The notes under the pieces: model-generated
Databases searched by the model: none
What the model was told of the DNA's origin: nothing
The model's input: only the letters and a program-made list of their open reading frames with translations
Program-made: the position numbers and the translations under genes
In this document: positions 1 to 64,000 of the stretch, one piece after another
Position numbering within the stretch: the stretch's first letter is position 1
How the letters are laid out: each line of letters starts with the position of its first letter
Assembly (NCBI RefSeq): GCF_022770205.1
Contig: NZ_JALEIK010000038.1
Location: 1-64,000 of the forward strand
Direction of reading: 5' to 3'
DNA: 64,000 nt
From: Helicobacter sp.
GTDB lineage: Bacteria; Campylobacterota; Campylobacteria; Campylobacterales; Helicobacteraceae

Positions 1-498
1 TGGTAAAGTAGGACGGTGCGGAGATGAGAGTGTAATAGAATGTGTTAAAAGAGATTCTTTCTTGTGTGCTACATTTACTAATCTTTGTTCTTACTTTATT
101 CTTGTCTTTTAGAATTGTATTATTTTTATAGGGTTAAAAAAGAAATTAAAATCCAAAGTTAATCAAGGCAATTATTAATTGTTATGAGATTTAAGATTGC
201 AGCAGTATTATCAAACCCCATTTAAAAACGAAGTTTCTGCAAATGAAAACCAAGTTTAGTAAAAACTTAGATTTCATTTGCAGATTTGTGCAATGCAATG
301 CTTGCGCGTCTGTTAATTTTGCAAAATAATATTTTCTTTCGCTTGTGTGAGATTTGTAGTTAATGTTACCTTAAGCTTTTAGAAGAAGATTCAGCAAAGC
401 TTCTAAAAAGAACTTCTCTAAAATTAGCAGATGGATTGATGCGGATATAAAAAATGGATTCCAACTTTTAATAATAATTGAGTTAGAAAAAGATTCTG
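1..498. other. Gene-free left edge
   Basis: No convincing gene is visible in these 498 bases. A frame open from the window edge runs to a TAG at 110-112 on the plus strand (37 codons), but it resembles nothing I recognise and could be chance. The stretch is AT-rich and contains the perfect inverted repeat at 236-284. It lies downstream of the minus-strand glycosyltransferase gene, so it may be that gene's 3' untranslated region or remains of a lost gene. Confidence 0.4.
236..284. repeat. Long hairpin-forming inverted repeat
   Basis: A perfect 13-base inverted repeat has arms at 236-248 (TCTGCAAATGAAA) and 272-284. Inside it is a second stem, AAGTTT at 252-257 with AAACTT at 263-268, around a five-base loop. 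The whole forms a 49-nt two-stage hairpin. No clean T-tract follows on either strand, so an intrinsic terminator is possible but not clear. It could equally be a recombination or mobile-element remnant. Confidence 0.6.
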
Positions 499-1428
499 CT
501 ATTTTTCAATGCGTTGGCGGATTTTTAGTTTTGGTAAGCAGGAAATGGGTAAGAATAAGCAAGCAAATACTTGGAGTGCAAGTAAATTTGGTCTAATTGC
601 TAGGCTTTGGAGAATTTTTTTTAACGCCCTTTTGCGATCTCCGCCTTGGCGGTAAAGAAGTGCAGCAGTGGCACAAAGCTTGGCAAGGTGCATAGGACAG
701 TATTTTAAACGCTCTCTGTAAAAAAGCAAAATGTCTTGTTCGTAGTTTTTTACCATTTCTAAAGGCTGGTATTTTAAGTTTTGTGTTAAAGATTCTGCGT
801 GGATTCTGTAAAATTTAAGGGGCTTATGCAGATAATAGCAAGGGCGATATTTATGGAGTTTTAGCCATAAAAGCCCCATATTGCCACGCTGTAAATTTTC
901 ATTAAAACGCCTTTGTCCTAAAAGTTTGCGCTCAAAAAGCGTAATAAACTCTCCATCTAATTGTCCGCATAAAACTTCTTGGAAGCTAATTTCACGCGAT
1001 TCATTTATTCCTTGCCCTGATAGAAACCCATCGTCACTTCTTGTGCAGTTTGCAATAATGATTCCATATTGGCGTTGAAAACTCAAATAAACATTAATCA
1101 TCTGTGAAATTGCTTCTTTAAAAAGCAAATCATCATCATCTAAAAGCATAATAAGCTCTCCGCTTGCGTGGTCTAAGCCGTTGTTGCGATTGCCTGCGCT
1201 ACCTTTAGTGTGAGCATTTTGCACAACTTTGATGTGGGGATTTTCTTGCGCGTATTCACAGGCGATATTAAAGGTATTATCGCTTGAACCATCATCGCTA
1301 ACAATAATCTCTAGGTTTGGATAATCTTGTTCTAGCAAGCTTTCAATGGATTCCGTGAAAAAATATTCACGATTGTAAGTTGTTAGAATAATGCTAACCT
1401 TTGGAAAATTTAGATTTAGTGTTTGCAT
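499..1428 (-). CDS. Family 2 glycosyltransferase
   Basis: A 309-residue GT-A fold glycosyltransferase predicted to transfer a sugar from a nucleotide-sugar donor, probably to lipooligosaccharide or another surface glycan. The N-terminus shows the GT2 signature VSIILTTYNR at about residue 11 and SDDGSSDNT near 45. A metal-binding acidic run LLDDDD lies near 95-100. The C-terminal third is basic and helical without obvious membrane spans, so a cytoplasmic membrane-associated enzyme is likely. The gene stands alone between yifB and the gene-free left edge, without other glycan genes in view, so acceptor and sugar cannot be inferred. Family assignment is firm; substrate is unknown. Confidence 0.85.
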   Translation of the reverse strand: MQTLNLNFPKVSIILTTYNREYFFTESIESLLEQDYPNLEIIVSDDGSSDNTFNIACEYAQENPHIKVVQNAHTKGSAGNRNNGLDHASGELIMLLDDDDLLFKEAISQMINVYLSFQRQYGIIIANCTRSDDGFLSGQGINESREISFQEVLCGQLDGEFITLFERKLLGQRRFNENLQRGNMGLLWLKLHKYRPCYYLHKPLKFYRIHAESLTQNLKYQPLEMVKNYEQDILLFYRERLKYCPMHLAKLCATAALLYRQGGDRKRALKKILQSLAIRPNLLALQVFACLFLPISCLPKLKIRQRIEK

Positions 1429-1596
1429 TAGAGAATATCCTTTTGAGATTCCAAGCGTTTTAGGGAAAGAGTAATTGGACTTGAGTGTTGTAGAATAAAA
1501 TGTTTAAGAGAAAGGAATAATAATCCATACAGATAATAGGGATAGAGAATACATTTTAGCTTAGAAAACATAGAAACCTTAACATTTTTAAAGCGT

Positions 1597-1602
1597 ATTA
1601 TA
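1597..1602 (-). promoter_or_regulatory. Candidate -10 box for glycosyltransferase gene
   Basis: TATAAT on the minus strand lies 169 bases upstream of the glycosyltransferase start, in the gap after yifB. It would give a long leader of about 160 nt. No -35 element is evident, which is usual in Campylobacterota. Position alone supports it. Confidence 0.3.
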
Positions 1603-1625
1603 GGATAAATTTAATATGAAATTTT

Positions 1626-3143
1626 TTAAATGCGACGAAAACTTAATGCTTCTAACAAATGCGATTTTTTAATGTGCTTACTCCCATCTAAGTCTGCAAT
1701 ACTGCGTGCAATGCGTAAGATTTTATCACTCCCGCGTTTTGAGATTCCAAATTTTTCAATGGCTTTTTCTAAAATTTCTTGTTCTTCTTGTAAGAGGGTG
1801 CAAAAGTGTGTTAATTCCACGCCTTGTAATCTTGCATTCAAGCAAGTCTGTTTGCGTTCTTGTTGGAATCTAAAAGCTTCTAATACTTGCTTTTGTAAGG
1901 TTTTAGAATCTATGCGCTGTGTAGTATTTTTAGATTCTAATTGCGTGTTTTCCTGCATTGTTACAAATAAATCTATGCGATCCCAAAGGGGTTCTGAAAT
2001 TTTGGATTTGTAAGCATTGATTTCTTTTTGATTGCAACGGCATTCTTTAGTAGGGCTTAAGAGATTTCCACAAGGGCAAGGATTCATTGCTGCTACAAAC
2101 ATAAAATCCGTAGGATAAGTGATTTTTGTTTGCAGTCTTGAAATGGTGAAATGGTGGTTTTCTAAAGGCTCACGCAGGGATTCTAAAATGCTTTTTGGAA
2201 AATGTGGGAGTTCATCAAAAAATAACACTCCTAAATTTGCAAGTCCAATTTCACCGGGTTTTATACTCTGTCCCACAGCACTGCCAAGAATGGCAGCTTT
2301 TGTTGCGCTATTGTGAGGATTTCTAAAAGGGCGATTAGGGGAGATTACAAGTGTTGTAGAAGCAAGTTGGAGCATTGCATTGAGGCTTAAAGGAGGTAAG
2401 ATATAAGGAATCCTAGAGGCAATCATACTCTTGCCACTGCCTGCACTGCCTTCAAAAAGAATATTATGGAATCCGCAAGCCGCAATGAGCGCAGCACGCT
2501 TTGCACGCTCTTGTCCAACAATGTCTTGGAAGTCTAAGGGAAAATCTTGCGTGAAATAATAACGAGTGTTTTGGATGGTAAGGTGGGCAAAAGGCAAGGT
2601 GGAAGCATACATTTGCAAGGGAGGGGGATTTTGAATAATTTCTAGCGCATCTTTTAGCGATTCTGCATAATAGGCTTTGAGATTTGGAATCTTAGAATAA
2701 AATTCTTGTGCGCTTTTTGGCAAAATAAAAATGGAATCAGAGTTTGCATCTCCAAGAAGGGAGAACAGCAGGGGATAGATTGCGGGCGTGTCTTTAATGC
2801 GCCCATCTAGCCCTAATTCCCCAAAGGCAAAGATTTTTTGCGTTTGTGCGGTGGAATCTAATGTGTTGTGCAGGGCAATTAAGAGCGCAATGGGTAAATC
2901 ATAAAAGCTACCTTGTTTGGGTAAATCTGATGGAGAGAGATTAACGGTGATTTTAAGGGGCGGGAATTTAAAACCATTAGCCAAAAGTGAAGATTGCACT
3001 CTTTGGCGGGATTCTTGAATCGCATTGCCTGCAAGCCCTGTGATGGAGAAGGAAGGTAGAGCGCGTGTGAAACTAACTTCAACCTCAACCTCTCGTGCCT
3101 TAATGCCAACTTGTGCAGCGCAAAATAGTGTATTTATCCCCAT
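1626..3143 (-). CDS. comM: YifB/ComM-family Mg-chelatase-like AAA+ ATPase
   Basis: A 505-residue protein with the full YifB/ComM layout. An N-terminal Lon-protease-like subdomain (about 1-165) is followed by an AAA+ Mg-chelatase module. The Walker A motif GSAGSGKSM lies near residue 230, the Walker B segment LFFDELPHF near 305, and a four-cysteine zinc-like motif (CPCGN, CRCN) near 355-370. ComM is a hexameric helicase that promotes branch migration during integration of transformed DNA. The start is an ATG preceded by AGGA at good spacing. The length matches the family. The gene is probably monocistronic. With dprA elsewhere in the window it fits a naturally competent organism. Confidence 0.9.
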   Translation of the reverse strand: MGINTLFCAAQVGIKAREVEVEVSFTRALPSFSITGLAGNAIQESRQRVQSSLLANGFKFPPLKITVNLSPSDLPKQGSFYDLPIALLIALHNTLDSTAQTQKIFAFGELGLDGRIKDTPAIYPLLFSLLGDANSDSIFILPKSAQEFYSKIPNLKAYYAESLKDALEIIQNPPPLQMYASTLPFAHLTIQNTRYYFTQDFPLDFQDIVGQERAKRAALIAACGFHNILFEGSAGSGKSMIASRIPYILPPLSLNAMLQLASTTLVISPNRPFRNPHNSATKAAILGSAVGQSIKPGEIGLANLGVLFFDELPHFPKSILESLREPLENHHFTISRLQTKITYPTDFMFVAAMNPCPCGNLLSPTKECRCNQKEINAYKSKISEPLWDRIDLFVTMQENTQLESKNTTQRIDSKTLQKQVLEAFRFQQERKQTCLNARLQGVELTHFCTLLQEEQEILEKAIEKFGISKRGSDKILRIARSIADLDGSKHIKKSHLLEALSFRRI

Positions 3144-3305
3144 AAAGATTCCTAAAATAAAAATATTCTTAAGTCTAACAGGTTTGTCACAAAAAATAAG
3201 AAAATTTTTAAAAATTAAAAACTTTTGTCCAATTTATGTAACCATTTGTAATATTTATACAAAAATCGTGTAGCACTCTTTTTTGCAGTATGAGCGTTTA
3301 AAATT

Positions 3306-4442
3306 TTATACATTCTCTAATCCCGTATAAAAATTTTTATAAAATTGTAAAAATTCTCCTTTTAAAATTGCCTCTCTAGTATTTCTTACAAGGCTTAGAT
3401 AATAGGAAAGATTGTGGATGCTAGCAAGGCGGAAGTAGCTCATCTCTCCTGCGCGGAACAAATGGTGCAAATATGCACGCGTGTGGTTGGTACAAGTGTA
3501 GCAATTGCATTTGGAATCTAGTGGCTGTGTGTCAAACTTAAAGCGCGGGGATTTAATTGCAAGTTTCCCAAAATGCGTAAAAATCGTGCTATTTCTTGCA
3601 TTGCGCGTTGGCATCACGCAATCAAACATATCTACGCCTCTAGCGATTGCTTCTACAATGTCTTGTGGCGTGCCAACGCCCATTAAATAGCGCGGTTTTT
3701 CCTTTGGCAAAAGGGGGGTTGTAAAATCAAGTGTGGCATACATTTGCGCATTTGGTTCACCTACGGATAATCCGCCAATTGCATAGCCATCAAAATCCCC
3801 AAGACTTGTTAAATCCCTAGCACTTGCTTCTCTAAACTCCCTATCTATTCCGCCTTGCACGATTGCAAAAATATTGTTGGTTAGGGGTTTGCCATAATCT
3901 TTAGCATTTTGTTTTTTAAGATTGTGGTAGGTGATTGCCTCTTTTGCCCATTTTGTTGTGCGGTTTATGGACTCTAAAATGCGCTCTTTGCTAGCGGACA
4001 AGCCCACTAAATCGTCTAAAATCATCATAATATCGCTATTTAAGTTGTATTGAATCTCTAGCACTTTTTTAGGAGAGAAAAAATGCCTTGAGCCATCAAT
4101 GTGACTTTTAAAAAGGATTCCGTCTTCTTTGTGCTTGACATTAGAGTTTAGGCTAAAGGCTTGGAATCCTCCGCTATCTGTTAGGAAATTTCTAGGGAAT
4201 TTTGTAAAGTTATGCAATCCTCCAAGTTTTGCTACAATCTCATCTCCTGGGCGTAGATACAAATGGTAGGTGTTTGCTAAAATAATGGGTGCATTAAGCG
4301 TTAAAAGATCGTTAAAATCTAGTGCTTTGACGCTTGCTTGTGTGCCAACAGGCATAAAAATAGGTGTTGGCACTTCTCCGTGGGATAGTTTTAGGATTCC
4401 AGCGCGTGCGTTATTGTTTGTTTTTATTAGATTAAATTCCAT
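3306..4442 (-). CDS. tgt: Queuine tRNA-ribosyltransferase
   Basis: A 378-residue tRNA-guanine transglycosylase that exchanges guanine-34 of GUN-anticodon tRNAs for the queuosine precursor preQ1. Diagnostic motifs are present in order: the TIM-barrel start [11 protein letters not shown] near residue 26, LTDSGGFQ near 88 with the catalytic aspartate, GGLSVGEP near 222, the nucleophile region [15 protein letters not shown] near 268, and the C-terminal zinc site with CNCYTC and a downstream histidine. Length is normal. The ATG is preceded by AAAAGG. It is transcribed away from the neighbouring TrkA-type gene across a 54-base divergent intergenic region. Confidence 0.97.
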
Positions 4443-4459
4443 TTTGCAACCTTTTTTGC

Positions 4460-4465
4460 TAGAAT
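4460..4465 (+). promoter_or_regulatory. Candidate -10 box for RCK-type gene
   Basis: TAGAAT preceded by TTTTTTGC, an extended -10 pattern common in Campylobacterota, ends 31 bases before the ATG at 4497. It is the only good -10 in the short divergent gap after tgt. Confidence 0.4.
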
Positions 4466-4496
4466 TTCGCTAGTTTTCAATAGCGTAAGGGAATGT

Positions 4497-5903
4497 ATGC
4501 GAAAAGTGCTTTTAGTTTTAAGTGGAATTGTAGCAAAAGAATTCCTAACAACTTTGATGTTAAAGCATTTGCATAAAAATGTGTATATTTTTGTTTCTTC
4601 AGATTCCAATCTTTTACCTAAAAATCTTCCCCAAGATAGCAAGGCGTATAACTTTGACCCTAGTTCTTCTAGCAAATTAAAAGAGATTCTAACTCCAGAA
4701 ATTGCAGATTGCTATGTGGTTTTAGAAGATATTAAAGAACGCGAAGCAGTGTATCATACGCTGCGTAGATATAATAAGATGTTGCAAATTACGATGCTAG
4801 GAGAGATTCCATTAGCAAGGAGTGATAAACAGCTGATAATGTTGAATGAGGCGCATTTACTTAGTAGTCGTTTGTTTGAAAAATTTCCCAATGTTCCAAA
4901 AACGACTAAAAGTATTGGCTTAGGAGAGGGCGAGATTATGCAGGTGAGTGTGCCTTTTGGTAGCCCTTATGCTTATCGTAGTGTAGGTGTCATTAAGCAA
5001 AAGATGTGGAAAATTGTTGCAATTTACCGCAACAATGGACTTATTTTGCCAAAATACTCTACAACGATTCTCCCTAATGACGCACTTTTGCTTGTAGGTG
5101 AGCCTGATACGCTTCGGGATATTTATCGCCGCATTAAAGAGGAATCTGGGCAGTTTCCAACACCTTTTGGGCGTGATGTAGTGCTATATTTTGATTTGCT
5201 ACATTCTAAGGATTTAGAGTATTATTTACACCAAACAATTTGGTTGTTTCAACTTTTTAAAAATAAACGCTTAGAAGTGTGTTTTCTAAACCCTACAAAT
5301 ATTGCAACAATAAGAAAAATTGAAAACCACCCCCTTTTAAACACGGGTGAGATTTCCTGGTCTATTGAATACCATAAGACTTCGTTGAAGGAGTTGGTGC
5401 AAAAGGATAGTGCAAGTAAAAATATTGGTTTAATTCTGCTAGAGGAGTATTGCTTTACGCGTTATCGTGGGTATTTACTAAACTTAGGGATTCCGCTTTT
5501 GAAGTTTGGCACACAGCCCTTAGATAGCTTAACACATAGTGTAGTGGTTTTACCAAAAGACACAGAAGAAGCGGAGAAAATTTCTTCTGTTGTCTTTGAT
5601 TTTTCTACACAATTGGGTTTGAAAATTTTACTTTATGATTTTGATCCTAATGAAGAAAACCACGGGCAAGCATTAGATTATTACAAGCACATTGCAAAAG
5701 TGTTTAATAAAAAGTTAGAAATTAATAATACAAGTCTGCAAAATCCAATCCTTTGGTTAAATTCTCAAAAGAATATGCTACAAATTTTACCTTTGAGAAA
5801 AGAGGGAGTAAAACGCAATCCACTCTTTTCAATGCGTGATGTGGAAAATCTAAGCGCATATTTGATTAAGATTCCACAACTTTTTGTGCCGATTTCTGTT
5901 TAA
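4497..5903 (+). CDS. TrkA/RCK-domain protein (COG3400-like)
   Basis: A 468-residue soluble protein. Residues 1-130 look like a Rossmann-type nucleotide-binding (TrkA-N) domain, opening with hydrophobic strand RKVLLVLSG and an acidic strand end near residue 37. Residues about 155-225 match an RCK_C/TrkA-C domain, including LILPKYSTTILPNDALLLVGEP-type spacing. The rest, about 230-468, has alternating strands and helices that I do not recognise; a second ligand-binding fold is possible. RCK proteins gate potassium transporters or channels in response to nucleotides, but no potassium channel gene is adjacent. This is the layout of the uncharacterised COG3400 family of Campylobacterota. Its end overlaps the convergent yraN by four bases. 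Confidence 0.7.
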   Translation: MRKVLLVLSGIVAKEFLTTLMLKHLHKNVYIFVSSDSNLLPKNLPQDSKAYNFDPSSSSKLKEILTPEIADCYVVLEDIKEREAVYHTLRRYNKMLQITMLGEIPLARSDKQLIMLNEAHLLSSRLFEKFPNVPKTTKSIGLGEGEIMQVSVPFGSPYAYRSVGVIKQKMWKIVAIYRNNGLILPKYSTTILPNDALLLVGEPDTLRDIYRRIKEESGQFPTPFGRDVVLYFDLLHSKDLEYYLHQTIWLFQLFKNKRLEVCFLNPTNIATIRKIENHPLLNTGEISWSIEYHKTSLKELVQKDSASKNIGLILLEEYCFTRYRGYLLNLGIPLLKFGTQPLDSLTHSVVVLPKDTEEAEKISSVVFDFSTQLGLKILLYDFDPNEENHGQALDYYKHIAKVFNKKLEINNTSLQNPILWLNSQKNMLQILPLRKEGVKRNPLFSMRDVENLSAYLIKIPQLFVPISV

Positions 5904-6268
5904 AAAAGTGTTAAATTTTCTATCCATTCTACACAAAAGGAATCGTTAAATGCGTCTTTGCTTAAAAGAATCGCACTAAGACAATAGGGCAAGCGCAACG
6001 GATTATTGCTTAGGTAAATGTGGATTGTTTTTGTGAGCCTTTTTAGCTTTTTGGGGCTGATATTATAGATGGGTTCAAATCCGATTCCGCTTTTGACTTC
6101 TATGAAATGCAACACTCCGTTTTTTCTAGCAATAATGTCTATTTCTCCAAAGCGTGTGCTGAAGTTGCACTCTAAGATTGCATAGCCTTCACTCTCTAAA
6201 AATGCGCAAGCAAAACTTTCGGCTTCTTTGCCCTTTTGTGTGGTGTTTATGGTGTCTTTATTTTTCAA
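5900..6268 (-). CDS. yraN: YraN family endonuclease-fold protein (UPF0102)
   Basis: A 122-residue member of the UPF0102/YraN family. It has the Holliday-junction-resolvase-like PD-(D/E)XK core: [12 protein letters not shown] near residue 14, RFGEIDIIA near 39 with the acidic residues, and IEVKSG near 56. Its true biochemical role is unsettled; a structure-specific nuclease is usually inferred from the fold. The start overlaps the end of hom by 11 bases, so the two are translationally coupled on the minus strand. Length is typical. Confidence 0.9.
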
Positions 6269-7520
6269 TGCGAATCATTGTTGGTGTTGCTTGCACCACT
6301 TCAAGCGCACTAATGCGCTCTATTGCAAGTTTAATTTCTGCTTCCTTACAAGTGTGGGTTGAGAGTAAAAGTGTGGAATAATGCTTATCGTTGTGCTGTA
6401 AAAGTGTGGCAATAGAGATTCCAACTTCTCCTAAGATTTTTGCAATTTGCGCTAAAACACCGGGTTTGTCTAGCACTAAAATGCGTAAATAATAGGCACT
6501 AATGATTGCATCAAGGGGTTTGAGTTTTAAAGCATTGCTTGTGGTTTTAAAACCTAGCATAGGAGAACTTTTAGTGCGTGCGATTTCAATAATGTCTGAA
6601 ATTACCGCACTTGCAGTTGCCATTCCTCCAGCTCCAGCACCATAATACAGCGTTTCGCCTACACAATCGCCAACCACGCTAATTGCATTCATCACGCCAT
6701 CCACTTTGCCTAGCATTGCATCTTTGGGCAAAAAAGTAGGATGCACGCGTAATTCAATAGAGTCGCCATCTTTTTTAGCGATTCCAAGGAGTTTTAGATG
6801 GTAGCCAAATTCCTTAGCAAAAGCAATGTCTTCTTGTGTGATATTTGTGATGCCTTCAATTAAGATATCACTAGGGCGTGCGTCAATTCCATAAGCAATG
6901 CTTGCAAGGATTAAAAGTTTGTGTGCAGCATCAAATCCATCCACATCAAAGCTAGGATCTGCTTCAGCATAGCCTAAATCCTGTGCTTCTTTTAACACTT
7001 CTTGGAATCCTACACCTTCTTCTTGCATTTTTGTTAAAATAAAATTGCAAGTGCCATTAATGATTCCGCGAATGCTTAAGATATGGTTTGCCCCTAATCC
7101 ATCGCGCAAGGCTTTGATGATGGGGATTCCACCTGCTACACTTGCTTCAAATCCTATGGGTAAATCCCCAGCAATTTGTTGTAAGGCATAGCGGTGGTAG
7201 GCTAGCATTGCTTTATTTGCTGTAATTAGGGCTTTGGAATTTCTTAGGGCTTTTTTGGCGATTTCAAAGGGGGCTTCCACACCTCCTGTAAGTTCTACTA
7301 CAATATCAATCTCAGGGTCATCTAGGATTTCATCAACATTATCTGTAAGAGGAAAATCAAAAATTTCACGTTTTTTTGAGAAGTCTTTTACTGCACCTTT
7401 TTTGATACAAATCGCACAGCCAGCACGCGCCGCAATGATTGCTTGGTTGTCTTTTAAAATCTTTACAACACTGCTACCAACAACGCCTAAGCCGATGATT
7501 CCTAAAGTGAGTTCCTTCAT
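6258..7520 (-). CDS. hom: Homoserine dehydrogenase
   Basis: A 420-residue NAD(P)-dependent homoserine dehydrogenase that reduces aspartate semialdehyde to homoserine, the branch point to threonine and methionine. Visible parts are an N-terminal Rossmann motif ([11 protein letters not shown], residues 8-18), the ANKAML region near 100, the catalytic GIINGTCN segment near 152, and a C-terminal ACT domain (about 345-415, starting [12 protein letters not shown]). The ACT domain suggests feedback control by threonine. The ATG at 7520 follows AAAAAGGG. It is first in a hom-yraN unit behind a -10 box at 7549-7554. Confidence 0.96.
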
Positions 7521-7548
7521 ACGCGCCCTTTTTGAAAACTAAAGAGCG

Positions 7549-7554
7549 ATTATA
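7549..7554 (-). promoter_or_regulatory. -10 box for hom-yraN
   Basis: TATAAT on the minus strand, 29 bases upstream of the hom ATG, in the 76-base divergent region shared with the STAS-like/lgt operon. Confidence 0.5.
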
Positions 7555-7565
7555 GCGTTTTTTGG

Positions 7566-7571
7566 TAAAAT
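7566..7571 (+). promoter_or_regulatory. -10 box for the STAS-like/lgt/ABC-F operon
   Basis: TAAAAT preceded by a T-run and GG, placed 26 bases before the TTG start at 7597. It faces away from the hom promoter, giving a compact back-to-back promoter pair. Confidence 0.45.
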
Positions 7572-7596
7572 GTGCTATTTGCTTTAAAGGTGAGTT

Positions 7597-7908
7597 TTGC
7601 GCATAGAACAGATTGAAGAGAATGCTTATATTTTACACGGAAAAATCAAAGAGCTTAGTGATTATCACGACTTAAAAACACTTTTGGAGAAACGCAAACA
7701 AGCCGGAGAGACGGAAGTGCTTTTTAAGATTCCACAGGCTAAAGAGATAAATTTTTTTATTCTTGGTTATTTGCTTAAGTTGGCGCGTAAAGATGGTTTT
7801 AGATTCCATCTTTTAGTGACTAGCCCTTATTTGTATGATCATTTGTATTGTCTAGGGTTGCACACATTTTTTGAGGTTCAAAATGACGGCGTGGAATTCT
7901 ATTTATAG
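7597..7908 (+). CDS. Small STAS-like protein upstream of lgt
   Basis: A 103-residue cytoplasmic protein that I do not recognise by name. Its pattern resembles a STAS (anti-sigma antagonist) domain. There is a strand pair at the start, a strand VLFKIP near 41, helix [12 protein letters not shown] near 56-67, strand HLLVTSP near 71, and a final helix-strand [17 protein letters not shown] near 79-95. The usual phosphorylated DSS/T turn is replaced by EINFF, so regulation by phosphorylation is unlikely. The start is TTG with AAAGG six bases upstream. Its 3' end overlaps the first 26 bases of lgt in another frame, so coupled translation is expected. The fold is inferred, not shown. Confidence 0.65.
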
Positions 7909-8716
7909 CTCTTTTAATCCTGTTGCCTTCAGTCTATTTGGAATCTCTGTGCGTTGGTATGGATTAATGTATGTGCTTGCGCTTTTAGTTGCACTTTTTT
8001 TGGCAAAATGGATTGCAAAAAAAGATAAATATCTCCTTTCAAATACGCTTTTAGAGAGCTATTTTATTTGGGTTGAAATCGGTGTGATTTTAGGAGCGCG
8101 TTTGGGTTATATTATTTTTTACGATCCTTATACGAGTTATTATTTAAGCAATCCGTGGCAGATTTTTAATCCCTTTGATAGAGATGGAAATTTTATTGGA
8201 ATTAGTGGAATGAGTTTTCATGGTGCAGTGATTGGGTTTTTGATAGCAACAATAGTTTTTGTGCGCATTAAAGCGGTTAATTTTTGGCTTTTAGTGGATT
8301 TAGCAGGACTGAGTGTGCCGCTTGGTTATGTGTTTGGGCGCATTGGGAATTTTTTAAATCAAGAGCTTGTAGGCAGAGAGACAACAAGCAGTGTTGGAAT
8401 CTTAGTTGATGGAGTGCTGCGCCATCCAAGTCAGCTTTATGAAGCATTTTTAGAGGGGATTGTAGTGTTTGTTCTCTTGTATGCTTATCGTAAAAAAGCA
8501 CGCTTTATAGGGGAGATTGGAATCTTATATGGGATTTTATATTCTTTAATGCGCTTTATGGGGGAGTTTTTTAGAGAACCAGATTCCCAACTAGGGTTTA
8601 TCGCATTTGGGTGGCTAACGCAAGGGCAGTTATTATCTTTGTGTATCGGAGGATTCTGTCTTGTGCTTTTAATGTTTAAGCTAGCACAAAATAAAGGAGC
8701 AAAAGTAAATGGCTAA
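7883..8716 (+). CDS. lgt: Prolipoprotein diacylglyceryl transferase
   Basis: A 277-residue polytopic inner-membrane enzyme that moves diacylglycerol from phosphatidylglycerol to the lipobox cysteine of prolipoproteins. Signature segments are the N-terminal [16 protein letters not shown], the central GARLGYI, the conserved [11 protein letters not shown], and the Lgt signature [14 protein letters not shown] near residue 150, with REPDSQLG near 235. About seven membrane spans are visible. I chose the ATG at 7883 rather than a TTG at 7871 because the family starts with MxAWN and GAGG sits at correct spacing. It overlaps the preceding small gene by 26 bases and the following ABC-F gene by 8. Confidence 0.96.
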
Positions 8717-10664
8717 TCTCTCTTTGCAAAATGTTTCTAAGCAATACGATTATAAAGCAATTTTACAAGACATTTCTTTGCACATTGAAGAGAAGGAGCG
8801 TGTAGCAATTGTTGGGCGCAATGGAGCTGGTAAATCTACATTGCTTAAGATTTTAAGTGGGGAGTTAGAAAGTGATGATGGAGTTAGAATCTTAGAGGGG
8901 GATTTGGAGCTAAAGCATTTAATCCAAAAGCCAGATTTTAAAGCAGGACAAACTACAAAAGAGGCAATTGTTGAAGCTTTAAGTGAGCAAAATTACGCAA
9001 AGGAAAGGTATTTTGAAATTGCAAACTTATTACAAAATGCGCCTAATGATAAAGCACTTTTAGCGGAATATGCGAAGCTTACAAGTTTTCTTGAGCATCA
9101 TAATGCTTGGGATATGGAATCTAAAATCAAGCAAATTTTAGAAACTTTTGCATTGGAATCTTTAGAGCATCAATGCGTGAATTTGTTAAGTGGAGGGGAG
9201 CAAAAGCGCGTAGCCTTAGCGTGTTTATTGCTCCATAAGCCAGACATTTTACTTTTAGATGAGCCAACAAACCATTTAGATGTTGAAATGGTAGAGTTTT
9301 TAGAAGAAATGCTATTATATGGGAATTTCACGCTAGTGTTTATTAGCCACGATAGATATTTTATTGACAGAGTTGCTACGCGTGTGGTGGAAGTAGAAGA
9401 AGGTAAGGTTAGAAGTTTTAAGGGGGGATATAGTGAGTATTTGCGCCAAAAGGAAGCTTTGCTTTTAAGCCTTGCTAAAAGCCACGAAACACTGCTAAAA
9501 CACTTAAAAGCAGAAGAAGAGTGGCTAGCGCGTGGAGTGCGTGCAAGGGTTAAGCGCAATGAAGGACGCAAGGAGCGCATTATGGAAATGAAAAAAATAG
9601 CAAAAACAAATCCTTCAATCATCCGTAAAATGACTTTAGAGTTAGAGAGGGAGCGTAAAAACTTTAATCAAGAAGAGGGCGTTAATCGTAAGAAAATGCT
9701 TTTCACGCTTAAAAATTTGAGAATGGAGCTAGGAGAGAGAGTGTTAATCCATAGCTTTAATGCTAGAATCTTACAGCGTGATAAAATTGCAATTGTTGGG
9801 CGCAATGGGGCTGGTAAATCTACATTGCTGAAAATTTTATTAGGAAAAATGCGCCAAAGTGGTGGAAGTGTAGAATGTGGTGAGGTGAAAATTGGTTATT
9901 TTGATCAACACAGAGAAATGCTTGATGATAGCAAGGATTTGCTAGAGACTTTTTGTCCTTTTGGTGGCGATCATATTGAAGTGCGTGGCAAGAGTATGCA
10001 CATTTTTGGCTACCTTAAAAACTTCCTGTTTCCTAAAGAATTTTTGGATAAGAAAATTGGTGCATTAAGCGGAGGAGAAAAGAATCGTGTTGCGCTAGCC
10101 TTGCTTTTTACCAAAGATTATGATTGCTTGATTTTAGATGAACCAACAAATGATTTAGACATTCCTACCATTAATATTTTAGAAGAGTATTTGCAGAGTT
10201 TTCAAGGGGCAATTCTTTTTGTAAGCCACGACCGCTATTTTGTGGATAAAATCGCAAAAAGTTTGTATGTGTTTAAGGGAAATGGTGAGATTATGGAATC
10301 GCATAGAAGCTTTAGTGAGTATTTAGAGATGCAAAAAGAGTTAAAGGAATATGCTTTAATAGAACAGGAGTGTAGGGAGCAAAGCAATAAAGCAGAGGAA
10401 AAACAGGATTCTGCTAAAGCATTCTTTAAAGAGGTAAAGAAAACAAAATTAAGCTACCACGAAAAACGCCTTTTAGAGATTCTACCCCAAGAGATTGAAG
10501 CTTTAGAAGCGGAGCTTAAAACCCTAGAAAGCTTGCTTTATAATGGAAGTTTAAGCACACAAGAATTACAAGAAAAATCAAAAGAATTTGAAGAAAAAAA
10601 GATGCTTTGTGAAACAAAGATTCTACAATATTTGGAGTTAGAAGAGAAGGAAGGTTTGTTGTAG
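8709..10664 (+). CDS. ABC-F family ATPase (Uup/EttA-like)
   Basis: A 651-residue soluble protein with two ABC ATPase cassettes and no membrane domain. Walker [10 protein letters not shown] occurs near residues 36 and 365. Signatures [12 protein letters not shown] and [12 protein letters not shown] and Walker B segments [12 protein letters not shown] and [12 protein letters not shown] are intact. A basic interdomain linker follows cassette one, and a C-terminal helical coiled-coil tail spans about 540-651, as in Uup. ABC-F proteins act on the ribosome (translation elongation, arrest relief or antibiotic protection); Uup also has DNA-linked phenotypes. The start overlaps lgt by 8 bases, so it is third in the operon. 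The exact subfamily cannot be settled by eye. Confidence 0.9.
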
Positions 10665-10771
10665 AATTTTTACAAAATAAATAGCTAAGTTTATGTATTT
10701 AAGATTGTAAACTTGTAATTTTAAGGAAAAATCAAGGATGTGCAAGTTTATTATAGAATATAATATTGGTT

Positions 10772-10777
10772 TATAAT
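10772..10777 (+). promoter_or_regulatory. Candidate -10 box for helicase-nuclease gene
   Basis: TATAAT 19 bases before the GTG at 10797, in the 132-base gap after the ABC-F gene. Another TATAAT overlaps 10759-10764. Such doubled AT-rich elements are weak evidence on their own. Confidence 0.35.
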
Positions 10778-10796
10778 CTTGTAAGTTTATTTTGGG

Positions 10797-13469
10797 GTGT
10801 CTGTGGATAGCACAAAGTTTTTAATTTTGCTCAATGGCAAAGATAAAACAGAATCTATTACAAGTATAGAAAAGCGAAATGCTCTATGGCTTATCACATT
10901 TGCCAACGCACCAAAAACCTACCCTTATGGACACGACAAAGTCATCTTTCTTGCAAATCCGCAAAAGCACGAAAAGCCCGAGGAGCTTGGTATTTATAAT
11001 GCTGAATTTGCTCTTATTTTTGACAAATATTGCAAAATATTTTTTGACAATGGAAAAACAAAATTATTAGAAACAACAATGCTATTGCCAAATGTAAAAG
11101 GTAGCAATGCCAATGTATTTTTGTATTGCAAAGAGTTGGCTACTATCGTGGGGGTAAAAAATGAAGACAATGAGTCACTTCTATCAAAGGCATATAGCAA
11201 AATAGATATGCCAGTAAAAGAAAGTGTTTTGTGCAATTATTTATGCCCAAGCCAGCCACATAGGACTAATGAGATAAACTCTCCCATACTTTCACCATTT
11301 GGCTTGAATACCTCACAATTCCAAGCAATTTGCAATGCTTTAAAAGCTCAAGTAAGTATCATAGAAGGACCGCCCGGCACAGGCAAAACACAAAGCATAT
11401 TAAACATCATTGCAAATAGTATTTTTCTTGGAAAAAATGTAGCTGTGGTTTCTAATAATAATGCCGCTACGGATAATGTCTTTATGAAGCTAGAAAAATA
11501 TGGCTTATCACATCTGTGTGCAAAGCTTGGTAAAAAGGATAATATCAAGCAGTTTTTGCAAAACCAATCAAATGCCTACCCAGATTTTGCACAATCCATC
11601 ACACAAGAGAGAAAAGACACGCTTTCTCAAGCCATAAAAAAGCTTAACACACAAGCACAAGAGATTTTTGTTTTACAAAATGCTATCGCAAAGCAAAAAT
11701 CTCTACTTAGTGCATTAGAGCTAGAATTTCGCCATTTCACAACGCAAGAAAATTTACAGATAAATCCACATTTTTAACACTTTTGCAAAAGGATTCTGCT
11801 CTTTTATTAAAGGCAAAAATTGCTCTTAAAAACACTCCAAAAGGTTGGCGATATTTTTTGCTTATATGTAAGTTCTGTTTGATAGGGCGCATTGGAAATT
11901 TTGCTTTTTATAAGCTTCCTTTGCAAGAGATTATCCAGCATTTTGAATATGCTTATTATATGTAAAGCATCGCTGCTACTAGAGAAACACTCGCACACGA
12001 TATAAAACGCCTAGAAACATTGCGCAATGCACAAACGCTAGAACGCTTACAAGAGTATTCTTTAATCCTTTTGCGTGAATCTCTGCGGATTCGATATAGT
12101 AATCGCACACAAAGACCTATTTTTAGCGAAAAAGATCTTTTAGCTAATGCAGAGCAGTTTTGCGATGAATATCCCATAATTTTTAGCACCACACACGCTA
12201 TTAAAAATTGTTTTAGGAGAGACTTTCTCTTTGATTATTTGATTATCGATGAAGCCTCGCAGGTAGATTTAGTAACAGGTGTTTTAGCTCTAAGTGTGGC
12301 TAGAAATATTGTGATTGTAGGGGATGCAAAGCAGCTGCCAAATGTGATAGATTCTACAATCTCTAAACAAATCCAAGAGATTACTAAACGCCATACAATA
12401 CCGCCACACTATGATTACTCCAAGCATTCTTTTTTAAGCTCTATGTGCAATGTTTTGCCAAATGCTCCTAGAGTTTTGCTCAAAGAGCATTATCGCTGCC
12501 ACCCTAAAATCATCAATTTTTGCAATCAAAAGTTTTATGACAATGCACTTGTCGTTTTAAGTGAAGATAATGGAGAAGCAAATGTGCTAGAAGTGTATGT
12601 TAGTCCTGCTGGAAATCACGCAAGAGGGCATTATAATCAAAGAGAAATTGATATTATCGCCAATGAAATCCTGCCAAGCACCACCATAGAGCCACAAGAG
12701 ATAGGTATTATCACTCCCTATAATAAGCAAAAAGCACATTTGCAAAATGCAGTGGGTAAAGATTGAAGCAGACACTGTGCATAAATATCAAGGCAGGGAA
12801 AAAGACCTTATCATCATCGCCACTACCGATAATCAAAGCAATGATTTTATCGATGATAGTAAAATGCTAAATGTCGCCATTACACGAGCTAAAAAGCAGC
12901 TAAAGCTCATCGTATCCTATGAGGTGTGCCATAAGCAAAACACAAATATCAATGACTTTATCCGTTATATCACCTATCAAAGTGCCAAGCCCATAGAGAG
13001 CAAAGTTTATTCAATCTTTGATTTGCTCTATAAAGCAAATGCGCAAGCAAGGGCATTATATCTTAAGGGTAAAAAGCGCATATCACAATTTGATTCAGAA
13101 AATATTGCCTTTGCTTTTATCAAAGATATACTCCAGCAGGATTCTTATCGCAGCCTTGATGTTTTGCCGCATATACCCCTTGCTAAAGTTATTAAAATAG
13201 ATGAAACTCTAACGCAAGAAGAAAGGTTCTATGCGCAAAATCCACTTACACATTTTGACTTCATTATTTATCATATTATGGATAAAGCACCTTTGCTTGC
13301 CATTGAGATTGATGGCTATGCGTTTCATCATACGTGCAAACAGCTAAATCGCGATAAGCTTAAAGATAGCATTTGCAAAAAGCATAATTTCCCACTTTTG
13401 CGTCTTAGTACAACACAAAGCGGAGAAGATAAACGCGTAACTGATATGCTTCAAGCATTATTTTATTGA
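10797..13469 (+). pseudogene. Broken SF1 helicase with C-terminal nuclease-like domain
   Basis: Remains of a protein of about 890 residues. The first frame (10797-11777) holds Walker A GPPGTGKTQ at about 11367-11390. The middle frame (11783-12766) holds DEAD-like LIIDEASQVD and HYRCHP. The last frame (12747-13469) holds HKYQGREKDL and VAITRAKKQL, typical of UvrD/Dna2-like SF1 helicases, followed by a domain with FDFII and AIEIDGYAFH resembling a PD-(D/E)XK or DUF2726 nuclease. Three lesions break it. A T-tract at 11771-11775 is one base short, TAA at 11963-11965 interrupts the middle frame, and about two bases are missing near 12763-12766. Helicase-nuclease fusions of this type often serve phage defence; that role is inferred. 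A sequencing artefact cannot be excluded. Confidence 0.85.
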
Positions 13470-13604
13470 GTTGATAAAACCTAAAATGTATTTAATCATT
13501 GCGCAAATTATCTAAAATTTATGCTAGACAAGGCAATTATTATTTTAAAACTTTTTAAGCAATTCTTTGATTTATTTTAGAAATTTTAAATAAAAGGATT
13601 TGTT

Positions 13605-14147
13605 GTGCTAATAAAATTTAAAGACAAAGTACCAAAAGTGGCAAGCAATGTTTTTATTGCAGAGGGTGCTAAGGTGATTGGAGAAGTGGAGATTGGGGAG
13701 GATTCTAGTGTGTGGTTTAATTGTGTGCTTAGAGGTGATGTGAATGCGATAAAAATTGGCAAGCACACAAATATTCAAGATTTAACAACGCTGCATGTGT
13801 GGCATAAAACTTATGATGCACAAGGCAATGCACTAGATAATGGCTATGCTGTGGAGATTGGTGATGATGTAACGATTGGGCATAATTGTGTAATCCACGC
13901 CTGTGTTTTAAAGCATCGTATTTTGGTGGGTATGAATGCTGTAATAATGGACGGAGCAGTGATTGAAGAGGATAGCATTGTAGGGGCTGGAAGCGTGGTA
14001 ACAAAGGGTAAAAAATTCCCTCCACGCTCTTTAATTCTAGGCAATCCTGCAAAATTTGTAAGGGAGCTTAAAGATGAGGAAGTGGCACTCATTAAAGAGT
14101 CTGCGCAAAATTATGTGCGTTTTAAGAATGATTTTCTATGCTTTTAG
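13605..14147 (+). CDS. Gamma carbonic anhydrase family protein
   Basis: A 180-residue left-handed beta-helix protein of the gamma-class carbonic anhydrase (YrdA/PaaY) family. Hexapeptide repeats run through the protein, with the characteristic RGDVNAIKIG near 44 and NIQD near 57. The metal-binding histidines lie in TTLHVWH and in IGHNCVIHACVL, and NPAKFVREL closes the helix. It may hydrate carbon dioxide or act on a related substrate; many family members lack measured activity. The start is GTG at 13605, with TTG at 13603 out of frame and AAAAGGA upstream. It stands alone between the broken helicase gene and lctP. Confidence 0.88.
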   Translation: MLIKFKDKVPKVASNVFIAEGAKVIGEVEIGEDSSVWFNCVLRGDVNAIKIGKHTNIQDLTTLHVWHKTYDAQGNALDNGYAVEIGDDVTIGHNCVIHACVLKHRILVGMNAVIMDGAVIEEDSIVGAGSVVTKGKKFPPRSLILGNPAKFVRELKDEEVALIKESAQNYVRFKNDFLCF

Positions 14148-14229
14148 CTGTAACGATTCTATACATAGTTTTTCAAACAATTTATTTTTTCTTAACGCTC
14201 AATAATTTTTAATTTTTCCTACATTACAC

Positions 14230-14235
14230 TATAAA
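14230..14235 (+). promoter_or_regulatory. -10 box and RBS of the lactate operon
   Basis: TATAAA lies 22 bases before the lctP ATG. AGGAG at 14248-14252 is the ribosome binding site and decides in favour of ATG 14258 over the GTG at 14252. No obvious repeat operator is visible nearby. Confidence 0.45.
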
Positions 14236-14257
14236 TATATCTAAAATAGGAGTGATT

Positions 14258-15901
14258 ATGTGGCAACAAATTGTTGATCCTTTAAATAATATTTGGTTAA
14301 GTGCAGTTGTGGCGTTTTTGCCAATTTTAACATTTTTGCTAGGCTTATTAGTTTTTAAGCTAAAGGGCTATCAAGCAGGGTTTTTGACCGTGATTGTTGC
14401 AAGTGTAATTGCGCTGTTTGTTTATGGAATGCCTTTTTCATTGGTTGGAGCGAGTTTTGTGCAAGGGTTCGCACAAGGAATGTGGCCAATTGCGTGGATT
14501 ATCATCGCAGCGATATTCCTTTATAAGCTTTCTGTAAAATCTGGCTCTTTTGAAGTGATTAAGCAAAGTGTGATGTCTATCACGCCTGACCATAGGATTC
14601 AGGTGATTTTGATTGGATTTTGTTTTGGTTCATTTTTAGAAGGGGCGATTGGCTTTGGGGGACCTGTGGCAATCACTGCTGCATTGCTTGTAGGACTTGG
14701 ATTAAAGCCTCTTTATGCAGCAGGGCTTTGTTTGATTGCAAATACTGCCCCTGTTGCTTTTGGTGCAGTTGGGATTCCAATTATTGCTATGTCAAATCTT
14801 GTTGGTGTAGAACAATACGCTGTTTCTGCAATGGTTGGTAGAATGTTAGTTCCGCTTAGTTTGATTGTGCCATTTTTTATTGTGTTTTTAATGGATGGAT
14901 TTAAGGGTGTTAAGGAAACATTTCTCGCAATTTTAGTTGCAGCTGTGAGTTTTACAGCGACACAATTTTTAAGCTCTAACTTTTTAGGTGCAGAGTTGCC
15001 TGATATTGTTTCTGCGATTGTTTCTATTGTTTGTACCACTTTGTTTTTGAAGTTTTGGAAGCCTAGTAATATTTTTAGATTAGACGATGAAAAAGATTTC
15101 TCAAATCAACAAAAACTAGAATTTGGAAAGATTGTTAAGGCGTGGATGCCTTTTATTTTGTTGATTGTTTGTATTATTATTTGGACGCAGCCTTGGTTTA
15201 AAGCATTTTTTGCTAAAGGGGCGATTTTTGATTATACGCAAATTACGATTGCTTTTAACAATATTCAAGGCGGTATTGTAGATATGAATGGTAAGCCTGT
15301 CAGCTTGAGTTTGCCGATTAATTTTGTAGCATTGCAAGCAGGAACAGCAATTTTAGTGGCGGCTTTTTTAACCATTTGGGTGTTAAAAATCAAAGCAAGT
15401 GATGCTGCAGAATGTTTTTGGGATACGCTAAAGGAAATGGCGATTCCTTGCATTACCATTGGTTTAGTTGTTGCCTTTGCTTTCATTGCAAAAAATTCTG
15501 CGATGAGTGCGACTTTAGGATTTGCCTTTGCGCAAACTGGCAATGCTTTTGCATTCTTTAGTCCTGTAATTGGCTGGATTGGTGTTTTCTTAACAGGAAG
15601 TGATACGAGTTCAAATTTATTATTTGGTCCGTTGCAACAAGTAACTGCTAGAGAATTAGGAATTGGGGAAGCATTATTCTTAGCGGCAAATTCAGTAGGT
15701 GGTGTTGTTGGTAAGATGATTTCCCCACAATCCATTGCTATTGCGTGTGCAGCTGTTGGATTAGTGGGCAGGGAGTCAGATTTATTTAAATTCACTTTAA
15801 AATATTCTGTGGGCTTTATTATTTTAATTGGGATTTGGACATTTATCATTGCGACAATGCTTGGAAATATCATTCCTGAGATTGTCCTTTTAGCAAAATA
15901 A
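14258..15901 (+). CDS. lctP: L-lactate permease
   Basis: A 547-residue inner-membrane lactate:proton symporter of the LctP family. It has about 12-14 hydrophobic spans and the family motifs GFCFGSFLEGAIGFGGPVA-like segment near residue 125, ANTAPVAFGAVGIP near 165, and the C-terminal GSDTSSNLLFGPLQ and GGVVGKMISPQSIAIA. It imports lactate for the dehydrogenase complex encoded directly behind it (10-base gap to lutA). The ATG at 14258 is chosen on AGGAG spacing. In H. pylori and C. jejuni the same transporter sits next to the same three lut genes. Confidence 0.96.
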   Translation: MWQQIVDPLNNIWLSAVVAFLPILTFLLGLLVFKLKGYQAGFLTVIVASVIALFVYGMPFSLVGASFVQGFAQGMWPIAWIIIAAIFLYKLSVKSGSFEVIKQSVMSITPDHRIQVILIGFCFGSFLEGAIGFGGPVAITAALLVGLGLKPLYAAGLCLIANTAPVAFGAVGIPIIAMSNLVGVEQYAVSAMVGRMLVPLSLIVPFFIVFLMDGFKGVKETFLAILVAAVSFTATQFLSSNFLGAELPDIVSAIVSIVCTTLFLKFWKPSNIFRLDDEKDFSNQQKLEFGKIVKAWMPFILLIVCIIIWTQPWFKAFFAKGAIFDYTQITIAFNNIQGGIVDMNGKPVSLSLPINFVALQAGTAILVAAFLTIWVLKIKASDAAECFWDTLKEMAIPCITIGLVVAFAFIAKNSAMSATLGFAFAQTGNAFAFFSPVIGWIGVFLTGSDTSSNLLFGPLQQVTARELGIGEALFLAANSVGGVVGKMISPQSIAIACAAVGLVGRESDLFKFTLKYSVGFIILIGIWTFIIATMLGNIIPEIVLLAK

Positions 15902-15911
15902 GGAATCGTAA

Positions 15912-16649
15912 ATGAAAAAAGTGTATTTTTATGCCACCTGCTTAGGCAGTGCAGCAATGCAAGAGATGGTGGTTAATGCCATTAAGCTTTTGCGCAAAGA
16001 AGGCGTGGAAGTGATTTTTAAAAAAAATCAAACCTGTTGCGGACAGCCTGCGTTTAATTCTGGGTATTTTAAGGAAAGCAAGGAGGTTGCGCTTTATAAT
16101 ATCCAGCAATTTAAAGAGGGTTATCCCATTGTTGTGCCAAGTGGTTCTTGTGCAGGAATGATGAGCCACGATTATTTAGAGCTTTTTAAAGAAGATAAGG
16201 AATTTGATAAGGTGCGCTCTTTTAGCTCTCAAGTGATAGAGCTTAGTCAATATTTAGATGAGGTGTTAAAAGTGGATTATGAGGATAGGGGGGAGAGTGT
16301 TAAGGTAACTTGGCATTCTAATTGCCACGCATTAAGGGTGCAAAAAAGCATTGAAGCTAGTAAGAATCTCATTAAAAGACTAAAAAATGTTGAGCTTGTG
16401 CCATTAGAGTTTGAAGAGGAATGTTGCGGGTTTGGTGGGACATTTTCTATTAAAGAGCCTGAGATTTCAAATGCTATGGCAATGCAAAAAATAAAAGATA
16501 TTCAAAATAGCGGTGCGCAATATGTGATTAGTGGCGATGGAGGCTGTCTTTTAAACATTAAAGGCACAATGGAACGCATAGGCTCGGAGGTTAAAGGAGT
16601 GCATTTGTATGACTTTTTATTAAAAAGGATAGAAGGGGTGCGTTTATGA
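15912..16649 (+). CDS. lutA: Lactate utilization protein LutA (Fe-S, CCG domains)
   Basis: A 245-residue soluble protein with two cysteine-rich CCG domains, first of three subunits of the LutABC (LldEFG) L-lactate dehydrogenase complex. The first domain has CCGQPAFNSG near residue 38 and a serine-cysteine pair near 77. The second has HSNCHALR near 137, EECCGFGGTFS near 174 and GDGGCLLN near 207. These bind an unusual iron-sulfur cluster in related heterodisulfide reductase subunits. It lies 10 bases after lctP and overlaps lutB by four bases, so one polycistronic message is expected. Confidence 0.94.
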   Translation: MKKVYFYATCLGSAAMQEMVVNAIKLLRKEGVEVIFKKNQTCCGQPAFNSGYFKESKEVALYNIQQFKEGYPIVVPSGSCAGMMSHDYLELFKEDKEFDKVRSFSSQVIELSQYLDEVLKVDYEDRGESVKVTWHSNCHALRVQKSIEASKNLIKRLKNVELVPLEFEEECCGFGGTFSIKEPEISNAMAMQKIKDIQNSGAQYVISGDGGCLLNIKGTMERIGSEVKGVHLYDFLLKRIEGVRL

Positions 16650-18082
16650 GTGAAAAGATTCCACACGAACAAATTGTAAATACCAAGCTTAATGATAGAC
16701 AAATGCGTGAGAATCTAAATATTGCAATGCACACTTTGCAGAAAAATCGTTTAAAAGTCATTGAAGATAAATTTCAAGATTGGCAGGGCTTACGCTCAAA
16801 GGCAGAACAGGCTAAAAACAATGCGTTAATGCGTTTAGAAGAACGCCTTTTAGAATTTGAAGCAAATGCTACAAAAAATGGAATCCAAGTGCATTGGGCG
16901 TCTAGCAGTAATGATGCTTGTGAGATTATTTATACCCTTATGCAGGAAAAAAACATTACAAAAATCCTTAAGGGCAAGTCTATGGCAAGTGAGGAGATTG
17001 GGTTAAACCATTACCTTGAAGCTAAAGGGATTAGTGCGATTGAAACGGATTTGGGTGAGTTAATTTTACAGCTTAATGGAGAGACACCTGTGCATATTGT
17101 TGTGCCTGCAATCCATCGCAATCGTTATGAGATTGGAAAAATTTTTGAAGACAAGCTTAATGCTCCTTTGGAAACTGAGCCAGAACAGCTAAATGCCATT
17201 GCAAGAAAACACTTAAGGAGTGAGTTTGAAGGTTTGCAAATGGGATTAAGCGGAGTGAATTTTGCAATGTCTAAGGAAGGGGCGTTTTGGTTAATTGAAA
17301 ATGAAGGCAATGGTAGAATGTGTACCACTGCGCCTGATATTCACATTGCGCTATGTGGAATTGAAAAAGTGATGGAAAGCTTTGAGGATGCAGCAACAAT
17401 GGTGCATTTGCTCACACCATCAGCGACAGGGCAATTTATCCCAACTTATAATAACATCATCACAGGACCGCGTAAAAATGGCGATTTAGACGGACCAAAA
17501 GAAGTGCATATTGTGCTATTTGATCATCACAGAAGTGATATGTTAGCGCATCAAGATTATTATGAAGCATTGCGCTGTATTCGCTGTGGGGCTTGTATGA
17601 ACTTTTGCCCGGTGTATGATAAGATTGGTGGACACACTTACCAGACAATTTACCCCGGACCCATTGGAGAAGTGATTAGCCCTAATCTCTTTGGCATTGA
17701 TGCAACGGGGGATATTTTAAGTTTTTGTTCGCTTTGTGGGCGATGCTCTGAAGTGTGTCCTGTTAAGATTCCTTTAGCAGATTTGATTAGAAAGTTGCGT
17801 TCTAATAAGGTTGGACAAGGGGAGAATCCTCCACTTGGCGCAAGTGCATTAGAATATGACAAAGCAGAATCTAGTGCAATGCGGAATTTTGTAAGGCTTG
17901 CCACAAATGGCGCAATTTGGCGTTTTTCGCTTTCAAAAGCGCATTATTTTAATGGAATCTTACATAAATTTAAAGATTCTTTGCCAGTGGTTAAAAAATG
18001 GAGTGCATTTAAGGAGCTTCCACAAATTAAACTTGATTTATACCAAGAGATTCAAAAAATGGATGGGGTGATTTATGAGTAG
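16646..18082 (+). CDS. lutB: Lactate utilization protein LutB (4Fe-4S ferredoxin type)
   Basis: A 478-residue subunit of the LutABC complex. The N-terminal 300 residues form the LUD (DUF162) domain, with KSMASEEIGLN near 112 and the SGVNFAMSKEGAFWL region near 200. A ferredoxin domain follows with two clusters: CIRCGACMNFCPVYD near 307 and CSLCGRCSEVCPV near 357. A C-terminal tail (about 385-478) matches the LutB extension. The protein passes electrons from lactate oxidation to the respiratory chain. Overlaps of four bases with lutA and eight with lutC fix the order. Length is normal. Confidence 0.95.
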   Translation: MSEKIPHEQIVNTKLNDRQMRENLNIAMHTLQKNRLKVIEDKFQDWQGLRSKAEQAKNNALMRLEERLLEFEANATKNGIQVHWASSSNDACEIIYTLMQEKNITKILKGKSMASEEIGLNHYLEAKGISAIETDLGELILQLNGETPVHIVVPAIHRNRYEIGKIFEDKLNAPLETEPEQLNAIARKHLRSEFEGLQMGLSGVNFAMSKEGAFWLIENEGNGRMCTTAPDIHIALCGIEKVMESFEDAATMVHLLTPSATGQFIPTYNNIITGPRKNGDLDGPKEVHIVLFDHHRSDMLAHQDYYEALRCIRCGACMNFCPVYDKIGGHTYQTIYPGPIGEVISPNLFGIDATGDILSFCSLCGRCSEVCPVKIPLADLIRKLRSNKVGQGENPPLGASALEYDKAESSAMRNFVRLATNGAIWRFSLSKAHYFNGILHKFKDSLPVVKKWSAFKELPQIKLDLYQEIQKMDGVIYE

Positions 18083-18731
18083 AATCCAAGAAATTTCACA
18101 GCGCAGCAAAGGGCAGATTTTAGAACGCTTAAAAAGGGCACATAAAGATTCTAGCTTTATTGATAAACCAAGCGTTGATCCAGTAGAACACATCCAAAGA
18201 AGTGAGGATAGGCTAGAGGAGCTTAAGCGCAAAATGACAGATAATAAATACATTGTAGAAGAATGCGCTAAAGAAGAGTTAGAGGATAAAATCAACTCCA
18301 TTGTCGCAAACTACGGCTATACAAAAATGATTTACGGAGAGAGCTTAGGGCTTGATATTGATAAAATTAAGGCGCAAGAAAAAGTATGCTTTAATAAAGA
18401 AATTGAGGAATTGCGCAAAGAAGTATTCCATAGTGAATTTTCTATTGTGCGTGCAAGGGTTGGGGTTAGCTCACACGGAGTTGCATTAGTGCATTCTAGT
18501 AGCACACAGCCTAGAATGCTCTCTCTTGCACCAACGCTCTGCATTATGCTTTTAGAAAAAAAGAATATTGTAGGAAGTTTAGCGCAAGCATTAAATCTTA
18601 TTAAAAGTGAAAATCCTGTGCTGCCAAGTAATCTTTTGTTTATCGCTGGACCTTCACGCACGGCAGATATTGAACTCATAGCGGTTTTTGGCGTGCACGG
18701 ATCACAAAAGGTGCATATTGTTTTGTATTAA
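18075..18731 (+). CDS. lutC: Lactate utilization protein LutC (LUD domain)
   Basis: A 218-residue LUD-domain protein, third subunit of the LutABC lactate dehydrogenase complex. The N-terminal 80 residues are charged and helical. The LUD fold follows, with FSIVRARVGVSSHGVALVHSS-type strands near 118-140 and the conserved C-terminal FIAGPSRTADIEL near 190, which ends in GVHGSQKVHIVL. It starts eight bases inside lutB. It converges tail-to-tail with the U32 peptidase gene with only five bases between, and no terminator hairpin is visible there. Confidence 0.93.
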   Translation: MSRIQEISQRSKGQILERLKRAHKDSSFIDKPSVDPVEHIQRSEDRLEELKRKMTDNKYIVEECAKEELEDKINSIVANYGYTKMIYGESLGLDIDKIKAQEKVCFNKEIEELRKEVFHSEFSIVRARVGVSSHGVALVHSSSTQPRMLSLAPTLCIMLLEKKNIVGSLAQALNLIKSENPVLPSNLLFIAGPSRTADIELIAVFGVHGSQKVHIVLY

Positions 18732-18736
18732 AGCAA

Positions 18737-20053
18737 TTAAATTTTTTGGCGCAAAAAACTAAAAGGAGGGAGTGAAAAGGGAAGCAAAAAAGGATTTTCA
18801 TTACCACTATGGATAGATTCTAATTCTTTTCCATTTTCTAAAAGAATTTTAAAAAATTGTAGATATTTTTTGCCCTCTTTACTAAAAATTTCTCCGATTG
18901 CATTTTTGCCTTCTTTAATGTTTTCTAGCTTTGCGCTAACAATCTCTTTTGGCTCATTAAGGCGGATTGTATGACGGCAGAGTGCGCTTTTACCATCTTC
19001 GCTAACCTCAGCATTGACTTGATAGCTACCCTCACTAATAGCAGTAAAGTGATTTTGTGTGTTTAATTTTTCATAAGGGCGGTGGATGATATAGCCATCG
19101 CTAAAACCACGATTTTTTAGTGTGTCTAGCTCTTTTGTGTATTTTTGCTCCACAAATGCGCCTTTTGCATAATCGTCTAATGCCATTTTGTAAGCAAGGG
19201 CGGTGATTCCTGCATAATATGCGGATTTGGTGCGCCCTTCAATCTTTAAAGAATCAATTGCTCCGCTTTCTAAAAGAGTTGGAATATGGGTAGCTAGATT
19301 TAAATCTTTAGAGTTAAAAATATGCGTTCCTATACCCTCTTCCTCTCTTAAGCGCATCATTACGCCATTATCGGGATTTCTTGCATAGATTTCTTTGCCG
19401 CTAAAGCGCACAAGCTCATCATTTGCAACATTGCGCACATAATATTCATAATCAAAGCGACAATCATTAGCGCAACTGCCACGATTTGGCACTCTCCCGC
19501 TTTGTAAAGCAGAGATTAAACAACGCCCTGAGAACGCAAAGCACATTGAGCCGTGAATAAAAATTTCTAACTCTAAGTCTGGAATCGCTTTTTTAATCTC
19601 TATGGCATCTTTTAAGCTAAGCTCTCTTGCGGCAACAATGCGTTTCACGCCCAACTCGTAAAACACTTGCGCATCTAAGACATTGAGAACATTTGCTTGC
19701 GTGGAAAGATGGATTGGAATCTTTGGGGCAATTTGGCGCGCTAGCCTTACAACACCCGGTGTTGCAACGATAAAAGCATCGGGCTTTAAAGCAGCCATTT
19801 TTTCAATGTGGTTTTCTAATAATTTTAGTTGAGAGTTAAAAGGGAATCCGTTAATGGTTACATAGATTTTTTTACCCCTAGCGTGTGTGTAATCCACAGC
19901 TTCCTTAAAACTATCAAAGTCAAATTCTTTGCCTGAACGATTCCGCAAAGAAAAGTGGCTAACGCCACCATACACAGCGTCTGCTCCGTATTCTAAGGCG
20001 ATTTTTAGTTTCTTGAGATTCCCCGCAGGAGAGAGAAGTTCTGGAAGTTGCAT
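18737..20053 (-). CDS. U32 family peptidase / RNA hydroxylation factor
   Basis: A 438-residue member of peptidase family U32. The N-terminal TIM-barrel-like part has ELLSPAGNLKKL at residue 4 and YGGVSHFSLR near 29. The family signature EIFIHGSMCFAFSGRC near 165 and the cysteine pair in RGSCANDCRF near 194 are present. E. coli relatives TrhP (YegQ) and RlhA hydroxylate tRNA uridine-34 and 23S rRNA, with cysteines thought to hold an iron-sulfur cluster, so RNA modification is more likely than proteolysis. It abuts cheZ (one shared base), the same pairing as HP0169-HP0170 in H. pylori. Confidence 0.9.
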   Translation of the reverse strand: MQLPELLSPAGNLKKLKIALEYGADAVYGGVSHFSLRNRSGKEFDFDSFKEAVDYTHARGKKIYVTINGFPFNSQLKLLENHIEKMAALKPDAFIVATPGVVRLARQIAPKIPIHLSTQANVLNVLDAQVFYELGVKRIVAARELSLKDAIEIKKAIPDLELEIFIHGSMCFAFSGRCLISALQSGRVPNRGSCANDCRFDYEYYVRNVANDELVRFSGKEIYARNPDNGVMMRLREEEGIGTHIFNSKDLNLATHIPTLLESGAIDSLKIEGRTKSAYYAGITALAYKMALDDYAKGAFVEQKYTKELDTLKNRGFSDGYIIHRPYEKLNTQNHFTAISEGSYQVNAEVSEDGKSALCRHTIRLNEPKEIVSAKLENIKEGKNAIGEIFSKEGKKYLQFFKILLENGKELESIHSGNENPFLLPFSLPPFSFLRQKI

Positions 20054-20763
20054 TAATTTGCGCCAAATTTTTCAATTAAGGCTTCAATGTCATCTGTTGC
20101 CATTACATTGTCTGAAGAATCCCCTTGGATATACATAGCAGAGCTTACACGCTTGCTGTCTTCAATTCTTCCTTCAAATAAAGAACTCATATAGCGTGAG
20201 AGTGCGCGCATTACATTAATCACGCGCTCAATCTTTTGACGATGAATGTCTTGGTATTGCATACTTTCCATTGCTTCTAAGGATGTCATAGAAATGTCTT
20301 GTAAGGAATCAGAAATTTTTTGCGCACTTTCCTTTGCACTAGCAACTTCCTCTAGTTTCTCGCTAAATGTGTGAAAATCTGGGAATTTTGTGTGCAGTTT
20401 TTGAAGCAGTTCTTCTTGTGAGTTAATAAAGGCTTGGATTTTTCCAAAAGCGTCTTCAATGTCTGCTCCTAGATTACTAATGCTCTCTAACTTATCAAAC
20501 ATTTCTGTTGCTTTGATTTCAGAATCGCGTGTTACATCATCAAGTTGATGCACAACTTTATGTTCTTTAGTTGGCGGTGGCGGGGGCCAACTTACATCTT
20601 GATTGATTTTAAAATCATCCGCAGTAATTGCACCATTCTCAATGGCAGGTTCTGAAAGATTGCTCTGCTCTTCATCACTTTGCGTTTTAGTTGTTTCTGT
20701 ATCATCAGTAACAGCATCAATATCACTATTTAATAGCGCATCTAATTCTTCTTGTGTCATCAT
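20053..20763 (-). CDS. cheZ: CheZ-type chemotaxis phosphatase
   Basis: A 236-residue protein matching the divergent CheZ of Helicobacter. A long helical core (about 75-205) carries the active-site motif YQDIHRQKIERV near 174, with the glutamine that attacks phospho-CheY aspartate. The last 13 residues (DDIEALIEKFG) form a typical CheZ tail that docks CheY. The N-terminus, MTQEELDALLNSD, also resembles the CheY-binding peptide of FliM. A 60-residue acidic linker with a proline run separates them. AGAGG favours the second of two consecutive ATGs (20760). It shares an operon with the U32 peptidase gene and ends signalling to the flagellar motor. Confidence 0.9.
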   Translation of the reverse strand: MMTQEELDALLNSDIDAVTDDTETTKTQSDEEQSNLSEPAIENGAITADDFKINQDVSWPPPPPTKEHKVVHQLDDVTRDSEIKATEMFDKLESISNLGADIEDAFGKIQAFINSQEELLQKLHTKFPDFHTFSEKLEEVASAKESAQKISDSLQDISMTSLEAMESMQYQDIHRQKIERVINVMRALSRYMSSLFEGRIEDSKRVSSAMYIQGDSSDNVMATDDIEALIEKFGAN

Positions 20764-20793
20764 AACCCTCTAAATCATTGAACTTAAAATTAC

Positions 20794-20799
20794 ATTATA
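20794..20799 (-). promoter_or_regulatory. -10 box for cheZ-U32 operon
   Basis: TATAAT (in the context TATGTATAATG) on the minus strand, 31 bases upstream of the cheZ start, in the 77-base gap after gpmI. Confidence 0.5.
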
Positions 20800-20840
20800 C
20801 ATAATGCTTTGTATATTTTTGTTTAAATCTTGGTGAAAAA

Positions 20841-22307
20841 CTAAAAAAGTGGTGCGTCCATCTCGCTTGGAATTTCTAACTCCATTAGTTTTAAAATGCT
20901 TGGTGCAATATTATTTAGCCCACCATTTCTAACTTCTTTTACACCATTAGCAGCTACAAAGCACCACACACTTCCTATGGTGTGATTAGTTAGTGGCTCG
21001 CCTTTATCATTTTGCATAGCTTCACAATTTCCGTGGTCGCTTGTTAGCACAAATGCGTAATTTAACTCCTTTGCCTTTGCGTAGATTCTGCCTAGCTCAA
21101 AATCCACTGCTTCCACCGCTTGAATTGCTGCTTTAAAATTTCCTGTGTGTCCTACCATATCGCCATTTGCAAAATTTACAACAATGAAATCATAAGCACT
21201 ATCCATTGCATTTAAGACTGCATTGCCCACTTCTTTTGCGCTCATTTGGGGTTGTAAATCATAAGTTTTTACCTTAGGAGATGGCACTAAAAGGCGTGTT
21301 TCATTGAGAAATGGTTCTTCTACCCCACCATTGAAAAAGAAAGTAATATGGGCGTATTTTTCTGTTTCTGCGGTGTGGAATTGGCGTAAATTATGCTTAG
21401 AAATGACTTCAGCAAGGGTGTTTTTAATATTCTCTTTTGGAAAAAGAATAGGAAAATCAAAGGTTTTATCATAAGGCGTCATCGTAATAAGTGGAATCTT
21501 AGTAAAATGCTTGCGCATAAATCCGCTAAATTCTACATTTCCTAATGCGCTTACAATCTCTCTTGCTCTATCGCTTCTAAAATTTGCAAAAACGATTCCA
21601 TCTTTTTTTTGGATTCCTTCATAATTAAAGCTTGCAGGCTTAAGAAATTCATCAAAGATTTCTTTTGCAAATTGTGCTTGCAAATACTCTTGTGGGCTTA
21701 TGCTTTGTGGATTTTCACCAAGTGCGATTGTGTTGTATGCAAGTTCTATTCTCTCCCACCGACTATCCCTATCCATTGCAAAATAACGCCCACTAAGGCT
21801 TGCAATGCGGATATTTTTGCCTTGTATCGCATTTTCCACTATGCTTAAAAAGTGTGCAGCAGTTTTTGGTAGCACATCGCGCCCATCTGTGATTAAATGC
21901 AATAGCACTTCACTTTGTGATTCTAACCCTTTAGCAAGGGCTAAAATATGGTCTAAGTGGCTATGCACTCCACCATCACTCATTAATCCAATTAAATGCA
22001 CTCTTTTACAGGTTTTAACGGAATCTAAGGCTTGATTTTGCATTAGACTTCCATTTTCTATTGCCTTGTTAATTTTGACTAAATCTTGGTAAAGGACTCT
22101 ACCGCTTCCTAAGCTCATATGCCCCACTTCAGAGTTCCCCATTTGCCCTTCTGGTAAACCCACAGATAAACCAAAGGTTTCAATCATACCATAAGGCACT
22201 TCTTTAAAAAGTTTGTCATAGGTTGGTTTTTTAGCGTGAAAAAAAGCATTGAAATTTTCATTGGCGTTAAATCCGATTCCATCTGTGATGATTAAAACAC
22301 TTTTCAT
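20841..22307 (-). CDS. gpmI: 2,3-bisphosphoglycerate-independent phosphoglycerate mutase
   Basis: A 488-residue cofactor-independent phosphoglycerate mutase of the alkaline phosphatase superfamily, interconverting 3- and 2-phosphoglycerate using two manganese ions. Metal-site motifs are visible: IITDGIG at residue 5, the phosphoserine nucleophile in QMGNSEVGH near 57, DGGVHSH near 112, [10 protein letters not shown] near 137, the [13 protein letters not shown]-like region near 385, and TSDHGNCE near 430. Length is slightly shorter than the E. coli enzyme (about 514). It is divergent from mraY and upstream of cheZ on the same strand. Confidence 0.96.
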
Positions 22308-22342
22308 TGAGAATTTTCCTATGTTTTAAAGTTATTTTTGGG

Positions 22343-22348
22343 TAGAAT
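22343..22348 (+). promoter_or_regulatory. Candidate -10 box for mraY-murD
   Basis: TAGAAT lies inside the small palindrome GGTAGAATGCTACC, 45 bases before the mraY ATG. The palindrome over the -10 could be an operator, but nothing else supports that. Confidence 0.35.
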
Positions 22349-22393
22349 GCTACCTAAATTTTTCCTAAAATCTCATTTATAAGTGCTAGATTT

Positions 22394-23452
22394 ATGCTGT
22401 ATTATCTTTATGCGTTTTTTGATATTAATGTGTTGCAATACATTACTGTGCGTTCTGGCGTTGCATTTTTTACTGCTTTATTGCTGACAATTTTTATAAT
22501 GCCTTATTACATTTTATGGGCACAAAAAAAGCAGGCAAATCAGCCTATTTCAAAGTTTGCTCCCAAAAATCATCAACAAAAGGCAAACACGCCTACAATG
22601 GGTGGAATCGTTTTTGTAGGCACAACATTGCTAGCAACTTTATTGTGCACAAAACTTACACATCTTTATGTTTTGCTAGGGATTGCCACTTTGCTTTTCT
22701 TTGCTCTACTTGGAATGCGTGATGATTACGCTAAAATCTCACAAAATAAAAATGCTGGAATGCGTGCAAGAAACAAGTTTGCTATACAGATTCTAATAAG
22801 TCTTTTGCTCTCTTTTGCCCTTTATTTCACGCCGCTAAATTCAGAATTCTATCTGCCCTTTTTTAAAAATGCGATTTTTGATTGGGGAATATTAAGCATT
22901 GCATTTTGGACGCTTGTGTTGGTAGCAACAAGCAATGCAGTTAATCTTACTGATGGCTTAGATGGATTAGTTGCGATTCCATCCATTTACGCACTAACTT
23001 CTTTAAGTGTATTTGTTTATGTGGCTGGACATAGCGGACTTAGTGCGTATTTACTCTATCCAAAGGTGCTAGATAGCGGGGAGCTTGTGATTTTATCAGC
23101 AGCGTTAATTGGAGCTTTGATTGGCTTTTTATGGTATAACTGCCATCCTGCGCAAGTCTTTATGGGGGATAGTGGAAGCCTTAGTATGGGGGGTTTTATC
23201 GCATATATGGCGATTGTTTCTAAAAATGAGATTCTTTTATTTTTGATTGGATTTATTTTTGTGGTGGAAGCTTTGTCTGTGATTTTACAAATTGGTAGCT
23301 ATAAAACGCTAGGCAAAAAAATCTTTTTAATGGCGCCTTTGCACCATCACTTTGAAGAAAAGGGTTTAAGTGAGAGCAAGATTATTGTGCGTTTTTGGAT
23401 TGTGGCGTTAATGAGTAATCTTATTGCGCTATTAAGCTTAAAGTTTCGTTAA
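22394..23452 (+). CDS. mraY: Phospho-N-acetylmuramoyl-pentapeptide transferase
   Basis: A 352-residue polytopic membrane enzyme that attaches phospho-MurNAc-pentapeptide to undecaprenyl phosphate, forming lipid I. Key segments are [10 protein letters not shown] near residue 66, the DDYAKI catalytic aspartates near 112, [10 protein letters not shown] near 182, the [13 protein letters not shown] loop near 252, and [12 protein letters not shown] near 317 with the histidine triad. About ten spans are visible. The ribosome binding site is weak. It is followed by murD after nine bases, a normal cell-wall gene pairing. Confidence 0.97.
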
Positions 23453-23461
23453 AGGGTTAGT

Positions 23462-24742
23462 GTGCTGATACTTTTAGGGTTTGGCAAAACAAATCAAGCC
23501 ATTGCAGAATCGCACGCACCTGTTTTAGTGTTTGATGATGGTTTTAGGACGCTAAGTTACGATAGCTTTGGGAATGCACTATATCCTAGTGCAGATTTAT
23601 CAGACATTTTAACTCTACAACGCGATGCAACTATTATCACAAGCCCCGGAATCCCCCCAAGCAATGCAATGGTTAGGATGGCTTTAGAGTTTGTTAAGCA
23701 GAATCCTAAGGCATATTTTTTTAGTGAGTATGATTTTTTTGTGCCCACAATGCCCCCTTCTGTGTGGATTAGTGGCACAAATGGCAAAACAACAACCACA
23801 CAAATGCTAACACATTTATTGCAGCACATTGATGCAAAAAGCGGCGGAAATATCGGCACACCTTTGGCAAAATTGGATTCCAACTCTCCGCTTTGGGTGC
23901 TAGAAACAAGCTCTTTTGCTTTGCATTATACAAGACTTGCAAAGCCTAGTTTGTATCTTTTATTGCCACTCTCACAAGATCACATTAGTTGGCACGGAAG
24001 CTATGAAGCTTACATTAAAGATAAATTAAAGCCTATTTTATCGCTGAAAGAAAAAGAGATTGCGATTTTACCAAAGAGTTTAGAGGGGCATTCTTATTGT
24101 AAAAAATCTTTAGGAAAGCTTGTGTTTTATGAAAATTCTAAGCATTTAGCGCAAGCTTTTGAGATAGATTTAGAAAAAATTTCTTTTAAAGAGCCTTTTT
24201 TGCTAGATGCAACTTTAGCATTGTGTGGGGCAAAGATTTTAACGCTACAAACAGATTATGCGCTTTTGAATGCTTTTGAAATTGGCGCACATAAAATGGA
24301 GGAATTTTACGATGAGTTTGGGAATCTTTGGGTAGATGATAGCAAGGGGACAAATCTTGATGCAACAATGGCAGCATTGCAATGCTATCAAGATAAAAGG
24401 ATTCTGCTTGTGTTAGGTGGTGATGATAAGGGGGCGGATTTAAATCCATTGTTTGCTTTGATGAAGGTTTTGCAAAAAGGTAATGGGATAGAGATTTTTG
24501 CCATTGGAAGCAACACAGATAGGCTTTGTGAATTAGCACTTGGTATTGTGGAATCTAAAGCGTGTTATACGCTTGAAGTGGCGGTAGAGAGTATAAAGGA
24601 GAGATTATTGGAATCCAAAAACGATTCCATAAACGCTTCTATAAAATGTGTAGCAATGCTATCCCCTGCTGCTGCAAGTTTGGATCAATTTAGCTCCTAT
24701 AAAGAAAGGGGGGAGAAGTTTAAGCTTTATGCGCTTAGTTAA
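23462..24742 (+). CDS. murD: UDP-N-acetylmuramoylalanine-D-glutamate ligase
   Basis: A 426-residue cytoplasmic Mur ligase that adds D-glutamate to UDP-MurNAc-L-alanine. The N-terminal UDP-binding domain is short (about 1-90). The central ATPase has WISGTNGKTTTTQML near 103, LETSSFAL near 143 and SQDHISWHGS near 170. The C-terminal domain carries WVDDSKGTN near 290 and LVLGGDDKGAD near 320. Length is below the E. coli enzyme but usual for Helicobacter. The start is GTG. Its 3' end overlaps the convergent priA by eight bases, so the two transcripts must end within or past each other. Confidence 0.95.
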   Translation: MLILLGFGKTNQAIAESHAPVLVFDDGFRTLSYDSFGNALYPSADLSDILTLQRDATIITSPGIPPSNAMVRMALEFVKQNPKAYFFSEYDFFVPTMPPSVWISGTNGKTTTTQMLTHLLQHIDAKSGGNIGTPLAKLDSNSPLWVLETSSFALHYTRLAKPSLYLLLPLSQDHISWHGSYEAYIKDKLKPILSLKEKEIAILPKSLEGHSYCKKSLGKLVFYENSKHLAQAFEIDLEKISFKEPFLLDATLALCGAKILTLQTDYALLNAFEIGAHKMEEFYDEFGNLWVDDSKGTNLDATMAALQCYQDKRILLVLGGDDKGADLNPLFALMKVLQKGNGIEIFAIGSNTDRLCELALGIVESKACYTLEVAVESIKERLLESKNDSINASIKCVAMLSPAAASLDQFSSYKERGEKFKLYALS

Positions 24743-26609
24743 ACTCAACAGGATCCATATCAATGTCGCAGGTAAAATTTCTTAGCGGTAAAAGCGCAGT
24801 GTGCAAGTCTTTTGCACTTTTTGAGCGCAACATTATCAAATAACGCCATTTATCTAAAATGCGTTCAATCGGAGCTTCTCCACTACCTACAATCTCTACA
24901 TCAAGCCTATTTTCTTGGATTTTTTGCTTTAAGGCTTCTAAAGCTTCTTGCATAAGTGATTGTGCTTTTGCTTGATTTTTATGATTAAAATGAATGAGTG
25001 CTAAACGCACAAAAGGGGGATATAAATTCTGGCGCATCACAAGTTCATCTTCTAAAAAGGTTTGGTAATCTTTTAAATAATGTCTAAAAAAGTCTTCATA
25101 TTGTGTTTGGATTAGCACTTCGCCATTTTCTTTTCTACCGCTTCTCCCTGAAATTTGAAACATTAACGCTAAGGCTCTCTCTCTTGCTCTATAATCGCTT
25201 CCTTTTAAAAGATAATCAAGTCCTAAAATTACACTTAGTGCGACATTGTGATAATCGTGTCCTTTGGAGAGCATTTGCGTGCCAATTAAAATATCAATGG
25301 TGCGGTGATTAAATGCGCTAAGGGTTTGGGAGAGTTTTTTTTGCGTGGTGATAGAATCACGATCAAAGCAAGCAATGCGACTTTGTGGCAGCGACTCTTG
25401 CAAGGTTTTAGCAAATTCTTGTGTGCCTATGCGTAAAGATTGTAGCATTCCTTTACACTTGGGGCAATTTTGTGGAATAGGGCTTGTGTAGTGGCAGTAG
25501 TGGCACTTTAGACTAGCATTTTTTGCGTGCAAGCTTAAAGACACGCTGCAATTTGGGCATTCAATTGTTTCTTGGCATTGCACGCATAGCAAATGCTTGA
25601 AATTTGCGCGTGTTGGTAAAAACACAATGGCTTGCTTGCCATTTTTTAAGGTTTTTTGCAAGGCTGTTTCTATTTGTGTGGATTCTGTGTTTTTAGATTC
25701 CATATCTTTGCAAAAATGGTAGCATTTTTGTGTGTTAAAATGCGTGCCTTTTAAGCGAAAGAGATTATTGTTTTGTTTAGCGCGCTGATAGCTTGTAGCA
25801 AGCGGCGTTGCAGAACCTAGAATAATTTTGATATTTTGTGTTTTTGCAAGATAGAGTGCCACATCGCGTGCGTGGTAGCGTGGAGTGGAGCTTGATTTAT
25901 ACGCATCATCGTGTTCTTCATCAATAATAATGGTGTCTAAATTTGATAGAGGTAAAAACAAAGCGGAGCGCGCACCTGCTAGGATTCTAACTTTGCCTTC
26001 TTTTAAGTTTTGTAAGATTTGACTTTTCTTTGTTTTTGTAACTTTAGAATGCCAAAATGCAAGACAATCTCCAAAAACAGCCTTTAAGCGTTTTTCTATT
26101 TGTGGAGTTAGGGAAATTTCAGGCATAAGAAAAAGTGCGTTTTTGCCCTTGTTTAGACTTTGGTTAAAAAGATGTATATAAATTTCTGTTTTCCCGCTAC
26201 CTGTGTCGCCAAAGAGTAGAGATTCTTGTTGCTTTGTGATGTAATTAAAGGCTTCAAGTTGCTTAGGATTTAAAGGATTAGGAGAAAAATTGAGAGATTC
26301 TAATTTTAATGCGCAAGCGTTATCAAAAGGAGTGAAAAGGCTATAAGCAAGGGAGCGTGAGGTGCAATAATAGCTTGCAATAAATTCTGCAAGGGTGCAT
26401 TGGGCTTGTGAGAAGTGAAAGTCTAAAGGCGTGGCTTCTTTACATTCAAATTTTGGCTTTTGGCATTGTTGAAGCACTATTCCTTGAAGGGTTTTAGAGA
26501 GCAGGGGAATGCGAACAAGTGCGCCTTTTTCAAGCGGAGTTTTGCTAAAGTAAGTTAATAGCGGGGAGGCTTGCTTTAAGATTATAATGTGATAGAAAAA
26601 TTCTTGCAA
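24735..26609 (-). CDS. priA: Primosomal protein N' (replication restart helicase PriA)
   Basis: A 624-residue 3'-5' SF2 helicase that reloads the replisome at collapsed forks. It has an N-terminal DNA-fork binding domain (about 1-120), Walker A FGDTGSGKTEIY near 137, IIIDEEHDDAY near 224, and a zinc-binding insertion with four CxxC pairs between about 343 and 385. The C-terminal helicase lobe includes IDILIGTQMLSKGHDY near 435 and QISGRSGRKENGEV near 487. It is shorter than E. coli PriA (732), as in other Campylobacterota. Two small genes lie immediately upstream (2-base gap), probably cotranscribed. Confidence 0.95.
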   Translation of the reverse strand: MQEFFYHIIILKQASPLLTYFSKTPLEKGALVRIPLLSKTLQGIVLQQCQKPKFECKEATPLDFHFSQAQCTLAEFIASYYCTSRSLAYSLFTPFDNACALKLESLNFSPNPLNPKQLEAFNYITKQQESLLFGDTGSGKTEIYIHLFNQSLNKGKNALFLMPEISLTPQIEKRLKAVFGDCLAFWHSKVTKTKKSQILQNLKEGKVRILAGARSALFLPLSNLDTIIIDEEHDDAYKSSSTPRYHARDVALYLAKTQNIKIILGSATPLATSYQRAKQNNNLFRLKGTHFNTQKCYHFCKDMESKNTESTQIETALQKTLKNGKQAIVFLPTRANFKHLLCVQCQETIECPNCSVSLSLHAKNASLKCHYCHYTSPIPQNCPKCKGMLQSLRIGTQEFAKTLQESLPQSRIACFDRDSITTQKKLSQTLSAFNHRTIDILIGTQMLSKGHDYHNVALSVILGLDYLLKGSDYRARERALALMFQISGRSGRKENGEVLIQTQYEDFFRHYLKDYQTFLEDELVMRQNLYPPFVRLALIHFNHKNQAKAQSLMQEALEALKQKIQENRLDVEIVGSGEAPIERILDKWRYLIMLRSKSAKDLHTALLPLRNFTCDIDMDPVEFN

Positions 26610-26611
26610 GC

Positions 26612-26842
26612 TTAATAAGAGTTTTTTGCGTTTTGGAGTTTTTGTGTAGCAGAAGAGATGCTAGCTTCTAATGTGGTTTTGATTTCATAGGATTCCAAAA
26701 ATGCGCGTAAAAGCTCGCGCGGATTTATTGTGTTTGAAGAATCCGCAAGGGATTTTAGTGCTTCAAATGTGGCAGGAGAGATTTCTTGTGTGGGAATATC
26801 AAAGAAACGCCCTGCAATGCAGACACGAAACACATTCTCCAT
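26612..26842 (-). CDS. Small hypothetical protein upstream of priA
   Basis: A 76-residue protein I do not recognise. It opens with two short strands (VFRVCIAGRFFDI), then helices with a mildly acidic middle and an alanine/glutamine-rich end. There is no signal peptide or membrane span. The strand pair followed by a helix is reminiscent of ZapA-type division proteins, but the similarity is too faint to claim. It sits between a coiled-coil gene (3-base gap) and priA (2-base gap) on the same strand, which supports it being real and coexpressed. Confidence 0.6.
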   Translation of the reverse strand: MENVFRVCIAGRFFDIPTQEISPATFEALKSLADSSNTINPRELLRAFLESYEIKTTLEASISSATQKLQNAKNSY

Positions 26843-26845
26843 AAA

Positions 26846-27079
26846 CTAGCGTCCTAGTGCGTTTTGGATTTTATTGAGCACATATTCTAATTCGCGTTCT
26901 TTTGCGCTAATTTCATCATAAAGAGAGCTAATTTCAGAATTTTTGGCTTCATTTTCTGCTTTTAAAAGCACAATTTGCTGGCGTAAAGATTGGTTTTCAT
27001 CGCGTTGTTTTTGAAACTCACAAACAAGAGTTTCAACGCTTTCTAGGAGCTTATTTGAAATATTTTTAGCCTCTTCCAT
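26846..27079 (-). CDS. Small coiled-coil protein (ZapB-like layout)
   Basis: A 77-residue protein that is almost entirely one predicted coiled coil: heptad spacing of leucine, valine and isoleucine from about residue 8 to 73, with many glutamates, lysines and glutamines. Size and composition recall ZapB or other small septal or scaffold coiled coils, but function cannot be read from sequence. I chose the ATG at 27079 over an upstream in-frame ATG at 27118 because AAGGA lies just ahead of it. It heads a likely operon with the next small gene and priA. Confidence 0.65.
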   Translation of the reverse strand: MEEAKNISNKLLESVETLVCEFQKQRDENQSLRQQIVLLKAENEAKNSEISSLYDEISAKERELEYVLNKIQNALGR

Positions 27080-27153
27080 TACGATTCCTTGATTGAAATG
27101 AGTGCTATATTTTAGCATTATTTCTTTAAGTTTTTAGGAATTTGCTAAAAAAT

Positions 27154-28482
27154 TTAAGGGAGCAAGGTTTTAAGTGTGGTGATTAAATGCGTAATTTCTT
27201 TTTGTGTGTGCGTGTAATGCACATTTAGCCTAATCCAGCCGGGCTTTTGGGTGAAAGTTGTGTCATCCTCTAATCCTAACAAATCGTGTCCATAAGGTCC
27301 AGCACAAGAGCAACCTGCGCGCACTAGGATTCCGTATTCTTTGGATAATTTTTCTGCTAATGCAAAGGGTTCAATCCCTTTAATGTTAAAGGCAAAAATC
27401 CCTAATGTATTGTGCGCTAAGTTCCCATAATGCGTAATGCGTGGCTCATTTTCTAAAAATTCTCTAAATTGCTTAATGTAGGGAAGTTTGGCTTCTTTTA
27501 TCCATTCTAGTCCGATTTCTTCGCGTAAGGCAAAACCTAAATATGCGCGTAAAAATGCTAAAATTCCGGGAGTCCCTGCTTCTTCTCTGATTTCATCAAT
27601 TCCAAAATATTTTGCGCTTGTGCGTGAAACATAGCCCACAACCCCCCCACCACAAAAAGTAGGTGGAAGTGTTTTATCAATTAAGGCGCGGTTGATAATA
27701 AGGATTCCACTACTTCCGATGCCACCAAAGAGTTTGTGTGGGGAGAGAAAAATTGCATCATAAAATTGCGGAGAAATGTGCAAATAAGAAGCACTGCTAG
27801 CGCAATCAAAGCAAACAATTCCATTATGCTTGCGTATAAGATGAGAGATTTCTTGGTAGGGAATTATAATTCCGCTTACATTTGAGCCTAGAGCAAAAGA
27901 GCCAATGATTTTACGCCCTTGATTGGAATCTAAAATGTGCTTTAAGGCTTCAGTATCAAAAAGTCCTTGTGCATTTAGTGGCACTCGCACGACTTCACAC
28001 AAGCCTTCTCTAAAGCTTAGTTCATTGCTGTGGTGTTCATAAGGACCTATGATAACTAAGGGGAATTTGGATTTATCAAGCTTTGATAGGTTTAAAATCG
28101 CGCGTGTTTTAGGGGGGATATAAATACCTAGAAGTTCTTGAAATTTTTTAATTGCCGCTGTTGAACCAAAACCACAAGAAATGAGTGCGAAATTGGAATT
28201 TAAAGAGTTGGAATCTAATTTGAAAAAGCCTTTTAAACGCTCTCTTGCTCCTTCATAAAGTGCGCTCATAAACTCAGCATTTGCATTGCTTTGGGAATGT
28301 GTGTTAGCATAAAAGGGTAAAATGGAGTTGATGCGTGATTCTACGCATTTTGCGCCAAGCCCGCTAGCAGTCCAGTCAAAATAATAGAATCCTTTTTGCA
28401 AAATGCAAGCCTCTTTTAAAAGATTGCGTTTGGATTCCATAGCATTGGGCAATGCGTTTAAAAGGGGAGCAAAGAAGTCCAT
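27154..28482 (-). CDS. Class V aminotransferase (cysteine desulfurase-like)
   Basis: A 442-residue PLP enzyme of fold type I. The PLP lysine is in FLSPHKLFGG near residue 248, the cofactor-binding aspartate in IVCFDCASSAS near 225, and GCSCAGPYGHD near 397 provides a mobile-loop cysteine as in cysteine desulfurases and selenocysteine lyases. No IscU/NifU gene is adjacent, so it may not be the main IscS. HP0405 of H. pylori is a similar stand-alone NifS-like protein. The ATG at 28482 follows GGAGAATT. A longer reading to 28530 is rejected because it lacks a ribosome site and overlaps the opposite promoter. Confidence 0.82.
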   Translation of the reverse strand: MDFFAPLLNALPNAMESKRNLLKEACILQKGFYYFDWTASGLGAKCVESRINSILPFYANTHSQSNANAEFMSALYEGARERLKGFFKLDSNSLNSNFALISCGFGSTAAIKKFQELLGIYIPPKTRAILNLSKLDKSKFPLVIIGPYEHHSNELSFREGLCEVVRVPLNAQGLFDTEALKHILDSNQGRKIIGSFALGSNVSGIIIPYQEISHLIRKHNGIVCFDCASSASYLHISPQFYDAIFLSPHKLFGGIGSSGILIINRALIDKTLPPTFCGGGVVGYVSRTSAKYFGIDEIREEAGTPGILAFLRAYLGFALREEIGLEWIKEAKLPYIKQFREFLENEPRITHYGNLAHNTLGIFAFNIKGIEPFALAEKLSKEYGILVRAGCSCAGPYGHDLLGLEDDTTFTQKPGWIRLNVHYTHTQKEITHLITTLKTLLP

Positions 28483-28538
28483 AATTCTCCTAAAATCTTG
28501 CAAAAAGTAAAAGGCAGTGCATTTTACCAAAGTAATGT

Positions 28539-28544
28539 TATACT
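28539..28544 (+). promoter_or_regulatory. Candidate -10 box for CPA2 antiporter gene
   Basis: TATACT preceded by AATGT, 31 bases before the ATG at 28576, in the divergent gap from the aminotransferase gene. Confidence 0.4.
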
Positions 28545-28575
28545 TTTACTTTATTTTGGAGTTTTTAGATCTTTA

Positions 28576-29760
28576 ATGGAAAATATTATTACCTTTGGAA
28601 TTGTTGCAGTTTTAATTGTTGTTGCGCCTTTTTTAAGTTCTTTTACGCGCTTGCCTTTGGTGGCTGTGGAAATTGTGTTAGGTGCTCTAGCGTTTCATTT
28701 TGGGCTTTTTTCGCATTTAGCATCTTTAGAGTTTGTTGCACACATTGGGTTTTTATTTTTGATGTTTCTATGCGGTTTAGAAGTGGATTTAAAGGCTTTT
28801 ACAAAGCTTGGCAGTGGGTTTTTAAAATCTGCGTTTTTGTATTTTTTGATTCTTTATGGTGTGGCGTTTTTGTATGTGTTAAACACAAATTTATCAGAGT
28901 TTTACATTGCGGCACTTCCTGTTATGAGCCTTGGAATGATTATGGCAATGCTAAAGGAATATCCTAAAAACACTCCTTGGTTAAAGCTTGCATTAAATGT
29001 TGGAATCCTAGGGGAGCTCATTAGCATCATAGCTCTTGTAGTGCTAAATGGTGCATATTCACACGGGCTAACTTGGGAGTTGTATAAGACACTGCTTGTG
29101 CTGTTTTTATTTTTAAGTGTGATTGTTGGATTTTTTAAGATAGCAGATGTGTTATTTTGGTGGTTTCCCTCTTTAAAATTCTTTTTCATTCCAAAGGATT
29201 CTAGCAAAAATCAAGACATTCGCTTTAGTGCAATGCTGTTTTTTATCTTAATTGGAATCACACAGATTTTAGGTTTAGAAAGCGTGCTTGGAGCATTTTT
29301 AGCTGGAATGATTTTAGCCACATATTTCCATCATCAAAAAGGCTTGGCAGAAAAGTTAAATGAGTTTGGTTTTGGATTTTTTATCCCGCTATTTTTTATT
29401 TATGTTGGCTCTACGCTGGATTTAAATTTAATGTTAAAAAATTTGCATTTATTGTCTTTGACGCTAAGTATTATTGCGATTATGGTGTCCTTGCGTTTAA
29501 TTGCAGCATTTGTTGCGTATTACAGATATTTTAAAAGTTATGTCAAAACGACACTCTTTGCTTTTAGCCACGCAATGCCTTTAACCTTTTTAGTCGCCAC
29601 TGCACAGCTTGGAATGCAATTTGGCGCAATTAGCACAGAGGAGTATTATGCGCTGATTTTAGCTGCATTAATGGAGGGAATTTTATTAACCATTGCAATT
29701 AAAATGCTTTATAGTTATTGGATACAAACAGATAAGACTAACATTAAATATTTTAGATAA
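28576..29760 (+). CDS. CPA2-family cation:proton antiporter
   Basis: A 394-residue inner-membrane protein with about 12 hydrophobic spans in the KefB/NapA-type CPA2 fold. Features include LPLVAVEIVLGALAF near residue 22 and FLFLMFLCGLEVDLKAF near 55. The discontinuous-helix region ESVLGAFLAGMILA lies near 235 and FFIPLFFIYVGSTLDL near 268. It ends without a cytoplasmic RCK/TrkA-N domain, so it is unlikely to be a glutathione-gated KefB and more likely exchanges sodium or potassium for protons. The start at 28576 is the first methionine before the hydrophobic region; the ribosome site is poor. Confidence 0.85.
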   Translation: MENIITFGIVAVLIVVAPFLSSFTRLPLVAVEIVLGALAFHFGLFSHLASLEFVAHIGFLFLMFLCGLEVDLKAFTKLGSGFLKSAFLYFLILYGVAFLYVLNTNLSEFYIAALPVMSLGMIMAMLKEYPKNTPWLKLALNVGILGELISIIALVVLNGAYSHGLTWELYKTLLVLFLFLSVIVGFFKIADVLFWWFPSLKFFFIPKDSSKNQDIRFSAMLFFILIGITQILGLESVLGAFLAGMILATYFHHQKGLAEKLNEFGFGFFIPLFFIYVGSTLDLNLMLKNLHLLSLTLSIIAIMVSLRLIAAFVAYYRYFKSYVKTTLFAFSHAMPLTFLVATAQLGMQFGAISTEEYYALILAALMEGILLTIAIKMLYSYWIQTDKTNIKYFR

Positions 29761-29810
29761 CAAGTGAGGGCTTAATGGAATACCTTTTGCTTGCTTTTTC
29801 TTAAATTTTT

Positions 29811-29816
29811 TATAAT
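29811..29816 (+). promoter_or_regulatory. -10 box of the decayed 29.8-32 kb operon
   Basis: TATAAT preceded by a long T-rich stretch, 19 bases before the ATG at 29836, which itself follows AAAAGGTAGG. The promoter looks intact although the genes behind it are broken. Confidence 0.5.
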
Positions 29817-29835
29817 TTTTAGAAAAGGTAGGCAA

Positions 29836-30886
29836 ATGACTAGCGTATCTAATTCTCTTTATAGCAATCCAAACTCCACTAATTCTACAAATTATAAAGA
29901 GAGACAAGAATCAAACACACAATCTACAAGCCAAAATAATGGGGCAATCCAACAAAAAATAAAAGAAGCTATCTTTTATGATATGGTAGCAATTTATGGG
30001 GATAGCCTTACAAAATCTAAAAATTCTATGCTGTTAAAACAATATTTGCTAGATAATGTCTCTCTCCCAACAGAGCAAACATTTAAAGATTCTAAAAATA
30101 TTTTATCCCAAGAAATTAATGATATTTTAAATAATGCCCAAAGCAAGGGGCAAGATAGCAAAGAATTCCATGCATTACTATCATTTGCAAAAACTTTTTT
30201 TGAAATGGACAAATCAAGGGAGGATAGCAAACAACAATTATTAACCCTCTTAAAACAAGGGCAAAGCCGAGAATATGCCACAAGCGATGCGTTTTATCAC
30301 AAGCTTTTTACAAAAACTAAAGCACCTAGCACGATGACTTTAGGAGAAATGGATGCAGTGATTGCAAGGAATGAAAAGCAAGGTTTTTTAAGGGATTATA
30401 GCTCTAATAATGAACAAGTGGCAAGTTTGCTTGAGGATTTTTTTGCATTTGCGGATTTTTATAACCTGATTCCACAAGAGAGTAAAGATAAAATTTCAAA
30501 ACATCTGCAAATATCCCAAAGATACCTTTATAATCAAGCAGGAGAGCTAGAAAACCGCTTGCAATTAGAGAATTTTACCATTTCTTGGGGAGGGCAATGG
30601 CACTCTCTTTGATGCTTACCTAAGCGGCTCTAAAATCTCTATTACCTCACAAGTTCTATCCAATAATTTGCTCATCTCCCTTACCTCTAATTTTGATACT
30701 TCCCAAAGCATTTTTGATATACTCAATCAAAAAGAAAAACTAGAAAAGGAAAATCAAGATTTAAAAAGCAAACAAGCCATAAAAGCATATAACTATAACA
30801 ATGGATATTCTAGCACTTTAACTTCTAAAATCTCTAAAGAAATAGATAGCTTCCTTAATCAAATGATTAAGGAAGCAAAAGCATAA
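29836..30886 (+). pseudogene. Frameshifted gene of unknown function (decayed operon, gene A)
   Basis: Originally about 349 residues. The first frame runs from the ATG at 29836 to a TGA at 30610-30612. Continuing in the next frame from the GGGGAGGG tract at 30587-30594 restores an unbroken sequence (from GNGTLFDAYLSG) to the TAA at 30884-30886, so one extra base, probably a G, broke it. The N-terminal 40 residues are rich in serine, asparagine and threonine. The rest is mostly helical with a lysine-rich coiled end. There is no signal peptide or membrane span. I do not recognise the family. The stop overlaps the ATG of the next small gene. Confidence 0.7.
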
Positions 30887-30951
30887 TGCAAAAAATGCTT
30901 TTATTGTGCATTTTTTTGCTTAGTATGACAAGCTTTGCTTTTAATCCCTAA
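30886..30951 (+). pseudogene. Tiny secreted-peptide gene, probably frameshifted
   Basis: The ATG at 30886 overlaps the preceding TAA by one base, and the 21 codons read as a clean signal peptide: MQKM, a hydrophobic run LLLCIFLLSMTS, then FAF. The frame stops at 30949-30951. Shifting by one base there (as if a T were lost before AAAA) extends it about 16 codons to a TAA at 30999-31001. It is therefore the remnant of a short exported protein belonging to the same operon. Too short to assign a family. Confidence 0.45.
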
Positions 30952-31045
30952 AAGAACTCCATAATCAATATACTACTAAAGCATTCAATATCAATTAAGG
31001 AATAAAAATTGCTTAAGGATTTAGAAATATCATTTAAAGGAAAAT

Positions 31046-31942
31046 ATGATGTTGGCAAATGTAGCAAATTACAAGCCTTTAGAGATACAAAGTGATTATT
31101 CTAGAGAGAGCAGAAAAGACAATCAAGAATTAGCGGAACAAACAGGCTTTCATCAGACATTAAATCCTGATTCCTACAACAATTCTTCTTGGTATTTAGG
31201 AGCATATATTACAAGCCCAGAATTTACTTATCCAAGCAATCCTCTTAGTTTTAAAAATACACTAGAACAATCCCTAACTTCAAAAGCAGCAAGTCAAATG
31301 CAAGACTTCCTAACCTCTCCACATTTAGCAAACTTAAAAGAAGCAACGGATTTCTCTAGGACAGATTCTAAAAATACCTTTGGTGGATATAGCATAGACA
31401 AATATGGATTTGTGGGAGAAGATTTTAACAAGGCAGCAAATTTGCCAAGTGATTACAAAATCCATAAAAATGCCTTACAGGCTTTGAATGATTATTTTAC
31501 AACTCCTATTGCAAGAGAAAAAGACAATTATTTGCCAGAATTTGAATCCATTGACTTAATCGCAGGGGCAAGAAATTATGCAAATGACAAAAGGCAGCCA
31601 ACACTCCATTAATGCAGGATTACAGCAATAAAAAGGGGGGAATTTAGAAAAGAGGGAGTGCTATTAATGTATGCGTTTAATAGTGATTCCTTTGCTAAAG
31701 CGCAATCGCCACATACGCAACTTAGTGAATATGGAAAATTCTAAAGAGGAATGCCAAACAACTATACTCCTGATGGTCTTGTGGAATCCACTAAAGAAAA
31801 AACTCCTGAAGAAAAGACCAAAGAAGCAAAAGACGCTTTAATGGCATATTATATGAAAGCCCTTGAAGAATCAAAAGAGAAAGAGGATTCTGTATCTAGC
31901 AACGCTGTCAAAGAAATCAATAAAAAAGAATCAATGAGCTAG
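31046..31942 (+). pseudogene. Broken gene of unknown function (decayed operon, gene C)
   Basis: A gene of about 300 codons with three lesions. The first frame runs from the ATG at 31046 (AAAGGA ahead) to 31612. An A-tract one base short at 31589-31592 shifts into a frame reading KAANTPLMQDYSNKK. A G6 tract at 31635-31640 shifts back, and TAA at 31742-31744 stops it before the final stretch MPNNYTPDGLVES to 31942. The readable protein has YGFVGEDFNKAANLPSDYK near 125-143 and a charged coiled C-terminus, with no signal peptide. I do not recognise it. Either indel could be a sequencing slip, but the in-frame stop argues for real decay. Confidence 0.7.
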
Positions 31943-31953
31943 AAGGAAGTTTA

Positions 31954-31980
31954 ATGGATAAAGTAGCCAAAAAAGTGTAA
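31954..31980 (+). pseudogene. Eight-codon remnant of a further operon gene
   Basis: AAGGAAG followed at correct spacing by ATG at 31954 starts a frame that stops after eight codons (MDKVAKKV). The good ribosome site with almost no coding sequence suggests the deleted start of a fourth gene in the decayed operon. It ends 19 bases before the convergent dprA stop. Weak evidence, given only as a trace. Confidence 0.25.
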
Positions 31981-31999
31981 CCTTGCGATAAATTAGAGT

Positions 32000-32818
32000 T
32001 TAATGACACACTTCTATGCGTCCATTGTTGCGGCGGATTTTACCTTCCAATTCATATTCAAATAACACTTCGCCAAAGCGCAAAAAGGCTTCTTCAAAAA
32101 AGGGATTGCTTTGACAAAAATCTAAAATTTCATCGCTTAAATTCCTTGAACTAGGCGTAATATTGGAATCCAAAATGCTAGCACAAATCTCACTTACAAA
32201 TTCATCTATATCCCAAATCACTTTTGCTTGATTGTTTTTAGCCAAGCTCTGCGTGCCAAGACTCTGCCCTAAATGGTGGGGTGGCACAAAGATGTTTTTT
32301 CTAAGGCTTAAAGCATATATTGCGCTCTGCATTGAGCCGCTGTATAAATCTGCCTGTGGAATCACAACGCATTCTCCTAGGCTTATTACAATTTTATTGC
32401 GTTCTAAAAAAGAATAGCGATGTGGCGTGTAAGTGGGGGCAAATTGGCTAAGAATCAAGCCTTGCTTATAGATTTTAGAAATCATTGGCGCATTGCTTCT
32501 AGGGTAAATATAATCTAGGGAGCTAGGGGAAATCATAATCGTGTTTGGCAGGGAATTTGCGTGGGCTATGATGTCAATGCCTAAGGCACCGCCGCTTACA
32601 ATTACGATTCCATTTTTGCTGAGTTTTTGTGCGATTGTTTGGGTAAAATTTTGCGCATAAGGGTTTGGATTGCGTGTACCAATAATAGTAACTTTTGGTG
32701 CTTTTAAAAGTTCTAAATTGCCACAATAATAAAGAGTTTTTAGCTCTTTTATGTGTGCTAGTGTTTGGGGGATTTTTGCAAGTTTTTTAGGTTTGGTGTT
32801 GGAATCTTCTAAAATCAT
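32000..32818 (-). CDS. dprA: DNA processing protein DprA
   Basis: A 272-residue Rossmann-fold protein that binds incoming single-stranded DNA and loads RecA during natural transformation. Family motifs are visible: VTIIGTRNPNPYA near residue 43, the phosphate-binding VSGGALGIDIIAHA near 74, and SFLERNKIVISLGECVVIPQA near 135, followed by SGSMQSAIYAL near 158. There is no N-terminal SAM domain, as in H. pylori DprA (HP0333), and a short C-terminal winged-helix-like tail. Its start overlaps the upstream WD40-protein gene by four bases. Confidence 0.93.
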   Translation of the reverse strand: MILEDSNTKPKKLAKIPQTLAHIKELKTLYYCGNLELLKAPKVTIIGTRNPNPYAQNFTQTIAQKLSKNGIVIVSGGALGIDIIAHANSLPNTIMISPSSLDYIYPRSNAPMISKIYKQGLILSQFAPTYTPHRYSFLERNKIVISLGECVVIPQADLYSGSMQSAIYALSLRKNIFVPPHHLGQSLGTQSLAKNNQAKVIWDIDEFVSEICASILDSNITPSSRNLSDEILDFCQSNPFFEEAFLRFGEVLFEYELEGKIRRNNGRIEVCH

Positions 32819-34944
32819 TTTTCTTGTCTAACAATGTAGATGACTACGGAATCTACAAAGCCGCAACGGCGATAACCATCACTTTCTCCCTCGCCTTCAA
32901 ATTGATCTAAAATGGCTTTTGCTTCGTGATTTTGGAGAAGTTTTACAAGCTCAAAGCTTTTGCCATAGCGTTCAAAATAGCGTTTTAATGTAATAGACCA
33001 ATTGATTTCAATATTATGTAAAGCTTTCTCAATTTGTTTTAAATAGGCAATCTTTAAAAGTGAGCCGATTTTATCTATCCAATAATCAATCTCTAAATAT
33101 TCGCCAAATAGCACCATTGCGTGCTTTGCATTGCCATTATACGCATAAGGCTTTGCTTCCTCATAATGGTGTAAAAAATCTTTAGTAAATTCTTTAAATT
33201 GTTCCATTGTGCGCAAGCTTTCAATCTCATCAATTAAAGCATACACCTTTTTAATATCCTTTGCCTCAATGGCATTTAGCAGCTTTTCTTTTTGTTGCAT
33301 TAAAACAATGCGCTCATTTGCAGTGCGTTTTAGGGTTGGGAAAACAAGCAGTGTTTGGGCGATTTTCTTTGCTTCTTCATAGTGGAAGTTTTTTTCTAAT
33401 TCAATTAAGTTTGCTAGCATCCGTTCACCTACAAGTAAGACTTTTTTGTATAAATCTGTTTCGCGTAAAAAAGAGAATTGAAAAGTTAAGCTAAAATATT
33501 CTTTGAAATTTTGCTTTTTTATCAATGCTTCTGCCTTTTCAAACACATCACAATTCCGCAATAGTTGGACAATAAGCTCTTTTTTTGGCGTTTTATTAAA
33601 GGGGGCTAGAGTTTGTTCAGCTAGGCGTTTGTTAGCATCTGCATTTTCAATCAAAAGTTTTTTAGCGTCAAAAAATGCCTTATTCCAAATATTTTCTAGC
33701 TTCTCATATGCTTGAGTCTTGACAAGGAATTTCGTTGTTTTAAGCATTTCGTAGGCTTTTGTGTAGTCTTTTTTAGCGATGAATTCTAAGAATGTTTTGA
33801 CACCATCTTTTTGCGCAAGATAAAAGCTAAATTCATTTTTCTTAGAAGGGCTAACCACAAAGGGTTCAGTCAGCTCTATGGCTTCTTCAATAGAATCTTG
33901 GTTGAGTAAATCAATGGCTTGGCGGAGAATTTGTGGCCAGACTTCGTCAAAGATTTTGGTTAAGGGATGAATGCTTAAAAAGACATTGTTATTGATTGCT
34001 TCTCTTGCGCTTTTATAATCCTTTCTATCAAGGCTTGCTTGTAAATCGTCTTTGCCCTCATTATAGTTAATAATTAGCAGTGAGCCATCAACAGAGCCAA
34101 TATATAAATAATCGTGCGAAAAAGTTAGGGATGCAGTTCCTGCGTGATCGTTTTTAATCTCCATAGCTTTTGTATTGTCTTTTAATGCAATAACATAGAG
34201 CGTATTAGAGCGCGTTCCAACGAGAGCGTAATTTTCTTCAGAATCTATTGCAATGCTTGTGGGCCAAAAAGCAAAAGGGTATTCTTGGGAAATGATTTTA
34301 CCATCTTTTAGGCTAAAAATAATGGAGGCATTGTTGCGGCAGACAAGAAGAATCTTCTCGTCATTGTCAAAAAATGCACAATCTTCTACAACATCATTTG
34401 TTGCAAAGTTAAATGCGATGTTATGCCGGAGCATATCAAAAATGAGTGTAAATTTATCAAATCCGCTAATGGCGACAAACTCACCGCTTTTAGAAAAGCG
34501 GATTGTGGAGATATAATCAGAGCGTGCAAGTAGTGAAGTGATAGGCAAAAAACTCTGCCCATCGTAGAAAAACACACGCCCATCTTGCCCGCCTGTTGCA
34601 AAAAATCGCCCATCATTTGAAAAAGCAGAAGATTCTACATCGCCATCGTGGTCCTCTAAAGTCGCAATAGGCTGCGGCTTTGCATTATCAAGTTTTATGA
34701 TAAATGCCTTTTTTTCTCCAAAAATGGGAATACAAAAGTATGCTAGTGGAGAGACTCCAAAGGCGTGGGAGTAGCGGTGTGGGGATTCTACATTTTTAGT
34801 TACTTGAATGTTTTTGGAAATCTTTAGGGAGGAGTCAATTTCTACAATATGAAAAGTATTATCCACGCATAATGTGGAATCTTTAGATTGCATAATGTTT
34901 AAAATGCTACCTTGTAATTGTTGCATAGATTCTGGAGTTGTCAT
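32815..34944 (-). CDS. WD40 propeller plus helical-repeat protein
   Basis: About 709 residues and two regions. Residues about 10-300 contain WD40-like units; the clearest are EDHDGDVESSAFSNDGR near 94, SDYISTIRFSKSGEF near 136, and SLTFSHDYLYIGSVDGSL near 268. Counting fainter ones gives seven, enough for one beta-propeller. Residues about 305-690 are helical pairs with repeated DY..A/NF..Y patterns (for example FIAKKDYTKAYEML), resembling an alpha-solenoid. There is no signal peptide or membrane span, so a cytoplasmic scaffold is plausible. Of three close starts the third (34944) has AAGGA eight bases upstream. It overlaps dprA by four bases. Function is unknown; the architecture call rests on reading the pattern. 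Confidence 0.75.
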   Translation of the reverse strand: MTTPESMQQLQGSILNIMQSKDSTLCVDNTFHIVEIDSSLKISKNIQVTKNVESPHRYSHAFGVSPLAYFCIPIFGEKKAFIIKLDNAKPQPIATLEDHDGDVESSAFSNDGRFFATGGQDGRVFFYDGQSFLPITSLLARSDYISTIRFSKSGEFVAISGFDKFTLIFDMLRHNIAFNFATNDVVEDCAFFDNDEKILLVCRNNASIIFSLKDGKIISQEYPFAFWPTSIAIDSEENYALVGTRSNTLYVIALKDNTKAMEIKNDHAGTASLTFSHDYLYIGSVDGSLLIINYNEGKDDLQASLDRKDYKSAREAINNNVFLSIHPLTKIFDEVWPQILRQAIDLLNQDSIEEAIELTEPFVVSPSKKNEFSFYLAQKDGVKTFLEFIAKKDYTKAYEMLKTTKFLVKTQAYEKLENIWNKAFFDAKKLLIENADANKRLAEQTLAPFNKTPKKELIVQLLRNCDVFEKAEALIKKQNFKEYFSLTFQFSFLRETDLYKKVLLVGERMLANLIELEKNFHYEEAKKIAQTLLVFPTLKRTANERIVLMQQKEKLLNAIEAKDIKKVYALIDEIESLRTMEQFKEFTKDFLHHYEEAKPYAYNGNAKHAMVLFGEYLEIDYWIDKIGSLLKIAYLKQIEKALHNIEINWSITLKRYFERYGKSFELVKLLQNHEAKAILDQFEGEGESDGYRRCGFVDSVVIYIVRQEK

Positions 34945-35017
34945 GCGCATTTTCCTTGCCACAATTTTTAAAAAGCTTAAGGGGGCTATTTTAGCATATT
35001 TTCTTTAAATAAGGCAT

Positions 35018-36004
35018 TTATGGTGTGATGATTTCGTTAATATAAACAAGCTCTACGCCACTATTTTCCAAGTAATTTGTTGCATTTTTAAGTGCTAGAA
35101 GTGTTGCTTTATGGGGATGCCCAATAGCAATTGCATAGCCTTTTTGTTTAGCAATTTGCACTGCTTGAATGAGTTGCTCAGTAATTGTTGGAATCTCTAG
35201 AATGTTATCTAAGAAAACATCACGCTTTAAGGGAGTTTGTTGGCAGGGGTTAAATGCGACATAAGGGGATTTTGCATACACAGCGTTGGTTTTTGTAGTG
35301 CCGATGGTTTTGGAATCTACGAAGTTAATGCGGTGGGTTTTTAATGTTTCTAAAAGTAGCGACATTGATTCTAAATCTTGAGTGAATTTACTGCCTGTGT
35401 GGTTGTTGATGTAGCTTAAGTTTGGAAAATCTTGCTTGATTGTTTGAATATGGGATTCTATTTTTTCTTTAGAATCGCCCACAAATAGCCATTGATGTTC
35501 TTTTTGATAGAAGTTTAGTGCTTCAAGGGGTAAGTGAATCATATAAAAAGGAGCGATTTTAGCAATTTTTGGTGTATCTGGGTTTGCTTTACTTTTGGGA
35601 AATAAAGAGGGGGTGAATTTGAAGGGAATCTGTGTGATGGCTTGGTATTGCGCAAAAGTGCCTATATCATCAATGATGATTGCAAGTTGGGGTTTGTTAC
35701 GCATACAAAAGTTGGAATCTAATTTTGGATTCTGTGTTTGGGAAGCTTGTATTTGGGGTGGTTGTGCTAGTGTTTTGCTTTGTGCTTCAACTTTAATTTG
35801 CTCTAAATGTTGTTGTAAAAAATCAATGTTTTTTTGGAGAAGTTCTGTGTTGTTTGTTGCAAGCGTTGTATGGTGTTTAGGAGTTTGTTGCTGGGAATAG
35901 TCTGTGGTTTCTTGCGGTTTTGGTTTTTTAAGGGTAAAGCTAAAGGCTAAAAGAATTAGTAATAAGGCGATGATTCCTATTGTAACGGGTTTAATTCTCT
36001 CCAT
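35018..36004 (-). CDS. Divergent polysaccharide deacetylase (YibQ-like)
   Basis: A 328-residue protein with an N-terminal membrane anchor (ITIGIIALLLILLAF-type segment at about 6-24) and a glutamine/threonine-rich linker to about 95. A divergent polysaccharide deacetylase domain follows, beginning QLAIIIDDIGTFAQY near 105. HLPLEALNF near 155, NNHTGSKFT near 199 and AIGHPHKATL near 296 are the other conserved pieces. The metal aspartates and histidines are present, but substrate is unknown; a periplasmic envelope role is inferred. C. jejuni has a similar gene beside dprA. It follows minE with a five-base gap on the same strand. Confidence 0.82.
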   Translation of the reverse strand: MERIKPVTIGIIALLLILLAFSFTLKKPKPQETTDYSQQQTPKHHTTLATNNTELLQKNIDFLQQHLEQIKVEAQSKTLAQPPQIQASQTQNPKLDSNFCMRNKPQLAIIIDDIGTFAQYQAITQIPFKFTPSLFPKSKANPDTPKIAKIAPFYMIHLPLEALNFYQKEHQWLFVGDSKEKIESHIQTIKQDFPNLSYINNHTGSKFTQDLESMSLLLETLKTHRINFVDSKTIGTTKTNAVYAKSPYVAFNPCQQTPLKRDVFLDNILEIPTITEQLIQAVQIAKQKGYAIAIGHPHKATLLALKNATNYLENSGVELVYINEIITP

Positions 36005-36009
36005 TAATT

Positions 36010-36240
36010 CTATTTTTCTAAAAAAATCTCAACTTCAAGGGTGTTGAAATTTTGGTTAGAATCGGTTTTAATATCAATCTTTTGGGCATTTGTGTATTTT
36101 TTAATCACTGCTAAGATTTCTTGTTTCATAGCGTCTATATAAGGCACATTGATTGCACGCTCGTGTGCTAAAATCAGTGTTAAGCGATCTTTTGCTGCTT
36201 GTGCAGAGCTTTTTTTACCTTTGAAAAGATTGAAATTCAT
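36010..36240 (-). CDS. minE: Cell division topological specificity factor MinE
   Basis: A 76-residue MinE. The N-terminus ([18 protein letters not shown]) provides the membrane-targeting and MinD-binding helix/strand, and the C-terminal half ([18 protein letters not shown] and the IDIKTDSNQ.. strand) forms the dimer domain. It stimulates MinD ATPase and drives pole-to-pole oscillation so that the septum forms at midcell. It starts inside the end of minD (four-base overlap), as expected for coupled translation. No minC lies next to the pair, which is usual in Helicobacter. Confidence 0.95.
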
Positions 36241-37037
36241 TGGAATAACCTTCCAAAAAAGCCTTTTTTTGCTTTTAATTCCAAAAAAGGCACATCTTCG
36301 CCTAAAATGCGTTTTGCAATGTTTTGGTATGCTTTAGCGGCAAGGGAGTCGGCATAAATTACAGGTTCTCCCGTGTTTGTAGAGGAGATGATTTTTTCAT
36401 CTTCTGGCACAATCCCAATTAAGGGCAATGCTAAGATATTAAGCACATCTTCTATACTTAGCATTTCACCCTTTTCTACCATTTCAGGCTTTAGGCGGTT
36501 AATGATAATGTGTTTTTGCACTTCTTGCCCATTTTTTGCCTTTTGACTTTTTGCGTCAATGATTCCAATGACTCTATCTGCATCGCGCACGCTTGAAACT
36601 TCAGGAGTAGAAATGATAAGCGCCCTATCGGCTAAGAAAATAGAATGTTCAAATCCGCCTTCAATCCCTGCTGGAGAGTCTAAAAGCACGATGTCAAATT
36701 CTTCTTTGAGTTTATGAATGAATGTTCCAACTTTATCTTTATCTAGGATATTTTTATCCTTGCTTTGACTTGCGGGCAAGAAGTAGAGATTTTTTGCTTT
36801 TTTATCGTTAATGAGAGCTTGGGAGAGATTGCATTCTCCTTCCATAACATTGACAATATCATACACAATGCGATTTTCTAAACCTAAAATCATATCTAAA
36901 TTGCGCAATCCAATATCAAAATCTACTGCCACAACTTTTTTGCCAAGCTGTGCTAAACCCACTGCTAAATTTGCGGTAGTCGTTGATTTTCCAACGCCAC
37001 CTTTGCCTGAAGTAATTGTTATCACACATCCGCTCAA
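36237..37037 (-). CDS. minD: Septum site-determining ATPase MinD
   Basis: A 266-residue ParA/MinD-family ATPase. It has the deviant Walker [12 protein letters not shown] at residue 9, the switch region [10 protein letters not shown] near 40, [10 protein letters not shown] near 118, and a C-terminal amphipathic helix ([10 protein letters not shown] onwards) that targets the membrane. Length matches. The start is TTG at 37037; upstream lies a -10 box at 37069-37074. It is paired with minE and downstream of rnhB and lon on the same strand. With MinE it positions the division site. Confidence 0.96.
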
Positions 37038-37068
37038 AATACATACCTTATTGCAAAATAGAGTTGGA

Positions 37069-37074
37069 ATTATA
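37069..37074 (-). promoter_or_regulatory. -10 box for minD-minE
   Basis: TATAAT on the minus strand, 31 bases upstream of the TTG start of minD, in the 80-base gap after rnhB. Confidence 0.45.
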
Positions 37075-37096
37075 GCGTCTGCTTCGTTAAAAAAGC

Positions 37097-37118
37097 GATA
37101 AAATTTATAAATTTTATC
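37097..37118 (-). terminator. Possible weak terminator after rnhB
   Basis: A perfect 10-base inverted repeat (arms GATAAAATTT and AAATTTTATC) directly follows the rnhB stop. On the minus strand it is followed within two bases by six Ts. The stem is almost all A-T, so termination would be inefficient. Confidence 0.3.
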
Positions 37119-37723
37119 TAAAAAAGTGTCTTAAAATTTAGGGACTTTATCTGAAAGCTTTTGCGATGAATTGGCGATAAGCCGTATGCTATGATTGCTT
37201 GTATGTGTGCCTTTGTGCCATAGCCCTTATTGTGCGCAAAATCATAATGGGGATAGAGAGCGTGGAGTTTTAGCATTTCTGCATCTTTTGCGTTTTTTGC
37301 TAGAATGCTTGCTGCACTGATTGTGTAGAGTTTAGAATCACCTTTAATGAGTGTTTTTAAATGCGGAATCTTAAAAGCACAATTTCCATCAAAAATATAA
37401 AAGGGTGCATAAAGTGTGTTTAAAATCTCTTCTAAGGCTTCTTTAATGCAAGAGCTTAAACCTTTTGTGTCAATAGCATTTGCTTCTTTTTTGATGATTT
37501 TAAACTTTGCATACTCTTTTAGCGCATTTGCTAGAGCATCGCGCTTTTTTTGGCTTAAGGCTTTGGAATCTTTTAAGGAGTTTTTCAAGGACTCTGGGAG
37601 TTTGTCTAAAATTGCACCACACACAAAAAGTGAGCCTGCTACACAGCCCCTGCCCGCTTCATCAATGCCACAAATTTGCGTATTTTGTGGGATATTCAAA
37701 GACTTTAAAATTTCAGATTCCAT
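37118..37723 (-). CDS. rnhB: Ribonuclease HII
   Basis: A 201-residue RNase HII that removes ribonucleotides from DNA and RNA primers. It begins with [14 protein letters not shown] near residue 18, carrying the catalytic DE pair, then [12 protein letters not shown] near 49, the conserved aspartates in IFDGNCAF near 109 and [17 protein letters not shown] near 126, and [15 protein letters not shown] near 156. All catalytic carboxylates appear intact. It follows lon by 12 bases on the same strand, so the two are likely cotranscribed. Confidence 0.96.
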
Positions 37724-37735
37724 TTATTCTTTCTT

Positions 37736-40168
37736 TTATTTCAAAATCACTGCTAACACTTCTTTAAAATCACTCACAGGGTGGATTTTTAGCCCCTCTT
37801 TGACTTCTTGTGGAATTTCATTTAAATCCCTTTCAAAATTTTTCTTAGGGATTAGCACTTCTTGCATTCCAGATTTATAAGCAGCGATAAGTTTTTCTTG
37901 CAAGCCACCAATGGGTAAAACTTTTCCACGCAAGGTAAGCTCCCCTGTCATTGCAACATCACCACGCGCTTTTTTGTTTGTAAGTAGTGAGGAAAGTGCG
38001 CTAGCAATGGCGATTCCAGCACTAGGACCATCTTTTGGCGTAGCACCTTCTGGGACATGCAAGTGAATGTCAAAGCGATTATAAATTTCACTTGCGCTTG
38101 GCTTTAGCTTAGAATCAACCTTAAGCGTGCCATTATCAATTAGGGATTTCACATAAGAATAGGCAATTTTGGCACTCTCTTTCATTACATCGCCTAAATT
38201 TCCAGTGATTTGCAAGCCCCCCTTGCCCTTAATTTTTAAGGCTTCAATCTTTAGCACATCACCGCCCACACTTGTCCAAGCAAGCCCATTAACAAGCCCA
38301 ACCTCTGCATTTTTGCTTGCGTTTTCAAATTCGAACACAATCTTATCTAGGTAGTTTGGAAGTGTTTTTTGGGTGATGAGAATCTTTTTTTGCGTTTTGG
38401 ATTCTGCATTTTTTTCTATGTCTTGCAAAATTTGCTTGCTCACTTTACGCAAAATTTCTGCAATCTTGCGCCTTAGGTTTCTAACTCCTGCTTCCCTTGT
38501 GTATTTTTCAATTAGCATTTTAATCCCAGCTGTGCTAAAGCTTACTTCAGAGTTCAGTAAGCCGTGTTTTTTCAGTTCTTGGGGAATGAGATATTTTTTT
38601 GCAATCTGCTCTTTTTGGTCAGGCGTGTAGCTATTAATGTTGATAAACTCCATTCTATCGCGCAAAGGTGTAGGAATTGCGCTAATATCATTAGCGGTGG
38701 CAACAAAAATCACTTGGCTTAAATCCAAATTAAAATTTGTATAATAATCTCTAAATTCTTTATTTTGCTCAGGATCTAAAATTTCTAACAAAACAGAAGA
38801 GGGATCGCCACGGAAAGAATTGCGGATTTTGTCAATTTCATCTAGCACAACCACAGGATTCATTTCCTTTGCATCAATTAATCCTTGCACAATTCTGCCC
38901 GGCATTGCTCCGATGTATGTGCGACGATGCCCGCGCAACTCACTTACATCTTCTAGCCCCCCTAATGCAATCCTTACTAATTTACGCTTTAATGCTAGGG
39001 CAATGGAGTTTGCAAGGCTTGTTTTGCCCACGCCCGGAGGTCCATAAAAACAAAGGATTGTGCCTTTGGCTTCCATTAGGCTTTTAGAATCTTTGGAATC
39101 TAAATTGGATTCTGTTTTTTCTTGGCGCACTTCTATTAATTTACGCACTGCAAAATATTCTAAAATGCGTTCTTTTGGCTTTTCTAGTGCGTAATGGTCT
39201 TTGCTAAGTTGCTTTTGCACGGCGTGAATTTCTAAATCTTTTTTTGCATAAGTTCCAAAGGGTATGTCAAGCACCACTTCTAAATAATTTTGTAATAAAT
39301 TTGCATCGGCACTATCTTGGTGTATTCTTGAGAGTTTATTGATTTGCTTTTGGATTTCTTTGTAGGTTTCTTTTGGGGTAAAGGGCTTTATGGATTCTAG
39401 CTTCTGGCGGTATTCTTCAATCTCAGAATCCCTATTAAAATCTCCCCCAAGTTCTCTTTGGATTTGCTTTAATTGTTCTTTTAAAAAATATTCTTTATTG
39501 ACTTTTTCCATTTGAGAATTGACTTTGTTTTTAATCTCTTTTTGGATTTGCTGGGCGCGGATTTCTTCCATTGTGATTTCAATTAAGCTTAATAGGCGCT
39601 CTTCTGGGTTGTTTTCTTTAAAAATTTTATACGCTTGGTCTTTTTTTAAGCGGATGGCACTTGAGATTAAATCCGCTGCGCGATTAGGTTCGTTTGTGTC
39701 GTTAATGCTTTTTAGTAAATCTTGGGGGAAGTGCTGGGAGATATTATAAAGTGTGCGTAATTTTTCTTTTAAAACTGCCAAGATTGCTTCAATGCGCACA
39801 GCATCATAAGGCAATGAGACAATAGGTGCAACCCTAGCAATGCGTGGAGTTTTAGATTCCATTTGTAAAATGCTACCACGGCTTAAGCCTTGAAATAAAA
39901 TTTTAATGCGTCCCTCAGGCAAGGCAACACGGCGCATAATTGTGCCAATGACACCTGCATCATAAAAATCTAGTGTGTCGTTATCACTAGGCTTAGAAGG
40001 CGCAATAAAGATAAGCTTGTCTTGACTCTCCATTGCTACATCAATAGCTTTTAGGTTTTCCTCATCGCTAATAAATAAAGGAGCAATCATAAAAGGATAA
40101 AGAAGCATATCCTCATCCACAATAAGCGGTAAATCTTTTGGAAATTCTCCATAACGCGTTAATTGCAT
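37736..40168 (-). CDS. lon: ATP-dependent protease Lon
   Basis: An 810-residue Lon protease that degrades misfolded and regulatory proteins. It has an N-terminal substrate domain (about 1-200), a helical region, the AAA+ ATPase with GPPGVGKTSLA near 382 and VVLDEIDK near 448, and the protease domain with catalytic serine in PKDGPSAGIA near 715 and lysine in GGLQEKLIAA near 757. I place the start at ATG 40168 because AGGA lies six bases ahead; the longer reading to 40195 would overlap bamD. It sits between bamD and rnhB in a minus-strand series. Confidence 0.96.
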   Translation of the reverse strand: MQLTRYGEFPKDLPLIVDEDMLLYPFMIAPLFISDEENLKAIDVAMESQDKLIFIAPSKPSDNDTLDFYDAGVIGTIMRRVALPEGRIKILFQGLSRGSILQMESKTPRIARVAPIVSLPYDAVRIEAILAVLKEKLRTLYNISQHFPQDLLKSINDTNEPNRAADLISSAIRLKKDQAYKIFKENNPEERLLSLIEITMEEIRAQQIQKEIKNKVNSQMEKVNKEYFLKEQLKQIQRELGGDFNRDSEIEEYRQKLESIKPFTPKETYKEIQKQINKLSRIHQDSADANLLQNYLEVVLDIPFGTYAKKDLEIHAVQKQLSKDHYALEKPKERILEYFAVRKLIEVRQEKTESNLDSKDSKSLMEAKGTILCFYGPPGVGKTSLANSIALALKRKLVRIALGGLEDVSELRGHRRTYIGAMPGRIVQGLIDAKEMNPVVVLDEIDKIRNSFRGDPSSVLLEILDPEQNKEFRDYYTNFNLDLSQVIFVATANDISAIPTPLRDRMEFININSYTPDQKEQIAKKYLIPQELKKHGLLNSEVSFSTAGIKMLIEKYTREAGVRNLRRKIAEILRKVSKQILQDIEKNAESKTQKKILITQKTLPNYLDKIVFEFENASKNAEVGLVNGLAWTSVGGDVLKIEALKIKGKGGLQITGNLGDVMKESAKIAYSYVKSLIDNGTLKVDSKLKPSASEIYNRFDIHLHVPEGATPKDGPSAGIAIASALSSLLTNKKARGDVAMTGELTLRGKVLPIGGLQEKLIAAYKSGMQEVLIPKKNFERDLNEIPQEVKEGLKIHPVSDFKEVLAVILK

Positions 40169-40184
40169 ATTCATTCCTACATTC

Positions 40185-40853
40185 CTACCATTCAAAAAGT
40201 TTTTGATACCAAGGCGATTTTACATCATCGCGTAAGACATCTTTTAGCCACTGCACTTCTTGCGTTTTCTCTTTGTAATACTCTGCTCCACTCCCTTTTT
40301 TTCTGCGCTCATAAAGGCGTGCGATTTCTTCATTGAGTGTAAGATTGGATAGCTCTAGGCGCAAAAGCATTGAATCTACCATTGGGCGGTAGCGGGAATA
40401 GGGATATTGTTGTGTAAATTCTTTGGCATCTCTAATGGAATCTAAAAGCAACTGCTGGTCACGGAATTGTTTTGAAAACGCAAAATAATTAGCTTGGAGT
40501 TTTAAAAACTTAATAAAGTCAATGTTCTCTGCGCTACCAAAGCGTTTTGTAAATTCATCAAAATAAAATCCTGCAAGCATATATTCTTCATTTTGCATAT
40601 GTGCGCGCCCTAAAATTAGCATTGCTTCACGAAGCAAAGGAGAATTTAAATGTTCACTTTGCAGGGACACAAAATAACTATCCGCCTTTTCTAAATCCCC
40701 ATTGCGGATTTCTTTTAGCATATTTTGATACCAATAATCGGCTGGTTTATTGACTTCATCAAGGGCTAAACCGCTGTTTGTTTTAGAAGAACAGGCACTA
40801 AAAATCAGAGCAATACAAAGATTGAAAATAGAAATTTTAATCACTTGATACAC
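40185..40853 (-). CDS. bamD: Outer membrane protein assembly factor BamD
   Basis: A 222-residue lipoprotein of the BamD/YfiO family, part of the complex that folds beta-barrel proteins into the outer membrane. The signal peptide ends in a lipobox (IFSAC, cysteine near residue 21). The mature part is tetratricopeptide-like, with helix pairs such as SPLLREAMLILGRAHMQN near 74 and YPYSRYRPMVDSMLLR near 152. Size fits the family. It is the first gene of the bamD-lon-rnhB series, divergent from fliW across about 200 bases. Confidence 0.9.
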   Translation of the reverse strand: MYQVIKISIFNLCIALIFSACSSKTNSGLALDEVNKPADYWYQNMLKEIRNGDLEKADSYFVSLQSEHLNSPLLREAMLILGRAHMQNEEYMLAGFYFDEFTKRFGSAENIDFIKFLKLQANYFAFSKQFRDQQLLLDSIRDAKEFTQQYPYSRYRPMVDSMLLRLELSNLTLNEEIARLYERRKKGSGAEYYKEKTQEVQWLKDVLRDDVKSPWYQKLFEW

Positions 40854-40982
40854 TAAGCTTCCTTAATTATTGTAGTTTTATTGGGATAAGAATTTCAAAT
40901 TAATGGGCGTAATTATAGCGGATTTGTCAATAATTTTTCTAAAATTTAGATAAATAAAATTGATTTTTTGCTGGAATTGCGA

Positions 40983-40988
40983 TAGAAT
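40983..40988 (+). promoter_or_regulatory. Candidate -10 box for fliW
   Basis: TAGAAT within GCGATAGAATC, 72 bases before the fliW ATG. It reads as a sigma-80 type -10. The overlapping GCGATA partly matches the flagellar sigma-28 -10, but no TAAA lies at the required distance, so sigma-28 control is not supported. Confidence 0.3.
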
Positions 40989-41060
40989 CACACATAAGAC
41001 TTTGGCACAAAACGCTGTCTGTCAAAAATCAATACAAAAAGGCGCAGTGAGGAACGCGGT

Positions 41061-41489
41061 ATGGAATTTGAAGTGAAATCACCAATTTTGGGTTTTGAGC
41101 AGATTAAAAAAATGACATTAGAGAAAATTGTAAAAGATGATGAGACTTTTATGCAACTTAAGAGTTTGCACGATGATGGAATTTCTTTTACTTTAATCAA
41201 TCCTTATAGCGTGCGTTCTGATTATGAATTTGAAATTCCAGCACCCATTAGAGAAGCTTTAGAGTTGAAGGATTCCACAAATATTGCTGCCCAAAACAAT
41301 CAAGTTGTAACGCTAAATATCGTCTGTATCCAAGAGCCTATCCAACATTCCACAATTAACTTCTTAGCTCCTGTGTTATTTAATTTTGAAAATAAAACGC
41401 TTGCACAAGTTGTCTTAGAAAACCAAAAATATGAAAACTTTGGGTTAGCAGAGCCAATTTCTAAATTCTTTGATTTCACACAGCAATAA
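41061..41489 (+). CDS. fliW: Flagellar assembly factor FliW
   Basis: A 142-residue FliW, which binds flagellin and antagonises CsrA so that flagellin translation matches secretion. The N-terminal SPILGFEQIKKMTLEKI and the central SLHDDGISFTLINPY near 40, followed by strands with LNIVCIQEP near 95 and NFLAPVLFN near 107, match the small beta-barrel family. The ATG follows GAGG. It is first of a run fliW, proC, miaA on the plus strand with gaps of six to ten bases. No csrA is nearby in this window. Confidence 0.92.
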   Translation: MEFEVKSPILGFEQIKKMTLEKIVKDDETFMQLKSLHDDGISFTLINPYSVRSDYEFEIPAPIREALELKDSTNIAAQNNQVVTLNIVCIQEPIQHSTINFLAPVLFNFENKTLAQVVLENQKYENFGLAEPISKFFDFTQQ

Positions 41490-41495
41490 TTTTCA

Positions 41496-42236
41496 ATGAA
41501 AACCTTAATCCTTTTAGGTTACGGCAAGATGGCAAGGTCCTTAGCGCAGGGCTTAAAAGATACCTACAAAATCTTAGTAACAGGGAGAGATTCTGCTAAA
41601 ATCCAAAATTTTTGCAATACTCTTAATGTAACTCCGCTTTATTTAAACGATTTTACTTTGGACATTACAGGTGCTGAGGTTTTGCTTTGTGTGAAGCCTT
41701 ATGCGCTCACTTCTTTTATGTTTCAAGGTAGGGCAAAATGCGTGTATTCTATCTTAAATGCTGTAAGCTTAGAGCAGTTAAAAGCAACAATGGAATCGGA
41801 ATTTTATATCCGCGCAATGCCTAATGTGTGTGCGAGTGTCAAGCAGTCCCTTACTAGTCTTTGTGGTGATGCGCAATGCAAAGAGGAAGCCTTTAGAGTT
41901 TTTAATTCCATTGGCAAAAGCATTTGGTTAGAAGAGAAGCATTTTCCGCTAGCTACGGCACTTGGGGGTTGCGCTCCTGCGTTTTTAGCCTTTGTTGCAG
42001 AATCGCTTATTGATAGCGGGGTAACTTATGGGCTAAGTAGGGAGGATTCCACACAGATTGTGCAAACGCTTTTTAGTGGATTTGCTAGTCTTTTGGAGCA
42101 GAGTCATCCTGTGCTCTTAAAAGAAAGTGTAATGAGTCCGGGAGGTTCTACTGCTCAAGGTGTTGCTATGCTAGAAAAGCACGCCCTTAAAAATGCCTTT
42201 TTAGAAGCAGTTTTGGCTTCTAAAAACTCTGCTTAA
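41496..42236 (+). CDS. proC: Pyrroline-5-carboxylate reductase
   Basis: A 246-residue NADPH-dependent reductase for the last step of proline synthesis. The Rossmann motif LLGYGKMARSLA is at residue 5, CVKPYAL near 66, MPNVCASV near 109, ALGGCAPAFLAFVAE near 150, and the ProC signature SPGGSTAQGVAML near 210 near the C-terminus. It is slightly shorter than the E. coli enzyme but typical for Helicobacter. It sits six bases after fliW and ten before miaA, an operon of unrelated functions that is common in this group. Confidence 0.94.
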   Translation: MKTLILLGYGKMARSLAQGLKDTYKILVTGRDSAKIQNFCNTLNVTPLYLNDFTLDITGAEVLLCVKPYALTSFMFQGRAKCVYSILNAVSLEQLKATMESEFYIRAMPNVCASVKQSLTSLCGDAQCKEEAFRVFNSIGKSIWLEEKHFPLATALGGCAPAFLAFVAESLIDSGVTYGLSREDSTQIVQTLFSGFASLLEQSHPVLLKESVMSPGGSTAQGVAMLEKHALKNAFLEAVLASKNSA

Positions 42237-42246
42237 AATTGTTCAT

Positions 42247-43167
42247 TTGATTGATATTTTACAAACACAGCGCAATTGTAAAACTTTTGCCATTCTTGGT
42301 GGAAGTGGTTCGGGTAAAACGGCACTTTCTTTAGAGATTGCAAGGGAGTTTCCTTGCTCCATTCTCTCTTTAGATTCTTTAAGTATTTATAAAGAAATTA
42401 ATATCGCAAGTGCAAAACCTAGTAAAAAAGAGCGTGGAGAAATTGCACATTTTGGGATTGATGTGTTGTTTCCAAACCAAATACAAAATGTGCAAAACTT
42501 TATTAAGGAATTTAAAAAAGCACAAGCGTTTTGCACACAGCAGAATCAATTTTTATTAATTGTTGGTGGAAGTAGTTTTTATCTAAAAGCACTATTAAGT
42601 GGAATCTCTGTTTTGCCAAAGCATCAATCTGCCACAAAAGATAGAATCCAAAATTTAGGGGATTTGAACGCGCAATATGCGTTTTTACAAAAAATAGATT
42701 CCAACTTTGCAAGCTCTCTTAAGCCCCAAGATTCCTATCGCATTATGCGCGCATTAGAGATTTATTTTGACGCAGATTGTATTCCTAGTTTGTATTTTAA
42801 GGAGAATCCACCAAAGCCAATTTTAAGGGAGTGTGCAATTTTTGAGATTGTGCTAGATAGGGGGATTTTAAGAGAGAGAATTGCTTATCGCACAAAGGCT
42901 ATGTTAGAGCAAGGATTAATTGATGAAGTAGAAAGTTTAATAGAGAGTTATGGAGAGGCGCATCAATGGGCAAAAAGCATAGGCATTAAGGAGGTTTTAG
43001 CCTATAAAAAAGGGGAGTTTAGCTTGCAAGAGTTAGAAGCGCAAATCACAACACATACTGCACAACTTGCAAAACGCCAAAGGACTTTTAATAAAACGCA
43101 ATTTGCGCCGCATTTTTGTGATGCGTTTTTAGGCGTTAAAGAGGCGATAAAGCGTGCTTTTGGTTAA
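42247..43167 (+). CDS. miaA: tRNA dimethylallyltransferase
   Basis: A 306-residue enzyme that isopentenylates adenosine-37 of tRNAs reading UNN codons. The P-loop GGSGSGKTALS is near residue 18, SLDSLSIYKEINIASAKPS with the catalytic aspartate near 39, HFGIDV near 67, GGSSFYLKALLSGIS near 101, and the C-terminal QWAKSIGIKEV near 240 plus the RQRTFNKTQF region near 278. Initiation is at TTG. It ends a fliW-proC-miaA run; a short gap with its own -10 separates it from the GT4 gene. Confidence 0.95.
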   Translation: MIDILQTQRNCKTFAILGGSGSGKTALSLEIAREFPCSILSLDSLSIYKEINIASAKPSKKERGEIAHFGIDVLFPNQIQNVQNFIKEFKKAQAFCTQQNQFLLIVGGSSFYLKALLSGISVLPKHQSATKDRIQNLGDLNAQYAFLQKIDSNFASSLKPQDSYRIMRALEIYFDADCIPSLYFKENPPKPILRECAIFEIVLDRGILRERIAYRTKAMLEQGLIDEVESLIESYGEAHQWAKSIGIKEVLAYKKGEFSLQELEAQITTHTAQLAKRQRTFNKTQFAPHFCDAFLGVKEAIKRAFG

Positions 43168-43190
43168 AGGTAGTTTTGGTAAAAATTTGT

Positions 43191-43196
43191 TAAAAT
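43191..43196 (+). promoter_or_regulatory. Candidate -10 box for GT4 gene
   Basis: TAAAAT preceded by TTTGT, 34 bases before the ATG at 43231, in the gap after miaA. AATAAGGAG ahead of the ATG is a strong ribosome site. Confidence 0.35.
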
Positions 43197-43230
43197 CACG
43201 GAAATTTTTGCAGAGGAAATAAGGAGACTT

Positions 43231-44478
43231 ATGGCAAGAAAGTTATTATGGGTAAGCCCTTTTAGTTTGCACGATACAAGTTCTGGAGCAGCAGTGCAGT
43301 GTAAGGCTATGTTGGAAGAACTTGCTAAAAAAGGGATAGAAGTTAAGGTGCTTGGAAGTTTCATTTTTGATTCGCCAAGGGGCACAACTTATTTTCCAAA
43401 GTTAGAAGAGGAGCTAAAAAGTCGTGGCACAGAGCCTGTGGTGCTTGATGATGAGGGAATCCAATACCACTATACCATTTGCCAAAGTCGCTTTATGGAG
43501 GATTTTACTTATACAGAATCTTGGAGTTTTTTTCAGTATTTTAGTTTGCTTTGCAATAGCTTTCGTCCGGATGTCGCAATGGGATATGGCACAGGGACAA
43601 GTGGAATTGCCATCCACGCAGAAGCTAAAAGGCGTGGGATTCCTTTTGTTTATCCCTTATGCAATGGGAATCATCCCTATTATACCTTTGAAGATTGCGA
43701 TTTATTAATCACAGAATCCCAAGCAACTGCAAATTTATACGCAGCACGCGATAGAATTAATGTGCAAGCTAGTGGAATCTTTATTAACAAAGAGAAATTC
43801 GTCAGTAAAGACAGAGAGCCTAAATATGTAACAATGGTGAATCCTTGCGCACCAAAGGGGTTAAGTATTTTTGCAAAGCTTGCACACATTGCACAAAAAG
43901 AATTGCCAGATGTCAAGTTTCTAGCAGTAGATGGGCGTGGAAGTTTTGCAGAAGCTTTAAGCACTTTGCATTTGCCAAATAGCGAAAAAACTCCCTATGT
44001 TCCAAAAATGTTTAATAATGTAGATATTGCTTCACATACGGGAAATATGAAAGAAATCTATAAACTTACAAAAGTTTTAATTGCACCATCTCTAGCCTAT
44101 GAGTCTTGGGGGAGGGTAGTAAGCGAAGCTGTGCTTAATAAGATTCCAACTCTTGTAAGTGCTAATAATGGAGGAGGATTGCAAGAAGCTATGGCGGGAA
44201 TGGGGTTTGCGGTGAATGTGCCTGAAGAATGCTTAAAGGATTATTTAAGAATCCCTAGCGATAAAGAGATTAAAGAATGGTTAGATGCGCTTAAAAAAGC
44301 CTTGAAAAAAGATTTCTCTAAAGAGTTCAAAAAGGCACAACAGGAGCTTGATATTGCAACAAGCACGCAAAGATTATTAGAGATTTTAGAACCATTATTT
44401 GCTAAAAAAGCAAGTCAGAATCCACACATTATCCATAATGGAATTTTGCGAATGGAGCATAATGGGGGTTTCCGTTAA
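43231..44478 (+). CDS. GT4-type glycosyltransferase
   Basis: A 415-residue GT-B fold glycosyltransferase. The N-terminal lobe starts KLLWVSPFSLHDTSSGAA, with a glycine-rich turn expected at the acceptor side. The C-terminal lobe has YVTMVNPCAPKGLS near 197, and the donor-site motif APSLAYESWGRVVSEAVLNKIP near 289-310, in which glutamates of the E-x7-E pattern fall. Substrate is unknown; lipooligosaccharide or protein glycosylation are both possible. It is followed by ruvX after only three bases. No other glycan genes flank it. Family call is confident, specific role is not. Confidence 0.82.
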   Translation: MARKLLWVSPFSLHDTSSGAAVQCKAMLEELAKKGIEVKVLGSFIFDSPRGTTYFPKLEEELKSRGTEPVVLDDEGIQYHYTICQSRFMEDFTYTESWSFFQYFSLLCNSFRPDVAMGYGTGTSGIAIHAEAKRRGIPFVYPLCNGNHPYYTFEDCDLLITESQATANLYAARDRINVQASGIFINKEKFVSKDREPKYVTMVNPCAPKGLSIFAKLAHIAQKELPDVKFLAVDGRGSFAEALSTLHLPNSEKTPYVPKMFNNVDIASHTGNMKEIYKLTKVLIAPSLAYESWGRVVSEAVLNKIPTLVSANNGGGLQEAMAGMGFAVNVPEECLKDYLRIPSDKEIKEWLDALKKALKKDFSKEFKKAQQELDIATSTQRLLEILEPLFAKKASQNPHIIHNGILRMEHNGGFR

Positions 44479-44481
44479 AAA

Positions 44482-44913
44482 TTGGAATCTAAAATTATTT
44501 TAGCACTTGATGTTGGATTAAAACGCATTGGAGTTGCAAAATGCATTAATGGGATTCCACTTTGCCTAGAGCCGATTTTACGCAAAAATCGCAATCAAGC
44601 AGCAAATGCCGTGCGAGCTTTGGTTTTAGAATCGCAAGCTAGTGTGTTGGTAGTTGGAATTCCTTTTTTAGATCATGCAAAGGCAAAGGATTCCGTTGCA
44701 ACAATGCAACGGCGCATTAAGCACTTTGTGGGGCTCTTAGAGTTGGAATCCCAAATGGAAATTGTTTTTTTAGATGAGTCTTTTAGTTCAAAAGAAGCAT
44801 TAGATAGGCTGAGCGATAAAAAAATGCGCAAAAAAGCACACAGCAAAGGTGGAATCTTAGATTCTCTCGCTGCACTTGTGATTTTAGAGCGGTATTTAAT
44901 GCGCCAAAAATAG
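44482..44913 (+). CDS. ruvX: Putative pre-16S rRNA nuclease / Holliday resolvase YqgF
   Basis: A 143-residue RNase H-fold nuclease of the YqgF/RuvX family, implicated in 16S rRNA 5' maturation. Conserved acidic residues are visible in ILALDVGLKRIGVA at residue 6, VVGIPFLDHAKA near 58, LDESFSSKEA near 97 and a final aspartate in GGILDSLAAL near 125. TTG is the start; the ribosome site is weak, so coupling with the upstream glycosyltransferase gene is likely. Its last 18 bases overlap the convergent CheX-like gene. Confidence 0.93.
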   Translation: MESKIILALDVGLKRIGVAKCINGIPLCLEPILRKNRNQAANAVRALVLESQASVLVVGIPFLDHAKAKDSVATMQRRIKHFVGLLELESQMEIVFLDESFSSKEALDRLSDKKMRKKAHSKGGILDSLAALVILERYLMRQK

Positions 44914-46290
44914 CACTAAAGGTTTATCATTGAATAATAAATTTATTTGCACGCCCTGCTTGCCACTTAGTGTTGTGGCAATCTCATTTTCACTTTTATA
45001 AGCCTCTGGCAAAGAGATTCCAATTGATAAATTGTGTTCTGATAGCACAGCCTTAGAGCGTCCAGCAATGATGTTTGTAAATTCACAAATGACATCTAGT
45101 AACTCTTCATCGCTTTGGGATTCTTCACCTAAAAGCATTGTTGAAGCTTCTTTAACAATGCTTTTGCTAAAGCAAAGTGCTACCAAGCCATTCATATCGC
45201 CTTCAAATCTAATCATTGCTCCCATAATATCCGCTTGGGAAGTTTTGTTGTATTGGGTAACTTTATAATCTGTGCGTTTGGCACTCCCACCTGTGAGTGA
45301 AGAAAGCGTTTCAATGGCAGCATTGATAAATACAGGAAGTTGTGCTACAAGTTGTTTGGTTAAACCCTTGCGCTTTTGGTCTGTTATTTGATGGCTTTTA
45401 GCTAATTCTTGTATTTTTGGATTCTTTTTGCATTCTTCAATGCTATTAAAAAATAAAATATGGCTACGCGCACAGAGATTTTGTTTGTCATTATCTAAGT
45501 GGATTTTCAAACCGCAAATGGCGATACAGGATTCAAATCGCGTATTATTTAATGCTAAGGACATTATAAAATCAAGCACAGCTGGATTAAATTCTTTTGT
45601 TTCGCTTGCATCAAAAATAAACACTTTATAGCCTTCTCTGAGCCTAGAATTATGTGCTTGGATATTAAAAAATAAAGCAATGTTTTTATCCACTTTTTTA
45701 TAAAGCGTGTAAGTTACGATTCCGTTTGCAATAGTAATAGGAATAAAATTATTTGTAATATCAAAGTAAATGTCATAAAGATAAATTGCTTTATCTAAGA
45801 GTTGGCGACGCTTAGCGATAAATTCGTTGCTAGTGCTAATGCAAACAACTTCATAGCCCTTAGCACTGAGTTCTTGAGAGATTAGTGTTTGCACCATATT
45901 GTCTTTGTCATAATATACAATGGTTTGATTAAGCGGTGGTGCTTTTAACCCTAGCAATAAGTTTGCCATACTCTCTGTGCGGAATAGCGGTAAGCTTTTG
46001 TTGGGAAATAGAGCCTTTAACTTAGGAAATTGTTCATCATTGTAATCCACAAAAGCCACCGCAACACTGACTTTATTTTGCATTGCAAGCAGGGCTTTTG
46101 CAATTAAGATTGTCGCACCTTCATCAAATTCTTTCACATTTTCAAAGGAAAAATACACTGCTTTTAGTGAAAGGGAACGGATTGTTGCGCTATTTGAAAT
46201 GAGAACTTGGCAAATTTCTTTAGCTGCTTTCGTATCTAAACGCACATCAGGAGCATAAATGGCAATGTCGTGTTTGATAATTGGTCGCAT
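44896..46290 (-). CDS. CheX-type chemotaxis phosphatase with N-terminal STAS-like domains
   Basis: A 464-residue protein. The C-terminal about 150 residues are a CheX/CheC/FliY-type phosphatase domain: LLDVICEFTN near 398 gives the D-x3-E-x2-N signature, with the matching proline 22 residues on in SLPEAY. Upstream, residues about 1-100 look like a STAS domain (FDEGATILIAKALLAMQ). About 120-180 resemble a degenerate receiver fold (YLYDIYF), and about 215-285 a second STAS-like unit (FIFDASETKEF). It would dephosphorylate a CheY-like regulator; the extra domains suggest scaffolding. It follows the OmpA-family gene by nine bases. The CheX call is good; the other domains are inferred. Confidence 0.8.
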   Translation of the reverse strand: MRPIIKHDIAIYAPDVRLDTKAAKEICQVLISNSATIRSLSLKAVYFSFENVKEFDEGATILIAKALLAMQNKVSVAVAFVDYNDEQFPKLKALFPNKSLPLFRTESMANLLLGLKAPPLNQTIVYYDKDNMVQTLISQELSAKGYEVVCISTSNEFIAKRRQLLDKAIYLYDIYFDITNNFIPITIANGIVTYTLYKKVDKNIALFFNIQAHNSRLREGYKVFIFDASETKEFNPAVLDFIMSLALNNTRFESCIAICGLKIHLDNDKQNLCARSHILFFNSIEECKKNPKIQELAKSHQITDQKRKGLTKQLVAQLPVFINAAIETLSSLTGGSAKRTDYKVTQYNKTSQADIMGAMIRFEGDMNGLVALCFSKSIVKEASTMLLGEESQSDEELLDVICEFTNIIAGRSKAVLSEHNLSIGISLPEAYKSENEIATTLSGKQGVQINLLFNDKPLVLFLAH

Positions 46291-46299
46291 AGTAAAAAC

Positions 46300-47256
46300 T
46301 TAGTGATTTGGTGTTGTATAGATTTCTGCTTCTACTCTTCTATTCTCTTGCCTGCCTTCTTTTGTTGCGTTATTAGCAATAGGCTTTGATTCCCCATAGC
46401 CCTTAGCTTCTAGGCGTTCTGCGTGCACACCTTCATTAATAATTGCATCTTTAACAGCATTGGCGCGGCGAATGGAGAGTTTTTGGTTGTAGCCATCATC
46501 TCCTATGGAATCTGTGTGTCCGCTAATGGTGGCTGTTTGGTTTGGATTTTCTTTCATTGATTGTGCAAAATCTTTAATCTCTGCATTGTATTGTGGAGCA
46601 ATCACAGAGGAATCAAAAGGGAATTGCACAGAGAAAGTGTGGATGTGTGAAAGTGTTGGTTTCTCTTCTGCTACCTCTATAATTTCCACTTCTTCTAGGA
46701 TTTCTTCTGTCACTTTTACAACTTCTACTGCTTCCACTTCTTTGGCGTAAGTGCCAAAAGGAATACTAAAACCAACCATACCAACAATATCACTGCGCCC
46801 ATCAAGACTAATCATATGTTTAAGTTCAGTTTTAAGGTGCAGAAAGTCTGCTAAAGCATAGCGCACACCTACACCATATTGTCCAAAAAAGTCGCTATCT
46901 ACACTATGCAATTCATTGGAAATATGCTCATAACCAAACCCGCCTAAAATATAAGGAGAAACCTCGCTATGAATGTTGAATTCTTTGATTAAATCTACAG
47001 AGTAACGCTCCGCATTTGTTGATTCCTTTGAGAAATGATATTCTGTATTATTAATGTGTGCATAGCCTATTTCTAAAAGCACACTTGGCATAACACGCGT
47101 GGCAAATTTCAAGCCATAGCTTAAATCAATGTTGTCTGCATATTTATCATTGCTAATATGCCAACTTCCACCAATTTGTGGAGTGATTTCATACAGATTA
47201 TCCGCTGCAAATACAGAAACCCCAAGTGCTAAAGAAAGCGCAAATATTTTTTTCAT
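46300..47256 (-). CDS. OmpA-family outer membrane protein, CadF-like
   Basis: A 318-residue outer membrane protein. The signal peptide is MKKIFALSLALGVSVFAA. Residues about 20-175 form an eight-stranded barrel with alternating aromatic strands. A glutamate/valine-rich linker follows (about 180-210), then a peptidoglycan-binding OmpA domain with ISGHTDSIGDDGYNQKLS near 247 and GKGYGESKPIANNA-type end motif near 285. Layout and length match CadF, the fibronectin-binding adhesin of Campylobacter jejuni, also known from H. pullorum; adhesion is inferred. Start ATG 47256 is chosen for the signal peptide and upstream AAAGGA. A leader hairpin precedes it. Confidence 0.87.
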   Translation of the reverse strand: MKKIFALSLALGVSVFAADNLYEITPQIGGSWHISNDKYADNIDLSYGLKFATRVMPSVLLEIGYAHINNTEYHFSKESTNAERYSVDLIKEFNIHSEVSPYILGGFGYEHISNELHSVDSDFFGQYGVGVRYALADFLHLKTELKHMISLDGRSDIVGMVGFSIPFGTYAKEVEAVEVVKVTEEILEEVEIIEVAEEKPTLSHIHTFSVQFPFDSSVIAPQYNAEIKDFAQSMKENPNQTATISGHTDSIGDDGYNQKLSIRRANAVKDAIINEGVHAERLEAKGYGESKPIANNATKEGRQENRRVEAEIYTTPNH

Positions 47257-47289
47257 AGGATGCAATCCTTTTTTGTTTAAGTGGTGCAT

Positions 47290-47319
47290 ATTTTATCTAA
47301 TAAATAATTTAGATAAAAT
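47290..47319 (-). repeat. Perfect 11-base inverted repeat in the ompA-like leader
   Basis: Arms ATTTTATCTAA at 47290-47300 and TTAGATAAAAT at 47309-47319 flank an eight-base loop. On the minus strand it begins only a few bases after the predicted -10 box, so it would form the first structure of the mRNA leader. It could instead be an operator bound by a dimeric repressor. Confidence 0.55.
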
Positions 47320-47324
47320 TAGAC

Positions 47325-47330
47325 TTTATA
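47325..47330 (-). promoter_or_regulatory. -10 box for the OmpA-family/CheX-like operon
   Basis: TATAAA on the minus strand, in ATTTTATAAAG, 69 bases upstream of the ATG at 47256 and immediately before the inverted repeat. Confidence 0.4.
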
Positions 47331-47399
47331 AAATTCTTTGAGATTTTTTTAAAAATTACATTGAGTAGAGATTTTGCGTGATTTTATAGGGAGGCTTTT

Positions 47400-48158
47400 G
47401 TGAGAGATTTTGAAACAATTGTGCAAAAACTTATTGCATTTATCCAAAATGAAGTTACAAAGCGTGGATTTAATGCGGTTGTTTTTGGATTAAGTGGTGG
47501 GATTGATTCTGCGGTGGTAGCTAGGCTTTGTCAGCTTGCTTTTAAGGAATCGCATAAAGCTTTAATTCTTCCTGCAAAACAATCTAGCAAAGAAAGCTTA
47601 GAACACGCCTTGGAGCTTTGTGGAAAATTTGGAATCCAAAATGAAATTCTTAGCATTGCAGGTCTCCAAAACGCATTTTTAGAGACTTTGCCAAATCTTG
47701 CACAATCTCAAATGCGCTTAGGCAATCTTAGTGCTAGGCTAAGAATGATTTGTTTATACGATTATGCCTTTGGAAATGATGCTCTTGTTGTTGGCACAAG
47801 CAATAAATCTGAGATTTTACTGGGTTATGGCACGATTTATGGAGATTTAGCTTGTGCAATTAATCCTATTGGAAATCTTTATAAAACGGAAATTTATGGG
47901 CTAGCAAAGGTGTTAGATATTCCACAAAATATTTTACAAAAGCCGCCAAGTGCAGATTTGTATGCAGGGCAGAGCGATGAAGCAGAGCTAGGATTTTCCT
48001 ATGCAATCTTAGATAGAATTATGTTACTATTGCACGAAGGAAAGGATGATGTAGCGATTTTGCAAGAAGGTTTGCCAAAGGAAGCATTGCAATTAGTTAA
48101 AGTGAGAATGCAACGCTTTTTATTTAAGCAAAAAATGCCAACGATTGCGCAAGTTTAA
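47400..48158 (+). CDS. nadE: NAD synthetase (ammonia-dependent)
   Basis: A 252-residue NadE that amidates deamido-NAD to NAD. The ATP pyrophosphatase loop GLSGGIDSAVVA is near residue 29, LPAKQSSKES near 56, the NLSARLRMICLYDYA dimer helix near 109, and VVGTSNKSEILLGYGTIYGD near 130. There is no glutaminase domain, so ammonia is the nitrogen source. The start is GTG with GGAGG six bases ahead. In H. pylori nadE lies next to lpxK; here a DegT-type gene is inserted between them. Confidence 0.96.
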   Translation: MRDFETIVQKLIAFIQNEVTKRGFNAVVFGLSGGIDSAVVARLCQLAFKESHKALILPAKQSSKESLEHALELCGKFGIQNEILSIAGLQNAFLETLPNLAQSQMRLGNLSARLRMICLYDYAFGNDALVVGTSNKSEILLGYGTIYGDLACAINPIGNLYKTEIYGLAKVLDIPQNILQKPPSADLYAGQSDEAELGFSYAILDRIMLLLHEGKDDVAILQEGLPKEALQLVKVRMQRFLFKQKMPTIAQV

Positions 48159-48168
48159 AGGAAATAAT

Positions 48169-49299
48169 ATGCGAAAAATTCCCTATTTTATTCCAGATAT
48201 TACTAAAGCAGAAAAAGATGCAATCCATCGCGTGCTAGAAAATCCTAGTTATGATATTGTCAGTGAGTTTGAAGAGGAATTTAGGAATTTTATTGGAATT
48301 GAATATGCCATAGCTACACTTAGTGGGACAACAGCATTTCATTTGTGTCTATTTGCTATGGACATTAAACGGGGCGATAAGATTATTTGTTCTGTAAATT
48401 GCCATCCTATGTTTCCAGAAATTATTCGTCATTTTGATGCTGAACCAATTTTTGTGGATATTGAAGAGGATACTTTTTTTATGTCCTTTGAAAAATGTAA
48501 AGAAACAATTGAAAAAATGGGTGTCAAAAAACTGCGCGCCATCATTGTTAGCCATACAGCAGGACAAGCTATGGATACAGAACCTTTCTTTGATCTTGCA
48601 CAAGCGCATAATATTAAAATTATTGAAGATGCAACAATGGCATTAGGGCTTACCCATAATGGTGTGAAAATTGGTGCGAAAAAGAGTTTTGCAAGCATTT
48701 TTAGCATCGTGCTTGATGCCTTTAATCCTGTTGCGCAAACTGGAGTTTTAGCTACGCAAGATAAAGAGCTTGCTGAAGTGGCAGTATTGTTGCGCTATCA
48801 CGGCATTATAAGTGAAAAAACAACCTCCACACGCCCGCAATATTTGTATGATGTTGTGGGAATTGGGAATAAATACAATGTAAGCTATCTTGATGTTGCC
48901 CTTTGTTTAAGTCAGCTTAGACGCATTGATTATATTATTAGCCGCCGCCAAGAGATTGCAAGATATTATCGTAAGAATTTAGAGAGTGTGCCGCACATTT
49001 CACTTCCTGTGGTTAAAAGCGAGCATACCTTTTTGCATTTTATTATTAAAGTGGATAAGAATCGCGACCATTTTGCAAAGGAGCTTAAAGAATGTGGAAT
49101 CGAAACTGCATTGCATTTTGTGCCAAACCATTTATTAACTTATTATAAGACAAAATACAAATATAAGATTAGCGATTTTCCTGTTGCGCTTAAGAATTAT
49201 CAGCAGATTTTAAGTTTGCCAATTTACAGCGCAATGCAACAAGCAGATACGGATTATGTGTGTAAGCAAGTCTTAAACCTTGCTAGTGTGCGTGTGTAA
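48169..49299 (+). CDS. DegT/DnrJ/EryC1/StrS-family protein lacking the PLP lysine
   Basis: A 376-residue protein with the sugar aminotransferase fold. IATLSGTTAFHLCLFA near residue 49, IIEDATMALGLTHNG near 149 (with the aspartate that pairs with the PLP ring nitrogen) and KYNVSYLDVALCLSQL near 235 follow the family. The active-site segment, normally SxHxxK, reads SIFSIVLDAFNPVAQTG near 169-185 and has neither the histidine nor the Schiff-base lysine. Transamination by the usual route is therefore unlikely. ATG 48169 is chosen with AAAGGA ahead. It lies between nadE and lpxK with gaps of 10 and 7 bases, which hints at an envelope sugar role. Confidence 0.78.
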   Translation: MRKIPYFIPDITKAEKDAIHRVLENPSYDIVSEFEEEFRNFIGIEYAIATLSGTTAFHLCLFAMDIKRGDKIICSVNCHPMFPEIIRHFDAEPIFVDIEEDTFFMSFEKCKETIEKMGVKKLRAIIVSHTAGQAMDTEPFFDLAQAHNIKIIEDATMALGLTHNGVKIGAKKSFASIFSIVLDAFNPVAQTGVLATQDKELAEVAVLLRYHGIISEKTTSTRPQYLYDVVGIGNKYNVSYLDVALCLSQLRRIDYIISRRQEIARYYRKNLESVPHISLPVVKSEHTFLHFIIKVDKNRDHFAKELKECGIETALHFVPNHLLTYYKTKYKYKISDFPVALKNYQQILSLPIYSAMQQADTDYVCKQVLNLASVRV

Positions 49300-49306
49300 G
49301 GGATAA

Positions 49307-50206
49307 ATGCGTAAAAGGGAGCGGTATTTTTATGCCCCAAGTGGAATCCAAAAACTTCTAGCCTTTGTGTTGCTGCCCTTTAGTTTTATCTATTGTGCCA
49401 TTGCGACATTAAAGCGCAAGTTTGGGTGTTTTAGGGATTTTGGGATTCCAATTATTAGTGTGGGGAATTTAGTGCTTGGAGGCAGTGGAAAATCGCCCTT
49501 TATTATAGAAATTGCAAAGGATTATGCAGATGCGTGTGTGATTTTGCGTGGATACGGACGCAGGAGTAAGGGGTTAAGGATTGTGAGCCTAAAAGGTGCG
49601 GTGCAAGAGAGTGTAGAAAATGCAGGGGATGAAGCAATAATGCTAGCAAAAGCCTTGCCAAATGCAAGCGTGATTGTGAGTGAAAAGCGTGCAGTTGGAA
49701 TCCAAAAAGCCAAAGAATTAGGGGCTAAAGTTGTATTTTTAGACGATGGATTCCGCTTTAAGTTTAAAAAGCTAAACATCCTTTTGCAACCTCAATTAGA
49801 GCCTTATTTTAGTTTTTGTATCCCAAGCGGTGGATATAGGGAATCTAAGCGTGCATATAAGGAAGCAGATATTGTGGCTAAAGAAGGAGTGGATTATCAA
49901 CGGCAAGTAGAGTTAGTGCAGGCTACTCCTAAAATGCTACTTGTAACAGCAATTGCAAATCCGATGCGTTTAGATGAGTATTTGCCAGATGTGGTAGGAA
50001 AGATGGTGTTTAAAGACCATTCCTTTTTTAAGAAAGAAAAGATTTTAAAGGAATATGAACGCTTAGGTGCAACTTCTTTGCTTGTTACGCAAAAAGACGC
50101 CCCAAAGCTAGAAGGCTTTGGTGTGCCTCTATCGCTTTTACAATTGCAATTAAAGATTAATCCGACAATTATAGAGCGCATTAAAGATTATGTTGCAAAG
50201 GTTTAG
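49307..50206 (+). CDS. lpxK: Tetraacyldisaccharide 4'-kinase
   Basis: A 299-residue inner-membrane-associated kinase that phosphorylates the 4' position of the lipid A disaccharide. The N-terminus has one hydrophobic helix (LLAFVLLPFSFIYCAIA). The P-loop is VGNLVLGGSGKSPF near 50, followed by CVILRGYGRRSKG near 75, GDEAIMLA near 105 and FLDDGFRFKFKK near 143. The C-terminal motif VTQKDAPK near 261 is intact. It is last in the nadE, DegT-type, lpxK run. Length is typical for Helicobacter. Confidence 0.95.
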   Translation: MRKRERYFYAPSGIQKLLAFVLLPFSFIYCAIATLKRKFGCFRDFGIPIISVGNLVLGGSGKSPFIIEIAKDYADACVILRGYGRRSKGLRIVSLKGAVQESVENAGDEAIMLAKALPNASVIVSEKRAVGIQKAKELGAKVVFLDDGFRFKFKKLNILLQPQLEPYFSFCIPSGGYRESKRAYKEADIVAKEGVDYQRQVELVQATPKMLLVTAIANPMRLDEYLPDVVGKMVFKDHSFFKKEKILKEYERLGATSLLVTQKDAPKLEGFGVPLSLLQLQLKINPTIIERIKDYVAKV

Positions 50207-50263
50207 AGGGATTTAAAACGATTAATTTTACATAGATTTTTCAAGCCTTTTACTAAAAAGCGT

Positions 50264-50269
50264 TATAAT
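50264..50269 (+). promoter_or_regulatory. -10 box for ppc
   Basis: A consensus TATAAT, 29 bases before the ppc ATG, with AAAAGGA at 50285-50291 as ribosome site. No -35 match. Confidence 0.6.
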
Positions 50270-50298
50270 GTTAAAACTCTCTCTAAAAGGAATCGCAA

Positions 50299-52950
50299 AT
50301 GTATAAATCTAAAGAAATAAAATTTATTTTTACTTTAATGCGGGAACAATTAAATGCTGTTGCTCCAAAGATAGAGCCATTATTTGTGGCTTTTAAAGAA
50401 GGATTTAGCAAAGATTCCAACTCTTTAAATGCACTAAGCGCAGAAGACATTTCTAATCTTATTAAGGCATTCACACTTTATCAAATGCTATTAAACATCA
50501 TTGATGAGAAATACCATTTAAGCACAATGCGAGAAGATAGAATCCAAACTACACTTACAGAGCTAAAAGCACAAAATTATGATGCAAGTGATCTTCAAGA
50601 AGTGCTAAAGAAAATGCGATTTTATCCTGTTTTTACAGCACATCCTACGGAATCTTTACGGAGAACATTTTTAGAGAGTTATCACGAGATGAGTGATGAC
50701 TTAGAAGCTTTGTTTAAATTTGGAGATTTAAAAGCAAAAGAGCATTTAAAATATCGCTTAAATTTGCTTTGGCATAGCCACATCGTAAGGAGCGAGAAAA
50801 TAGGGGTTTTATTTGAGCTTGATAATTTGCTTTACTTTATGGAAAGTTCTATTTTACAAAGTGCTATAAATACTCTTAGAGAAATTCAAAATGCCCTAGA
50901 GATTTTAGGAGATAAAAAGATATTAAAGAAGTCTCCTATTAGACTTGGAAGTTGGATTGGTGGGGATAGAGATGGGAATCCTTATGTAACAAATGCTGTT
51001 ATGCTTGAAGTGATGAAGCGCCAGCATGAAACAATTATCCATCAATACTTAAAGAGAATTGATAAGTTGGGGCGTGAATTATCCATAGCACAGGATTGCA
51101 TTGCTCCTAGCGAAGCTTTAAGGGATAGTTTAGAAGCAGAAAAAGAGCATTTAAATGCTTTGACAAAAAAAGCTTTTTTGCAAGAACCATTCCGTGCAAA
51201 ATTGAGTTGTATGCGCCAAAAACTACAAAATAGAATCTTAGCTTTAAATTTGCCCCAAAGTGCATTGAGTGAAAATAAACCTTATATGTATGTCAATTCT
51301 AAGGAATTTATTAAGGATATTGATATGCTAATAGACTCTTTAGATGCGCGCAGTAGCTTGTATTTAAAAGAGCTAAAAAACCTTGCATTGCTTGCGGGAT
51401 TCCACTTAATGCAGCTTGATTTTCGTCAGCATAGAGATGTGTTTTGGAATGCCTTAGCAGAGATTTTTTCCCATTTAGGCTATGTGCAGGGTGATTTACT
51501 GCTTTTGCCAGAGAGTGAGAGAACAAAGATTTTAAATGCTGCATTAGATGCACCATTGTTGGATTTAAATCTGCTCTATGGCAAGTTAAGCGCGCAAACA
51601 CAAGAAACCTTGCTAGCTTTTGTGCATTTTAAATGGGCAAAAGATAGGATTAGTGATGATATTATTGATTCTTGCATTATTTCAATGTGTCAGAGTGCAA
51701 ATGATTTGTTATGCGTGCTATGGTTTGCAAAGCAAAGTGGATTATGGCGCAAGGGTAAGAGAACGCGCATCTCTATTTCGCCGCTTTTTGAAACCATTGG
51801 AGATTTGGAATTTGCACCAAAAATTTTGCGCGAGCTATGTGCAAATCCGCATTATAGTGAGTATTTGCAATCGCGTAAAAATTATCAAGAAATTATGATT
51901 GGTTATTCAGATTCTAGTAAAGATGGTGGAATCTTTACTAGCAATTATGCGTTGCGTAAAGCCATTGAAAATCTAATGGTGTTAGAGGATGAATTAGGGA
52001 TTAAATTTAGATTATTTCACGGAAGGGGAGGAAGTGTAAGCCGTGGTGGGGGTGCATTAGAAGATGCGCTTTTAAGCTCTCCTATTAAAAGTGTAGCAGG
52101 GTTTTTAAAAACCACAGAGCAAGGGGAGGTGATTAGTGCGAAGTATTTAAGCCCCAAAAAGGCGGAATCTAGTTTTAATAGTGCGCTTGCAACTTTGCTA
52201 AAGAAGTCTGTTTATGATAGATATGGCAAACAATGCGATAAAGAGAGTTTTGATTTTGATAAGATTTTGCAAAGCGTGAGTGCGGAATCGTATAAGGCTT
52301 ATCGTAAGCTTGTGTATGAGAGTGAGGGTTTTATAGAGTATTTTAAGCAGGCAACACCCATTTATTTTATCCAGCAATTAAACATAGGCTCGCGCCCAAG
52401 TAAGCGTAAGGATACGCAAAATGTAGAGGACTTGCGCGCGATTCCTTGGGTGTTTGCTTGGACACAGAATCGCTCTATTATTCCTGCTTGGTATGGGCTT
52501 GGAAGTGGCTTAGAGGAAGCATTCAAAGCAAGTGGAGATAGAGAGCTTTTTAGACGATGTTATAAGGAGGATTTGTTTTTTAAAACCACGATTGATAACA
52601 TCTCGCAAGCTTTTTTGAAGGTGGATTTAGACATTGCAAGGCGTTATAATGCTTTTGTAGAGAATGGGGAATTGCGTGAAAGAATTTGGAGTTTGATTGA
52701 AGCAGAATACCATCGCACGCTAGAGTGGCTATTGTATGTGCGCAATGAGGAGCATTTGCTAGCAAGCGAGAAGTTGGTGCAAGAATCTATTTTTCTTAGA
52801 AAACCCTTTTTAACTAGTCTTAGCTTTTTTCAGCTTTATTTAATGCGTGCTTATAAAGAAGCGCAATACAAAGAACAAAAAGAGCGCATTGCAAAGCAGA
52901 TTGTTACAACTATTGTTGGAATCGCACAAGGAATTAGAAATACAGGGTGA
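50299..52950 (+). CDS. ppc: Phosphoenolpyruvate carboxylase
   Basis: An 883-residue PEP carboxylase that makes oxaloacetate from PEP and bicarbonate, replenishing the citric acid cycle. All catalytic motifs are present: FTAHPTES with the catalytic histidine near 112, GGDRDGNPYVT near 218, GYSDSSKDGG near 534, HGRGGSVSRGGG near 574, QGEVISAKY near 611, RAIPWVFAWTQNR near 714, and a C-terminal QGIRNTG. Length is close to the E. coli enzyme (883). H. pylori lacks a ppc gene as far as I recall, so this points to a Helicobacter with a different anaplerotic set. Confidence 0.96.
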   Translation: MYKSKEIKFIFTLMREQLNAVAPKIEPLFVAFKEGFSKDSNSLNALSAEDISNLIKAFTLYQMLLNIIDEKYHLSTMREDRIQTTLTELKAQNYDASDLQEVLKKMRFYPVFTAHPTESLRRTFLESYHEMSDDLEALFKFGDLKAKEHLKYRLNLLWHSHIVRSEKIGVLFELDNLLYFMESSILQSAINTLREIQNALEILGDKKILKKSPIRLGSWIGGDRDGNPYVTNAVMLEVMKRQHETIIHQYLKRIDKLGRELSIAQDCIAPSEALRDSLEAEKEHLNALTKKAFLQEPFRAKLSCMRQKLQNRILALNLPQSALSENKPYMYVNSKEFIKDIDMLIDSLDARSSLYLKELKNLALLAGFHLMQLDFRQHRDVFWNALAEIFSHLGYVQGDLLLLPESERTKILNAALDAPLLDLNLLYGKLSAQTQETLLAFVHFKWAKDRISDDIIDSCIISMCQSANDLLCVLWFAKQSGLWRKGKRTRISISPLFETIGDLEFAPKILRELCANPHYSEYLQSRKNYQEIMIGYSDSSKDGGIFTSNYALRKAIENLMVLEDELGIKFRLFHGRGGSVSRGGGALEDALLSSPIKSVAGFLKTTEQGEVISAKYLSPKKAESSFNSALATLLKKSVYDRYGKQCDKESFDFDKILQSVSAESYKAYRKLVYESEGFIEYFKQATPIYFIQQLNIGSRPSKRKDTQNVEDLRAIPWVFAWTQNRSIIPAWYGLGSGLEEAFKASGDRELFRRCYKEDLFFKTTIDNISQAFLKVDLDIARRYNAFVENGELRERIWSLIEAEYHRTLEWLLYVRNEEHLLASEKLVQESIFLRKPFLTSLSFFQLYLMRAYKEAQYKEQKERIAKQIVTTIVGIAQGIRNTG

Positions 52951-53009
52951 TTTTGCTTGTTTTAATATTATAATTGCGTTTTTAAATGTCTTTTGTAAAG
53001 GAAGTCTTT

Positions 53010-54395
53010 ATGGATTATGCGTTTTTTAGCCACTTTTTGCAACTCTCTAGTCCGCAAACTTTGATAATTTTGAGCGTTCTTGTTGGAATCTTTTTTGTGA
53101 TTAAAAAGATGTATGATAGGCAGATTAGCTTTTCTTTGAGAATGCTTTTCGCGCTTTTTGTTGGGCTTTTATTTGGCTTTATCTTGCAACACTTAGCGGA
53201 TTATCCTAATGCAAATGCTGCAAAAGAAATTATTTGGTATGCAGAGGCAAAGCATTGGTTTGCGTTTTTTAGCGCAGTGTTTGTAGCTTTCATTAAAATG
53301 TTAGTGATTCCACTCATTTTTGCTTGCATTGTGAAGGTAATTATAGAAATTGATAAAGATATTAAAATCTCTTCCTTGCTTGGAGTGAGTCTTTTTTGGA
53401 TACTTTTTAGCACGGCTTTAGCAGCAATTGTTGGGTTAAGCTTGGCAGTTGTGTTTGATTTAGGAGAAAATATCGCTTTAAGTGAAGGTGCAAGGCAGAT
53501 TAGAGAAATCACAACACTAACAAGCATTTTGCAAAATCTAATCCCTAGTAATATTATTAATGTGATGAGCAAAGAGAATATTATTGCTATAGTGATTTTT
53601 GCTTTTTTAATTGGAATCTGTGCAAAAAGTGTTAGCAAAAATGCAAAATATGAGAAGTCGTTTAAAAGCTTTAGAAATCTTGTTAAAACTTTCTATGCGA
53701 TTATGATGCAAATGACAGGGGCGGTGATTCACTTTATGCCTTATGCTGTGGTGTGTATGATGGCAAATGTGCTTTTAAGCAATGGTTTTGAAGCCATTAA
53801 AATTGTGGGGATTTTTATTGTTTTAACTTATGTAGCGATGTTTGTGATGTTTGGCGTGCATTTTGTGTTATTGCTCTTACAAGGGCTAAATCCCTTTATT
53901 TATTTCAAAAAAGCCTTTCCTGTGTTGCTTTTTGCCTTTAGTTCGCGCTCAAGCGTGGCAACCTTACCTCTTAGCATTTCTACTTTGCAAGATAGATTTG
54001 GAGTCTCTTCAGCCGTGGCAAATTTTGTCGCAAGCATTGGGACAACAACAGGGTTAAATGGCTGTGCGGGGTATTTTCCTGCAATGGCAGCAGTGCTTGT
54101 TGCAAATTTACTAGGCGTGCAGATTGATTTTAGCTTTGCACTGATGATTGTTTTAGTGGCAGTGCTTGGCTCACTTGGGATTGCTGGAGTTCCCGGAAGT
54201 GCAACAATGGCAGCTTCAATTATGCTAGCTGGAATTGGTTTTGGAGAGAATTTTATGCTGCTTAGCCTTGTCTTAGCCGTTGATCCCATCGTAGATATGG
54301 CACGCACAGCAAGCAATGTTTCAGGCGCGATGACTTCTGCACTTTGCACAGCAAAAAACCTAAAAGCCTTAGACAAAACGCTTTATAATCAGTAG
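53010..54395 (+). CDS. SDF-family dicarboxylate/amino acid:cation symporter (TcyP-like)
   Basis: A 461-residue inner-membrane secondary transporter of the DAACS (GltP) family. The re-entrant serine-rich motif FSSRSSVATLPLSI lies near 305, GLNGCAGYFPAMAAVL near 345, and the substrate-site region DPIVDMARTASNVSG near 425. The long N-terminus with several spans before the core suits the TcyP subgroup, which carries L-cystine; substrate is inferred. ATG 53010 is used because AAGGA precedes it; an earlier ATG at 52986 lacks a site. It converges on the methyltransferase gene two bases away. Confidence 0.85.
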   Translation: MDYAFFSHFLQLSSPQTLIILSVLVGIFFVIKKMYDRQISFSLRMLFALFVGLLFGFILQHLADYPNANAAKEIIWYAEAKHWFAFFSAVFVAFIKMLVIPLIFACIVKVIIEIDKDIKISSLLGVSLFWILFSTALAAIVGLSLAVVFDLGENIALSEGARQIREITTLTSILQNLIPSNIINVMSKENIIAIVIFAFLIGICAKSVSKNAKYEKSFKSFRNLVKTFYAIMMQMTGAVIHFMPYAVVCMMANVLLSNGFEAIKIVGIFIVLTYVAMFVMFGVHFVLLLLQGLNPFIYFKKAFPVLLFAFSSRSSVATLPLSISTLQDRFGVSSAVANFVASIGTTTGLNGCAGYFPAMAAVLVANLLGVQIDFSFALMIVLVAVLGSLGIAGVPGSATMAASIMLAGIGFGENFMLLSLVLAVDPIVDMARTASNVSGAMTSALCTAKNLKALDKTLYNQ

Positions 54396-54397
54396 AA

Positions 54398-55450
54398 TTA
54401 TTCCTTACGCAAAATATGCAGATATTCTAGTGTGGAATCTTGTTTGTGGGTTCTGCTAGAATCTGCTTTAAACCTTTGGTGTTTTTGCACGACATTGCTG
54501 TATTCGCCATATTTTGATAAGATTTCTCGCAAAGATTCCAAACTTAAAAGCCCTTCATTATTGTAGCTTAAAAATATCCATTCAAATTTTGCGTTTTTAA
54601 TAAGAGATTCTAACGCACTTGCAACTTCTCTTTTTTTACAATACGCACTTTTTTCATATTCTCTTAAACCTGTTTTTCCACGCGGAATGAAGTTATCATA
54701 AAGGGCAATAGTATTTAGCAAGTGATAGTTTGCTCCATATTCTCTAGCATTATATGGGGGGTCAAGATAGAGAATATCGCCTTTTATTTTTTGAATAAGA
54801 GTGTTAGAATCTGTATTAAAAACACAATTATTTTGATTAGAAATTAAAAAATCAATAGGCTTTAGTATTAGTGGAATTAAAGCAGATTTTTTAAGGGATT
54901 TTAAAAATGCTCCATACACAGAAGCGGTGTTTGCCACTCTATCTGCGGATTCTAAAAGGGAGGCAAGCAAATGAAAGTAAGTGTTTTGTGTAATTGCTCC
55001 ACTTTTGCGCCAATGCTCTATTTTTGTGCGGATTGCATCAATTTTTGCACCATTATAATCGCTAAAATATTGTCTTTGAAATTCTTTGTTTTTAAAGTCA
55101 ATTTTATTGTTTTCAAAGCGCGTATGCCCTAGACAATAATGCTTGTAAATTTTCCCTTCAATAGGTGGTGTTAAAGCATTAGAATTAAGTTCATCAAATA
55201 GCTTTTCTTTATCCTTAATTTCTGTATTATTAGCAATGTAATTTTGATTTAAGACAAAACTATAATATTCCTTATCATTTGAAATCATTTGCTTAACTTT
55301 GGGCTTAAATAATCTTCCAACCGCTCCAGTGCCTGCAAATATATCACAAAATACGCAATCAACAAGGGGCTTGCTATGTTTTTGCAAAATGGATTCCATA
55401 TTTGCTTGTAAAAAGGGCAGTAACTTTATTTTTGAGCCAATGTAATTCAA
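54398..55450 (-). CDS. Adenine-specific DNA methyltransferase (D12 class, M.NlaIII/HpyIM-like)
   Basis: A 350-residue N6-adenine methyltransferase of the D12 (alpha) class. MNYIGSKIKLLPFL at the N-terminus and DIFAGTGAVGR near 36 bind AdoMet, and the catalytic motif YLDPPYNAREYG is near 225. The middle (about 90-190) should be target recognition. With its partner it resembles the NlaIII and H. pylori iceA1-hpyIM systems, which recognise CATG. It starts four bases inside the endonuclease gene, a coupling often seen in such systems. CATG is nearly absent from this window, which agrees. Confidence 0.87.
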   Translation of the reverse strand: MNYIGSKIKLLPFLQANMESILQKHSKPLVDCVFCDIFAGTGAVGRLFKPKVKQMISNDKEYYSFVLNQNYIANNTEIKDKEKLFDELNSNALTPPIEGKIYKHYCLGHTRFENNKIDFKNKEFQRQYFSDYNGAKIDAIRTKIEHWRKSGAITQNTYFHLLASLLESADRVANTASVYGAFLKSLKKSALIPLILKPIDFLISNQNNCVFNTDSNTLIQKIKGDILYLDPPYNAREYGANYHLLNTIALYDNFIPRGKTGLREYEKSAYCKKREVASALESLIKNAKFEWIFLSYNNEGLLSLESLREILSKYGEYSNVVQKHQRFKADSSRTHKQDSTLEYLHILRKE

Positions 55451-56121
55451 AAGTCCTCTCCATAAAGCTTTTGGAGAATATTTGTAGAAACTTCTTGTGT
55501 AATTTTGACAACACAGGCTTTGCGATACGCTACAGGGTCGTATTGATAACAGCCCACACAGCCTAACTCTTCTGTGTAATTTTCATCTCCTTCATAAAAA
55601 TCATAAGGATTGCCTTTAATGTTTTTGGCACTCCAACGCTTATTGGTTTCTTTGCAGGTTTTGCAAATTTGTCGCTTTATGTCATTTGCTGCCTTAGATA
55701 ATGGTTGAAAATCCTCTAAGCGTTGGTCTTGCAAAGATGCAACGCGCATATCATTTTTGCGTCCATCTTTATGGTCTATCTCTATGGTTGTATTTTCAGA
55801 TTTGCCACATACACCTAGCATCACGCATTTTTGATTTTTGTAAAAATTTTTAATATCTTGCCTTATTGCTTGATTAAAAGTTTCTTGTATATTAAATCCA
55901 TTAAGTCTAATTCTATCAATCGCATTACCTTTTGTTTGACTCTTATCAAATTCTACATTGTATTTTTTGGCTAGAGTTGAGCTTTTTCTACACCAACTTC
56001 CACCATTTCCAAGTGCTAAATTTTTATAATTTCCGATAAATTCATTCACGCTTACCCAGCGAGATACCCCATTTTTGTTAGGTTTTGCAAGTTCTAAAAA
56101 TAATTCTATTTTGCTTGACAT
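55447..56121 (-). CDS. NlaIII/IceA1-like restriction endonuclease (HNH type)
   Basis: A 224-residue type II endonuclease. The core is a beta-beta-alpha-metal (HNH) site: IEIDHKDGRKND near 112 with the catalytic histidine, and DFQPLSKAANDIKRQIC near 136. Zinc-type cysteines are CKTC near 152 and GCVGCYQYDP near 186. The N-terminal SRWVSVNEFIGNY and the GNGGSWCRKSS segment are as I remember NlaIII and IceA1. It would cut unmethylated CATG. The frame is intact, unlike iceA1 in many H. pylori strains. It is divergent from nhaC with a 119-base gap. Confidence 0.85.
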   Translation of the reverse strand: MSSKIELFLELAKPNKNGVSRWVSVNEFIGNYKNLALGNGGSWCRKSSTLAKKYNVEFDKSQTKGNAIDRIRLNGFNIQETFNQAIRQDIKNFYKNQKCVMLGVCGKSENTTIEIDHKDGRKNDMRVASLQDQRLEDFQPLSKAANDIKRQICKTCKETNKRWSAKNIKGNPYDFYEGDENYTEELGCVGCYQYDPVAYRKACVVKITQEVSTNILQKLYGEDF

Positions 56122-56240
56122 TTTTGGATTCCTTATTACATTTTTAATCTTTACAAATTTAAAAAATGCTAATTTTACATAAATTTAACCATACTTGAAA
56201 AAAGCGTTTGTTAGAATTGTGCCTTTACAAAGGAGAAAAA

Positions 56241-57749
56241 ATGTATGCAGATTCAGCCTTAAGTCTTGTTGTGCCCATTATAGTGATTGTTTTGGTGTTT
56301 ATTACAAAGCGGGTGGTTTTATCGCTTTTTATTGGAATTGTGGTTGCTGGAGTGATGCTAAAAGATTCCTTATTTGAGATTATAAACTATGTGTTTTCTA
56401 CGATTTCATCGGTGTTTTATAGCGATGGAGAAGTGGAAGTTTCAGCGATTTATGTCTTTGGATTTTTAATTCTGCTTGGTGTTTTAACAGAGTTGTTGAA
56501 ATGTTCTGGTGGAATTGCGGCATTTGTAGCGTGGGCTAGACAAAAGGTTAATAACCCTAGAAGCTCGGAGTTTTTGGCGTTTATTGCTGGGATTGTGATT
56601 TTTATTGATGATTATTTTAATGCTTTGAGTGTTGGGCAAATCGCCCGCCCGCTTAATGATGCAAATCATTCTAGTAGAGAGCGTTTGGCGTATATCATTG
56701 ATTCCACTTCTGCACCGATTTGTATTTTGATGCCAATTTCAAGCTGGGGGGCGTATATTTTAGGGATTATGGGTGGTGTGTTTGGTGCGGATAAAAGCTT
56801 TAGCATTCTAGCAAATAGCATTGTTGGGAATTTTTATGCGTGGTTTGCCTTGCTTGGGGTATTTTTGACGATTCTTTGGCGGATTAATTTGCCCCAAATG
56901 GTGCAATATCAAAATGTTGGCGTGCAAGAGTTTGAGGAGATAAAGGAGCATAGTGGAGGGAGTGTGTGGCTTTTGCTTCTGCCGCTTGGGGCATTGTTTG
57001 TGTTTGTGGGATTTTTTATTTTTTATAGCGGATATAGAGTTGTAGGAACTTTTGATTTAATCGCAATGCTTTCAGAAGCGCAAACAGGATTTGCACTCTT
57101 TTGGGGAGGGGCTTGTGCGCTTTTTGTAGCGGTGGTTTTGGCGTTTAATAGAATCTTAGCAAATGAGTATTGGTTGATTCTTAAAGATGGCTTTTTGCTA
57201 ATGTTGCCTGCAAATTTGATTTTGATTTTTGCTTGGGCGATTGGTCCTGTGATTAAAGGGGATTTGCAAACAGGAGTGTATCTAGCAAATTTAAGTAAGG
57301 AATTATTAAGCGATGGAGCACTCTCTGCACATATTGTGATTCCAATTATTTTATTTGTTGCTTCTAGTTTTATTGCTTTTTGTACAGGCACTAGTTGGGG
57401 GACATTTGCGATTATGCTTCCCATTGGGGCTGGGATTGCGCTAAGTAATGATGTGAGTTTAAATCTTGCTGTGTGTGCTGTGCTATCTGGTGCTGTGTAT
57501 GGGGATCACGCATCGCCGATTTCTGATACAACGATTTTATCAGCCACAGGGGCGGGTTGCTCTGTGCATAGCCATTTTGTTACGCAATTTCCTTATGTTA
57601 CAAGTGTTGCTTTCATTGCCTTGTTGTCTTTTGGGATTGCAGGGTATTTTGATAATTTGCTAGCGGGCTATGTTTTTGGGATTCCTGCTTTGATTGCATT
57701 ATTTTGGTTATATAAAAGAATCTTTAAGGGAAATGTTTTGAGTGTGTAA
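56241..57749 (+). CDS. NhaC-family Na+/H+ antiporter
   Basis: A 502-residue inner-membrane protein with about 12 spans. Family segments include VAFVAWARQKVNNPRS near 95-110, FIDDYFNALSVGQIARP near 124 with conserved acidic residues, ICILMPISSWGAY near 160, GTSWGTFAIMLPI near 380, and YGDHASPISDTTILSATG near 415. It exchanges sodium (or another ion or organic substrate) for protons. I chose ATG 56241 because AAAGGAG lies just ahead; the upstream TTG reading at 56208 lacks one. It converges on selB with four bases between. Confidence 0.88.
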   Translation: MYADSALSLVVPIIVIVLVFITKRVVLSLFIGIVVAGVMLKDSLFEIINYVFSTISSVFYSDGEVEVSAIYVFGFLILLGVLTELLKCSGGIAAFVAWARQKVNNPRSSEFLAFIAGIVIFIDDYFNALSVGQIARPLNDANHSSRERLAYIIDSTSAPICILMPISSWGAYILGIMGGVFGADKSFSILANSIVGNFYAWFALLGVFLTILWRINLPQMVQYQNVGVQEFEEIKEHSGGSVWLLLLPLGALFVFVGFFIFYSGYRVVGTFDLIAMLSEAQTGFALFWGGACALFVAVVLAFNRILANEYWLILKDGFLLMLPANLILIFAWAIGPVIKGDLQTGVYLANLSKELLSDGALSAHIVIPIILFVASSFIAFCTGTSWGTFAIMLPIGAGIALSNDVSLNLAVCAVLSGAVYGDHASPISDTTILSATGAGCSVHSHFVTQFPYVTSVAFIALLSFGIAGYFDNLLAGYVFGIPALIALFWLYKRIFKGNVLSV

Positions 57750-57753
57750 TGTG

Positions 57754-59580
57754 TTATTTAAACCTGCGCTTGCCATTGTCATTTTCTATGTCTTCAAAGT
57801 GATTAAGATAGTCTAAATAAGCAATGAGATATTTGCGGCTTAGATTTAAATGGGATTTCAAATTATTTAAATCTAAATAGCCTTCTTTTTTGATGATTGT
57901 ACGCATAAGCTCTAAAAGCTTGGTTAAATGCTCTGTGCAAACAAAAAGCTTATGGCTTAGGCGTAGAATCTTTTTTTCATTTGTTAAGCGTTTAAAGATT
58001 GCATCACCACTTTTTCTATCAATATCTAGGCTATCATAGAGATTATAGGGTGCAAGGGGTGCGTAGCCTTGATGATGCAATGCGTTGTAAAGGGTTGTAT
58101 AAAGATAGTCTTCAACGCTTTTTGTGTCTTGTAAGGAATTTTTAGGCGATACAAAAAAGGATTCCAACTTCCGTAGCATTTTTTGCGCTAAAAGTTCATT
58201 GAGAACATCAAAGGCAAATTCTTCTGCAATAAAGTTTTGTTTTTGATGGAGAAGGGTTGCGCTTAAGAGTGCATTGGGGTTTTTAGCTAAAATCTTTGCA
58301 ATCATTTCTTTTACAAGTGCTCTAGTATGCTTTGGATATGCGATGAGTGCTTTTTCACACACGAAGCAATGCGGAATCTCTTTTGCAATTGCTAGGGCTT
58401 TGCTTTGTGGAATTCTAAAGCGTTGCATTGTGCCAATTAAACCCACTCCTTTTTTATGTGCTTGGAGTAAAATGCTAAATGCGCCTTTAAAATCACCATT
58501 GCTTAGAAATTTTAGATATTCTAGTTTTTGGGATTTTTTCATAGGATCTATAATGGGGCTTAAAACCTTTCCACCGCCTAGTGTTTGAGTATCATCGCGC
58601 AAAATAAAGCGTTCATTAAAAATGCTAAAGAGTGGAATTTTAGTTTTTAGTGTGGCAAATTTTTTATTGGAATCCAAAAATAACACGCGACAAGTTGTGC
58701 GTAATGCTCCTAAATAAAGCATTGTTTCACTATTGTGTTGCACATCACTAAAGCTTTCTAGTTCCACTTCAATTCTATCAAATCCGCGCAAATAGCCCTT
58801 TTTGGTGAGCAAATAGCCCCGTTTAAGCTGATGGTGAGAGATTCCTTGGAGATTGATTGCCACGCGCACACCATTATAGGCAATTTTTGTGTTTTTATTA
58901 TGGCTTTGGATGTCTTTGATATTAAGATTACACTCTAAATTACAACACCATATTTTATCTTGTGTGCTTAAATCCCCATCCATTAGCGTGCCACTTACCA
59001 CGCATCCTAAACCTTTAATGCTAAAGGAGCGATCTATGTAATAGCGGAAAAACCCTAAGTTTTCACGCTTAAGTTTTGGGAGTGAAAAAAGCGTGCTTTT
59101 AAGTGTTTCAATGCTAGTTTTATCATAAATAGAAGCATTTAAAAGGCGATATTTTAAGCCTTGAAAATTAGAAAAAAGCATTGCAATTTCTGCTTCGCGC
59201 TTTTTTAATGTAGTATTTTTTACCAAATCGCATTTGCTTAACACGACAATAAAATCCCTAATCCCAAGCAAATACGCAATTCTTAAATGCTCTAAAGTCT
59301 GGGGCATTACCCCTTCATTTGCGGCAATAACAAGCAAGGCATAATCTATCCCAAACGCTCCTGCAATCATATTTTTCACTAATTTTTCGTGTCCGGGAGC
59401 ATCAATAAAAGCGATGTTTTTATCCCTTTGTGTGAGATTTGAAAAGCTTAAATCAAGTGTGATTCCACGCTCTTTTTCACTTGGTGTGCCATCACCCCAA
59501 AATCCATTAAGTGCGGCAATTAAGCTTGTCTTTCCGTGGTCAATATGCCCCATTGTGCCAAGGATTAAATGTGTTTGCAT
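57754..59580 (-). CDS. selB: Selenocysteine-specific elongation factor SelB
   Basis: A 608-residue GTPase that brings selenocysteyl-tRNA to UGA codons followed by a SECIS hairpin. G1 is GTMGHIDHGKTSL at residue 7, G2 EKERGITLDLSF near 36, G3 DAPGHEKLVKNM near 57, and G4 LSKCDLV near 110. Barrel domains follow, and the C-terminus (about 430-608) shows successive winged helices for mRNA binding, the last with YLDLNNLKSHLNLSRKYLIAYLDYL-type pattern. ATG 59580 is inside the end of selA (16-base overlap). No selC tRNA or UGA-containing selenoprotein gene was found in this window. Confidence 0.95.
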   Translation of the reverse strand: MQTHLILGTMGHIDHGKTSLIAALNGFWGDGTPSEKERGITLDLSFSNLTQRDKNIAFIDAPGHEKLVKNMIAGAFGIDYALLVIAANEGVMPQTLEHLRIAYLLGIRDFIVVLSKCDLVKNTTLKKREAEIAMLFSNFQGLKYRLLNASIYDKTSIETLKSTLFSLPKLKRENLGFFRYYIDRSFSIKGLGCVVSGTLMDGDLSTQDKIWCCNLECNLNIKDIQSHNKNTKIAYNGVRVAINLQGISHHQLKRGYLLTKKGYLRGFDRIEVELESFSDVQHNSETMLYLGALRTTCRVLFLDSNKKFATLKTKIPLFSIFNERFILRDDTQTLGGGKVLSPIIDPMKKSQKLEYLKFLSNGDFKGAFSILLQAHKKGVGLIGTMQRFRIPQSKALAIAKEIPHCFVCEKALIAYPKHTRALVKEMIAKILAKNPNALLSATLLHQKQNFIAEEFAFDVLNELLAQKMLRKLESFFVSPKNSLQDTKSVEDYLYTTLYNALHHQGYAPLAPYNLYDSLDIDRKSGDAIFKRLTNEKKILRLSHKLFVCTEHLTKLLELMRTIIKKEGYLDLNNLKSHLNLSRKYLIAYLDYLNHFEDIENDNGKRRFK

Positions 59581-60953
59581 TGTAGTTCTTTGTGTAATGC
59601 GCAAAAGGATTCCACAATTTGCACTAAATCTCCTTCTAAAAGTGTGCGCACATCTAAAATCAAAGCGGAATTTTCTAAGCGAGCAATGATTCTATGGTTG
59701 CGTAAATGTTGTTCTAATTTTGTTGCATCAAGCTTTAAGAAATTTAAGTCTTTTGCATAAAATGCCACACCAAAGGATTCTAAAGAATGGTTTGGCATTG
59801 CTCCACCACCGCTATAACTTTTAGTTGGAATCACTTTAGGCTTAAAGCAAGGCGGAATCCCTTTTGCTAATTCTTGTGCTAAAGTGTGTAAGAAATCCTT
59901 ATCCCTTAAGAGCATTTGTAGAGTTGGAATCGCTTTAACATTGCCTTGTAAATACGCATTGAGTGTCGCTTCAAGGGCTGCAATGGTGAATTTATCTGCG
60001 CGCAACATTCTTAAAAGTTGGTTTTGCTTAAGCTTATTGATGTGTGCTTTTTTGCCAAGGATAATCCCTGCTTGCGCTGTGCCTAAAAGTTTATCTCCAC
60101 TAAAGCTTATAAGACTTGGATTAAGCGTGCAAATGCTTTGCAATGAAGGCTCAAATCCTTTAAATATGGAATCTAAAATGTCAAAATATCCGCTTCCTAA
60201 ATCATAATAATCTATCAAATCACACTCTTTTGCAAGGGCTATAAGCTCTTTAAGCTCCACCTCCTTGCTAAAACCTGTAATGGTATAGTTAGACTTGTGC
60301 ACCTTAAAGAGCATCGCACTATCTGTGTTAATGGCGTCTTTGTAATCTTTTAAATGGGTTTTATTTGTTGTGCCAACTTCGCGCAAAATTGCCCCAGAAT
60401 CCTCCATAACGCACGGAATCCTAAAGCCTCCACCAATTTCTATTAGCTCCCCGCGTGAGATAATCACTTCCTTGCCTTTTGCAAAAGTGTTTAGGATTAA
60501 AAACACAGCAGCGGCATTGTTATTCACAACTAGCACATCTTCAGCATTTAAAAGCGTTTTAAAAAGCCTTTGTAGATGCAGATAACGCTCACTTCTTTTG
60601 CCGGTTTGTAAGTGATATTCTAAGTTGTTGTATTGCGTTAAAAGAGGCTTGATTTCTTCTAGGATTTCTTCTGAAAAGACACTTCGCCCTAAGTTTGTAT
60701 GCACCACAATCCCCGTAGCGTTAATGAGTGGCTTTAGGGATTTTTGTGTAGCGTTTTGATACAGCATTATAATGCGCTTTATACAACTCTCAAAGTCTAG
60801 TAATTCCCCGCCCTTTAATAATTCTTGGCGATAGCTGTCTAAAAACTCTAAAGTTAGCCTTTTTAAAAGGTTTTGGTTTGGTGTTTGTAATTTTGCATTG
60901 AGTGCATTTAGGAGTTTATCTGTTTTTGGAATCTGTTGTAAAAGTGTTTGCAT
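59565..60953 (-). CDS. selA: L-seryl-tRNA(Sec) selenium transferase
   Basis: A 462-residue PLP enzyme that converts seryl-tRNA(Sec) to selenocysteyl-tRNA(Sec) using selenophosphate. INATGIVVHTNLGRS near 84 and NNNAAAVFLILNTFAKG near 145 are family hallmarks. The PLP lysine lies in SFSGDKLLGTAQAGI near 286, and DVRTLLEGD closes the C-terminal region. The start at 60953 begins two bases after the leuB stop, without a clear ribosome site, so it depends on translation of leuB. The gene is full length. Confidence 0.95.
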   Translation of the reverse strand: MQTLLQQIPKTDKLLNALNAKLQTPNQNLLKRLTLEFLDSYRQELLKGGELLDFESCIKRIIMLYQNATQKSLKPLINATGIVVHTNLGRSVFSEEILEEIKPLLTQYNNLEYHLQTGKRSERYLHLQRLFKTLLNAEDVLVVNNNAAAVFLILNTFAKGKEVIISRGELIEIGGGFRIPCVMEDSGAILREVGTTNKTHLKDYKDAINTDSAMLFKVHKSNYTITGFSKEVELKELIALAKECDLIDYYDLGSGYFDILDSIFKGFEPSLQSICTLNPSLISFSGDKLLGTAQAGIILGKKAHINKLKQNQLLRMLRADKFTIAALEATLNAYLQGNVKAIPTLQMLLRDKDFLHTLAQELAKGIPPCFKPKVIPTKSYSGGGAMPNHSLESFGVAFYAKDLNFLKLDATKLEQHLRNHRIIARLENSALILDVRTLLEGDLVQIVESFCALHKELQCKHI

Positions 60954-60955
60954 TT

Positions 60956-62026
60956 TTAGAGTTTTGTAATTTTCTTCGCTATCACACTCCCAATACGCTC
61001 GCAATTGCACACTTCTTTTGCGCCATAATCTGCAATGTCTTTTGTGCGGAATCCTTCTTGTAGCACTTCTTCAATTGCCTTTTCAATCGCTTCTGCTGCT
61101 TGCATTTGTCCTAAAGAGTAGCGTAGCATCATAGCGGCACTTGCAATAGCTGCAATTGGATTTGCAATGCCTGTTCCTGCAATATCTGGCGCACTTCCGT
61201 GGATGGGTTCATAAATTGCTGCTTTTGCGCCAATAGACGCACTAGGGAGCAAGCCAATAGAGCCACTTAGCATACTTGCTTCATCGCTTAAAATATCTCC
61301 AAAAAGATTGCCTGTTACAATCACATCAAATTGCTTAGGATTCTTAATTAATTGCATTGCTGCATTATCCACATACATATGGCTTAACTCTATATCTTGG
61401 TATTCCTTTGCCACTTCGCTGACAACTTCACGCCACAGCTGACTAACATCTAGCACATTTGCTTTATCCACGGAGCACACTTTTTTCTTGCGTTTTCTTG
61501 CCGCAACAAAGGCTGTGTGGGCAATGCGCCTAACTTCATCAACACTATACACCATTGTATTAAAGCCCCTATCCCTATCACGCCCCTTTGGTGTGCCAAA
61601 ATAGATTCCACCAATTAGCTCACGCACCACTAGAATATCTACGCCTTCAATCACTTCAGCCTTTAGCGTGCTAGCATCAATGAGAGCATCATAAACCTTA
61701 GCAGGGCGGAAGTTTGCAAAGACTTCTAAGCTTTTTCTTAAATCTAATAATCCACTCTCTGGGCGTAACTCGCGCGGCAAATTATCCCATTTCTCACCAC
61801 CAATTGCACCAAAGAGTGTAGCATCTGCTTTTAAGCAACCTTCAATGGTTTCTTTAGGCAAGGGAGTGCCTGTTAAATCATACGCAATTCCGCCCATTAA
61901 ATAATCTTCAAATTCTAAGTTAAAGCAAAACTTCTCTGCAACAACCTTTAATACCTTTAAGGCTTCATTAATCACTTCAGGTCCGATTCCATCGCCTTTA
62001 ATCACAGCAATTTTATAGCATTGCAT
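60956..62026 (-). CDS. leuB: 3-isopropylmalate dehydrogenase
   Basis: A 356-residue NAD-dependent beta-decarboxylating dehydrogenase for the third step of leucine synthesis. The N-terminus is [32 protein letters not shown]-type substrate loop is near 73, [16 protein letters not shown] near 133, the metal site in [10 protein letters not shown] near 220 and [14 protein letters not shown] near 242, and the NAD loop [12 protein letters not shown] near 275. It overlaps leuD by 14 bases. Being second enzyme in a small ORF, leuD, leuB, selA, selB series, it ties leucine synthesis to selenocysteine genes on one message. Confidence 0.97.
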
Positions 62027-62525
62027 TAGAATTTCCTAGCTTGTTTTTCGCATATGGGATTAATCCGCCGCTCTCTAAAAGCTCTAGCATAAAAGGCGGA
62101 ATCGCATTGAAAACATAATCACAATTTTGCGTGTGGTTTTTAATCACACCGCCTTTTAAATCAATCTCTAAAACATCGCCTTCCTTAATGGAATCTGCTT
62201 CTTTAATCTCTAAAATGGGTAAGCCTGTGTTAAAGGCATTGCGATAAAAAATACGCGCATAACTCTTTGCAATCACAGCACTAATCCCAGCAGCTTTAAT
62301 TGCCACAGGTGCGTGTTCTCTACTAGAGCCGCAACCAAAGTTTTCGCCTGCTACAATAATATCGCCCTTAGTAATGGAATCCACAAAGCCATTTCTAGCA
62401 TCTTCCATTAAATGCGAGGCTAGGATTGCAGAATCTGTTGTGTTTAAATAGCGTGCAGCAATGATTAAATCTGTGTCTATATTGTCCCCAAACTTCCACG
62501 CCTTTGCGTTTTTGATTGCTTGCAT
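62013..62525 (-). CDS. leuD: 3-isopropylmalate dehydratase small subunit
   Basis: A 170-residue swivelling-domain subunit of isopropylmalate isomerase. [19 protein letters not shown] near 10 and the active-site loop [16 protein letters not shown] near 55 are diagnostic. The start at 62525 is supported by GAGGA five bases ahead; an upstream in-frame start at 62558 would run into the preceding small gene. The large subunit leuC is not adjacent in this window, so the enzyme must be completed by a gene elsewhere. Confidence 0.96.
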
Positions 62526-62526
62526 T

Positions 62527-62742
62527 TTAGTCCTCATAGACTTCAAGCTTTGTGCCATTCCAATACCAATCTTTGCTAAAAAGCATTTTTTTACAAGATT
62601 CTGGCACTTTTAGGAAAAATACTCTTTGTGCATCTATATCATTTGAGATTAGAGCGTGTTCAATCCCTAAGATTAAGTTTTCTTTTGAAACTTTGACATT
62701 CTCTACTAAGACATTGCGTGTTTGTTGATTAATAATTGTCAT
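62527..62742 (-). CDS. Small hypothetical protein leading the leuD-leuB-selAB unit
   Basis: A 71-residue soluble protein with no recognised domain. It reads as strand-rich: NVLVENVKVSKENLILGIEHALI near the start, RVFFLKVPES near 40, and a tryptophan-containing end (DWYWNGTKLEVYED). The ATG follows AAGGAGAG, and a TATAAT lies 24 bases upstream, so it is well expressed in principle. Its stop lies one base from the leuD ATG. It has no cluster of leucine codons at the start that would mark it as an attenuator leader. Function unknown. Confidence 0.7.
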   Translation of the reverse strand: MTIINQQTRNVLVENVKVSKENLILGIEHALISNDIDAQRVFFLKVPESCKKMLFSKDWYWNGTKLEVYED

Positions 62743-62766
62743 TTTCTCTCCTTAGCATAAGGGATT

Positions 62767-62772
62767 ATTATA
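62767..62772 (-). promoter_or_regulatory. -10 box for the leuD-leuB-selA-selB unit
   Basis: TATAAT on the minus strand, 24 bases ahead of the 71-residue ORF start, giving a leader of about 18 nt. No other good promoter is seen before selB, so all five genes probably depend on it. Confidence 0.5.
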
Positions 62773-62821
62773 ACAAAAGAATTAATGAAATAATTTAAAT
62801 AAAACTTATGCGCATTCAAAA

Positions 62822-62827
62822 TATAAT
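62822..62827 (+). promoter_or_regulatory. -10 box for modA
   Basis: TATAAT 37 bases before the modA ATG, back-to-back with the leu-sel promoter in a 122-base divergent region. No clear ModE-type palindrome was recognised here. Confidence 0.5.
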
Positions 62828-62864
62828 GCTAATGTAAATAAAATTGGTGATGAAAGGAGGGAAA

Positions 62865-63629
62865 ATGTTAAGCAGAATCAAAAAGGCGATTGTTGTTGGG
62901 ATTTTGGGAGTGGTTTTTAGTGTTAATGCACAAGCAGAAGAGATTAAAGTGCTAGCAGCAGCTTCATTAAAATATGTGCTAGAAGAAATTAAGAGTGATT
63001 TTTTAGTCAATAAAAAAGACGATAAAATTGAGATTTCTTATATTTCAAGTGGCAAAGCTTATGCGCAAATTAAAAATGGTTTTTCCGCACATTTATTTGT
63101 TTCAGCAGATGTGAGCTATCCTGCAAAACTCTATGAAGAAAAGCTAGCCCCAAGCAAAGAGGAGATTTATGCGAAGGGAAAATTAGTGCTTTGGAGCAAT
63201 GATGAGAACTTTAAAATTAAAGAATTTAGCGACATTTTAAATCCTAAAATCACGCATATTGCGATTCCAAACTCTAAACTTGCTCCTTATGGCAGGGCTT
63301 CAGTGGAGGCACTAGAGGCTACAAAAATGCTAGAAAAAGTGCAAGCGAAGTTTGTAATAGGGGAGAGCATAGGGGCGGCAACAACTTATGTGGAATCTAA
63401 AAATGCGCAAGTGGGATTTACCGCTTTATCCGTGCTAGGAGAGGGTGGGATTAACACGCCTACAATGAGTTTTATTGTGATTGATGAAAAGCTTTATAAG
63501 CCCATTTTACAAGCACTTGTGATTACAAATTATGGCAAAGACTCTAAGCTTGCTAAGGATTTTAAAGACTATATTCTAAGCAAAAAGGCAAAACAAACAT
63601 TTATCAAATTTGGATATAGTGTTGAATAG
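62865..63629 (+). CDS. modA: Molybdate ABC transporter substrate-binding protein
   Basis: A 254-residue periplasmic molybdate-binding protein. A signal peptide (KKAIVVGILGVVFSVNAQA) is followed by IKVLAAASLKYVLEEI, the ligand-site opening of the family, SSGKAYAQIKNG near 63 and LFVSADVSYP near 80. LAPYGRASVEALEA near 140 and VESKNAQVGFTALSVL near 178 complete the two lobes. The ATG at 62865 follows GGAGG. It starts the mod operon. Molybdate uptake would supply molybdoenzymes such as formate dehydrogenase, which in many relatives is also a selenoprotein. Confidence 0.95.
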   Translation: MLSRIKKAIVVGILGVVFSVNAQAEEIKVLAAASLKYVLEEIKSDFLVNKKDDKIEISYISSGKAYAQIKNGFSAHLFVSADVSYPAKLYEEKLAPSKEEIYAKGKLVLWSNDENFKIKEFSDILNPKITHIAIPNSKLAPYGRASVEALEATKMLEKVQAKFVIGESIGAATTYVESKNAQVGFTALSVLGEGGINTPTMSFIVIDEKLYKPILQALVITNYGKDSKLAKDFKDYILSKKAKQTFIKFGYSVE

Positions 63630-64000
63630 ACTTAAAGGCATCTTAACGCATTTTGACGCACAAGAAGGGATTTTGCGCCTTTGTGTGCGCTTGTGTGATG
63701 ATGCTAAAAAGTTGGAATCGCAAATGCTAAATGTGCTTTTGTTAGAGGATTCCACATTTTTAGAGCCATTTTTACAAAAAACCTTAAAATTGTGCTTTAA
63801 AGAAAGCAGCGTAATTGTAGGCTTAGAGCTAAAGGGCTTGCACAATACCTTTAAATCCAAAATTTTAGACATACAAACAGACACACTCTTTGCAAGGCTA
63901 GTGTTAGAAGTGCAAAATAGCGCAATTGCCGCCTTGTGTCCGCTTGATTTTATTAAACAAAATGCTTTAAAAAAGGGGGATTGCGTGAAGTGGCACATCC
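63619..64000 (+). CDS. TOBE-domain molybdenum-binding protein, partial
   Basis: An open frame of 127 codons runs off the right edge. It starts with GTG at 63619 or TTG at 63622, inside the end of modA (overlap of about 11 bases). The last part (DTLFARLVLEVQNSAIAAL and ALKKGDCVKWHI) resembles a Mop/TOBE molybdate-binding domain, and the first 80 residues are helical and unassigned. In C. jejuni a molybdopterin-binding-type gene sits between modA and modB, which fits. Only a few codons appear to be missing. The ORF has no stop in the window. Confidence 0.75.
   Translation, partial: MLNRLKGILTHFDAQEGILRLCVRLCDDAKKLESQMLNVLLLEDSTFLEPFLQKTLKLCFKESSVIVGLELKGLHNTFKSKILDIQTDTLFARLVLEVQNSAIAALCPLDFIKQNALKKGDCVKWHI

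Follow-up and report, generated by a model that had tools for sequence, protein, structure and literature searches.

A WD40 propeller-solenoid protein family of Campylobacterota, often encoded beside sensors lacking a recognizable output, and its dprA-linked member in Helicobacter

In the protocoatomer proteins (clathrin, COPI/COPII, scaffold nucleoporins) and in IFT-A, one chain carries a WD40 propeller at its N-terminus and an alpha-solenoid behind it. A propeller followed by stacked helix pairs has been reported only from eukaryotes and PVC bacteria (Santarella-Mellwig et al. 2010, PMC2799638), and the failure to find it in other bacteria served as an argument for connecting PVC bacteria with eukaryotic endomembranes (PMC2799638). 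A survey of prokaryotic WD40 proteins makes no mention of Helicobacter or Campylobacter (PMC5587647). Within the open-access literature searched, we found no description of the propeller-solenoid family reported here or of its pairing with sensors. The member at the center of this study is a 709-residue protein encoded in the window, the term used here for the whole 64,000-nucleotide stretch of Helicobacter sp. DNA that was analyzed. Compared by layout, it resembles the PVC coat-like proteins (PMC2799638) in being bacterial and in placing a propeller before stacked alpha-helix pairs, but its family is found in Campylobacterota, with shorter proteins that are frequently paired with sensors. In contrast to the protocoatomer proteins and IFT-A, the Helicobacter protein has a single propeller and a helical repeat of its own with an 85-residue unit; it is unrelated to them in sequence, has no significant solenoid match, and comes from a cell with no endomembranes. 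The features of the locus are as follows.

36237..37037, minus strand: minD, upstream of yibQ
35018..36004, minus strand: yibQ (divergent polysaccharide deacetylase), the upstream neighbor of the propeller-solenoid gene
32815..34944, minus strand: propeller-solenoid coding sequence, 709 aa, with its ATG at 34944
34066..34944, minus strand: seven-bladed WD40 beta-propeller, residues 1-293 (5-292 in the AlphaFold2 model), from PF00400, AlphaFold2, and Foldseek matches to Gbeta/WDR5
33784..34035, minus strand: solenoid repeat 1, residues 304-387 (AlphaFold2 model and repeat register, as for all four repeats)
33526..33783, minus strand: solenoid repeat 2, residues 388-473
33274..33525, minus strand: solenoid repeat 3, residues 474-557
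33022..33273, minus strand: solenoid repeat 4, residues 558-641; C-terminal helices and a short tail come after it
32000..32818, minus strand: dprA (DNA_processg_A, 166 bits), its start codon overlapping the propeller-solenoid stop by 4 bp

The order on the minus strand is therefore minD, minE, yibQ, the propeller-solenoid gene, and dprA, the short gene between minD and yibQ being minE by synteny with loci L053, L035, and L058. The initial annotation had placed the gene between dprA and the YibQ/minE/minD genes, and this position held, as did the coordinates, with yibQ and the min genes upstream and dprA downstream. Translation of the plus strand at 32815-34944 gave stops throughout. The minus-strand ORF (34962..32815) opens with a GTG at 34962 that would add 6 residues; the ATG at 34944 is the start common to homologues and gives the length of 709 aa. 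Scanning the cluster for promoters gave 23 sites where 16.9 were expected, no clear excess over chance.

AlphaFold2, supplied with an alignment of 41 sequences, produced a full-length model with a mean pLDDT of 91.9 and a pTM of 0.80, in which 27 strands lie within residues 6-292 and helices run from residue 298 on. The propeller is a member of the WD40 family PF00400 (49.4 bits against a cut-off of 27 in Pfam), joined here to a solenoid that lies outside Pfam. Since Foldseek superposed residues ~1-300 on the seven-bladed WD40 rings of Gbeta, WDR5, and LIS1 (rmsd about 3-4 A, with most TM values, scaled to target length, at 0.7-0.84), the ring is closed and has seven blades; it is an ordinary, generic WD40 propeller. 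When residues 293 onward were predicted alone, the same helices were kept (pLDDT 92.4), and residues 304-641 resolved into four tandem repeats of ~85 residues, each with five helices of about 10, 5, 22, 8-13, and 22 residues. When the profile was compared with itself, the strongest lags were 170, 365, 254, and 84, of which three are multiples of about 85. The four-copy register, picked after these lags were seen, scored 0.23 against -0.34 for the best of 20,000 random registers, and a fairer comparison, using the highest-scoring spacing that is strictly regular, gave -0.36 for the real protein, a value above the -0.51 that 200 column shuffles did not exceed. The predicted structure thus bears out both the seven or so WD40-like blades and the helical solenoid that had been read from the sequence, showing neither an open propeller nor a non-solenoid C-terminus. 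The absence of a signal peptide, also noted initially, agreed with a hydropathy scan of the 709-aa protein, which revealed no signal peptide and no membrane segment (highest 19-residue mean 1.14), and the description of a large cytoplasmic scaffold is supported.

The solenoid yielded no significant structural match in the PDB (none with E below 0.001 by Foldseek), the best being 8bbg_C, an IFT-A chain, at E 0.034 and TM 0.11. It likewise had no PDB relative by sequence and no Pfam family (0 matches in the window protein), and the solenoids of 41 family members gave scattered marginal Pfam matches. Its weak Foldseek matches were mostly to TPR proteins, in which helix pairs also stack into a rod; however, the unit here is a five-helix repeat of 85 residues, against 34 residues in TPR, and Pfam detected no TPR in the window protein and a marginal one in 1 of 41 members (E 0.0076). 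With the full-length model, IFT-A subunits were among the best Foldseek matches, alongside axonemal proteins, at a global TM of 0.30-0.36; these matches stem from the propeller together with loosely similar helical rods. No coatomer, clathrin, or nucleoporin family matched above the Pfam cut-off, the only cross-matches being sub-threshold WD40-superfamily ones to propellers (e.g., Vps41), and no coat family was found in the solenoid. Membership in the coatomer, clathrin, or nucleoporin families was rejected on the basis of sequence and the solenoid structure search. Because the solenoid has no Pfam or PDB relative and the full-length matches are loose, the analogy to coats is one of layout only: the label "coatomer-like" in the initial annotation stands for the order of the domains but not for a coat family, a solenoid match, or a link to membranes.

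Full-length relatives, defined as profile matches above 280 bits, were present in 46 of 150 genomes of the phylum; the raw profile count of 82 of 150 overcounts the family because many genomes match only through short propeller proteins of ~315 aa. A motif scan of one genome per species across 84,980 species placed the family in Campylobacterota only, with H. turcicus, H. rodentium, and H. pullorum as the closest named relatives, although distant relatives could be missed since the scan rests on conserved motifs. Propeller and solenoid align colinearly over their full length among homologues down to about 20% identity. The family is common within Campylobacterota, and the initial statement that the layout is rare in bacteria, which agrees with the 2010 survey (PMC2799638), does not extend to this phylum. 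Searches found no relatives in viral contigs, only distant WD40 propellers in plasmids, and no defence-family match in PADLOC. The window's genome contains three members, of which the other two share 31% and 28% identity with the copy studied here. One paralogue lies between gltX and ispG, and the other (L034:5872-9659, C7) lies 109 nt behind exbB-exbD-tonB, next to a TonB-dependent receptor gene. A dN/dS of 0.07 for the window's copy against two close species shows strong selection.

For family members elsewhere, in several lineages, the propeller-solenoid gene overlaps a receiver and/or PAS sensor gene or follows it closely, at a distance of up to about 25 nt. The inputs of these partners vary among REC-PAS, REC only, PAS only, and a heme-type membrane sensor bearing CxxCH (CxxCH-PAS), one of the latter giving a sub-threshold Pfam match to Tll0287. 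The solved structures nearest to the PAS domain of the partner are 3ewk, the Aer aerotaxis receptor, and a nitrogen-fixation regulator, all of them FAD-binding redox sensors (MmoS, Aer, and NifL). Unlike sensors of the Aer/NifL/MmoS type, the partners have no output domain in Pfam (no kinase, GGDEF, methyl-accepting, or DNA-binding domain) and are paired with a propeller-solenoid gene. Eight of them have in common a C-terminal domain of about 120-140 residues, here termed A5, which gave a weak Pfam PAS match in one sensor and is an undescribed, degenerate PAS-like domain.

Adjacency to a REC or PAS gene is by itself weak evidence, because one genome (G024) alone holds 57 matches to the REC-PAS sensor. 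Such genes account for 15 of the 237 adjacent genes and 19 of the 1065 others, a modest enrichment that comes from loci that are partly related and not independent, so our argument rests on the A5 domain instead. An A5 profile searched against 397 genomes of the phylum, with E 2e-11 or better counted as strong, returned 26 strong matches, 22 of them directly beside a propeller-solenoid gene. With the four seeds excluded, 18 of 22 were directly adjacent; the remaining four comprised one match a single gene away, one at a contig edge, and two, both in one genome, that were unlinked. Many of the 18 pairs come from close relatives (genus g32), and others from genera g28, g51, and g65; a weaker match in genus g71 was also paired. 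Since a genome holds about 2000 genes, adjacency by chance would amount to well under 1% per A5 match, and the A5 pairing, as a pattern of gene order, is the strongest functional evidence found in this analysis.

In a tree of 102 members, built by a fast method and carrying long branches, the part containing the window's copy had sensor-linked members scattered among its deep branches. An A5 sensor stands next to the gene in 22 related members of the tree set and is missing beside the window's copy. A second large clade, linked to ilvA, polA, and recJ, has almost no sensor neighbors; its link to sensors may have been lost or may never have existed. On the same tree, the linkage to dprA is explained by one change of state, suggesting that the window's copy belongs to a branch of single origin. 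The gene lies immediately upstream of dprA in 19/19 genomes of the same genus and in some further genera. Relatives of the same family without the gene at this locus (L250, L251, L253, and L260) have yibQ directly before dprA, as does L256 from outside Helicobacteraceae. An existing yibQ-dprA pair therefore either gained the gene or lost it, which explains the coupling without requiring a function in common with DprA. The apparent coupling to dprA and the min genes remarked on initially is present only in one branch of Helicobacteraceae; elsewhere a recurrent partner is a REC/PAS sensor. A profile search detected no A5 domain in the window's genome, and no REC/PAS gene adjoins the window's gene; we read this copy as a detached, conserved paralogue.

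Given that the sensor inputs are interchangeable while the output-less C-terminus and the neighboring gene stay constant, we read the neighbor as the output of the sensor. We would put at even chances the explanation that the family acts as a signaling scaffold or output of sensors and that the window's copy is a sensor-less paralogue scaffolding other clients. The WD40 propeller would provide a protein-binding ring and the four-repeat, TPR-like solenoid a second protein-binding surface, and the older role of the family, judged from genomic pairing rather than biochemistry, would be that of an output or platform for a co-encoded sensor. The A5 domain may dock on the propeller-solenoid protein, and the docked sensor would then relay its signal to any partner held by the scaffold. 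Some of the Helicobacteraceae would descend from an ancestor in which the window's copy was inserted between yibQ and dprA; kept under strong selection since then, this copy may remain a scaffold with other clients; as A5 is absent from its genome, the signaling role is extrapolated to it. A broader proposal, to which we give slightly less than even odds, is that effector-less sensors in Campylobacterota, whether of receiver, FAD-PAS, or heme type, act through a co-encoded propeller-solenoid scaffold, that the Helicobacter copies have become detached and organize other cytoplasmic complexes, and that the layout occurs outside PVC bacteria with no tie to membranes.

The family could instead be a general protein-interaction hub, with sensor pairing peculiar to certain branches and the dprA-linked copy performing an unrelated cytoplasmic task. 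Outside the paired branches the neighbors are mostly housekeeping genes (gltX, ispG, ilvA, polA, recJ), and the missing A5 domain in the window's genome fits a hub as well; however, the sensor-linked copies occur in several deep lineages in which the inputs differ and the C-terminal domain is the same, and we regard a general hub as rather unlikely. Less probable still is an accessory factor of the neighboring functions, whether DprA in DNA uptake and recombination or Min and the cell envelope. The 4-bp overlap and the constant position upstream of dprA across the genus speak for it, but dprA is present in 54/57 relatives, many of which have no propeller-solenoid gene beside it, yibQ abuts dprA in several relatives without the gene, and paralogues alignable over their full length sit at unrelated loci. 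Nor does charge suggest DNA binding, given an acidic propeller (pI 4.96) and a solenoid that is close to neutral.

The role proposed in PVC bacteria, that of a membrane-coat-like protein binding or shaping inner membranes, seems very improbable here. The domain order is that of eukaryotic coats and PVC proteins (PMC2799638), and IFT-A subunits rank among the best full-length fold matches; against this, those alignments reach only the low global TM given above, coat families show no sequence relation above cut-off, and the solenoid has no significant likeness to any solved structure. The protein is also predicted to be soluble, with no membrane segment, and no recurrent membrane-remodeling genes lie beside the family. 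A signaling scaffold paired with output-less sensors, if true, would represent an undescribed kind of signal output in Campylobacterota and a new route of bacterial signal transduction testable in species that can be cultured and are not pathogenic (Wolinella succinogenes, Sulfurospirillum). In addition, a widespread Campylobacterota family with the same layout and no membrane tie would weaken that layout as a marker.

Individual loci departed from the usual arrangement in several ways. In three genomes, at L211:2754-4909, L218:3010-5159, and L228:3146-5247, a sensor pair occurs in which the propeller-solenoid gene is broken into two ORFs, reflecting either decay or sequencing error. Two tandem A5 sensor genes precede one propeller-solenoid gene at L042:8561-13230 (G039), and at L229:685-6817 three additional REC genes, one upstream of the sensor pair and two downstream of it, suggest a larger phosphorelay cluster. 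A genome with five members (G055) carries two of them in tandem behind gltX, 31 nt apart (L043:8436-12735). Shorter relatives of 560-570 aa lie directly behind a gene of 606-649 aa at L037:6120-9775, L060:7896-11454, and L062:8223-11729, possibly a second kind of pairing; the longer gene overlaps the shorter relative by 4-8 nt in L037 and L060, and in L060 it gives a weak FapA_N match, below cut-off.
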